Part shown: piece after piece, positions 1 to 38,059 of the stretch
Numbering within the stretch: the stretch's first letter is position 1
Layout of the letters: each line of letters begins with the position of its first letter
From: Gracilibacteraceae bacterium
GTDB taxonomy: Bacteria; Bacillota; Desulfitobacteriia; Desulfitobacteriales; Syntrophobotulaceae
DNA: 38,059 nucleotides
Reading direction: 5' to 3'
NCBI GenBank assembly: GCA_031266805.1
Contig: JAISAH010000054.1
Coordinates: 1 to 38,059, forward strand
Notes under the pieces: generated by a model
The model's database searches: none
What the model saw: the letters and a program-made list of their open reading frames with translations, nothing else
Told to the model about the DNA's origin: nothing
Position numbers and translations under genes: made by a program

Positions 1-26
1 GAAAACCCTTGATACATCAGGCATAC

Positions 27-51
27 AAAAAACCGCCGGAAGCTCCGGCGG
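27..51 (-). terminator. Rho-independent terminator, minus strand
   Basis: A perfect 8-bp stem (CCGCCGGA at 33-40, TCCGGCGG at 44-51) with a 3-base loop. Read on the minus strand it is followed at once by six T (27-32). On the plus strand the stem is followed only by CGGGATTTT, so the minus strand is the better direction. It could still serve both directions if a plus-strand gene ends left of the window. Confidence 0.6.
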
Positions 52-145
52 CGGGATTTTCAGCAAAAAGGAGGGGGCGAAAAGGCGGATAAAATCAAGG
101 TCTTCGCGATTATGTAACAGTTTAGGTAAAATGACACATCAGCCT
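27..145 (-). ncRNA. Candidate small RNA or attenuated leader
   Basis: An extended -10 promoter (152-160, minus strand) and an intrinsic terminator (27-51) bracket about 120 bases with no convincing ORF. The 5' end can fold: TTTAGG at 121-126 pairs with CCTAAA at 143-148. The middle carries a C-rich tract (minus strand of 70-78, GCCCCCTCC) complementary to Shine-Dalgarno sequences, as in several Firmicutes base-pairing RNAs. It could be a free-standing sRNA, or the attenuated leader of a minus-strand gene left of the window. No known RNA family was recognised. Promoter and terminator are seen; transcription is inferred. Confidence 0.33.
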
Positions 146-151
146 AAAAAC

Positions 152-160
152 ATTATATCA
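152..160 (-). promoter_or_regulatory. Extended -10 promoter, minus strand
   Basis: The minus strand reads TGATATAAT, a perfect TGn-TATAAT extended -10. No good -35 lies 16-18 bases upstream, which extended -10 promoters tolerate. The predicted start is near 145, pointing to the terminator at 27-51. Confidence 0.4.
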
Positions 161-278
161 CCTTTCGGTCTCACGGCGGTCACAAAACGCAATATTTTGT
201 ATCGCGAGAAAATTTTTTTATTGCGATTATTTTCACTATATACAGTTAACAATTTATGCTTTAGTTGCAATTTTTTGG

Positions 279-299
279 ATTCCGGGACAAGCCCGGAAT
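279..299. repeat. Short palindromic hairpin unit
   Basis: ATTCCGGG (279-286) and CCCGGAAT (292-299) form a perfect 8-bp stem with a 5-base loop. It shares the ATTCCGG/CCGGAAT core with the hairpin at 362-388, so the two look like copies of one REP-like family. Confidence 0.5.
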
Positions 300-320
300 G
301 ACGCGAGGGAGGGTTTGCCT

Positions 321-475
321 ATGGCCAACAGTGACGAGGGTGCGACAAATTTGTGTTTTGTGTCATTCCGGCATGAAGCCGGAATGACGGGACGATACAG
401 TGTACAGCATCACCCCGTAGGGGACGGGCTTGCCCGTCCCGCCTCTCCGGCCATTTGTCGCACACCCGTGACGGG
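321..475. repeat. MITE/REP-like palindromic element
   Basis: Near-terminal inverted repeats TGCGACAAAT (341-350) and ATTTGTCGCA (453-462), with outer ATGGCC (321-326) and GGCCAT (449-454), enclose two perfect hairpins. One is GTCATTCCGGC/GCCGGAATGAC (362-372 and 378-388). The other is GGGACGGGC/GCCCGTCCC (421-429 and 432-440). No convincing protein is encoded. The layout fits a small non-autonomous element or REP cluster in the mraY leader; no target duplication was identified. The rest of 161-320 is AT-rich and shows no gene. Confidence 0.45.
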
Positions 476-483
476 GGAAATTT

Positions 484-512
484 TTGCATTTTATTGTTTT
501 CGGTGGTAAAAT
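484..512 (+). promoter_or_regulatory. Probable sigma70 promoter of mraY-murD
   Basis: TTGCAT (484-489), a 17-base spacer, then TAAAAT (507-512). The start would fall near 519, giving a leader of about 27 bases before the TTG start of mraY. Confidence 0.5.
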
Positions 513-545
513 GTAGCGGTAAACTCCAAAGAGAGGTCTGACCGT

Positions 546-1631
546 TTGTTTGTCTTTGTTTACGCCGCGCTGGCGGCGCTGACGCTCGCCGCGGCTGTCT
601 TCGGCGGGTGGGACGCTTCCGCCGCCGCCCGCGCCGCTCTCGCGGCCTGGATCGTCACCATGATCGCCGGTTACGCTTTGATACCTTTCCTGCGGCGCCG
701 GCGCCTGGGCCAGAGCATCCGTGCGGACGGGCCGGAAGCCCATCTGCGCAAAGCGGGCACCCCGACGGCGGGCGGGCTCGTTTTTCTCATCGGCGTCACA
801 GCCGCCATTGCCTTCTCCGGCCCGGGCGACAGGGTCACGCGGGCGCTGCTCTTTATTTTTCTGGCCTGCGGCCTGCTGGGTCTGACGGACGACGTACTCA
901 AGATCCGCCGTCGGCAAAACCTGGGTTTGCGCGCCTGGCAAAAATTGGCGGCGGAGATCGTGCTGGCGGCTGTATTCGCCGCGCTGGCCATGTACGCCGG
1001 GCGCGGCACCGCGGTACTCGCGCCCTTTATTGGCCTGATCGATCTGCAGGGGTTTTATCCCTTCTTCGTCATTTTAACGGTGGTCGCCGCTACTAACGCC
1101 GTCAACCTGACCGACGGTCTGGACGGGCTGGCGGCCGGCAGCATGGTTTTTTCCGCCTGCGGCGGCGCCGGTCTCTGTCTGCTGCTCGGCGGCGGCGCTT
1201 TCGTTTCGCTGCCCCGGCCGGACGGCGCGGCGCCGCTCTTGTTCGCGGCGGCTCTGGCCGGCGGCTGTCTCGGTTTTCTCTGGTTCAACCGTTTTCCGGC
1301 CAAGGTGTTCATGGGGGACTGCGGTTCGCTCGCCCTAGGCGGCGCTCTGGCCGGCCTGATGGTCATGGCCGGCGCCGAACTCTTTCTCCTGCCGCTGGGC
1401 TTGGTTTACGTCGCGGAAACATTGTCCGTCATCCTGCAAGTCGTTTCCTTCAAAACCCGGGGCAAACGCGTCTTTCGCATGGCGCCGCTGCACCACCATT
1501 TTGAGCTGGGCGGCTGGCCGGAAAAAAAGGTCGTGCGTCTGTTCTGGGCCGCCGCCGCCGGCGGAGCGGCCCTCACTTGGCTGCTGCTGCTGCTGACCGG
1601 TCATTGGCTCGCCGGGCTGAACGGAGGATGA
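546..1631 (+). CDS. mraY: Phospho-N-acetylmuramoyl-pentapeptide transferase MraY
   Basis: Integral membrane enzyme that moves phospho-MurNAc-pentapeptide from UDP to undecaprenyl phosphate, making lipid I. The 361-aa product has the family's usual length and about ten hydrophobic segments. Landmarks are the LTDD pair (D115-D116), NLTDGLDG (187-194), FMGDCGS (255-261) and the APLHHHFE histidine motif (H316-H318), all in expected order. The start is TTG, supported by GAGAGG about 10 bases upstream; no in-frame ATG gives a complete N terminus. The stop overlaps the region where murD begins. Only murD of the usual division and cell-wall cluster follows; murE and murF are not upstream and ftsW and murG do not follow. 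Confidence 0.95.
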   Translation: MFVFVYAALAALTLAAAVFGGWDASAAARAALAAWIVTMIAGYALIPFLRRRRLGQSIRADGPEAHLRKAGTPTAGGLVFLIGVTAAIAFSGPGDRVTRALLFIFLACGLLGLTDDVLKIRRRQNLGLRAWQKLAAEIVLAAVFAALAMYAGRGTAVLAPFIGLIDLQGFYPFFVILTVVAATNAVNLTDGLDGLAAGSMVFSACGGAGLCLLLGGGAFVSLPRPDGAAPLLFAAALAGGCLGFLWFNRFPAKVFMGDCGSLALGGALAGLMVMAGAELFLLPLGLVYVAETLSVILQVVSFKTRGKRVFRMAPLHHHFELGGWPEKKVVRLFWAAAAGGAALTWLLLLLTGHWLAGLNGG

Positions 1632-1633
1632 AA

Positions 1634-2989
1634 ATGGAGATGAAGGATAAAAACGTGCTGGTGGTGGGGGCGGGGCTCTCCGGTCTGGCGGCCGCCAGAG
1701 CGCTGCAAAAAAAAGGCGCGCGGGTTTTCCTCACCGACCGCCAGCCGGCCGAGCGCCTGCCCGGTCTGGCGGATCTCGCCCTGCCGCCGGAATCCCTGCA
1801 CTTGGGCGGCGATCCGGATATCGCTCGCATTCAGCCGCGGATCATCGTTCTTTCTCCCGGCGTACCGCCCAGCCTGCCTTTTCTCCGGGCCGCTCGAGCG
1901 GCGGGAATACCGCTTTTGAGCGAAGTGGAACTGGCGCTCGCCGATTGCCCGGCTTGTCTGATAGGCGTCACCGGCAGCAACGGTAAAACGACCACGACCG
2001 CCTTATGCGGAGCGCTGGCCGCCCGCAGCGGCCATAAAACCGCGGTGGCGGGAAATATCGGTCTTCCGCTCTGCGAGGTCACGGAAGACCTGAGCGAAGA
2101 CTCTTTTCTGGTGGCGGAACTTTCCAGTTTTCAGCTGGAAACATCGCAAACCCTGCATCCCCGCGTCGCCGTCCTCCTGAACATAACCCCCGATCATCTC
2201 GACCGGCACGGCACGCTGGAAAATTACGCCGCGGCCAAGGGGCGGATCTTTGCCCGCCAGACGGCGGCCGATCTGGCCGTGCTGAACGGCGGCGACCCCC
2301 TGACGCGCGCCTTCGCGGCAAGGGCGGCGGCCCGAGTGGTCTTTTTCGCCGCGGCGCCCATCCCGGAGGGCTACTGCCTGAGCGGCGGCGATATCGTCCG
2401 GCAACGCGAGGGCCGCGAAGAAAAGATCATCGCCTGTTCCGAACTGCAGCTCCGCGGGATCCACAATATGGAAAACGCTATGGCGGCGGCGGCGGTAGCC
2501 GATGAAATCGGCGTCAGCCGCGCGGCTCTGCGGGAAACGCTTCGCGCTTTTCAGCCCGTGGCTCATCGCCAGGAGATAGTGGGGGAATTTGACGGCGTCA
2601 CCTTCATAAACGATTCCAAAGGAACAAACCCGGACTCCGCCCTGAAGGCCCTCGGCGCCTACGACACCCCGATCATCCTCATAGCGGGCGGCCGCAACAA
2701 GGGACTGGACATGACGGAATTCATGCGGGCCGCCGCCCGGCGGGTCAAATACCTGATCCTGACGGGCGAAGCCGCCCCGGAACTCGAAGCGCTGGCCAGA
2801 GAGGCCGGCGCCCGCGCCGTCGAGCGTGTTCCGGATCTGGCGGCGGCGGTGGCGGCCGCCGTCAGCAAGGCCGCAGCCGGGGACACGGTGCTTCTGTCCC
2901 CGGCCTGCACCAGCTGGGATATGTTCAAGAATTACGAAGAAAGAGGCGAGTGTTTCAAATCTCTAGTGCGCGGGCATTACGCGGAATAG
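1634..2989 (+). CDS. murD: UDP-N-acetylmuramoylalanine-D-glutamate ligase MurD
   Basis: Cytoplasmic Mur ligase that adds D-glutamate to UDP-MurNAc-L-Ala using ATP. From this start the 451-aa product has an N-terminal Rossmann part (VLVVGAGLSG), the ATP-binding loop GVTGSNGKTTTT (111-122), the NITPDHLDRH motif and a C-terminal ligase domain with FINDSKGTNPDS. Several in-frame starts exist. ATG 1628 overlaps the mraY stop but sits directly against GGAGG (1623-1627); ATG 1634 has a 6-base spacing and is preferred; ATG 1640 is also possible. It is translationally coupled to mraY. Confidence 0.95.
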   Translation: MEMKDKNVLVVGAGLSGLAAARALQKKGARVFLTDRQPAERLPGLADLALPPESLHLGGDPDIARIQPRIIVLSPGVPPSLPFLRAARAAGIPLLSEVELALADCPACLIGVTGSNGKTTTTALCGALAARSGHKTAVAGNIGLPLCEVTEDLSEDSFLVAELSSFQLETSQTLHPRVAVLLNITPDHLDRHGTLENYAAAKGRIFARQTAADLAVLNGGDPLTRAFAARAAARVVFFAAAPIPEGYCLSGGDIVRQREGREEKIIACSELQLRGIHNMENAMAAAAVADEIGVSRAALRETLRAFQPVAHRQEIVGEFDGVTFINDSKGTNPDSALKALGAYDTPIILIAGGRNKGLDMTEFMRAAARRVKYLILTGEAAPELEALAREAGARAVERVPDLAAAVAAAVSKAAAGDTVLLSPACTSWDMFKNYEERGECFKSLVRGHYAE

Positions 2990-3003
2990 ACGGAGGTCTG
3001 GCT

Positions 3004-3201
3004 GTGATAAAAATAACAAGATTATGGAGCGACGTTGACGACCAAGATAATATCACCCTGTTCAACAGACCGCGTGTTTCAATAAAAGTAGATGAATATA
3101 TTTGGGACTTGATTGAACGGAATATAGAACCGCCAGCCATATGGGCGCGCCGCAAAATTATGGTTGCAAGTCAGACTGATTGTAGTATAATACCAAGATA
3201 A
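3004..3201 (+). CDS. Small hypothetical protein, 65 aa
   Basis: A GTG start follows CGGAGG (2991-2996) at a good 7-base spacing, 14 bases after the murD stop, so it could be the third gene of that operon. The product is charged; part of it (RVSIKVDEYIWDLIER) loosely recalls the strand-helix start of a ribbon-helix-helix protein, but no family was recognised. Most of its codons lie in copy 1 of the tandem duplication at 3041-3346. The second copy cannot encode the same protein, because a 4-base insertion shifts the frame. It may be a real small gene or a truncated remnant. Confidence 0.35.
   Translation: MIKITRLWSDVDDQDNITLFNRPRVSIKVDEYIWDLIERNIEPPAIWARRKIMVASQTDCSIIPR
3164..3191 (+). promoter_or_regulatory. 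Upstream copy of the ftsH promoter
   Basis: TTGCAA (3164-3169), 16 bases, then TATAAT (3186-3191), at the end of repeat copy 1. It is identical to the downstream promoter; a transcript from here would pass through repeat copy 2 before ftsH. Confidence 0.5.
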
Positions 3202-3318
3202 TATCACCCTGTTCAACAGACCGCGTATTTCAATAAAAGTAGATGAATATATTTATTTGGGACTTGATTGAACGGAATATAGAACCGCCAGCCATATGGG
3301 CGCGCCGCAAAATTATGG

Positions 3319-3346
3319 TTGCAAGTCAGACTGATTGTAGTATAAT
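3319..3346 (+). promoter_or_regulatory. Proximal sigma70 promoter of the ftsH operon
   Basis: TTGCAA (3319-3324), 16-base spacer, consensus TATAAT (3341-3346), at the end of repeat copy 2. The predicted start near 3353 gives a leader of about 50 bases before the TTG start of ftsH. Confidence 0.6.
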
Positions 3347-3401
3347 GTGAATAGATGGTGTCCCCCTTACCGCGCTGACACGAGAGGAGAGAAGAAGTCG
3401 T

Positions 3402-5402
3402 TTGAAAATTTTGAAAAATCTGGCCGTGTATCTGTTCATTATTCTGCTGGCGGTCATGGTGCTGCGTTGGATAAACCCGCCGGCCCCGCAGACGCCGGCG
3501 ATGGATTATAACACTTTCAAGCAGTCTGTCGGTTCAGGCAAGGTGCAGGAAGTGGAAATAGCCACTACCTCCTCCACCATGACTTATAAGGTCGTGATGA
3601 AGGACGGGGCGAAGTACGATGTGGTCGGTCCGGGGTATGATCAGCAGCTTTTAGACGATATGGCCTCCCAGGCGGGGCTCAAGGTAACTTATCAGCCGCC
3701 GGTGACGATCCCGTGGTGGGTCTCCGTGGCCCCCTCCTTGATTATGGTGGCGCTCCTGTTCGGGGTCATGTATTTTGTCATGCAGCAGAGTCAGGGCGGA
3801 GGCGGCGGCCGGGTCATGCAGTTTGGCCGCAGCCGGGCGCGGCTTGTCACCGACGATAAAAAAGTGACTTTTGCCGATGTGGCGGGCGCGGACGAAGTGA
3901 AAGAAGAATTGGCGGAAATTGTGGAGTTCTTGAAAACGCCGCGCAAGTTCAGTGAACTCGGGGCGAAAATACCTACGGGCGTCCTCTTGTTCGGCCCGCC
4001 CGGCACCGGCAAGACCCTTCTGGCCAGAGCGGTGTCCGGTGAAGCCGGCGTGCCTTTTTTCAGCATCAGCGGCTCTGATTTTGTGGAAATGTTTGTCGGG
4101 GTCGGCGCTTCCCGCGTGCGCGACTTATTCGAGCAAGCCAAAAAAAGTTCTCCCTGTATCGTTTTCATCGATGAAATCGACGCGGTCGGCCGTCACCGCG
4201 GCGCCGGTCTCGGCGGCGGGCACGACGAGCGGGAACAGACTTTGAATCAATTGCTGGTAGAAATGGACGGTTTTAACGGCAACGAAGGCATCATAATCAT
4301 CGCAGCCACAAACCGCCCGGATATTCTGGACCCGGCCCTCTTGCGGCCCGGCCGTTTTGACCGCCAGATAGTCGTCGGTTCGCCCGACGTAAAAGGACGC
4401 GAGGAAATACTCGGCGTACACAGCAAAGGGAAACCGCTGGCCGACGACGTGAAGCTGAGCATTTTGGCTCGCAGCACCCCCGGTTTCACGGGCGCCGATC
4501 TGGCCAACCTCGTCAATGAAGCGGCTTTGCTTTCCGCCCGCTGGGGCAGCAAGCGCATCAGCATGAAAGCGCTGGAAGAATCCATCGAGCGCGTTATCGC
4601 CGGCCCGGAGAAAAAAAGCCGGGTCATCAGCGATTATGAAAAAAAGCTGGTTTCCTTCCATGAAGCCGGGCACGCGCTGGTGGCGGAGTACCTGACGCAC
4701 AGCGATCCGGTGCATAAAGTTTCCATCATTCCCCGCGGCATGGCCGGCGGTTACACTTTACTCCTGCCGAAAGAGGACCGCCAGTATCGGACGCGCTCCC
4801 AGCTGCTGGATAATGTCACCGGTTTGCTCGGCGGCCGCGTGGCGGAAGCTCTGGCCCTCAAAGAGGTGAGCACCGGCGCTTCCAACGATTTGGAGCGGGC
4901 GACGGACACTATCCGCCGCATGGTGACGGAATGGGGCATGTCCGATGAGATAGGCCCTGTGACGATCGGCCACAAAAAAGAAGAAGTGTTTCTCGGGCGC
5001 GACATCGCGCGGGACCGCAATTACAGTGAATCGGTCGCGCAGACGGTCGATCAAGAGGTTCGCCGTTTGCTTGACGATTGCTATTGCCGGGCTGAACGGA
5101 TTATCGTGGAAAAAATGGTTATTTTGGAAGCGATCGCCAATGCCCTGATGGAGAAAGAAACGCTGCAAGCCAAGGAATTTCGCGATATCGTGGATTCGTT
5201 CGACGCCGCCAAGGCGGAAGAACACGCGGCTCTGGAAGCAAAAGAACAAGCGCTGCACGAGGAATTAGCCGCTAAAGAAGCGGCGGCCCGCGCAACCGGA
5301 GAAGCGGCCCGCGCGGCTAAAGAAGCCAGAGAAAGGCAAGAGCAGCGCGAGCGGGATCCGGCATTGCAAAACGTTACGGCCGGAGAAGGCGCCGGCGATT
5401 GA
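3402..5402 (+). CDS. ftsH: ATP-dependent zinc metalloprotease FtsH
   Basis: Membrane-anchored AAA+ protease that extracts and degrades membrane and short-lived regulatory proteins. The 666-aa product has a first membrane segment (about 7-23), an extracytoplasmic domain, a second membrane segment (about 105-127), and the AAA module with Walker A GPPGTGKT (198-205), Walker B IVFIDEID (253-260) and the second region of homology with R315 and R318. The protease domain has HEAGH (420-424) and the third zinc ligand D496. The C-terminal tail from about 600 is Ala/Glu-rich and likely helical. The start is TTG with GAGAGGAGAG 12-20 bases upstream. It heads a run of closely spaced genes ending at folK. 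Confidence 0.97.
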
Positions 5403-5403
5403 C

Positions 5404-6111
5404 ATGGACGGAGCGGCGCGGAAAAGCTGGCCCCTCACCGCGGCGGTGTTTTTGGTCGTCCTTTTAACGGTCACGCTCCTGCGATCCAACCTGACCGCCA
5501 CAGCGGAACCCTCTTACCCTACCGGTTTGCCGGGACTGCTGCAGCTGGAAATTGAAAATGAGCGGCTGGCGGCGGAAAACGAGCGCCTGTGGCAGGAATT
5601 GAATCAGTTGCAGAACAGTCAGAACGGTTCGGCTCTGGCGTCGGAGCAGATGGACACGGCGCGCCTGAACGCGGGCCAGGTCGAATTGACGGGATCGGGG
5701 ATCCGCGTTATATTGGACGACGCCTTGGAGCGGGAAAACAGCGGTTACGGCAATTATGTGATCCATGAGGAATATTTGCGCCAGCTCGTCAATGTTTTAT
5801 GGAGCGGAGGCGCCGAGGCTATCGCCATCAACGATCAGCGCGTGACAGGCCAAACGGAGATCTTTTGCAGCGGCGCTTTTATCCAGATAAACGGGACGAG
5901 ACAAAGTCCGCCCTATAAGATAGTGGCGCTCGGCAATCAGTCCGATTTGCGGGCCGCGCTGCAGTTTTATTTCTGGGATAACCTGGGGCACTACCAGCAG
6001 CAATACGGGATCACCCGAGAACTGGAAATACCGGTCCAACCTTTGACCGTGCCCGCCGCCAAAACTCACGCCATCCGTTTTGCCGCGCAGGCCCGGGAGG
6101 GAGAGAGATGA
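5404..6111 (+). CDS. DUF881 membrane-anchored protein, first copy
   Basis: Single-pass membrane protein of 235 aa. It has a short cytoplasmic start, one hydrophobic helix (about 11-27), a Glu/Asn/Leu-rich coiled coil (about 46-75, LQLEIENERLAAENERL), then an extracytoplasmic DUF881 domain with GSGIRVILDD and the SGGAEAIAINDQRV core. The family (YlxW/YlxX-like) is typical of Gram-positive lineages and often lies near cell-division genes; its molecular role is not established. It begins one base after the ftsH stop and overlaps the next gene by ATGA, so it should be co-translated with both. Confidence 0.85.
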   Translation: MDGAARKSWPLTAAVFLVVLLTVTLLRSNLTATAEPSYPTGLPGLLQLEIENERLAAENERLWQELNQLQNSQNGSALASEQMDTARLNAGQVELTGSGIRVILDDALERENSGYGNYVIHEEYLRQLVNVLWSGGAEAIAINDQRVTGQTEIFCSGAFIQINGTRQSPPYKIVALGNQSDLRAALQFYFWDNLGHYQQQYGITRELEIPVQPLTVPAAKTHAIRFAAQAREGER

Positions 6112-6806
6112 ACAGACGGTTGGCCGGGGTGGCGACAATTGCCATGCTGATTCTCGGCGTTCTTCTTTCCCTGCAGCTGGAAACGCAGAAAAGCGTCGAT
6201 TTGGCGGAACAGATCCAGACGGAGCGCCTGAACCAGATTTCCGGCGTGCTTGAGTCATTGCAGGCGGAAAACGCGCGCCTGCTCGAGGAAAATACGCACG
6301 TCGCCTCGGAACTGGACCGTCTGCGCGAAGCCGGAGACACGAATCCCCTGCTGGCCGCGCAGTTGGAACAGCTGAAAATTCAGGACGGCACCGTTCCGGT
6401 ACGCGGGCTGGGCGTGAAAATGCTCGTCACCGACAGCGGCCCGGATCTGATGGTTTTGTTTCCCGTCAACACGGATGATTTGTGCAATATCATCAACACC
6501 TTGCGTTTCGCCGGCGCGGAAGCTATCAGCATCAACGGCCAGCGGATCGTGGCCTCCAGTTCCGTCGTCCTGAGCGGCAACGCGACTATTTTAATAAATT
6601 CCGTGCCGATCGGGCGTGTCGGCGCCACGACCTATGAGATCCTCGCCATAGGCGATCCCGATGTGATGTACGATTACCTCAACCGCTTGGAAGTCCTGAC
6701 TTTGAAGCAGGCGGGGATGCGGGTCGATTTGACAAAAGAAGAAGTCGCGCTGCCGTCTTATAAAGGCAGCTACTATTTTGATTACGCGAGCCGCACAAGC
6801 GCGTGA
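6108..6806 (+). CDS. DUF881 membrane-anchored protein, second copy
   Basis: A 232-aa paralogue of the preceding protein with the same plan: membrane helix (about 7-23), coiled coil (about 32-70, LESLQAENARLLEENTHV) and a DUF881 domain with RGLGVKMLVTDSG, FAGAEAISINGQRI and a C-terminal part ending in an aromatic stretch. It starts in an ATGA overlap with the first copy. Paired DUF881 genes occur in other Bacillota, so the two may form one complex; this is inferred from their coupling. Confidence 0.85.
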   Translation: MNRRLAGVATIAMLILGVLLSLQLETQKSVDLAEQIQTERLNQISGVLESLQAENARLLEENTHVASELDRLREAGDTNPLLAAQLEQLKIQDGTVPVRGLGVKMLVTDSGPDLMVLFPVNTDDLCNIINTLRFAGAEAISINGQRIVASSSVVLSGNATILINSVPIGRVGATTYEILAIGDPDVMYDYLNRLEVLTLKQAGMRVDLTKEEVALPSYKGSYYFDYASRTSA

Positions 6807-6839
6807 GCGTTACCCGCGGGGAAAGGAATGACGCTGTAT

Positions 6840-8510
6840 ATGAAAACGGATATTCAAATCGCTCAGGAAGCGAAACTGAAGCGGATCGGCGAAGTGGCGG
6901 CCATGATCGGGCTGGAGGAAACCGATCTGGAGTATTACGGGCCCTATAAGGCGAAAATAGGGCTGGACGTGTGTCAAAGGGTCAAGGAGCGCCCGAACGG
7001 CAAGCTGATCCTTGTCACGGCCATCAACCCGACTCCGGCGGGCGAGGGTAAAACCACCACGACAGTCGGTCTGGGGCAGGCGCTGACCCAAATGGGGCGC
7101 AGCGCGATGATCGCCCTGCGCGAGCCGTCCCTCGGCCCCTGTTTCGGGATAAAGGGCGGAGCGGCCGGCGGTGGTTATGCGCAGGCTGTGCCGATGGAAG
7201 ATATCAATTTGCATTTTACCGGCGATTTTCACGCCGTCACCTCAGCGCATAATTTATTGGCCGCCATGCTGGACAATTCGCTGCAGCAAGGGAATCCGCT
7301 GGGCATAGACCCGCGCCGCGCCGTGTTTCGCCGCGTTCTGGACATGAACGACCGGGCCCTGCGCCATGTAGTGCTGGGCCTTGGGGGCCGGGCGGACGGC
7401 ATCCCCCGCGAAAGCGGTTTTGACATCACGGTGGCCTCGGAAGTCATGGCCATCCTGTGTCTGGCGGAAGATCTGATGGATCTGAAAGACCGTTGCGGCA
7501 GGATCGTCGTCGCCTACACTTATGACGGACGCCCTGTCACGGCGAGCGATCTTTCGGCGGCGGGGGCGATGGCCCTGCTCCTAAAAGACGCCGTCAAGCC
7601 CAATCTCGTGCAGACGCTGGAAAACACGCCCGTATTCATCCACGGCGGGCCTTTTGCCAATATCGCTCACGGCTGCAACAGCGTTATCGCCACAAAACTC
7701 GGCTTAAAACTGACGGATATTCTCGTGACGGAAGCCGGGTTCGGCGCCGATCTCGGCGCGGAAAAATTCTTTGACCTCAAATGCCGTCTGGCCGGACTGC
7801 GGCCGGATCTGACCGTGCTGGTCGCTACGGCGCGCGCGCTTAAATATAACGGCGGCGCGGCCTCAAGCGATCTGGCCGTAGAAGATCTGTCGGCTCTGGC
7901 CCGGGGAATAGTCAATCTGGAAAAACACCTGGAAAATATAGGTAAATTCGGCGTGCCGGTGATCGTGGCCTTAAACCGCTTTCCCAGTGACACGGAACGG
8001 GAGCTGGCTTTTATCCGGGAGCGCTGTGCGGCGCTTGGCGCGGAAACCGCGCTGTCTGAAGTGTTCACCCGCGGCGGCGCCGGCGGCGCCGAGTTGGCGG
8101 AAGCCGTCCTGCGCGCGCTGGAAAGTACGCCGGCGGATTTTCATCCGCTGTACGACGCCGCGGCGCCGATCCGCGAAAAGATCGAGACTGTCTGCCGCGA
8201 GATTTACGGCGCGGACGGAGTCACGCTGTCCAAGGAAGCGGAGGCGTCTCTCCGCCAATATGAAGCCGAGGGTCACGCCGGTCTGCCGGTCTGCATGGCC
8301 AAGACCCAATATTCCCTTTCTGACGATCCGGGGCTGTTAGGCCGCCCGGAACATTTTACCGTTCATGTGCGCGAATTGCGTCTGGCCGCCGGCGCGGGCT
8401 TCATCGTGGCCATCACGGGCGCTATCATGACCATGCCCGGTTTGCCCAAAAAACCGGCGGCCGCCGGAATGGACATCGCTCCGGACGGTCGCATCACAGG
8501 CTTGTTTTAA
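6840..8510 (+). CDS. fhs: Formate-tetrahydrofolate ligase
   Basis: Joins formate to tetrahydrofolate with ATP, giving 10-formyl-THF for purine synthesis and, in acetogens, the methyl branch of the Wood-Ljungdahl pathway. The 556-aa product has the P-loop TPAGEGKT (about 65-72), [22 protein letters not shown]-type substrate loop and the [11 protein letters not shown]-terminal motif; the length is normal. Start choice: ATG 6840 gives MKTDIQIAQ, the usual family beginning; ATG 6828 adds four residues and lies too close to GGAAAGGA (6820-6826). It follows the DUF881 pair by 33 bases. Its presence fits an anaerobe but does not prove acetogenesis. Confidence 0.96.
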
Positions 8511-8523
8511 CACGGGAGTTTGT

Positions 8524-9711
8524 ATGCGCATCGCTTTATTTACAGAAATGTACCTGAATGACATCAACGGGGTCGTCACGCATGTTCGCGCCCTGGCGCA
8601 GGGTCTGCGCTCCATGGGGCACGAGGTGCTGGTGGTGACGGCGGACGCCGGGGCCAGCCGCCATTATCTGGCGGACGGGGTCTTGCATTGTCCCGCTTTG
8701 CGGGTGCGGCGAATCTACGGCTATGGGGCCGCTTTGCCCATAAGTTCTCAGCGTCTCGCGCTCATCCGCTCTTTTAAACCGGATATCATCCATATCCACA
8801 CGGAAATGGGCGTGGGGCTCTCCGGTCTCGCGGCGGCCAAACTGCTGCGCAAACCGCTTGTTTACACCTTGCACACCATGTACGACAATTATATATATTA
8901 TGTTTCGCCGCGGCTTTTCATCCGCACGGCCACCTATTTTTCCCATAAATACCTCAAGTTGCTGGCCAAAAACGCCAACGCCCTGATCGGCCCCTCGCGT
9001 AAATGCGAGGAGTTTTTCCACAATCTCGGCGTGAAAAAATCCGTGGCTGTCATTCGCAACCCGGTCGAGCTGGAAATATTCACGCCGCTGTCCGCCCCGC
9101 CGGAGGAAGACCGCGCTTTTCGCGCCGCGCACGCCCTGCCCCCTTCCGCCATGCTCGTCTGTTTTGTCGGGAGGATCGGTTCGGAAAAAAACGTGGATAC
9201 GCTGATCCGCTTCTGGCAGGAAGCCGTGCCGCCGGAAGACGGCGTCTGTCTGCTCGTCATCGGCGACGGACCGGCCTTGCCGGGACTTAAAGACCTGGCC
9301 CGGAAAAGCGGCGTTACGGACCGAGTGGTTTTTGTCGGCAGAGTGGAACACGAAAAACTGCCGTTTTACTACCGTCTCTGCAAGGCCTATGTCACGGCTT
9401 CGCTCACCGATACCGACTCCATTTCCCTCTTAGAAGGCTCGGCGACGGGCCTGCCGGCCCTGCAGCTTTATGACGAGTTGAATAAGGAACGCGTGCGGGA
9501 AGGCGTGAATGGGTTCGTTTTTACAACGGCGGCGGAAATGGGTGAAAAGTTGCGCGCCGTGCGCGATATGACGCCCGAGGCCTATGCCCGGCTGCGGGAG
9601 GCGGTTTTATGCTCGGTGGACGAAGTCAAAGCGGACAATGTGGCGGGCAGCGTGCTCAGGGTTTACCGGCAATGCATAGCGGACAGCGAGCAAAAACGCA
9701 GGAAGGATTGA
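8524..9711 (+). CDS. GT4-family glycosyltransferase
   Basis: A 395-aa GT-B fold glycosyltransferase of family 4. The N-terminal acceptor domain has the glycine-rich loop DINGVVTHVRALAQGL and DIIHIHTE. The C-terminal donor domain has CFVGRIGSEKNVDTLI, a GDGPALPGL segment and SLTDTDSISLLEGSATGLP, where the usual E-x7-E motif begins with Asp instead of Glu. Overall it resembles diacylglycerol glucosyltransferases that make membrane glycolipids, but acceptor and sugar cannot be read from the sequence. The gene starts 13 bases after fhs and ends 9 bases before folP. Confidence 0.85.
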   Translation: MRIALFTEMYLNDINGVVTHVRALAQGLRSMGHEVLVVTADAGASRHYLADGVLHCPALRVRRIYGYGAALPISSQRLALIRSFKPDIIHIHTEMGVGLSGLAAAKLLRKPLVYTLHTMYDNYIYYVSPRLFIRTATYFSHKYLKLLAKNANALIGPSRKCEEFFHNLGVKKSVAVIRNPVELEIFTPLSAPPEEDRAFRAAHALPPSAMLVCFVGRIGSEKNVDTLIRFWQEAVPPEDGVCLLVIGDGPALPGLKDLARKSGVTDRVVFVGRVEHEKLPFYYRLCKAYVTASLTDTDSISLLEGSATGLPALQLYDELNKERVREGVNGFVFTTAAEMGEKLRAVRDMTPEAYARLREAVLCSVDEVKADNVAGSVLRVYRQCIADSEQKRRKD

Positions 9712-9720
9712 CATGGACTG

Positions 9721-10938
9721 ATGCCGGCAATAAAATGGCTGAATATTCATAATATTCCTGCGGCGGCGGCGGCACTGAGATCGGTCGGGGTCGATCCGCG
9801 CGGGATCCCGCTCATGGCGGGCAAAGCTTTCAGCCGGGCGGTGCTGGTGTCCTCTGTTTCCGCGCCGGCGGCCTTAATTTTAAAGCAGGAGATGCTTTCT
9901 TTAAGCGGGGACGCGGCGATCCACCGGGACGTGATCACAGGGCGCCGGCAGGAGAGCGACGTGCTGCTCCTGGGTTCTCATAAGCAGCTTCTGGCTCTGG
10001 AGCAAAAACTGCGGGGACAGCCTTTCGGACTGCGGGCGATCGGCGCGGCGGTGGGCGATTTGCTGCGGAAGCTGGCGGAGCGGCGGGAGCGGGCCCTGCT
10101 CTGCGGCGGCGGCCGGCGTCTGCGGCTGGAGCGCGGGCGGCCGGCGCTGATGGGCATCTTGAACGTGACGCCCGATTCTTTTTCCGACGGCGGATCTTAC
10201 GCGGACGCGGACGCCGCCGCGGCCAGGGGCCTGGAGATGGAGGAAGAAGGCGCGGGTATTATCGACGTGGGCGGCGAGTCCACGCGGCCGGGGTATCGCC
10301 CGGTCGGCGCCGCCGAGGAATGGGAGCGGCTGGAACCGGTGCTGGCGGCGCTGTGCGGCCGCGGCGCCCTGATTTCCGTGGACACGCAGAAAGCGGCTGT
10401 AGCGGTGAAAGCCTTGGCCGCCGGCGCTCATATCCTGAATGATATCTGGGGTTTGCGCGGCGATCCGGAAATGGCGGCCGCGGCGGCGGACGGCGGCGCG
10501 GCGGTGGTGCTGACGCACAACCGGGCGGCCCCGGCGGCGGGCGATGTTATCGCCGATATTATGCGCGGCTGGGATGAAAGCGCGGAAATCGCCCTGAAAG
10601 CCGGGCTGCCGCCGGAAGCTCTCATCGCCGACCCGGGCATAGGTTTTGGCAAGACGGCGGCGCAAAGCCTGGAAACGCTGCGCCGGCTGGAAGAACTGGT
10701 CGCTTACGGCCTCCCGCTTTTATTGGCCGCTTCGCGCAAATCGGTCATCGGCTACGCCGCGGGCCTCGGCGCGGAACACCGGCTGGAGGCGACGCTGGCG
10801 GTCAGCGTGCTGGCCGCGGGCGCCGGGGCGGATATTTTGCGCGTACACGATGTGGCGGCTCACCGCCGGGCGCTGGACATGGCCGCCGCCATGCGGCCGG
10901 AATGGGGATCCAGTGAAGGAGAAACAGATGACCAATGA
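9721..10938 (+). CDS. folP: Dihydropteroate synthase with N-terminal extension
   Basis: Condenses 6-hydroxymethyl-7,8-dihydropterin pyrophosphate with p-aminobenzoate to dihydropteroate. The catalytic TIM-barrel lies at about 140-400: MGILNVTPDSFSDGG (144-158), IDVGGESTRPG (181-191), a GFGKT loop and the C-terminal RVHDVA. The protein is 405 aa, about 130 longer than the classic enzyme, because of an N-terminal domain with GVDPRGIPLMAGK and LLGSHKQL; such extensions occur in some Clostridia-type enzymes and their role is unclear. No strong ribosome binding site sits at ideal distance from this ATG, so coupling to the upstream gene is likely. Confidence 0.92.
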   Translation: MPAIKWLNIHNIPAAAAALRSVGVDPRGIPLMAGKAFSRAVLVSSVSAPAALILKQEMLSLSGDAAIHRDVITGRRQESDVLLLGSHKQLLALEQKLRGQPFGLRAIGAAVGDLLRKLAERRERALLCGGGRRLRLERGRPALMGILNVTPDSFSDGGSYADADAAAARGLEMEEEGAGIIDVGGESTRPGYRPVGAAEEWERLEPVLAALCGRGALISVDTQKAAVAVKALAAGAHILNDIWGLRGDPEMAAAAADGGAAVVLTHNRAAPAAGDVIADIMRGWDESAEIALKAGLPPEALIADPGIGFGKTAAQSLETLRRLEELVAYGLPLLLAASRKSVIGYAAGLGAEHRLEATLAVSVLAAGAGADILRVHDVAAHRRALDMAAAMRPEWGSSEGETDDQ

Positions 10939-11317
10939 CTGTCTGCATATCAAAGGCTTGACTTTCCACGCTTTTCACGGCGTTAACCCGGCGGAAGCGG
11001 AATTGGGGCAGAAATTCATTATTGACGCGGATATATATTTGCCGGCGGCGACGCGCGCTCCGGCGGATGATCTGACTATGACGGTCAATTATACCCATGT
11101 GGCGCGCGCGATCAAATGGCGGGTGATGGAAAACAAGTACAACCTGATCGAGACGCTGGCCGAACAGATCGCCGCTGATTTGCTCGGCGGGTTTGACTGC
11201 GCGGCGGTGCGCGTGACCGTACACAAACCGAGCGCCCCGCTGAAAGAGATTTTCGCGGACGTGTCCGTGGAAGTTTACCGGGTGCGCGAAGACGGCGCCG
11301 CGAATGGCGCCGTCTGA
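10928..11317 (+). CDS. folB: Dihydroneopterin aldolase FolB
   Basis: Cleaves dihydroneopterin to 6-hydroxymethyl-dihydropterin and glycolaldehyde, the step before FolK. The 129-aa product has the family's size and motifs: FHAFHGVNPAEAELGQKF with the pterin-side Glu, TVNYTHVA, NLIETLAEQIA and VTVHKPSAP with the catalytic Lys. The ATG at 10928 follows GAAGGAG (10916-10922) and overlaps the last 11 bases of folP; longer versions of the frame would run far into folP and are not credible. It overlaps folK at its 3' end. Confidence 0.94.
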   Translation: MTNDCLHIKGLTFHAFHGVNPAEAELGQKFIIDADIYLPAATRAPADDLTMTVNYTHVARAIKWRVMENKYNLIETLAEQIAADLLGGFDCAAVRVTVHKPSAPLKEIFADVSVEVYRVREDGAANGAV

Positions 11318-11795
11318 GACCGTCGGTTATTTGAGCCTCGGGTCCAACGTCGAGCCGCGGGAGGATTATTTGCGGCGCGCGCTGGCGGAACTGGACCGGA
11401 GCGCCGGGCTGCGCCTGCTCCGGGTGTCGTCGTTTTATGTCACCGCGCCCTGGGGCGGCGTGCCGCAAGCTGATTTTTATAATCTGGCCGCCGCCGTCGC
11501 CACCACTCTGGCGCCAAGAGAATTGCTCGCCATATGCCAGAAGGCGGAAGACCGGCTGGGCCGCCGCCGCGACGGACCGCGCTGGGGACCGCGGGAAATA
11601 GATATTGACATTTTGCTGCTAGGCGATATAATTTGGCATGACGAAAGTCTGACGATACCGCACCCTTTTCTGACGGAACGGGCTTTTGTCCTGACGCCCC
11701 TGCGGGAGATCACCCCGGATCTGCGTCTGCCCGGCGGCGAACTGCTGGCCGGTTGGGAGGGGACGGGGCGGGCGCGCAAGCTAGAGAAGCGTTGA
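11304..11795 (+). CDS. folK: 2-amino-4-hydroxy-6-hydroxymethyldihydropteridine pyrophosphokinase
   Basis: Transfers pyrophosphate from ATP to 6-hydroxymethyl-dihydropterin, providing the substrate of FolP. The 163-aa product shows YLSLGSNVEPRE at the start, SSFYVTAPWGG, the DGPRWGPREIDIDILLLG motif with the metal-binding Asp pair, and IPHPFLTERAFVL; this is a complete family pattern. It begins inside the end of folB, so folP-folB-folK form one overlapping unit. It ends 20 bases from the convergent fixX stop, and no terminator hairpin is visible between them. Confidence 0.95.
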   Translation: MAPSETVGYLSLGSNVEPREDYLRRALAELDRSAGLRLLRVSSFYVTAPWGGVPQADFYNLAAAVATTLAPRELLAICQKAEDRLGRRRDGPRWGPREIDIDILLLGDIIWHDESLTIPHPFLTERAFVLTPLREITPDLRLPGGELLAGWEGTGRARKLEKR

Positions 11796-11815
11796 TCTAC
11801 TGTTACGGCTGCCTA

Positions 11816-12100
11816 TTAACCATAGCGGAATTCAACCCCCATGCCGCCGTTCGGGAACTCCCATTTGTCCAAAATGGTTTTCCCGCACAGCACGCGGCAA
11901 GTTCCGCACTCCAGACAGCCGGCATAGTCAAAGCGCAATACGCCGCTGTCGTCGATTTTATACAATCCGGCCGGGCAAGCTAAGAAAAGTTTATGATATT
12001 CCGCCAGATCAGGACCGTCTTTGAGAACGATATGCGCGTTTCCTTCGTCTACATGAAATTTATTGACTCCCAGTTTTTCGTCTACGTTCACAGTACTCAT
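11816..12100 (-). CDS. fixX: Ferredoxin-like protein FixX
   Basis: Small iron-sulfur partner of FixC, thought to pass electrons between the FixC flavin and quinone. The 94-aa product has an upstream Cys in LFLACPAGLY and the CLECGTCRVLC cluster motif, matching FixX rather than generic ferredoxins. Its ATG overlaps the fixC stop (ATGA at 12097-12100), so the two are translationally coupled. It is the last gene of the minus-strand catabolic block and converges on folK. Confidence 0.92.
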   Translation of the reverse strand: MSTVNVDEKLGVNKFHVDEGNAHIVLKDGPDLAEYHKLFLACPAGLYKIDDSGVLRFDYAGCLECGTCRVLCGKTILDKWEFPNGGMGVEFRYG

Positions 12101-13383
12101 AGAGAACGCACCCCCTTCAGCGCGTCTAATATCAGGTTCAGCGCCCCGACCGTCTTCATGCTGCTCCCGGCTTTCTTATACAGCGGCTGTGACTGCTGTC
12201 CGCTGACGATAAAGAGCTGCGCCATCAAATCGCTCGCCATCTCCGGATAACCGGCGAAAATGCGGGGCGTGTTTTCCATAAAATGCGGGAATTTCTTGTA
12301 CAGGTTCATTTCCGCCATGATAAAACTCTCGTCCAAGGCGGTTTTATACCGGCTGAGACTTTCGGCGCTGAAATCTCCCTCCCGCTTGGCGGCCATGATC
12401 GCCCGGGCCGCGCATTCTCCCGATCCGATGGCCAGATCCATGCCGCGCACCATATAGCCCAGATTGAGACAGAAGCCGGCGGCGTCGCCCGTCACCAGAA
12501 CGCCGGCGCCAAAAAGCTGCGGCAGCATGGTCAGGCCGCCCTCCGGCACCAGATGCGCGGAATACTCAATCATTTTGCCGCCTGTCACCAGCGGGGCGAC
12601 AGAGGGGTGGTTTTTGAAGTTCTCCAGCAGCTGCGGCAAGGTCGCGGCCCCGGTGATCAGGTCGCTCAGCGTGCAGACCACGCCCAGGGAAACGCTCGTT
12701 TTGTTCGTATACAGAAAACCGCCGCCGACTTTGCCGCCGGACGGCTGCCCCGCGAAGAGCCAAGCCGTGCCTTCACCGCCGTGACATTGGAATCTGTCTT
12801 CGATAACGGCGGCGGGCAATTCGATAATTTCCTTGACGCCCACCGCCACCTGGTTAGGCGGCAATTCCTCGCGAAAACCCATTTTTTGCGCTAGGAGAGA
12901 ATTTACTCCGTCCGCCAATACAGTGACATCCGCGGCCATTTCATCACCGCCGGCGATAATGCCGCGGACCTGACCGTTTTCCAGCAGGATGTCGTCAACT
13001 TTTATGCCGGTTACCATCTGAGCGCCCGCTTCCTCCGCTTTGCCCGCGAGCCACTGGTCGAAATCGGCGCGCAGCACGGAGTAGGAGTCCTGACCCTGCA
13101 CGGCCAGTCCCGGCGAAGCGTAGTCCACCGTGACGCCGCTGTCCTCGGTCAGGAGACTGATTTTTTCTCTGGTAATTCTGCGTTCTACGGGCGCTTCGCC
13201 GGCAAAATCCGGTATTATTTTTTCCAGGCTGTGACTGTAGATCCGCCCGCCTGTCATGTTTTTGGCGCCGGCAAAATTACCCCGCTCAATCAGCAGAACC
13301 TCAGCGCCCTCTTTTGCCAGTAAATAGGCGGTAGTAAGACCGGCCAGACCGCCGCCGACTATAATGGCGTCAAAATCACTCAA
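12097..13383 (-). CDS. fixC: FixC, ETF-quinone oxidoreductase-like flavoprotein
   Basis: FAD protein of the geranylgeranyl-reductase/ETF-QO superfamily that accepts electrons from or delivers them to EtfAB (FixAB), linking acyl-CoA redox chemistry to the membrane quinone pool. The 428-aa product begins with the FAD dinucleotide fold (FDAIIVGGGLAGLTTAYLL), has LIERGNFAGAKNMTGGRIY, and a later GAGVLVTGDAAGFCLNLGY motif. The chosen start is TTG 13383, 9 bases after AAAGGG; a longer frame from 13452 would run upstream of the predicted transcription start. It is separated from etfAB by about 12 kb, unlike the compact E. coli fixABCX. Confidence 0.93.
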   Translation of the reverse strand: MSDFDAIIVGGGLAGLTTAYLLAKEGAEVLLIERGNFAGAKNMTGGRIYSHSLEKIIPDFAGEAPVERRITREKISLLTEDSGVTVDYASPGLAVQGQDSYSVLRADFDQWLAGKAEEAGAQMVTGIKVDDILLENGQVRGIIAGGDEMAADVTVLADGVNSLLAQKMGFREELPPNQVAVGVKEIIELPAAVIEDRFQCHGGEGTAWLFAGQPSGGKVGGGFLYTNKTSVSLGVVCTLSDLITGAATLPQLLENFKNHPSVAPLVTGGKMIEYSAHLVPEGGLTMLPQLFGAGVLVTGDAAGFCLNLGYMVRGMDLAIGSGECAARAIMAAKREGDFSAESLSRYKTALDESFIMAEMNLYKKFPHFMENTPRIFAGYPEMASDLMAQLFIVSGQQSQPLYKKAGSSMKTVGALNLILDALKGVRSL

Positions 13384-13461
13384 TGTTATATTCCCTTTCT
13401 GCTTAATTTTTCGAGTCGTATTCCCCGCCCACCTGAGCGGGTAATGGTTCATTTAATTTAT

Positions 13462-13490
13462 ATTTTACTACAGAAACTTAAAAATTTCAA
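13462..13490 (-). promoter_or_regulatory. Probable sigma70 promoter of fixCX
   Basis: On the minus strand TTGAAA (13490-13485), a 17-base spacer and TAAAAT (13467-13462) give a near-consensus promoter. The start near 13455 leaves a leader of about 72 bases before the TTG start of fixC, suggesting fixCX can be expressed apart from the genes upstream. Confidence 0.55.
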
Positions 13491-13495
13491 CAAGT

Positions 13496-14296
13496 TTATT
13501 CGTAAGTGTAGTTTGGCTTATAGCTTTTATCCCGCATGGCCTTGTTGGCTTCGACCTTATCCTTTGTACTCACGCAATAGATGCCTTGGATCTCTTCGGC
13601 GAGCAAAGAAGCGGCATAACTGGATTCTGTGGCGATATTTATAGCTTTTTTCGCCATCTGAATGGCGATGGGCGGAAAATCCGCCATTTTCTGAGCCGTA
13701 GCCAGAGTTTCTTCCTTAACTTTTTCCGCCGGTACGAGTTTTTCCACCAAACCTATCCGCGCCGCTTCCCGCGCGTCAATCCGCTCGCACGTCAGCATCA
13801 GGCGTTTTGTCTGCCCGGGCCCAATCAACTTTGTCAGGTTGGTCGTGCCACCCAAATCCGTACTTTGTCCAACCATGACTTCACCAAGGAAGAAGAAAGC
13901 GTCGTCGCCGCAAATGCGAAAATCGCAAGCCGCCGCCAATTCAATCGCGGAACCCAGGCAAGCGCCGTGAATTCCGGCGACGACCGGGAGGTTGAACGTG
14001 CGCCAGAACTGAAATGTTTTTTGGAATACGGATAAATTATAGAGCGCGCGACCGGGTTCGGTCTGCTGCCCGACTTTGGCGATAAAATCCAAGTCGGTGC
14101 CGGCAGAGAAATGTTTCCCATTGGCTATGATGGCGACCGCGCGGATGGTTTTGTCCTGAAGCAGATCTTTTTGCAGCTCAAACATCGCCTCATAGAAAGG
14201 CTGTGCTATGACATTCCTTTTTTCCGGCCGGTTCAAAGTAACGATAGCCACAAAACTCTCTTTATCCAAACTAAAATAATCTGTGTAATTACTCAT
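13496..14296 (-). CDS. Enoyl-CoA hydratase/isomerase family protein
   Basis: Crotonase-fold protein of 266 aa acting on an acyl-CoA. The oxyanion-hole segments are HFSAGTDL (62-69) and GACLGSAIEL (111-120). Both acidic residues of classic enoyl-CoA hydratases appear to be present (E119 and E139), and there is an extra Asp (D147) at the place used by dienoyl-CoA isomerases, so hydration and double-bond isomerisation are both possible. AAGGAGG precedes the ATG. The gene overlaps the upstream racemase-like gene by ATGA and is the last of the three-gene unit starting with the QueG-like gene. The pairing recalls caiD next to caiB, but the substrate is unknown. Confidence 0.85.
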   Translation of the reverse strand: MSNYTDYFSLDKESFVAIVTLNRPEKRNVIAQPFYEAMFELQKDLLQDKTIRAVAIIANGKHFSAGTDLDFIAKVGQQTEPGRALYNLSVFQKTFQFWRTFNLPVVAGIHGACLGSAIELAAACDFRICGDDAFFFLGEVMVGQSTDLGGTTNLTKLIGPGQTKRLMLTCERIDAREAARIGLVEKLVPAEKVKEETLATAQKMADFPPIAIQMAKKAINIATESSYAASLLAEEIQGIYCVSTKDKVEANKAMRDKSYKPNYTYE

Positions 14297-15474
14297 ATGA
14301 CCTCCTTGGTCGCCAGTTCTTCGATCTCCGCGTCTGACAGGCCGATGCCCCGGAGGATCTCATGATTGTCTTCTCCGAGCCGCGAAAACCGCAAAACAGC
14401 TTCACCCGGCGTTTCCGACAATTGGAAAGGCAGGCCGGGCAGCAAAGCGGTTTTGCCGCTGCCGGCTATATTTTCGACGCGCAACACCGATTTCCGTTCC
14501 CGAATGTGAGGATTTTGCGCCACCTCATCCAGCGAAACGATCGGTGTCAGGCAAATATCCAGATCCGCCGCGGTCTCGACCCACTCCGCTTGCGTTCGCG
14601 TCCGAAATAATTGCTCCACCTCCTCAATCAGTTTATTCTGCGCTTTGACGTCGTTTTGCCGCGAGATCCATTCGAGATGTCCGACCCGCTCGCAGAAAAC
14701 CGCCCAAAATTTCGGTTCGATAGCGCCGAGAGACATGAATTTTTGATCCGCCGTTTCATATATATAGTAATAAGCACGTCCGCCGTTCAAAGTTTCATTC
14801 ATGCGCTCCAGGGGCCGCTCCTGTCCCCAGTAGTCGGACCAGGCGTAAGCCAGCATAGTGGAGACCATCGCGTCCACCATGCTGACGTCGCAGTACTGGC
14901 CTTCTCCGGTAATCTCCCTAGCCCTGAGTGCCATGAGTATGGCGATCACCGCGTGCAGCGTTCCTCCGGCGATGTCAGCGATCTGCGTGCCCATAAGCGA
15001 AGGCCCGTCATGATTGCCGGATATGCTGTACACGCCGCTGACGCTGAGATAGTTATTGTCATGACCGGCCGCCATTTTCAGTGGCCCCGTGCCGCCATAA
15101 CCCGTTATAGCGCAATAGACGAGACCTTTATTCTCCCGGCGCAGGCTTTCATATCCCAGCCCGAGTTTATCCATGGCGCCGGGGCGAAACTGCTCCATAA
15201 CCACATCGACGCCGGCCGCGAGTTTTTTCAGTATCTCCTTGCCTTCCGGCGCTTTTAAATCCAGTGTCAACGATTTTTTATTGCGGTTGACATTGAAAAA
15301 ATTGGCTCTGCTGCCCTGATAAAGCGGCACTCCCGGTATGATCCTCCCGCGTTCTCCGGAGGGCGGTTCTATTTTTATCACTTGGGCGCCAAAATCCGCC
15401 AGCATTTGAGCGCCCAGCGGCCCCGGCAAATACCGGCTTAAATCAAGCACTTTGACGCCTGCCAATGGTTTCAT
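14293..15474 (-). CDS. Family III acyl-CoA protein, alpha-methylacyl-CoA racemase-like
   Basis: Member of the CaiB/BaiF family (393 aa). Unlike the other three family members here, it has GHDNNY with H138 as well as IADIAGG with D167, the catalytic His/Asp pair of alpha-methylacyl-CoA racemases. The Asp alone is the nucleophile in CoA-transferases. It may therefore epimerise a 2-methyl or other alpha-branched acyl-CoA, though a CoA-transferase role cannot be excluded. The start at ATG 15474 sits about 10 bases after AAAGGGG; GTG 15486 is too close to that site. The stop overlaps the next gene's ATG. Confidence 0.82.
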   Translation of the reverse strand: MKPLAGVKVLDLSRYLPGPLGAQMLADFGAQVIKIEPPSGERGRIIPGVPLYQGSRANFFNVNRNKKSLTLDLKAPEGKEILKKLAAGVDVVMEQFRPGAMDKLGLGYESLRRENKGLVYCAITGYGGTGPLKMAAGHDNNYLSVSGVYSISGNHDGPSLMGTQIADIAGGTLHAVIAILMALRAREITGEGQYCDVSMVDAMVSTMLAYAWSDYWGQERPLERMNETLNGGRAYYYIYETADQKFMSLGAIEPKFWAVFCERVGHLEWISRQNDVKAQNKLIEEVEQLFRTRTQAEWVETAADLDICLTPIVSLDEVAQNPHIRERKSVLRVENIAGSGKTALLPGLPFQLSETPGEAVLRFSRLGEDNHEILRGIGLSDAEIEELATKEVI

Positions 15475-15475
15475 T

Positions 15476-16468
15476 TCACGTTTCACCCCTTTCGTACTCG
15501 TCCGTCAGCATGGCGCTGATTCGCTCCTTGTGAATATTTGCACTATCATTCAGGATAGCGTTTATCGCGTTGAGTTTCCATTTCCACAAATGTTCTTTGT
15601 CAATATAGAAAAATTTGGGCATCAATTTTCTTGCTATTTTCTCATAATCCATGGCGAGGATCTTTTCAGGCGCCAAAGACTCCCCCAGCTCCATAAGCCC
15701 CGGGAAATCGTCGTCATCCGTCCATTTGCCTCTGTTCATGGGGCACACGTCCTGGCAAACGTCGCAGCCATAGATCCATCCTCCCAATTGACGGTTGATT
15801 TCACAATCGCCGGAAGGAGGGTCATTTGAGGCGGTGAGTCTGCTGACGCAAGTCCCCATATTCATTGTATACGGCGAACTCAGTGATTTGGTCGGGCAGG
15901 CGGCTATGCATCTGTCACAACCCGCCGGACATTCCGGCAGACTGTGATCGCCCTTCAGCTCCATCTCTTTATCGGTGATCCAGGCGGTGACTCTTGACCA
16001 AGAGCCTTTTTGCGTATAAAAAAAATTATTGCGGCGTATGATCCCAAGTCCCGCTTGGCGCGCCGCCCACCGCATGGCGGTCAGTCCGGGATGTTCGCTT
16101 GTTTCGGTCCGGATCCCCAATTCGTGCAAATATTTTTCCAGCGCGAAGATCTTTTTCCGTTCCGGGGAATCCGGGTTAAACCGGGAATCCGTCAGGTAAG
16201 ATTTGCCGTAGCGCCCTTGCGCGCTCTCCGGGATCCTGTAATGTCCGTAGTTAAGAACTACGACCACGATGGATCTTGCCCAGGGATAAATCCGCTTAAT
16301 ATCCGCAAAACGCGTGAAGTTAGCGTAATACGATTCGCCGCGCGGAATTTTCCGGATTCGCTCCCATAAACGCTCCTCATAGCCAAGCATGGCTTCCGGC
16401 CGGATGATCCCGCATTTATCTATCCCGAGCGCTTCTGCTTTTTGCTGGATATCTTTCTCGATTGACAT
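15476..16468 (-). CDS. QueG-like double 4Fe-4S protein
   Basis: A 330-aa protein resembling epoxyqueuosine reductase (QueG). It has two ferredoxin-type clusters: C180-x3-C184-x2-C187-x3-C191 and, after GGWIYG, C235-x2-C238-x3-C242, plus C207. QueG enzymes carry a VDSAP-type motif with a catalytic Asp before AGLG; here the corresponding stretch (SEHPGLTAMRWAARQAGLG) shows no such Asp, and the GKN/GKH segment is RRN. QueG's usual C-terminal repeat region is also short. It is first in an operon with a racemase-like and a crotonase gene, so a redox role in this pathway is at least as likely as tRNA modification. The ATG follows AAGGAGG. Confidence 0.75.
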   Translation of the reverse strand: MSIEKDIQQKAEALGIDKCGIIRPEAMLGYEERLWERIRKIPRGESYYANFTRFADIKRIYPWARSIVVVVLNYGHYRIPESAQGRYGKSYLTDSRFNPDSPERKKIFALEKYLHELGIRTETSEHPGLTAMRWAARQAGLGIIRRNNFFYTQKGSWSRVTAWITDKEMELKGDHSLPECPAGCDRCIAACPTKSLSSPYTMNMGTCVSRLTASNDPPSGDCEINRQLGGWIYGCDVCQDVCPMNRGKWTDDDDFPGLMELGESLAPEKILAMDYEKIARKLMPKFFYIDKEHLWKWKLNAINAILNDSANIHKERISAMLTDEYERGET

Positions 16469-16515
16469 TGGGCTGCCTCCTTAACCTTAAACCTAAAATC
16501 CTGACCGCAAGAGCA

Positions 16516-16555
16516 TCCCGCAGGAACGACCGAATCCTCCGCCCGCCCTGCGGGA
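16516..16555 (-). promoter_or_regulatory. Hairpin in the leader of the QueG-like operon
   Basis: TCCCGCAGG (16516-16524) and CCTGCGGGA (16547-16555) form a perfect 9-bp stem in the 95-base leader predicted downstream of the promoter at 16571-16599. No T-run follows, so it is not a simple terminator; it may stabilise the mRNA or belong to a REP-like family. Confidence 0.35.
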
Positions 16556-16570
16556 CCTCCATTTCTTATC

Positions 16571-16599
16571 ATTATGCCGTATTTTGTCGAAAGGTTCAA
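16571..16599 (-). promoter_or_regulatory. Probable sigma70 promoter of the QueG-like operon
   Basis: On the minus strand TTGAAC (16599-16594), 17 bases, CATAAT (16576-16571). It lies between the stop of the upstream CoA-transferase gene and the QueG-like gene, and would drive the three-gene unit down to 13496. Confidence 0.5.
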
Positions 16600-16626
16600 G
16601 GCTTTTGGATGCTATTATGGATGCTA

Positions 16627-17835
16627 TTACTTGACGGCCCCGCCGGCAATCAGCGCGTCAATAGCCGCTTCGTCATAACCGATTTCGCGTAAAACACTCC
16701 GCGTATTCGCTCCTAACTGCGGCGCCAAGGAGAAACCCGGTTCAAAACTGGCGAATTTCACTGGATTATTAGGTAAATTAGTATTCTTGCCGTCCTCCAA
16801 CGTTACTTTTCGCAAAAAATCATTGGCCCACGCCTGTTCGTCATTGTGAACTTCTGCCGGATTGACCAGTCTTTGGAATACAAAATCGCCTTTTATCAGT
16901 CTGTCTTCCAGCTCGGCGGTGGATAATTGACCATAACCTTCTTTTTGCATAATTTCCGTGACTCTTCTGGGATTTTTTTTGAAACCGGTGACGCTAGTGA
17001 AGTTCTCATCCTCAAGATACTTATCCAAACTGAGCATGGAAAGAGTTTTGGCGTAGCCTTTGTTCCAATCAGGGATCGAAACCATGAACCAATCCCCGTC
17101 CTTGCTCTGGTACAGAGGGGAATTGGGCGCCACGAGGTCTTCAACTGATTTAGGAAATTTCAAACCATATTCCGGATAACTCGTCACCAGACCGTTGCTG
17201 TTGAACCAGAGAGCGGAACCGTAAAGGGAAACGCGGATAAAATCCCCCTTGCCCGTCTTGTCCCTGCTGATCAGCGCCGTCAGCAGCGCGGCGGTCAGCA
17301 GGGCGCCGCAAGCCGCGTCGCCAAAACCGCCCTGAGCCTTGAACGGCGTGTTCCCTTCCATCGTCCATTCCACCGGCGTCCCGGCGCGGCACCAGAAGGC
17401 GGCCAGATCAAAACCGGGGCGGTCTCTGTCCGGCCCCAGATCGCCGAACCCGCCAAAATGCGCGTATATCAAACGCGGGTATTTGTCTTTCAACGTTTCA
17501 TAGTCGAACCCTAATTTTGTCAAAGCGCGGGGACGCGTGTTCGTCAGAAAAATGTCAGCTTGCTCCAACAGTTTGTGCAGAATTTGTGTTCCCTCCGGTG
17601 ATTTCAAATTTAAAGCGATGGATTCCTTGTTGATATTAGGAGTTTGAAACGCCGGGTTATGATCTTTACGGACAGGCACCCCTAACGCGGCGCCCATTGT
17701 CCGCCAGGGTTCGCCTTCCGGCGGTTCGACTTTGACCACATAAGCGCCCCAATCCGCAAAAACTCTCGCCGCGATCGGCGCCGCCAGATGCGTCGCCAGT
17801 TCGACTATCCGGATTCCTTCTAACGGTTTACCCAT
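16627..17835 (-). CDS. FldA/HadA-like class III CoA-transferase (copy 1)
   Basis: Moves CoA between carboxylic acids. The 402-aa product carries the family nucleophile in GGFGD (D173), with FLTNTRPRALTKLG, DRPGFDLAAFW and NDEQAWAND. These recall the phenyllactate and 2-hydroxyisocaproate CoA-transferases FldA/HadA more than CaiB proper; the assignment rests on motifs remembered from those proteins. It is closest in this window to the copy at 32369-33577 (same length and GNTP, RPGFD, GGFGD blocks). AAGGAG precedes the ATG. The genes for 2-hydroxyacyl-CoA dehydratase that usually follow fldA or hadA are not present. Confidence 0.88.
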   Translation of the reverse strand: MGKPLEGIRIVELATHLAAPIAARVFADWGAYVVKVEPPEGEPWRTMGAALGVPVRKDHNPAFQTPNINKESIALNLKSPEGTQILHKLLEQADIFLTNTRPRALTKLGFDYETLKDKYPRLIYAHFGGFGDLGPDRDRPGFDLAAFWCRAGTPVEWTMEGNTPFKAQGGFGDAACGALLTAALLTALISRDKTGKGDFIRVSLYGSALWFNSNGLVTSYPEYGLKFPKSVEDLVAPNSPLYQSKDGDWFMVSIPDWNKGYAKTLSMLSLDKYLEDENFTSVTGFKKNPRRVTEIMQKEGYGQLSTAELEDRLIKGDFVFQRLVNPAEVHNDEQAWANDFLRKVTLEDGKNTNLPNNPVKFASFEPGFSLAPQLGANTRSVLREIGYDEAAIDALIAGGAVK

Positions 17836-17894
17836 ATCTTTCTCTCCTTCGTATAAATAATAAGTTATGCGTCGATGTGTGAACAGATTTGATT

Positions 17895-19112
17895 TTATTT
17901 ATGCTGTACAACGGCGCCGCCGGTGATGTTTTTGTTTATTTCTTCCATGGTATACCCCAACCGGGTCATGATCTCCACACTGTGTTCCCCCAGATAAGGG
18001 GCCCGCCTGCCTGGTTCGTCCGCCATGCTCGCAAACCGCACGGGCGGACGTGATAAAACAACTTTATCTCCGGAACCCATGGTTTGTTCATAGAGATAGC
18101 CATTGGCCCACGCCTGCTCATCCTTGTAAAGATCGGCCGGATTGGCCAATTTGGAATGATTGACGTCCAAAGCCACCAGACCTTTCAATAAGTCCGCGGT
18201 CGCCATTTTGCCGAATGCTTCGTCCAGTATGGGCATCAACTCCGGAGAATGTTCCTGGCTGGCTCCCATGCTCTGGAAACGAGGATCTTCGACATATTTT
18301 TCCAAACCCAGCAACTTGAGGATCCCCTGGTATTTTGCGGCATAATCCGGAACGGATAATAACAGCCAGTCATTGTCCTTGGTCTTAAACAGCGGGTTAA
18401 AAACCCGGCAGGGAATGCGGGGAGCGGGGTAAACCTTGCCGTACTGAGGCTGCCCCTGCACCACGCCGGTGCTGTTATACCAGAGCGCCGCGCCTAGCAG
18501 CGATACTCTGATCATTTCGCCTTTGCCTGTTTTTTCCCGATTGTAAAGAGCGGCCAGAATGCCGGACACAAGCATCGAACTCGTGGCGCCGTCGCCGAAC
18601 CCCGGCGTGGGCTTATTCGGCGTGCTTTCCGCCAGAGACCATTCGGTCAGCATACCGCCGCGGGCCCAGAAGGACGTAACATCAAAACCGGGGCGGTCTT
18701 TATCAGGGCCGGAATCGCCAAAACCCGAAAAATGCCCATAAATTAAACGCGGAAATTTCTCTTTAAGGCTTTCATAATCTATACCCAGTTTGGCCAATGG
18801 CTTGGGTCTGGTGTTGGTCAGAAAAACATCGGCGGTTTCCAGCAATTTATACATGATTTCTTTGGCGGCCGGATCTTTCAAGTCCAGGCAGAGACTCTGC
18901 TTGCTGCTGTTTTCATTTTCAAAGATCGGGTTGTTGTCCTCAGAATGCGGAAGCTGCCAGATGGCAGGAATATCTTTCCGGTAAGCTTCCCCCTTAGGCG
19001 GTTCTACTTTGATCACTTCGGCGCCCCATTCAGACATCAGGCGCGCGGCTTTTGGCACAGCCACATAGGTGCCGAGTTCCACGACGCGAATGCCTGACAA
19101 TAATTTCGCCAT
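17895..19112 (-). CDS. FldA/HadA-like class III CoA-transferase (copy 2)
   Basis: A second, more diverged CoA-transferase (405 aa) with the predicted nucleophile D174 in PGFGD, FLTNTRPKPLAKLG, DRPGFDVTSFWARGG and KDEQAWANGYLYE. The last two are especially close to FldA/HadA. Differences from copies 1 and 3 in the N-terminal acyl-binding region (DIPAIWQLPHSEDNN) suggest another substrate. AGGAGG precedes the ATG; a GC-rich imperfect hairpin followed by TTTT lies in the 52-base gap after the large acyl-CoA dehydrogenase gene and could partly terminate transcription there. Confidence 0.87.
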   Translation of the reverse strand: MAKLLSGIRVVELGTYVAVPKAARLMSEWGAEVIKVEPPKGEAYRKDIPAIWQLPHSEDNNPIFENENSSKQSLCLDLKDPAAKEIMYKLLETADVFLTNTRPKPLAKLGIDYESLKEKFPRLIYGHFSGFGDSGPDKDRPGFDVTSFWARGGMLTEWSLAESTPNKPTPGFGDGATSSMLVSGILAALYNREKTGKGEMIRVSLLGAALWYNSTGVVQGQPQYGKVYPAPRIPCRVFNPLFKTKDNDWLLLSVPDYAAKYQGILKLLGLEKYVEDPRFQSMGASQEHSPELMPILDEAFGKMATADLLKGLVALDVNHSKLANPADLYKDEQAWANGYLYEQTMGSGDKVVLSRPPVRFASMADEPGRRAPYLGEHSVEIMTRLGYTMEEINKNITGGAVVQHK

Positions 19113-19164
19113 CTTTACCTCCTAAAAATTGTAAAACCCCGGCGCGTCAACGCCGCCAGCCGGC

Positions 19165-20907
19165 TCAATCCTCGTTGATCACGACGCCGCGATTGCTCCT
19201 ATAGGCGCCGTCCAGCGGGAAAACATAATCAGCTAGAAGCTGCTCCTCCACCTGGAAATCAATGGACGGATCCTTGATAATCGCGGTCAAGGCTTCCCGT
19301 TGCCCGGCCTCCAGATGCCCGGCGTATTCACCCAGCTGCCGCAGCGCGTTCATATTGATATCGCGCACCAAATAGCTGAACAACTGATCCACCACCATGT
19401 CCTCAATGCCTTCCAGCCGCGCTTTTTCAAACACGAGCTGTCCGTAGACCACGGCGCCGAAGATTTCCGCCACGCTCAAGGCGAAGTCCGGGTTCTTCTC
19501 CTGCTCTTTCGTCATCGGCGATTTGTCGTTGAAAGCCCGAAGCGCTTCCGCCTGAGCGAGAAAAACCTTGACGTTCGGCAGGGCGCAGCCGGCGAAAGAT
19601 TTGCGGTAATCAGCGAATTTAATGGTTTTGGCTTTGCCAAAGCCTTGGTCGAACATGCTGGCGCTGTCGTCTTTGACCATCCGGCCTTCGGGCGCGGGGG
19701 CGAAATCCTCGTTGTTGTTAAAATAATTGCCGATGAATTTTACGGCCTGCGACATATTGACATGCGCCGTGCCTTCCAGTTTGACGGAGTTGCCTATCTG
19801 GCGGATGGCCGTCTCGGCAAAAGTGTCGGTCTCATAGGCTTTGGCCGCCATGACGTTATGCATCAGGATGACGGCGCGCTCGCATTCCGCTCCGGCCCGC
19901 GCTTTCTGGATCGGGTTAAAGCAGAGATAGCGCCGGTCTTTTACCTTATCGGCCTGACGGAAATAGTCCACGGCGCGATAAGCGTACAGCCGGGCCATCA
20001 GGATGCGGCCCCAGGATTCCAGCAGGGCGCGGCGGATGTGAGGCATGTCGGTGACCCGTTTGCCGTACAGGTAGCGGTTATGGGAATGGGCTACCGCCTC
20101 ATACAGCATATGAGTGGCCATGCCCACATTCTTCATGCTCGTCTGGGTCTTGCCGATGTTCACGGTGGACAGTCCCATCGCGAAAGCCGGTTCGCCGGTT
20201 TCCAGAATATCGGCGTCCGTAAGCGGATACTCAATCATCTCAAATTGACCGAGCTGCCCCTGGAACATGCCGACCACCTCGATGTCGCCGCAATATTTGC
20301 AGTGCCGGTCCCGGCAATCGACCACCCACATGGCGAACTCGTTCGTCTCCGCGTTGCGGCCGAAGCAGGATATTTTCGGCGCGCGCGACGAGTTGCCGAT
20401 ATAGTATTTGGCGCCGTTGGCGATATATTTGCCGGCGCCCGCCGGCGCGATCCGCGCTTCATTGCTGTAAAGGTCGGCCCCGTGGTCTCTTTCCGACATG
20501 CCAAAAGCGAAGACATGCCCTTCCTGCAGCTGCCGGGCCAGTTCCTTTTTCTGATGCTCGTTTTTGCTGATCCAGATCGGAACCACGCCGAGGACCGACA
20601 CTTGGAAATTGTACTGATACAGGCCGTAAAAACCGATCAGTTCGCTGGCCGAGGTGATGCGATAGTGATCCCAGCGCGAATCCGCGGGGCCGTAGCCGGC
20701 CGGCGTCAGCAAAGTGGCGAAAAGGCCGGATTCTTTGATGAATTGATACCAGTCCGTCGGCAGACGTTTGGATTTAGCGTCAATGCGCATGGAATAATTG
20801 CCTTTGTGTTCGAAAAAATCCCGCGTCAGATTGAATAAGTCCTGCGTTTTTTGATCGGACATAATTTGTTCCATGTTTTGCGGGTTTAACAGTAAATTTT
20901 TTTTCAT
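19165..20907 (-). CDS. Large acyl-CoA dehydrogenase family protein, 580 aa
   Basis: Acyl-CoA dehydrogenase superfamily flavoprotein, about 200 residues longer than the usual 380-aa enzymes because of an extended C-terminal helical region. The flavin-side segment FAFGMSERDHGADLYS (134-148) corresponds to the TEPxAGSD motif. K-LEGT (E378) matches the YEGT motif holding the catalytic Glu of medium-chain dehydrogenases. A Cys-containing loop (CRDRHCKYC, 198-206) is unusual. The start at ATG 20907, with GGGAG 6 bases upstream, is preferred; a longer frame to 21015 would intrude into the neighbouring dehydrogenase gene. It lies 8 bases after that gene, so the two products may work together. Confidence 0.82.
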   Translation of the reverse strand: MKKNLLLNPQNMEQIMSDQKTQDLFNLTRDFFEHKGNYSMRIDAKSKRLPTDWYQFIKESGLFATLLTPAGYGPADSRWDHYRITSASELIGFYGLYQYNFQVSVLGVVPIWISKNEHQKKELARQLQEGHVFAFGMSERDHGADLYSNEARIAPAGAGKYIANGAKYYIGNSSRAPKISCFGRNAETNEFAMWVVDCRDRHCKYCGDIEVVGMFQGQLGQFEMIEYPLTDADILETGEPAFAMGLSTVNIGKTQTSMKNVGMATHMLYEAVAHSHNRYLYGKRVTDMPHIRRALLESWGRILMARLYAYRAVDYFRQADKVKDRRYLCFNPIQKARAGAECERAVILMHNVMAAKAYETDTFAETAIRQIGNSVKLEGTAHVNMSQAVKFIGNYFNNNEDFAPAPEGRMVKDDSASMFDQGFGKAKTIKFADYRKSFAGCALPNVKVFLAQAEALRAFNDKSPMTKEQEKNPDFALSVAEIFGAVVYGQLVFEKARLEGIEDMVVDQLFSYLVRDINMNALRQLGEYAGHLEAGQREALTAIIKDPSIDFQVEEQLLADYVFPLDGAYRSNRGVVINED

Positions 20908-20915
20908 CGATCTCC

Positions 20916-22070
20916 CTATCCTTTCTGAGCTTCTTTGATCAAAGCTCTGCCGGCGGTATGGACCATGATTTCTTCCGTGCCGGCCATAATACGGTAAACT
21001 CTCTGATCTCTCCACAGGCGTGAAACGCGGCAGTCATTCGTGTAGCCGATGCCGCCCATGATCTGCATGGCGTCGTCTATGACCTGAAACGCGGCTTGGC
21101 CGGTGTAACGTTTGACCAGCGACGAATCGATCATGATAGATATGCCGTTTTGTTTTTTCCAAGCGGCCTTGTACAGCATGTTCTGCATGTTTTCGATTTT
21201 GATCTTCATGTCAACGATCTTTTCCTGTATGAGTTGGAACGTGCCGATCGTCTTGCCGAACTGCTCACGCACACCGGCGTATTTTACCGCTTCGTTGTAA
21301 GCGCAGCGAGCCATGCCCACATTGGCGGTGCAGCCGATTAGCCGTTCCGCCTCGAAATTTTTCATTAATTGATAGAAACCTTTTCCGGCTTCGCCGACCA
21401 GATCGCTCTCCTGAACCTCGCAGTCCTTTAAATAGACCTCGAATGTCTGGACCATCAAATTTCCTATTTTATCTAATTTCTCCATCTGGATTCCCGGCTG
21501 TTTCAAACTCAGGAGATACATGCTGAAATCTTTGTATGGGTTAGGATTCTTATGCTCGCGCACTATGCAGAGCATATTGGGCGAACGGTTGCCCCAACTG
21601 TTAAAGGTTTTATGGCCGTTGATGATCACCTTTCCGTCCTTGCGCTCGACTTTCGCGGCCATGGCGGAATTGTCCGAACCGGCTTGCGGTTCCGTGAAGC
21701 CGAACGTAAACGGCTTTATTCCCTGAAGCCCCAGTTTAAGGCAGGCCTGTTTCTGTTTTTCATTGCCGAACGCCAGAATGTCGTCGACCGCCAAATACTG
21801 GTTGACCCAGCACATGGAGGGCCAGCCCAGAGCAAAAGCCTCTTCATGCACCATAACGTTCGTCAGGTCGTCGCATGCCGTGCCGCCGTATTCCTCCGGG
21901 ATGCCTAATTTGGCAAAACCGGCGTCCACCATGACTTTAGCCGCTTTTTCCGGGAATTGATGATTTTTCTCGCATTCTTTAAAATAGTCCTCGAAATTTC
22001 CGCGTTTATACACCTCCCGCAAGCTCTCGAGCAATAATTCCTGCTCCTCCGTTTTTTGAAAACTGATCAT
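20916..22070 (-). CDS. CaiA-like acyl-CoA dehydrogenase (copy B)
   Basis: A 384-aa FAD enzyme that oxidises an acyl-CoA or, run backwards with Etf, reduces an enoyl-CoA. Seen: FTEPQAGSD (125-133), INGHKTFNSWG, VREQFGKTIG (267-276), QIMGGIGYTND and RLWRDQRVYRI. The place of the usual C-terminal catalytic Glu reads MAGT (A363), whereas helix G has E242-R243, the alternative catalytic position of isovaleryl- and long-chain dehydrogenases; CaiA appears to share this. The whole protein resembles CaiA (crotonobetainyl-CoA reductase). It is a close paralogue of the gene at 27127. AAAGGACGG precedes the ATG. Confidence 0.9.
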   Translation of the reverse strand: MISFQKTEEQELLLESLREVYKRGNFEDYFKECEKNHQFPEKAAKVMVDAGFAKLGIPEEYGGTACDDLTNVMVHEEAFALGWPSMCWVNQYLAVDDILAFGNEKQKQACLKLGLQGIKPFTFGFTEPQAGSDNSAMAAKVERKDGKVIINGHKTFNSWGNRSPNMLCIVREHKNPNPYKDFSMYLLSLKQPGIQMEKLDKIGNLMVQTFEVYLKDCEVQESDLVGEAGKGFYQLMKNFEAERLIGCTANVGMARCAYNEAVKYAGVREQFGKTIGTFQLIQEKIVDMKIKIENMQNMLYKAAWKKQNGISIMIDSSLVKRYTGQAAFQVIDDAMQIMGGIGYTNDCRVSRLWRDQRVYRIMAGTEEIMVHTAGRALIKEAQKG

Positions 22071-22097
22071 GACTGAATCCGTCCTTTCAATATACTG

Positions 22098-22142
22098 GAC
22101 ACCTCTAAATACTCAGAATCAATGCCAATATTTAGAGGTGTC
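22098..22142. repeat. 14-bp inverted repeat between genes
   Basis: GACACCTCTAAATA (22098-22111) and TATTTAGAGGTGTC (22129-22142) are perfect inverted repeats with a 17-base loop, between the enoate-reductase-like gene and copy B of the acyl-CoA dehydrogenase. No T-run follows in the direction of transcription, so it looks like an mRNA processing or stability element, or a remnant of an insertion-sequence end. Confidence 0.55.
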
Positions 22143-22151
22143 TTAAACGAA

Positions 22152-22179
22152 ACTGCCATTCAATTTGTTGAATGGCAGT
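22152..22179 (-). terminator. Hairpin after the enoate-reductase-like gene
   Basis: ACTGCCATTCAA and TTGAATGGCAGT form a perfect 12-bp stem with a 4-base loop. On the minus strand it is followed by TTTCGTTT, a weak U-tract, so it may terminate part of the transcripts from the gene ending at 22194. Confidence 0.4.
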
Positions 22180-22193
22180 CGTCCTTCCCAATA

Positions 22194-24221
22194 TTACAAT
22201 GTGACCACGATGTCGTTCGCCGCCTGCACCGCGTCGGAAATTTTTCCGACCGCGCTGCTGTCGCCAATGTTATATACAGCCGGGTGCTTGTCCTTCAGTT
22301 CTTCAAACAGGGTGTTTTCGGATTGATAACCTACCGCGACGACTATGGCGTCACAGGGGATCTCTTTGGTTTCTTCCCCGGCGTCCGTCTTTGTGCGCAG
22401 GATCACTGTATCTTTGTTGACGGATATTACTTCGGATGAGGCGTATTGTTTCACGCCCAAACGTTTAAGATCCAGCTTCAGCGGCCAGTCCGTGCCGGGT
22501 TCAAATCCTCGGCCTATTTTTTTCAATATTTCCACTATGCTTACATTTCTGTCACTTGTATCCATGAGGGAGTAGATTTTTTCCGTCGTTTCGGCCCGAT
22601 GCTGCATGAGGAAGTAGATCAGCTCTTCCGAGGCCGCCCCTTTGCGCGCCAGGAATTGCGCCACCTCGCAGCCTACGGAGCCGCCGCCGATCACGACGAC
22701 GTTTTTGCCGGGCATGACCTCTTCCAGCAGCACCTGCGACGCCCTGTATACGGGGATCTGCCCTTTGGCGCCTGGCAGATGCAACGTGCGTTCCGTCGAG
22801 CCGGCAGCGACCGCGACCACGTCAAATTTATTTTTTAAGACTTCGTCAGCCGTGGCTGTTTTACCTAAAACAAGGTTTACGCCGCTAACCTCCAGCACGC
22901 GCCTGTAATACTCGGCCAGATGGGCGAATTCATACTTGCTGGGCGGGGCGGCGACAGTCTGGAGCTGTCCGCCGATTTTATCGGATCGTTCCCATAAAGT
23001 GACCGTATGCCCGCGTTCGGCCGCGCGGATCGCGAATTCGCACCCGCCCGGGCCGCCGCCGACCACCAGGATATTTTTGCTGACCGGCGCCTTGCCTTTT
23101 TTATCTTTGAATAAATACTCCCGCCCCGCTCTGCCGTTAATCAGGCAGGCGACCGGGCTGCCGAAGAAAGTGCTGGCCAGACAGCGCTGATTGCAGCCCA
23201 CACAGCGGCGGATCTCATCCGAGCGGCCTTCTTTCGCCTTGTTGCACCATTCCGGATCGGCGATCAGCGTGCGCCCTAAATTGATGAGATCGCTCCGGCC
23301 CAAGGCCAGGGTTTCTTCAGCCTTGATCGGATCATTGAGCCGATTGGAGGCGATCACGGGTATGGCGACGACTTTTTTGATCGCCGCGGCCAGATACGTG
23401 TACCCGGCTCTGGGCAGATCCGCCGTTATCTGCGGGACGTTGGACTCGTGCCATCCGCCCGTCACATTGAGCAGATCCGCTCCCGCTTTTTCGATCTGCG
23501 GCGCGAATTCCACGATTTCTGTGTTTGTGTTGCTGCCTTTTACAAAATCGTTGCCCGCAACCCGGACAAAAACGGGGAAGTTCGGACCGACTGCCTGACG
23601 CACCGCTTGGATCACTTCCAAAGGAAAACGTCTGCGATTTTCCACACTGCCGCCATATTCGTCGGTACGCAGATTGGTCAGCGGGGAAAGAAATTGAGTG
23701 ATCAGATACCCGCCGCAGGCGATGATCTCCACCGCGTCAAAACCGGCTTTTTGCGCTCTCACGGCTCCCGCGGCCCAGGCCTCTACGGTATCTTTGATCT
23801 CGGCCACAGTCATTTCCTGCGGCATGGCTTTGCTGAAATTGGAATATACGGCTGAGGGCCCGCGCGGTTTCTCGCCTTCCGGCAGCGCTTCCAGCCGGGT
23901 GTACCGGCCGGCGTGATACAGCTGCGCCGCGACCTTGCAATCGCGCTGATGCACCCCGTCCGTGAATTCTTTATAGCCGGGAATAAAACGGTCGTCGTCT
24001 AAGCGCATCATCATCCGGCCGCCGCCAAGACGATGGAACTGGATGGCCCCCACGATGAGCAGGCCCACGCCTCCTTCCGCCCGCTCCCAGTAATATTCAT
24101 TAAAGCGTTCCGTGGCGTAACCTTCCGGGGTGTAGAGATGATGGATCGCGGGCATTACCAACCGGTTTTTCAATGTTAAACCATTGATGGTTATCGGTTC
24201 GAATATTCTTTTTAACTCCAT
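22194..24221 (-). CDS. FadH/2-enoate reductase-like flavoprotein
   Basis: Three-domain NAD(P)H:flavin oxidoreductase of 675 aa. An OYE-type FMN barrel (1-360) has the probable proton donors Y172 (CGGYLITQF) and H258 (GGWHESNVPQI), the same environment as in 2,4-dienoyl-CoA reductase FadH. A 4Fe-4S site follows: C340, C343, C347, C359. Then comes an FAD fold (VVGGGPGG, 387-393) and an NAD(P)H fold (about 510-523). The family includes FadH, clostridial 2-enoate reductase and BaiCD/BaiH; it reduces conjugated C=C bonds in acids or CoA thioesters. AAAGGG lies 11 bases before the ATG. It is followed by hairpins and the CaiA-like gene. Confidence 0.9.
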   Translation of the reverse strand: MELKRIFEPITINGLTLKNRLVMPAIHHLYTPEGYATERFNEYYWERAEGGVGLLIVGAIQFHRLGGGRMMMRLDDDRFIPGYKEFTDGVHQRDCKVAAQLYHAGRYTRLEALPEGEKPRGPSAVYSNFSKAMPQEMTVAEIKDTVEAWAAGAVRAQKAGFDAVEIIACGGYLITQFLSPLTNLRTDEYGGSVENRRRFPLEVIQAVRQAVGPNFPVFVRVAGNDFVKGSNTNTEIVEFAPQIEKAGADLLNVTGGWHESNVPQITADLPRAGYTYLAAAIKKVVAIPVIASNRLNDPIKAEETLALGRSDLINLGRTLIADPEWCNKAKEGRSDEIRRCVGCNQRCLASTFFGSPVACLINGRAGREYLFKDKKGKAPVSKNILVVGGGPGGCEFAIRAAERGHTVTLWERSDKIGGQLQTVAAPPSKYEFAHLAEYYRRVLEVSGVNLVLGKTATADEVLKNKFDVVAVAAGSTERTLHLPGAKGQIPVYRASQVLLEEVMPGKNVVVIGGGSVGCEVAQFLARKGAASEELIYFLMQHRAETTEKIYSLMDTSDRNVSIVEILKKIGRGFEPGTDWPLKLDLKRLGVKQYASSEVISVNKDTVILRTKTDAGEETKEIPCDAIVVAVGYQSENTLFEELKDKHPAVYNIGDSSAVGKISDAVQAANDIVVTL

Positions 24222-24248
24222 ATTACAACCAACCCTTTCTGGGAAGTG

Positions 24249-25313
24249 TCACTTTTTGGCCTGGCACCGCAAATAGCCGCCCGGCTTAAAACAACGGTTA
24301 CATGATATGCAGAGCGCCGGGGATATATCTCCGGACTGCCAGCGCGCCGGCAGCCCCGGTTCTCTGATCAGCGGCCGGGAAAGAGAGACGGCGTCCGCGC
24401 CGCTTTTGCTTAAAACATCTTCGATCGCGCCTATACTGCGGTACCCGCCTACGCGGACGATTGAAACCTCGGGAACACTATCCGCCGCTTTTTGTGAGAC
24501 GGCGGCGAAATAACCTTCGCCCTCCGTTTCGACGCTCCGCGAAGGACTGTTGCCTCGATCAACACCCAAACCGGCGCTTAATTCCAAAGCGTCCGCGCCG
24601 CGCGCCGCCAACTGCTCGCATTGCCATATTCCGTCCTCCTCTGTCAGCCCGCCTTCAGTCAAGTCAGACAAGCTCACCTTGACCCAAATGGGGTAATCGG
24701 CGCCCAGCCTGGCCCGAACAGCGTCCAGCACGAGAAACAGGAAGCGCGCGCGATTGGCCAGGCCGCCGCCGAACTCATCCCGGCGCGAATTGAATATGGG
24801 CGATAGCATCTGGTTGATGAGGTAACCATGAGAGGCATGGATCTCCACGGCGTCGGCGCCGGCTTCCCGCAAAGCGGCGGCTGTGGCCGCAAAAGCTTCG
24901 GTGAGAACATTAAGATCGCCGCCGGTCAATTCCCTGATCTTCTTGCCGCCCCATTCCATGGGCGATGGGCCGTATGGCTCGTCCAACTTTTCTTTCACGC
25001 CTTCATGGTTCAACTGAGGAATGATCCTGACCCCATAGGCGTGAACCAGAGCCGCCGCGTCCTTAAATTCCCGCAGACGCTCCGCGTCATAGCCGGCGAG
25101 ACCATGCTTCTGCAACGGACCCTGATTCACATTGATAAACCCCGTGATGATCGCTGCCGTCCCGCCTTCGGCCAAAGCGCGGTATATTTCTTTCAAACTG
25201 CGGTCGGACCGGCCTGTTTCGTCTGTTACAATCTTTTCAAAAGTCGCGCTGCGCAGCAGCCTGTTTTTTAAAGTCAGTTTTCCTACTTCCGCCGTCTCAA
25301 ACAATTTTTTCAT
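24249..25313 (-). CDS. Short OYE-family flavin oxidoreductase with C-terminal Cys cluster
   Basis: A 354-aa FMN-barrel protein (KLTLKNRLLRSATFE at the start, IHASHGYLINQMLSP, RRDEFGG). It equals the N-terminal domain of the upstream enoate-reductase-like protein but ends just after CISCNRCFKPGGYLRC, a likely 4Fe-4S ligand set, with no FAD or NAD(P)H domains. It must therefore receive electrons from another protein, possibly Etf or a ferredoxin; that is inference. Start choice: ATG 25313 with GGGATGGG upstream, or ATG 25325 four codons earlier. It lies immediately downstream of etfA. Confidence 0.82.
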   Translation of the reverse strand: MKKLFETAEVGKLTLKNRLLRSATFEKIVTDETGRSDRSLKEIYRALAEGGTAAIITGFINVNQGPLQKHGLAGYDAERLREFKDAAALVHAYGVRIIPQLNHEGVKEKLDEPYGPSPMEWGGKKIRELTGGDLNVLTEAFAATAAALREAGADAVEIHASHGYLINQMLSPIFNSRRDEFGGGLANRARFLFLVLDAVRARLGADYPIWVKVSLSDLTEGGLTEEDGIWQCEQLAARGADALELSAGLGVDRGNSPSRSVETEGEGYFAAVSQKAADSVPEVSIVRVGGYRSIGAIEDVLSKSGADAVSLSRPLIREPGLPARWQSGDISPALCISCNRCFKPGGYLRCQAKK

Positions 25314-25337
25314 AATTACACCCATCCCGATGCTTTA

Positions 25338-26273
25338 TCAGGCGTTCAATTTATCGATCAGCTTGGGAACGACCGCGTAAAGATCCGCTACCAGACCATA
25401 ATCCGCGTATTTAAAAATTGCAGCGTTCTTATCGTTGTTTATGGCGATGATCGTCTTGGAATTATTCACTCCGACCATATGCTGGATTTGGCCGGATATG
25501 CCGATCGCAAAATAAAAATCAGGCTTCAGCATGGCGCCGGAAACCCCTATATAGCGTTCGCGCGCCATCCAATTAGCGCCCTCGGCAATAGGTCTGGAGC
25601 AGGCCATTTCCGCGCCGATAGCTTTAGCCAGCTGTTCAATCAGCGATATATCTTCTTGTTTAGCCACGCCGCGGCCGATACCGACGACTTTTTTCGCGAC
25701 CGCTAAGTTGACGGACTCCGCCACGATCGGTCGGCGTTCCATCAAATTGGCTTTTCTTGACGGCTGTATAAAATCCGCTTCTATGATTTCGCCGTTACTC
25801 GCGCCCGCCGGCGGCGGAGCCTCAAAAACCCCTTCCGGCACTAAAGTCACGCAGAGACCGGCGCTGCTCTTTTCCAGACGCTGCGCGCTGCCGCCGTAAA
25901 CCATATGCTCGCCGATGATCGCCCCGCCGTCAAAAGTCAGAGCCGTCACATCCGTGATAACGCTGGTTTTGGCGGCCGCGGCCAAACGGCCGGCGATCAG
26001 ACGCATACGCTTGCTCGTCTTTAACATCAGGAGACGGGGATTTTCCCTGGCAATCAAATTTTGCAAAGAAGGCGTATAGTCCTCCAACAGGAGGTCTTTG
26101 CCCGGAATGACATATACTTTATCGGCCCCGGCGGCAAACGCTTCCGCCGCCTGCGCCCCGTCGCCAAAAACAATGACGCTGACAGTGTCCGCCAATGTTT
26201 TTGCTCCCGCTATCAAATCGGTCAAGGCGGATACGGCTTCACCCGACACCCATATATTTGAAATTTTGCACAT
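25338..26273 (-). CDS. etfA: Electron transfer flavoprotein alpha subunit (FixB type)
   Basis: FAD-binding half of the Etf heterodimer that carries electrons between acyl-CoA dehydrogenases and FixC/FixX. The 311-aa product has the C-terminal FAD domain with VVGIGRGVAKQED, GISGQIQHMVG and TIIAINNDKNAAIFKYADYG, the characteristic EtfA signature. There is no N-terminal ferredoxin domain of the type found in caffeyl-CoA reductase CarE. It follows etfB by 11 bases and is likely co-translated. With fixC and fixX elsewhere in the block, it completes a FixABCX-type set. Confidence 0.94.
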   Translation of the reverse strand: MCKISNIWVSGEAVSALTDLIAGAKTLADTVSVIVFGDGAQAAEAFAAGADKVYVIPGKDLLLEDYTPSLQNLIARENPRLLMLKTSKRMRLIAGRLAAAAKTSVITDVTALTFDGGAIIGEHMVYGGSAQRLEKSSAGLCVTLVPEGVFEAPPPAGASNGEIIEADFIQPSRKANLMERRPIVAESVNLAVAKKVVGIGRGVAKQEDISLIEQLAKAIGAEMACSRPIAEGANWMARERYIGVSGAMLKPDFYFAIGISGQIQHMVGVNNSKTIIAINNDKNAAIFKYADYGLVADLYAVVPKLIDKLNA

Positions 26274-26284
26274 TATACCCTCCG

Positions 26285-27052
26285 CTACAGATCCTTTTTA
26301 ATATTCTGTAAAAATGCTTCGACCTTGTCGTCCGAATCGCCCTCGATAATGATCTGCCTCCGCTCTTTGCTCTCCGGCGCCAGTGTGCTCACCACATCGA
26401 TCGGATTGGCGATAGAAACGCCCAATTCACTTAGCCCCCATTTGGTGACCGGTTTTTTGCCGGCGGCCAAAATATCTTTGAGCTGGGGGATTCTGGGTAA
26501 ATTAATATCCGTCGTAACGGATATAACAGCGGGAAGCGGCACGTCCAGCACTTCTATCTCGCGCTCCAAAGCCCGTTCGACAATAATTGAACCGTTGTTC
26601 AGTTTGATATTGTTGACAGCGTTAAAGGTATTGACCTGCAGTTGTTCCCCCAGCTGAGCTCCCACCTGTTGGGCATAGATGTCCGAAGAGCCTTCGCCGC
26701 AGATGATCAGATCAAACCCGATCTTCGCGGCCGCCGCCGCCAGCACGCCGGCTGTCTGGCTGGCGTCCGCCGTTTTCATCGCGTCGTCCACGACCATGAA
26801 AAGTTCGGCTGCCCCGCGGGAAAGAGCGGCTTTGATCAATTTACTGTTATCAATTTCCGTAGGGCCGGCGCACAGAATGATCGCTTTTCCGCCGGCGCTT
26901 TCCGCCGTCTGAACGGCTTCTTCTATGGCGGGCAGATCATACTGCCCCAGTTTCAGCACTGCTTTGCTCATATCCAGAGTGCGATCCGCTTTAATGATAA
27001 TATCCAATTCTTCAGGCACGATTTTATAGCAAGCGATTACTTTCATCGACAT
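26285..27052 (-). CDS. etfB: Electron transfer flavoprotein beta subunit (FixA type)
   Basis: Partner of EtfA; binds the second nucleotide (AMP, or FAD in bifurcating forms). The 255-aa product begins MSMKVIACYKIVPEE and contains the beta-family segments KLGQYDLPAIEEA, DLIICGEGSSDIYAQQVG and PAVISVTTDINLPR. The ATG follows a strong GAGGAGGTG site. The sequence alone does not show whether the dimer bifurcates electrons; the presence of FixC/FixX makes quinone coupling the simpler reading. Confidence 0.93.
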   Translation of the reverse strand: MSMKVIACYKIVPEELDIIIKADRTLDMSKAVLKLGQYDLPAIEEAVQTAESAGGKAIILCAGPTEIDNSKLIKAALSRGAAELFMVVDDAMKTADASQTAGVLAAAAAKIGFDLIICGEGSSDIYAQQVGAQLGEQLQVNTFNAVNNIKLNNGSIIVERALEREIEVLDVPLPAVISVTTDINLPRIPQLKDILAAGKKPVTKWGLSELGVSIANPIDVVSTLAPESKERRQIIIEGDSDDKVEAFLQNIKKDL

Positions 27053-27075
27053 GAAACACCTCCTCGTTACCGGCC

Positions 27076-27106
27076 GCAGCGGAGAAGGCCGGGCCTTCTC
27101 TGCTGC
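27076..27106. repeat. 15-bp intercistronic hairpin
   Basis: GCAGCGGAGAAGGCC (27076-27090) and GGCCTTCTCTGCTGC (27092-27106) pair with one G-U, in the gap between copy A of the acyl-CoA dehydrogenase and etfB. On the minus strand no T-run follows, so read-through into etfBA is expected, perhaps with mRNA processing. Confidence 0.5.
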
Positions 27107-27126
27107 GCCCGCGGCTTTTTAGTAAT

Positions 27127-28281
27127 TTAACCTTTCATAGCTTCTTTGATGAGAGCGCGTCCGGCCGTATGAACCATGATTTCTTCCGTGCCGGCCATGA
27201 TGCGGTACACCCTCTGGTCTCTCCACAGGCGGGAGATGCGGCAGTCATTCGTATAGCCGATGCCGCCCATGATCTGCATAGCGTCGTCAATGACCTGGAA
27301 AGCGGCCTGGCCGGTATAACGTTTGACCAGTGAAGAATCGATCATGATGGACTGACCTGTGGACTTCTTCCACGCCGCTTTATAAAGAATATTCTGCATA
27401 TTTTCGATCTTGATCTTCATATCGACGATCTTTTCCTGGATCAGCTGGAAAGTGCCGATCGTCTGCCCGAATTGCTCCCGAACGCCGGCATATTTGACCG
27501 CTTCATCATAAGCGCAGCGCGCCATTCCGACATTCGCCGCGCAGACGAGCAACCGCTCCACTTCAAAATTTTTCATCAACTGATAGAAGCCTTTACCCGC
27601 CACGCCGACCAGGTCGGACTCTTTGATCTCGCAATCTTTCATATAAACTTCGCAAGTCTGCATCATCCAGTTGCCGATTTTGTCGAGGTTTTCAATTTGG
27701 ATACCCGGCAGATTCATCGGCAGCAAGAACATGCTGAAATCCTTATACGGGCTTTCATTTTTATATTCCCGCGCTATGCAAAGCATATACGGAGAACGGT
27801 TGGCGGCGGTGTTAAACGTCTTGTGGCCGTTGATGACGACTTTGCCGTCCTTGCGTTCCACTTTGGTGTTCATGGACGAGTTGTCCGAACCGGCTTGCGG
27901 TTCCGTGAAACCAAGTGTAAACGGCTTGATGCCTTTCAGTCCGAGATCAAGTATCTTCTTGCACTGCTCCTCGCTGCCGAACGCCATGATGTCGTCCACT
28001 TGCAGCGCTTGGTTCACCCAGCACAGCGAAGGCCAGCCCAAAGCATAAGCTTCCTCCGCCACAAAGATCAGTGTGGTGAAATCGCAGTCCGTACCGCCGA
28101 ATTTTTCCGGAATGCCCAATTTGGCAAAACCGGCTTCCACCATCGCGTCGGCGGCTTTTTCCGGGAATACGTGATTTTTGTCGCATTCTTTAAAATAATC
28201 GTCAAAATTACCTCTCTTATATACTTCACGCAGGCTTTCCAGCAACAATTCCTGTTCTTCTGTTTTTTGGAAATCAATCAT
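27127..28281 (-). CDS. CaiA-like acyl-CoA dehydrogenase (copy A)
   Basis: A 384-aa paralogue of the gene at 20916, nearly identical in its last third and sharing FTEPQAGSD, INGHKTFN, VREQFGQTIG and RLWRDQRVYRI. It has the same catalytic arrangement: E242-R243 in helix G and Ala (MAGT) where medium-chain enzymes have Glu. Differences concentrate in the N-terminal half (for example WVNQALQVDD versus WVNQYLAVDD), which helps shape the acyl pocket, so the two copies may serve different substrates. AAAGGGG precedes the ATG, and etfBA follow directly, giving a dehydrogenase-etfB-etfA unit. Confidence 0.91.
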   Translation of the reverse strand: MIDFQKTEEQELLLESLREVYKRGNFDDYFKECDKNHVFPEKAADAMVEAGFAKLGIPEKFGGTDCDFTTLIFVAEEAYALGWPSLCWVNQALQVDDIMAFGSEEQCKKILDLGLKGIKPFTLGFTEPQAGSDNSSMNTKVERKDGKVVINGHKTFNTAANRSPYMLCIAREYKNESPYKDFSMFLLPMNLPGIQIENLDKIGNWMMQTCEVYMKDCEIKESDLVGVAGKGFYQLMKNFEVERLLVCAANVGMARCAYDEAVKYAGVREQFGQTIGTFQLIQEKIVDMKIKIENMQNILYKAAWKKSTGQSIMIDSSLVKRYTGQAAFQVIDDAMQIMGGIGYTNDCRISRLWRDQRVYRIMAGTEEIMVHTAGRALIKEAMKG

Positions 28282-28361
28282 TTTAATAAAACCCCTTTCA
28301 ATTTTCGGTTTAATAGTTTGCCTGGCGAAAATCAGCTCAGGCTATTTTGATCATGCGCTGA

Positions 28362-28389
28362 ACAATACAGGCATACCGTCGAATGTCAT
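28362..28389 (-). promoter_or_regulatory. Weak candidate promoter before acyl-CoA dehydrogenase copy A
   Basis: In the 241-base gap 28282-28522 the minus strand has ATGACA (28389-28384), 16 bases, TATTGT (28367-28362). A second TTGACA lies at 28500-28495 but with a poor -10 (GATTAC). The gap holds no gene; its size and these matches suggest a separate start of transcription for the dehydrogenase-etfBA unit. Confidence 0.3.
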
Positions 28390-28522
28390 GCTATGCTGTT
28401 CGTTCACCCCTTTTATTGATTTTTGCCGGTAACCCGCGGCCTTTATTTAGCCATAGACGACGCTTTGACTTGTAATCCGTGCATTGTCCCGCTGTGTCAA
28501 CAAATTAAGGCTTTGTCAGAGA

Positions 28523-29758
28523 TCAACTCGCGGAAGCTCTTGCGCCTTCTTCGACCTTGCTCGGATCAAAGGCTTTTTCTCTGACAAAGATAGTCGGTAC
28601 CAGCGCGCATATCGCGTAGGCAATACCGAGAGTGGCGATACCAAATCCGATCGAATTGCTTTGCGCCATCATCCCCACAAAGATAGGGGCCGAGATGGAG
28701 CCGATTTTGCCGATGGAGCTTTGCGCCGCCACCGACGTTCCGCGCACGTTAACAGGGAAGCTCTCGCTCATGAAAGCCGCCAGAAGAGCGTATGGTATCG
28801 CGTAGAAAAACCCAAACAGTACCATTAGAAAAATCACATTACCTGTGTTCACAAAATTTACAATCAAAGGAATAGCCGCGGCTGTGGCCATTCCGCCGAC
28901 AAACCAAACTCCTTTGCGGCTGAAGCGGTCGGCCATGAACCCCGCCAACACCTTGCCGAACACCATGGCGGTGTATGTCCCGGCAATGTATAAGCTCATG
29001 TCTTTCAGGTTCATGCCCAGATCAGTCGCCAGATAGCTGGGCAGCCAGGTGTTCGCGCCGTAGTAACCAAATTGCAGGGCGATATTGGCAATCGCCCACC
29101 AGAAAAATATACCGCGAATCGAAGCGTCGCGAAAAATCACCAGATACTCATTTTCCTTCTTGGTCTTATTGGCCAGAGCGACTTTGAAACTCGCCGGCTC
29201 CTGCGTGCGGATCAAGATAAGAAACGACAGAGCGGCCGGGATCACAGAAAGAACAAACATGGGGCGCCAGCCGTATACAGGTAAAACAGCGGCGGACAAC
29301 AGCGCCGCGCAAATATAGCCAACCGACCAGCCGGCCTGCAATGTGCCGAGTATCAAACCGCGTTTTTCGGTCGGTACATATTCGGCGACCAAAAGCGTGC
29401 CGATCGCGTAAAGGGCGGCGATCCCAAAGCCGGAGCAAAAACGGACCACGGCGAACTGGGCGTAGGAGTGAGTAAAAGCTAAACAAGCTGTCAAAACAGA
29501 GAACAACACCAGCGAACCGATAGTGACTTTTACCCGGCCGATCCGGTCGGCGAGCACGCCCGCCAATAGTCCCCCGATCCCCATTCCTACCAAGGTGATG
29601 CTGCTGAGCGACCCGGCCTGGACCTGGGTCAAGCCGAATTCTTCACGTAAAACCGGCAATGAAAGATTTAAGAGCTGCAGATCCATACCGTCGACGACCA
29701 GAGCGGCAAAGACCGCTATAAACAAAGGTATCCAATTGCGGTTCTCAGTGCTTTCCAC
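28523..29758 (-). CDS. MFS transporter, organic/aromatic acid type
   Basis: A 411-aa membrane transporter with about twelve hydrophobic segments. The first half carries DGMDLQLLNLSLPVL in helix 1 and the loop 2-3 signature GVLADRIGRVK; the second half has the matching GFMADRFSRKG. The Asp-rich first helix is like the aromatic-acid:H+ symporter group, so uptake of an aromatic or other carboxylate is a reasonable guess, not a demonstrated one. The start is GTG 29758, 7 bases after AGGAG; the longer frame to 29824 would overlap the preceding gene. It ends before the gap at 28282-28522. Confidence 0.85.
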   Translation of the reverse strand: MESTENRNWIPLFIAVFAALVVDGMDLQLLNLSLPVLREEFGLTQVQAGSLSSITLVGMGIGGLLAGVLADRIGRVKVTIGSLVLFSVLTACLAFTHSYAQFAVVRFCSGFGIAALYAIGTLLVAEYVPTEKRGLILGTLQAGWSVGYICAALLSAAVLPVYGWRPMFVLSVIPAALSFLILIRTQEPASFKVALANKTKKENEYLVIFRDASIRGIFFWWAIANIALQFGYYGANTWLPSYLATDLGMNLKDMSLYIAGTYTAMVFGKVLAGFMADRFSRKGVWFVGGMATAAAIPLIVNFVNTGNVIFLMVLFGFFYAIPYALLAAFMSESFPVNVRGTSVAAQSSIGKIGSISAPIFVGMMAQSNSIGFGIATLGIAYAICALVPTIFVREKAFDPSKVEEGARASAS

Positions 29759-29783
29759 AAGGATACTCCTTTCATGGAACTGT

Positions 29784-30764
29784 TTAATTCCTGCGCAGCG
29801 CGTCCAATTGCCCCAGCACCTCAACCGCTTCTGTTACCATTCCGTCGATGATGTCTTTTACGGATTTGATTTCGGTGATGGAGCCGACGACCTGACCGAC
29901 CGGGAACATACCTTTGGAAATATCGCCGCTTTTATACGCCTCTTTGCCGATATTGCCGCCAATGATGGGCATCAGGTCCTGCAGCGTGACTCCCGGTTTT
30001 TTCTCCATTTCCAGGCAATCTCGCGCCGTCTGGTTATTCGCGACGCGCACGACGTTCTTGATCGATTTCTGGCATAATACGGTGTCTTTGTCCGCGGCGC
30101 CAATGATCCATTGTTTGTGATTATCGCTGATGGGAGCTTCCTTGCTGGCGCAGAAAAGGGTGCCGACGACGACGCCTTCGGCGCCCAGAGCCATCGCGGC
30201 CGCGAGAGTACGCCCGTTATAAACGCCTCCGCCTAACTGGTAAGGCGCTTTGTATTTGCCATAGGCTTCCGCGCCAAGGATGAAGGTGCCGATCATATCC
30301 GCGCCCGGATGTCCGCCGCACTCCGCGCCTACGATCGAGATGATCTCCGCGCCGCTTTTTTCCGCCCGGACACCGTGTTTGACCGCCGGAACTTTATGAA
30401 TGTGCCTGATGCCAAGCGACCGGATCAGCGGTACTAATTCGGCGGGATCTTTACCTGAAGTCTCAAGGACTTCCACCTTTTCCTCGCCGCAAATATTGAT
30501 ATAGCGCTGAATTTTGTCTCCCATGTCAACGCCCGGGATCATGGAAATATTCACGCACATAGGTTTATCGGTCAGGGATTTTGTTTTTTTGACCGCGTCT
30601 CTGAAATCGTTTAAATCAGGCCACATGCTGATGTTTATCGTTCCCAGACCGCCGGCGTTAGATACCGCCGCCGCCAATTCGGGCGTGGCGATATTTTGCA
30701 GTCCGCCGCACATGATGGGGTATTTGATACCGAGCATTTCGGTGATCCTTGTCTGTAAGGCCAA
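29784..30764 (-). CDS. Nitronate monooxygenase/FabK-like flavoprotein
   Basis: FMN TIM-barrel protein (326 aa) of the 2-nitropropane dioxygenase/FabK family. Seen: the start LGIKYPIMCGGLQNIATPELAAAV, GAECGGHPG with H152 at the catalytic position, and QLGGGVYNGRTLAAAMALGAEGVVVGT for phosphate binding. Members detoxify nitronates or reduce enoyl thioesters; in this neighbourhood an enoyl-CoA reductase or related redox role is plausible. The start is TTG 30764, 7 bases after AAAGGGG; the frame extends to 30824 but without a better site. Confidence 0.78.
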   Translation of the reverse strand: MALQTRITEMLGIKYPIMCGGLQNIATPELAAAVSNAGGLGTINISMWPDLNDFRDAVKKTKSLTDKPMCVNISMIPGVDMGDKIQRYINICGEEKVEVLETSGKDPAELVPLIRSLGIRHIHKVPAVKHGVRAEKSGAEIISIVGAECGGHPGADMIGTFILGAEAYGKYKAPYQLGGGVYNGRTLAAAMALGAEGVVVGTLFCASKEAPISDNHKQWIIGAADKDTVLCQKSIKNVVRVANNQTARDCLEMEKKPGVTLQDLMPIIGGNIGKEAYKSGDISKGMFPVGQVVGSITEIKSVKDIIDGMVTEAVEVLGQLDALRRN

Positions 30765-30806
30765 TTCGTATCCCCTTTCGGTTTTCGTGATTTTGTTTAA
30801 GGGATT

Positions 30807-30839
30807 GCCGCCGGAACACGCCAAGGATATCCCGGCGGC
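30807..30839. repeat. 8-bp GC-rich hairpin in the gap before the flavoprotein
   Basis: GCCGCCGG (30807-30814) and CCGGCGGC (30832-30839) flank a 17-base loop in the 90-base gap between the GntP-type gene and the FabK-like gene. No T-run follows on the minus strand. Confidence 0.35.
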
Positions 30840-30854
30840 GGTTGCGGATCTAAA

Positions 30855-32207
30855 TCAATGGAGCAGACCAACGGAGACGAGAATGAGAGCGACGATGAGA
30901 CCGGGCAGAGCCGGCAGGCAACTGTAGCGGATATAAACCGATACGGCATGTTTATATTCAATCTTCGCCAGCGTGGAAGCGTTAACTACGCCCGCGTTGT
31001 GGAATACAATGGCAAAAGGCGCGGAGGACATGAGCATCAGGCGGTGTGACAGCGCCGGGGTGAGTCCCGCGGCCGAGAATTTTTGGAAAACGACCTCGCC
31101 AAAAGCCGGTACGGCGGTCGTGGACGAAGCCATCATGAAGGAGAACACCGCCATCAAGCCGACGCCTTGGGCGACATCCGGCAGCGAACCCATCATAGCC
31201 AGAAGCTGGTCGAAGCCGGGCAGAACTTTTATGACACTGCCCATCGCCACCGTACAGCAAACGCTCATCAGCGGCACATAGGCGCTGGTCATGCCCTCGC
31301 CGACGACTTTCAGCCAAGTGTTGCCGCCTTCGTTGAGCCATTTCCAATAGAGTATGACGGACAGGAGGCATCCGATCAAAAGCGCTAATGAGACATTGAT
31401 CCCCAGGATCGCGCAAGCGATAACGGCGATCATAGGGATCACGGAAATAATAATATTAGGAAGCCCTTCCGCGGAACCGGAAGACTGACTTGTTTTCACA
31501 AACTCGGTGCCCGTCGTCATGAACGTTTCGCCTCTTTTTTCGGCGCCTTGCAGTTCAAAGCGGATCATGATAATCATCGTGACGACAAACAGCGCAAATC
31601 CGACGATCGAAATACCCATACCGGCAGTCAAACTCTTTGTGCCGGTAATTTCCGCGGCCGCCACGTTGGCTACCTGAATGGAGCCGCCCAGTATCATCGT
31701 GGAGGCGACGCTGGCGCCGCCCATGCAATACATACGCCATGGAATGTCGCATTCCCGAAACAGTTCCATCCCTATATACAGGACGGTGAACACGATGACA
31801 AAACCGCTGATGCCGACATAAGAGAGGATGATATAAAGCAGCGGCACGAAGAAAGCGGCCATCACCTTTTTGGTGACCGGGTTTTTGATCCCTCTAATGC
31901 CGCTGGCAAGCGTGAAAGCGATCCTTTTTGTCGCTCCCCCTCTGGCCATCAGGAGACCGAACATGGAACCAAAACAGAAAATCAGGAAATACGACCTGAG
32001 CGCTCCCGCCACGCCGCCAAGCCAAGTAGTAAAGATTCCATCATAAATATTAGCAAAATAGCCGTTTTCGCCGCTGCCGGCAAAGAGCAGCATGACCGCC
32101 GTGGCGATAAGAGCGGTTAACTGCAGGTTAAACGAACGAAAAGCCAGGAAAATGAATACGCCCAGACCAACCAAGATCCCCAGCAGACTTATCATTCCTA
32201 TTTCCAT
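30855..32207 (-). CDS. GntP-type permease
   Basis: Polytopic membrane protein of 450 aa with about twelve hydrophobic helices. GALRSYFLIFCFGSMFGLLM and the glycine-rich helices near the C terminus resemble the GntP branch of the ion transporter superfamily, which imports gluconate and other small carboxylates with protons. The true substrate is unknown; the gene lies between a CoA-transferase and enoyl-thioester flavoprotein genes, so it may import the acid activated by the pathway. AAAGGA lies 8 bases before the ATG. Confidence 0.75.
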   Translation of the reverse strand: MEIGMISLLGILVGLGVFIFLAFRSFNLQLTALIATAVMLLFAGSGENGYFANIYDGIFTTWLGGVAGALRSYFLIFCFGSMFGLLMARGGATKRIAFTLASGIRGIKNPVTKKVMAAFFVPLLYIILSYVGISGFVIVFTVLYIGMELFRECDIPWRMYCMGGASVASTMILGGSIQVANVAAAEITGTKSLTAGMGISIVGFALFVVTMIIMIRFELQGAEKRGETFMTTGTEFVKTSQSSGSAEGLPNIIISVIPMIAVIACAILGINVSLALLIGCLLSVILYWKWLNEGGNTWLKVVGEGMTSAYVPLMSVCCTVAMGSVIKVLPGFDQLLAMMGSLPDVAQGVGLMAVFSFMMASSTTAVPAFGEVVFQKFSAAGLTPALSHRLMLMSSAPFAIVFHNAGVVNASTLAKIEYKHAVSVYIRYSCLPALPGLIVALILVSVGLLH

Positions 32208-32251
32208 AAATTAGTTCCTTTCAAAATAACATTTTTTTTCCATATTGTGTC

Positions 32252-32283
32252 TGTGTACGGCGCCTTTGACAGCGCCATACACA
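32252..32283. repeat. 12-bp hairpin between transferase and permease genes
   Basis: TGTGTACGGCGC (32252-32263) and GCGCCATACACA (32272-32283) pair with one G-U. A second perfect hairpin, CGCGGC/GCCGCG, lies at 32345-32358. Neither has a T-run on the minus strand; they may tune expression between the two genes. Confidence 0.4.
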
Positions 32284-32368
32284 AACGTTAAGCAACTGCT
32301 TGCATAGCGCGCGGTTTGGCGAAACACCGAACCATATTCAGTTACGCGGCGAGCCGCGATTTGACAGC

Positions 32369-33577
32369 TTATTTTACGGCGCCGGCGGCGAGCATATTCG
32401 CAATAGCGGCGTCGTCGTAGCCTACGTCCTTCAAAACGGCTTTCGTGTCCGCGCCCGGCTGCGGCGCCAGTTTATAATCTTCCTGAAAACTTGCAAAATC
32501 GATGGGATTGGCCGGAAGCGCCACCTTATCTCCGTCTTCCAAGGTGATTTCTTTGAGATAACCGTTAGCCCACGCCTGCTCGTCCTTCACGACTTCACTG
32601 GGATGAAGCAGTTTCTGGGAAACGAAATCGGCTTTGATCAGACGTTCTTCCAGATCCTTGGTGCCAACCCGGCCATAGCCCTCATTCTGCAAGGTATTCA
32701 CCACAAATTCCGGATCCTTCGCGAAATTGGCCAGACCCTGAAAACGCTCATCCGAAATATATTTCTCCAGTCCGAGCATCGTAAGGCATTTGGCGTAACG
32801 CGCGTCCCAATCGGGGATAGAAATCAGGAACCAGTCTCCGTCTTTACTCTTATACAGCACCGCGTGCGGGTTTTTCAAATCTTTCACGGCCTTCGGATAA
32901 TTCAGCTTATATTGAGGCTGGTAAGTCACCACGCCGCAGTTGTTGAACCAAAGCGCCGCGCCATAAAGAGAAATCTGCAGATACTCTCCTTTGCCGGTCT
33001 TTTCCCGCCCGATCAGCGAGGCCAGAAGACCGGCGGTCAGCATAGCGCCGCAAGTAGCGTCGCCAAAACCGCCCGGCGGCTTCAGCGGGGTATTGCCCGC
33101 CATCGTCCACTCGATCGGCATACCGGCGCGGGACCAATAGGCGGCGACGTCAAATCCGGGGCGATCCCTGTCGGGACCCTTTGGCCCGTAGCCGCCAAAA
33201 TGAGCATAGATCAGACGCGGATATTTTTCTTTCAGGGCCTCATAAGAAAAACCCAGTTTAGCCAGCGCGTTAGGCCGGGTGTTCGTCAGAAAAACATCGG
33301 CGCTGGCCAGCAATTTATGCATCGCCTGCGAACCTTCCGGAGATTTGAGATTGATGAGGATCGATTTTTTGTTCATATTAGGAGTCTGAAACAGCGGATT
33401 ATGATCATCCCGCGCGGGAACGCCGTAGGTTTTCCCCATCGGACGCCAAGGCTCTCCGTTAGGCGGTTCGATCTTGATAACTTCGGCGCCCCAGTCCGCC
33501 ATCGCCCGCGCCGCGATTGGCACAGCCATATGCGTCCCCAGTTCTATGACCCGTATACCTTGAAGAGGCTTACTCAT
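32369..33577 (-). CDS. FldA/HadA-like class III CoA-transferase (copy 3)
   Basis: A 402-aa CoA-transferase close to copy 1 at 16627: identical length, predicted nucleophile D173 in GGFGD, and FLTNTRPNALAKLG, DRPGFDVAAYW and KDEQAWANGYL. It should move CoA from a donor such as an end-product acyl-CoA to the imported acid, avoiding ATP use. AAAGGA precedes the ATG by 7 bases. Position after two PaaG-like genes and before the permease suggests an activation-isomerisation-uptake unit at the head of the cluster. Confidence 0.88.
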   Translation of the reverse strand: MSKPLQGIRVIELGTHMAVPIAARAMADWGAEVIKIEPPNGEPWRPMGKTYGVPARDDHNPLFQTPNMNKKSILINLKSPEGSQAMHKLLASADVFLTNTRPNALAKLGFSYEALKEKYPRLIYAHFGGYGPKGPDRDRPGFDVAAYWSRAGMPIEWTMAGNTPLKPPGGFGDATCGAMLTAGLLASLIGREKTGKGEYLQISLYGAALWFNNCGVVTYQPQYKLNYPKAVKDLKNPHAVLYKSKDGDWFLISIPDWDARYAKCLTMLGLEKYISDERFQGLANFAKDPEFVVNTLQNEGYGRVGTKDLEERLIKADFVSQKLLHPSEVVKDEQAWANGYLKEITLEDGDKVALPANPIDFASFQEDYKLAPQPGADTKAVLKDVGYDDAAIANMLAAGAVK

Positions 33578-33619
33578 GATTTATTCCTTTCATCGTGACA
33601 AATTATTATTAGCGCGAGA

Positions 33620-34414
33620 TCATTCGCCGATAAAATGAGGGGTTCTCTTTTCCAGGAAAGCGTCCACCGCTTCCGCGAAATCCTTTGTGCGCGAGCAGGC
33701 GTTCATGCCTTCCGCTTCCAGAGCCGCGCTCTCTTCGAGATTAGAGTAAAAAAGTGTGTTCAGGATCTTTTTCTGTTCCGCGATGGCAAACAACGGTCTG
33801 GCGGCCAGCGTTCCGGCAAATTCATAGGTTACGGATTCCAGCTCGCCTTCGGGCGCCAGTTTGGACGCAAGCCCGATCCGCACCGCTTCCTCGCCGCGCA
33901 CCGATCTGCCGGTCATTATCAAATCGGTGGTCAGACCCGTGCCCAATAAACGCTCCATAAAAAAAATACCGCCTGTATCGCCGCAAAATCCCATGTTGAT
34001 GAAAGACATCGCCATTTGGGATCTTGGGGTGACCACGCGGAAATCACAGGCCATGGCGATGCTGCAGCCGGCGCCGGCCGCGGCGCCGTTCACCATGGCG
34101 ATAACGGGTTTCGGGCATCGCCGCAGTTCGGCGATCATTTTGCCAATAGCCACAACACGCTCTTTGGACAGATCAACTTTATCATTGATCATTTTTTTAA
34201 AACCTTTGATATCGCCGCCGGCGCAGAACAATTTGCCGTTGCCGGTCAGGACGATGGCGCCGACTGCCTTGTCACCGCTCAGTTTTTCTATCACGTCTTC
34301 CATCTCAGCGACGGTATCAAGCGCCAGAGCATTACCAAATTCTGGACGGTTAAACTTAATGGTCGCGATCTTGTTTTCCACTGAAACAAGAAGAACGCTA
34401 TACTTATCGTACAT
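33620..34414 (-). CDS. PaaG-like crotonase-fold isomerase (copy 2)
   Basis: Crotonase-fold acyl-CoA protein of 264 aa. The oxyanion-hole segments are FCAGGDIK (63-70) and NGAAAGAGCSIAM. Both Glu residues of enoyl-CoA hydratases are replaced (Ser in GAGCS; Phe in MSFINMG), while Asp146 in CGDTGG matches the single catalytic Asp of PaaG-type isomerases, so double-bond isomerisation rather than hydration is expected. It is a close paralogue of the next gene upstream (34475), 60 bases away. GGGAG lies 11 bases before the ATG. Confidence 0.85.
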   Translation of the reverse strand: MYDKYSVLLVSVENKIATIKFNRPEFGNALALDTVAEMEDVIEKLSGDKAVGAIVLTGNGKLFCAGGDIKGFKKMINDKVDLSKERVVAIGKMIAELRRCPKPVIAMVNGAAAGAGCSIAMACDFRVVTPRSQMAMSFINMGFCGDTGGIFFMERLLGTGLTTDLIMTGRSVRGEEAVRIGLASKLAPEGELESVTYEFAGTLAARPLFAIAEQKKILNTLFYSNLEESAALEAEGMNACSRTKDFAEAVDAFLEKRTPHFIGE

Positions 34415-34474
34415 ATCGCAAAATTCTCCCTCTTAAAAAGCTGAACCTGCCACCTGAAGGCATAAGCTCACGCG

Positions 34475-35266
34475 TTATTCCCCGATGAAATTGGGCGGTC
34501 TCTTTTCTAAGAAGGCATACACGGCTTCCGCGAAATCTTTGGTGTGCGAGCAGGCGACCATGAACTCCGCCTCCATTTTCGTGCTTTCCTCGATTTTGTC
34601 ATAAAAGAGTTTGTTCAAAATCTCTTTCTGCCGCGCGATCGCGAACAAAGGCTTATTGGCCAATGTTTTCGCTAATTCATACGTCGTCGGCTCCAATTCT
34701 CCCTCAGGCGCCAGTTTGGAAGCAAGCCCGATCTGCACCGCTTCCTCGCCGCGCACCCCGCGGGCAGTCATGGTCAGATCAACGGTCCTGCCGGTACCCA
34801 GTAAGCGCTGCATATAATAAATACCGCCTGTATCACCGCAAAGCCCCATATTGATGAAAGACATCACCATCTGGGTCTTAGGAGTGACCACGCGGAAATC
34901 ACAGGCCATAGCGATACTGCAGCCGGCGCCGGCCGCAGCGCCGTTTACCATAGCGACGACCGGCTTCGGGCACCTGCGGATCACGGCGGCCATTTTACCG
35001 ACGTCTATGATATTCTCTTCCTGTAAATATATTTTTTCCTCAATGAGTTGCTTGAATCGGTTGATATCACCGCCGGCGCAGAAAAACTTGCCGTTGCCTG
35101 TGAGCACTATCGCGCCGACTGCTTTATCGACGCCCATTTTTGTAATTACATCAATTATTTCAACTCTGGTCGTCGGCGATAAGGCGTTGCCAAACTCCGG
35201 ACGGTTAAATTTAACGGTAGCGACTCGATCCTCTACTGAAACGAGGATTTCATCATATTTGTACAT
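34475..35266 (-). CDS. PaaG-like crotonase-fold isomerase (copy 1)
   Basis: A 263-aa protein with the same active-site plan: FCAGGDIN, NGAAAGAGCSIAM, no hydratase Glu pair, and Asp145 in CGDTGG as in PaaG. It is the first gene of the minus-strand catabolic block, so whatever promoter lies to its right could drive much of the cluster. The start is ATG 35266, 8 bases after AAGGAG; the TTG one codon earlier is less likely. The tandem copies differ mainly between residues 70 and 95, near the substrate pocket. Confidence 0.86.
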   Translation of the reverse strand: MYKYDEILVSVEDRVATVKFNRPEFGNALSPTTRVEIIDVITKMGVDKAVGAIVLTGNGKFFCAGGDINRFKQLIEEKIYLQEENIIDVGKMAAVIRRCPKPVVAMVNGAAAGAGCSIAMACDFRVVTPKTQMVMSFINMGLCGDTGGIYYMQRLLGTGRTVDLTMTARGVRGEEAVQIGLASKLAPEGELEPTTYELAKTLANKPLFAIARQKEILNKLFYDKIEESTKMEAEFMVACSHTKDFAEAVYAFLEKRPPNFIGE

Positions 35267-35285
35267 CAAAACATCTCCTTAACTT

Positions 35286-35298
35286 AGTTTACTAAACT
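35286..35298. promoter_or_regulatory. Palindrome next to the start of the cluster
   Basis: AGTTTACTAAACT is a perfect 13-base palindrome (6-1-6), 20 bases upstream of the first isomerase ATG and close to its AAGGAG site. It is a possible repressor operator or a hairpin affecting translation. Confidence 0.35.
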
Positions 35299-35569
35299 CT
35301 GGAAACATATTCATAAAATTCTCTATCATGCTGATCCGGAAATAAAAAGGGAAAAGGCCGCTGACTATAGAATGTTTAATGTAACCCATACCGGAGACTA
35401 TTGCAGCAAGAGATCAATAATGGAAACCACCGCGCATATCCCCCGAGTTCGCGTATCTTTGCTGCGTTAAAGAGGTATGATTATTACCCATTCAAAAGTA
35501 CACCCGGAACATCCGAAACATTGTGGCAAAAAATGACTGTCGCTATACAACTAACACTATAAATATGGC

Positions 35570-35578
35570 ATTATAACA
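35570..35578 (-). promoter_or_regulatory. Extended -10 promoter reading into the cluster
   Basis: The minus strand reads TGTTATAAT, a perfect TGn-TATAAT. No -35 is found 17 bases upstream, where the inverted repeat lies. It would give a start near 35563, independent of the orientation of the recombinase segment. Confidence 0.4.
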
Positions 35579-35588
35579 CTCCTTTCAC

Positions 35589-35620
35589 TTTCGTAGAGTA
35601 TTCCCCTCTATGAAAACTTT
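35589..35620 (+). repeat. Left inverted repeat of the recombinase segment
   Basis: The outer 22 bases (35589-35610) are a perfect inverted match to 36894-36915; with the next 10 bases inwards, 29 of 32 match. Inside is TAGAG-TATTCCC-CTCTA (5-bp inverted arms, 7-base spacer), the typical core of a tyrosine recombinase crossover site. Confidence 0.85.
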
Positions 35621-35668
35621 CAAAAAATATTCATTTTTTGCCTTACCGCTAATATTCATTTGATTTAT

Positions 35669-36694
35669 TTAATTAAAATATTGGAGTTTATTCATGTTAG
35701 TTCGTTTCAAATCCATAGAAGGATGAACATAACGGTTTAAGGTGATGTTGACATTGGCGTGGCCGAGAATTTCGCTGAGGCTTTTGACGTCGAACCCAAC
35801 CTCGATGCATCTTGTCGCAAAAGTATGTCTCAGCGCGTGAAAATTGGCGTCCTTTATCTCGGCTTCTTTCATATATATTTTAAATTTATTCTGATAGGCT
35901 CTCGGTTCAATATATTGGTTAGGCGCCCCTGTCAGAAAATAGGCGGCCGGATGTTTCGCGCGGAATAGATCTAATTTTTCCAGAAGGCAATCCGGTATCG
36001 GAATGGCTCTGGCGGAACTGTCGCTTTTGGGACTCGTCTCGACGACTTTTGTTTTAGTGACGCTGTCGGTTTCCAATAACTGCATCCTCTGCATTGTCCG
36101 TGATACAATAAGAGTTTTTTCCCCCAAAGAAATGTCCGCCCACTTCAAAGCGCACAATTCACCGATCCGCAGGCCTGTATACAAACATAAAAGTATGCCC
36201 AGTTTGCACAGATCTATGTTCGCTCGGAGATACTGTTCCAAGCGGACCTGCTCGTTCCGGCTCAGCACCCGTATCTCTTTCATTCGTTCCCGCGGCAAAT
36301 TCAAGCGAAAATTGACGTCGATCTGCAAATCCTCATTGCTGGCGTATTTGAGCGCGGATTTTATGACGACCATGATGTCTCGCACGGTTTTGATGGAGAG
36401 TCCGCCGTTGGCGTTGCGTTTGCCGGTTTTTAGCATTTTGGCCGCGAAATCATTCAGCGTGTCGCTTGATATATTCGACAAAGGACAGGCGCCTAAAGCC
36501 GGTTTTATATGATTTTGAATATGGTTATAGTATCTTACGTAAGAAGAAGCTTTCCACCGATTTCTGGAGTTTTCCAGCCAGGCGTCCAATACATTGCCGA
36601 ACAGGTTATGCTTCGGATGTTTTGCCGCCGCCCTATTTATTTGCGATAATTTTTTTTCCTCATATTTATAGCCGTATTCTCTGTGCGACATCAT
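35669..36694 (-). CDS. Tyrosine site-specific recombinase
   Basis: Complete 341-aa phage-integrase family enzyme. An N-terminal SAM-like core-binding domain (about 30-120: NVLDAWLENSRNRWKASSY) precedes a catalytic domain with R176 (TGLRIGEL), K223 (SPKSDSSAR), H286-x2-R289 (HALRH), H312 (LGHANV) and nucleophile Y322 (LNRYVH). All active-site residues are present, so it should be functional. AAAGGTGG precedes the ATG. It is enclosed by inverted repeats; an AT-only hairpin (CAAAAAA/TTTTTTG) lies just downstream of its stop. Confidence 0.93.
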   Translation of the reverse strand: MMSHREYGYKYEEKKLSQINRAAAKHPKHNLFGNVLDAWLENSRNRWKASSYVRYYNHIQNHIKPALGACPLSNISSDTLNDFAAKMLKTGKRNANGGLSIKTVRDIMVVIKSALKYASNEDLQIDVNFRLNLPRERMKEIRVLSRNEQVRLEQYLRANIDLCKLGILLCLYTGLRIGELCALKWADISLGEKTLIVSRTMQRMQLLETDSVTKTKVVETSPKSDSSARAIPIPDCLLEKLDLFRAKHPAAYFLTGAPNQYIEPRAYQNKFKIYMKEAEIKDANFHALRHTFATRCIEVGFDVKSLSEILGHANVNITLNRYVHPSMDLKRTNMNKLQYFN

Positions 36695-36843
36695 TTAAAC
36701 CACCTTTCCCGGCCTATAAGCCTGACAAAAACTGATTGGGATGCCCTTGACAGCGTCATTCCATGCCTCTCTTGCGCAAAAAGGCAGAATTAACCGTATA
36801 CTCAGCATACTCAAATTATTTTGCATACGCCGGCAAAAACACG

Positions 36844-36872
36844 TTGACAAAGATCAGCCCATGGTGTATTAT
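36844..36872 (+). promoter_or_regulatory. Outward-facing near-consensus promoter inside the segment
   Basis: TTGACA (36844-36849), exactly 17 bases, TATTAT (36867-36872). It reads right, across the right inverted repeat, towards a region without a good gene. After inversion it would map to about 35632-35660 on the minus strand, reading into the isomerase gene that heads the catabolic cluster with a leader of about 360 bases. Confidence 0.65.
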
Positions 36873-36883
36873 TAATCGAACGG

Positions 36884-36915
36884 AATGCTTTCTTAGAGGG
36901 GAATACTCTACGAAA
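36884..36915 (-). repeat. Right inverted repeat of the recombinase segment
   Basis: Inverted copy of 35589-35620, 22 outer bases perfect and 29 of 32 overall. The predicted start of the internal promoter (about 36879) lies just before it, so transcripts would cross the recombination site. Confidence 0.85.
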
Positions 36916-37401
36916 ACTGGCAGTCCGTTTATTATGCTTTATTGAGGGGTTTTACACCTGTAATAGATTGTATTTTCTGAACATATAAATATACAAAAAA
37001 ATATCGGAATTCAAGTTATTGAGGCAGAGACTGGCCTTTCATTTTACATAAACGGGGTGGAAAGATCAAAATCGCTGATCAGCGATAAAGGGTGCGTGAA
37101 AACAAAGCTGGTCGTTCATTATTTTCACTCAAATTCTAAAAGACTTTCGGTCGAAAGCCCTGCTTTTGCGCGTTTCAGATGTCCTTCGTCGCTTTGCGGA
37201 ACCTATATTTTTATTATATATTTTTATTTTTAGCTTATTCGATATGATTTTGCCGTCGTCGCTCATCGCAGACGACATATTTAGTTTATCACAGTATTTG
37301 AAAAAAATACAGGTTTTTTTTACGGGTATCGCGCTAAAATTTTTGAGAATTTTTGAGTTATTTTTGACAGGCTATTGTTACGCCCATCGCGATGGAAACT
37401 G
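36916..37401. other. Gene-poor AT-rich region
   Basis: No convincing gene. An open stretch of 88 codons without a good start or ribosome binding site (36967-37233, plus strand; includes ETGLSFYINGVERSKSL) may be a decayed gene; no family was recognised. Perfect palindromes lie at 37071-37086 (ATCGCTGATCAGCGAT) and 37144-37157 (CTTTCGGTCGAAAG). Confidence 0.4.
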
Positions 37402-37430
37402 TTGACAACCGACCGACGGTATGTTATGCT
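37402..37430 (+). promoter_or_regulatory. Sigma70 promoter of the TetR-family gene
   Basis: Consensus TTGACA (37402-37407), 17 bases, TATGCT (37425-37430). The start falls near 37437, inside the palindrome at 37434-37456, so a repressor bound there would block its own transcription. Confidence 0.65.
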
Positions 37431-37433
37431 GTT

Positions 37434-37456
37434 CAAGTACCGACGTTCGGTACTTG
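37434..37456. promoter_or_regulatory. Perfect palindromic operator
   Basis: CAAGTACCGA and TCGGTACTTG are perfect inverted repeats of 10 bases around CGT, lying over the predicted transcription start and 31 bases before the TetR-family ATG. Size and placement are typical of an autoregulatory TetR operator. Confidence 0.65.
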
Positions 37457-37487
37457 GCTTGGGCTTGTCGAAAAGGAGAAGCGCGCG

Positions 37488-38059
37488 ATGACAAGGAAAA
37501 ACGATTCGCAGCAGACGATCAATAAAATCATCGAGGTCGCCGCGAGGCTGTTCGCGGAAAAGGGCTACGAGCAGACGACGATACAGGATATCGTAAATGA
37601 CCTCGGCATGTCCAAAGGGGCTATTTTCCATCACTTCGACTCCAAGGAAGAAATTGTGGAAGCGGTGATCGGCAGGCATCGCGACAAGCTCGTAGCTGCC
37701 GCCGAGGCCGCAGCCGACGATAAAAGCGTTCCGGTGCATGAGCGCCTTATACGGACGGCGATGGCGCTGCATGTGAGCGATGATACCGGCCTAAAGATGG
37801 CCGAGCATATGCACAAACCGCAAAACGCGCTCATGCACATGAAAATAGAGCGTATGCTTTTTGACGACGCTACTCCCATCATGGCGAGAGTCGTGCGCGA
37901 GGGCGTGGAGCAGGGTATATTCGACACGCCCTGCCCGGAGGAAGTGATCGGCATGATTTTGACGTACAGCAACAGCGCCTTCGACGCCGAGCATCTGGCC
38001 GGTCTCACCGCCGATGAACTGTCGCGTAAAGCCCACAACTTTATTTGGACGCTGGAGCG
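37488..38059 (+). CDS. TetR/AcrR-family regulator, 3' end outside the window
   Basis: Partial gene, 190 codons to the window edge with no stop. The N terminus is a TetR-type helix-turn-helix (about 10-57): IIEVAARLFAEKGYEQTT, IQDIVNDLGMSKGAIFHHF and SKEEI. The remainder is the ligand-binding helical domain, with His/Met-rich stretches (AEHMHKP, LMHMKIERM). AGGAG (37474-37478) lies 9 bases before the ATG. Ligand and targets are unknown. The same operator half-sites were not noticed in the catabolic block, so control of that block is not shown. Confidence 0.9.
   Translation, partial: MTRKNDSQQTINKIIEVAARLFAEKGYEQTTIQDIVNDLGMSKGAIFHHFDSKEEIVEAVIGRHRDKLVAAAEAAADDKSVPVHERLIRTAMALHVSDDTGLKMAEHMHKPQNALMHMKIERMLFDDATPIMARVVREGVEQGIFDTPCPEEVIGMILTYSNSAFDAEHLAGLTADELSRKAHNFIWTLE

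Follow-up and report, generated by a model that had tools for sequence, protein, structure and literature searches.

A putative self-contained promoter inverton carrying its own tyrosine recombinase next to an acyl-CoA catabolic cluster in a Gracilibacteraceae bacterium

Most known invertible promoters control surface structures, and the recombinases that act on them are usually encoded beside the switch or far from it. The Salmonella Hin segment has an outward-pointing promoter close to one of its ends, and inversion couples it to or uncouples it from the neighbouring genes; Hin acts at hix sites with the Fis enhancer and controls flagellin. The hin gene itself lies inside the invertible segment (PMC5903667), and the enzyme is of the serine type and works with Fis (PMC11868660). 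The locus described here shares with the Salmonella H segment both the recombinase gene inside the invertible segment and the outward promoter near one end, but differs in that a tyrosine recombinase, 10-7-10 sites and an acyl-CoA cluster take the places of the serine recombinase, the hix sites and flagellin. Another comparable enzyme is RecV of Clostridioides difficile (flg, cwpV, cmr), likewise a tyrosine recombinase that inverts short regulatory segments; RecV, however, acts on several separate switches, whereas the recombinase of our locus travels within its single switch.

In a 2025 survey with read-measured orientation, clostridial inverton group 139 is significantly linked to tyrosine-type recombinase/integrase group 35, and the group 35 invertase is placed near the inverton (PMC11892184). 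The two groups possibly represent the same family as the cassette reported here, with which group 139 shares the clostridial hosts and the tyrosine-type recombinase. At the sequence level, our locus corresponds to the invertible promoters of the gut inverton literature. A search of the open-licence literature turned up no description of an inverton upstream of acyl-CoA genes.

The window, i.e., the whole stretch of DNA analysed, is one entire contig (C54, 38,059 bp) of a 3.38-Mb assembly of 152 contigs. The cassette occupies positions 35589-36915 and consists of the following elements:

35589-35621, plus strand: left inverted repeat, with the recombination site TTTCGTAGAG-TATTCCC-CTCTATGAAA
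35669-36694, minus strand: tyrosine recombinase gene (341 aa; PF00589, E=5e-26), within the invertible segment
36844-36872, plus strand: outward sigma70-type promoter, TTGACA-17-TATTAT (11/12 match)
36883-36915, minus strand: right inverted repeat, with the site TTTCGTAGAG-TATTCCC-CTCTAAGAAA in the minus-strand reading from 36915
35632-35660, minus strand: predicted position of the promoter after inversion (in silico geometry, absent as sequenced)

The two repeats are 33 nt long, inverted and identical at 30 of the 33 positions (91% complementary), and both include the perfect 22-base core TTTCGTAGAGTATTCCCCTCTA; we estimate the chance expectation of a perfect 22-nt inverted pair at ~4e-5 per 38 kb. 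The site within them has the structure TTTCGTAGAG-TATTCCC-CTCTA(T/A)GAAA, that is, 10-bp arms with one mismatch flanking a 7-bp asymmetric spacer. Inversion by tyrosine recombinases requires identical asymmetric spacers in inverted orientation, and this is the arrangement found around the segment, the spacer TATTCCC being the same in the left and right copies. Exact copies of the core are present in the whole assembly only at the two cassette ends. One further match, with 3 mismatches (G000:C8:7264-7285, L195), was considered as a trans site; it lies at the end of an ankyrin-like ORF and is probably unrelated.

The only gene between the repeats is that of the recombinase, and its ORF is intact. 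The protein combines PF00589 with a SAM-like domain, and R176, K223, H286-x-x-R289, H312 and Y322 are invariant across the family alignment; we assign these positions as the putative catalytic residues. The presence of a Phage_integrase domain together with the R, K, H-x-x-R, H and Y set identifies a tyrosine recombinase, and the serine recombinase catalytic domain typical of Hin was not detected in this protein. The closest solved structure by sequence is the ‘Int protein’ of PDB 6en0/6emy (E=5e-17), with the core-binding and catalytic domains aligned. This enzyme, which we take to be the Tn1549 integrase, belongs to a conjugative transposon and is not an invertase. Separately, the window recombinase is missing a ~45-residue N-terminal stretch (KRKDGRWEGRY...) that is common to most family members, as are L014 and L099 of its subclade.

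The outward promoter lies inside the segment, with the end of its -10 element 10 nt from the right repeat, and is directed out across that repeat; at the sequence level, it agrees with the consensus at 11 of 12 positions, a score reached by none of the 200 shuffles of the same segment. An earlier note on this DNA had described each of these elements, and they stand with small changes: the intact tyrosine recombinase between the repeats and the TTGACA-17-TATTAT promoter across the right one are both recovered, repeats given as 32 bases (29 identical, 22 perfect) are measured here as 33 (30 identical, 22 perfect), and the 5-7-5 core was correctly placed, although the arms in fact reach 10 bp.

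Comparison with related recombinases shows that this architecture is shared. The closest relatives share 33-50% identity with the window recombinase and were found in clostridial genomes, on plasmids and on gut phage-like contigs, and eight of the nine closest are surrounded by inverted repeats of 23-36 nt, mostly perfect, located ~1.3-1.5 kb apart and with related cores; the one exception is a plasmid copy (L049), around which no inverted repeats were found. A profile built from the window recombinase and these nine was searched against 398 genomes of the phylum. Among the fetched recombinases outside the profile that scored at least 382 bits, 9 of 10 are repeat-flanked, mostly with sites of the TTTCGYARAG type (all seven of the first fetch above 382 bits, and two of three added from one genus), whereas inverted repeats were detected in none of 20 recombinases at or below 302 bits. 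No repeats were detected around L100, a high-scoring relative. From the viral contigs came six clear repeat-flanked cases plus a seventh, L118, whose repeats are imperfect, the others giving no clear call. In the maximum-likelihood tree, the window recombinase belongs to an 18-member clade (support 98/89), in which 14 members are repeat-flanked, the other four have no repeat call and none is classed as repeat-less. Repeat-flanked members occur outside this clade too, and accordingly we do not claim a single origin for all of them.

Across the family, the repeats are 1.3-1.7 kb apart, and the sites, when set in register, consist of two 10-bp arms around a 7-bp spacer (TTTCGYARAG-n7-CTYTRCGAAA). 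The spacers are equal at both ends in 25 of 25 pairs as registered, a figure that is partly a matter of construction. The repeats were detected by identity and several members are mis-registered in the site alignment, and for these reasons no weight is placed on the p-value that compares mismatches in spacers with those in arms. The window cassette shows the full set of family features, namely membership in the repeat-flanked clade, a recombinase inside the repeats, a segment of ~1.3-1.7 kb and TTTCGYARAG-type sites.

The outward promoter recurs as well. In 22 of 25 cassettes, counting only promoters better than at least 95% of shuffles, a near-consensus outward promoter is found on the 5' side of the recombinase, between the gene start and the nearby repeat, although these cases are not independent because the family members are related. 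All 22 have a 17-nt spacer and, with the exception of L014, are located 10-65 nt from the repeat; the mean score is 11.0 for the outward direction, against 8.7 when the same stretch is read inwards and 7.1 for the opposite end of the segment, neither of which shows this pattern. Taken with the repeats, the sites and the tree, this comparison strongly supports the promoter-inverton reading that the earlier note had put forward, and we consider it well supported that positions 35589-36915 represent a self-contained promoter inverton.

A single outward-facing neighbour could be assigned for 14 cassettes. In 11 of these, it lies on the 3' side of the recombinase and is co-directional with it, such that the promoter in the deposited orientation aims away from it; the three opposite-side cases rest on doubtful ORFs. 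Among the neighbours are surface proteins, including S-layer and Cna-B types (L096, L014, L110), genes for Tad pili (L047, L048, L092), a SpoVT/AbrB gene with apparent exopolysaccharide genes, judged by eye, behind it (L090), CheW of chemotaxis (L093) and putative defence ATPases resembling HerA (L045, L119, L157). We regard the family as likely to comprise widespread clostridial on/off switches, usually at surface or defence genes.

Several of these loci are of interest in their own right. On three gut phage-like contigs (L045:2538-6260, L119:7244-10498 and L157:7455-10709), the cassette lies ahead of genes for putative anti-phage ATPases of the HerA/mad8-like kind, with a small HTH gene in between in L045, and these might be phase-variable defence loci. 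In L014, a c-di-GMP-I riboswitch (5650-5735, minus strand; 82 bits) is located within the inverton, in the stretch that separates the outward promoter from the repeat, and on inversion would sit upstream of a Cna-B/beta-helix surface protein. This combination of an inverton with a c-di-GMP riboswitch is shared with the cmr switch of C. difficile, which carries a promoter and is coupled to such a riboswitch (PMC8844915). In L099, signal peptidase and TasA/camelysin-like genes are present on both sides of the cassette (717-1304 and 2896-3936), and hence flipping would choose between two copies.

The window cassette is flanked by a catabolic cluster on one side and by a regulatory gene on the other:

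11816-35269, minus strand: acyl-CoA catabolic cluster of ~20 genes (23 kb), encoding three enoyl-CoA hydratases, four CaiB-type CoA transferases, a hydrophobic permease-like protein, NMO-like and MFS proteins, acyl-CoA dehydrogenases, EtfAB (FixAB-like), two OYE-type reductases, a Fer4 protein and an ETF-QO-like protein, with a small ORF at 11816-12100
34475-35266, minus strand: enoyl-CoA hydratase/isomerase gene, the first of the cluster and the candidate target when the cassette is inverted
37402-37454, plus strand: promoter of tetR (37402-37430) and the palindromes ACCGACCGACGGT and AGTACCGACGTTCGGTACT
37488-38059, plus strand: gene of a TetR-family regulator, truncated at the contig end and faced by the cassette promoter as sequenced

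The cluster, whose first gene starts ~320 nt outside the left repeat, occupies the usual target position of the family, on the 3' side of the recombinase. In its leader outside the cassette, matches to sigma70-like sites do not exceed 8/12 and those to sigma54 sites do not exceed 7/11 positions. As the earlier note had correctly deduced, inversion would aim the promoter at the first gene of the cluster. By our geometry it would then occupy 35660-35632 (minus strand), with 366 nt between it and the ATG of the first hydratase gene. This predicted leader is long and includes a stray Shine-Dalgarno sequence, a 4-codon ORF and a weak stem-loop. A riboswitch search of the window found none, and folding of the two leaders gave nothing above background. 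The same note erred, however, in stating that the promoter as sequenced faces no good gene, because the TetR-family gene (ATG at 37488, plus strand) starts 573 nt past the right repeat, 615 nt from the cassette promoter.

We infer that the segment flips, that its promoter is active and that its target is the cluster. The recombinase would bind the 10-bp arms at both ends of the cassette and exchange strands within the identical 7-bp spacers, and the 1.3-kb segment would be inverted together with the recombinase gene and the outward promoter. In the orientation sequenced, the cassette would be OFF for the acyl-CoA cluster with its promoter aimed at tetR; in the inverted one, the promoter would drive the minus-strand cluster from ~370 nt upstream, and the predicted outcome is two cell types, cluster-off and cluster-on. 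We give this reading a probability of roughly two in three. A bolder version, which we put forward only tentatively and consider rather doubtful, is a two-way toggle between the divergent tetR and the 20-gene anaerobic acyl-CoA pathway, a Hin-like device built on a tyrosine recombinase and recruited for catabolism; if true, a clonal population would split into metabolically different cells.

A catabolic cluster would be an atypical target for an inverton because the other identifiable neighbours in the family are surface, Tad pilus, chemotaxis and putative defence genes, with no evident catabolic target in any other member, and this is both what makes the case interesting and a reason for caution. 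One has to consider that the cassette inverts but that its output is tetR or nothing, the cluster being transcribed from its own or internal promoters in either orientation. Such an assignment would fit the plus-strand tetR gene faced by the promoter as sequenced and the length of the 366-nt leader to the cluster, and it has a parallel in L048, where the cassette lies directly upstream of a further TetR gene that leads a Tad pilus cluster. We nevertheless deem it unlikely, given that tetR has its own strong promoter, which overlaps or adjoins two operator-like palindromes that likely form an autoregulatory operator, that no conserved feature was found along the 615 nt from the cassette promoter to tetR, and that it is the cluster, with no promoter visible in its leader, that occupies the family's usual target position. 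The operator-like motifs were sought near the acyl-CoA cluster as well and are present at tetR only. In another genome, a motif related to these palindromes, ACCGACCGNCGGTATGTTAT, is found at a contig end (G001, C56).

The opposite orientation of the locus was sought in relatives and viral contigs and not found. The recombinase and cassette are absent from the same-genus genomes searched, and the G004 contig breaks off 195 bp ahead of the first cluster gene. A single further genome among 74 of the order contains a close relative of a marker gene of the cluster. Near-identity searches with three cassettes against plasmid and phage collections returned self or nothing, and the all-against-all comparison of family loci revealed no flipped pairs within the repeat-flanked clade, only in a shufflon-type group. 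The latter includes L122, L124 and L126, where related recombinases lie next to an apparent multi-site tail-gene shufflon downstream (site ~AAGTATGACTTTTAC). Segment orientation differs between related contigs of this group, a difference that lends support to inversion activity in the recombinase group at large.

It is conceivable, albeit quite improbable, that the cassette came from a mobile element, inverted at one time and is now decaying and fixed in one orientation. The GC content of the segment, 0.436 compared to 0.546 for the window, suggests acquisition, members of the same family are found on phage-like contigs and plasmids, and the repeats carry 3 mismatches in 33; yet the ORF is undisrupted and keeps every catalytic position, no mismatch falls within the 22-bp core and its spacer, and the promoter retains 11 of 12 consensus positions. 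That the protein simply serves an integrated element as its integrase, with repeats arising by chance or as attachment-site remnants and no inversion, accords with its PHROG and Pfam labels (phage integrase) but is very hard to credit, as attachment sites would be direct and not inverted repeats and would enclose a larger element, the repeats here are separated by only 1.3 kb with no other gene, repeat-flanking is a trait of the family, and relatives outside the cassette clade include some that adjoin the tail-gene shufflons with their orientation differences.

More broadly, recombinase, promoter and sites form a portable 1.3-1.7-kb unit that is met repeatedly in clostridia, on plasmids and on phage-like contigs, each time with quite different genes behind it. 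Other members of the family hint at defence genes under phase variation and at a switch gated by c-di-GMP. If the copy in the window drives the acyl-CoA cluster, a large catabolic pathway would be switched at random, in a case open to direct testing.
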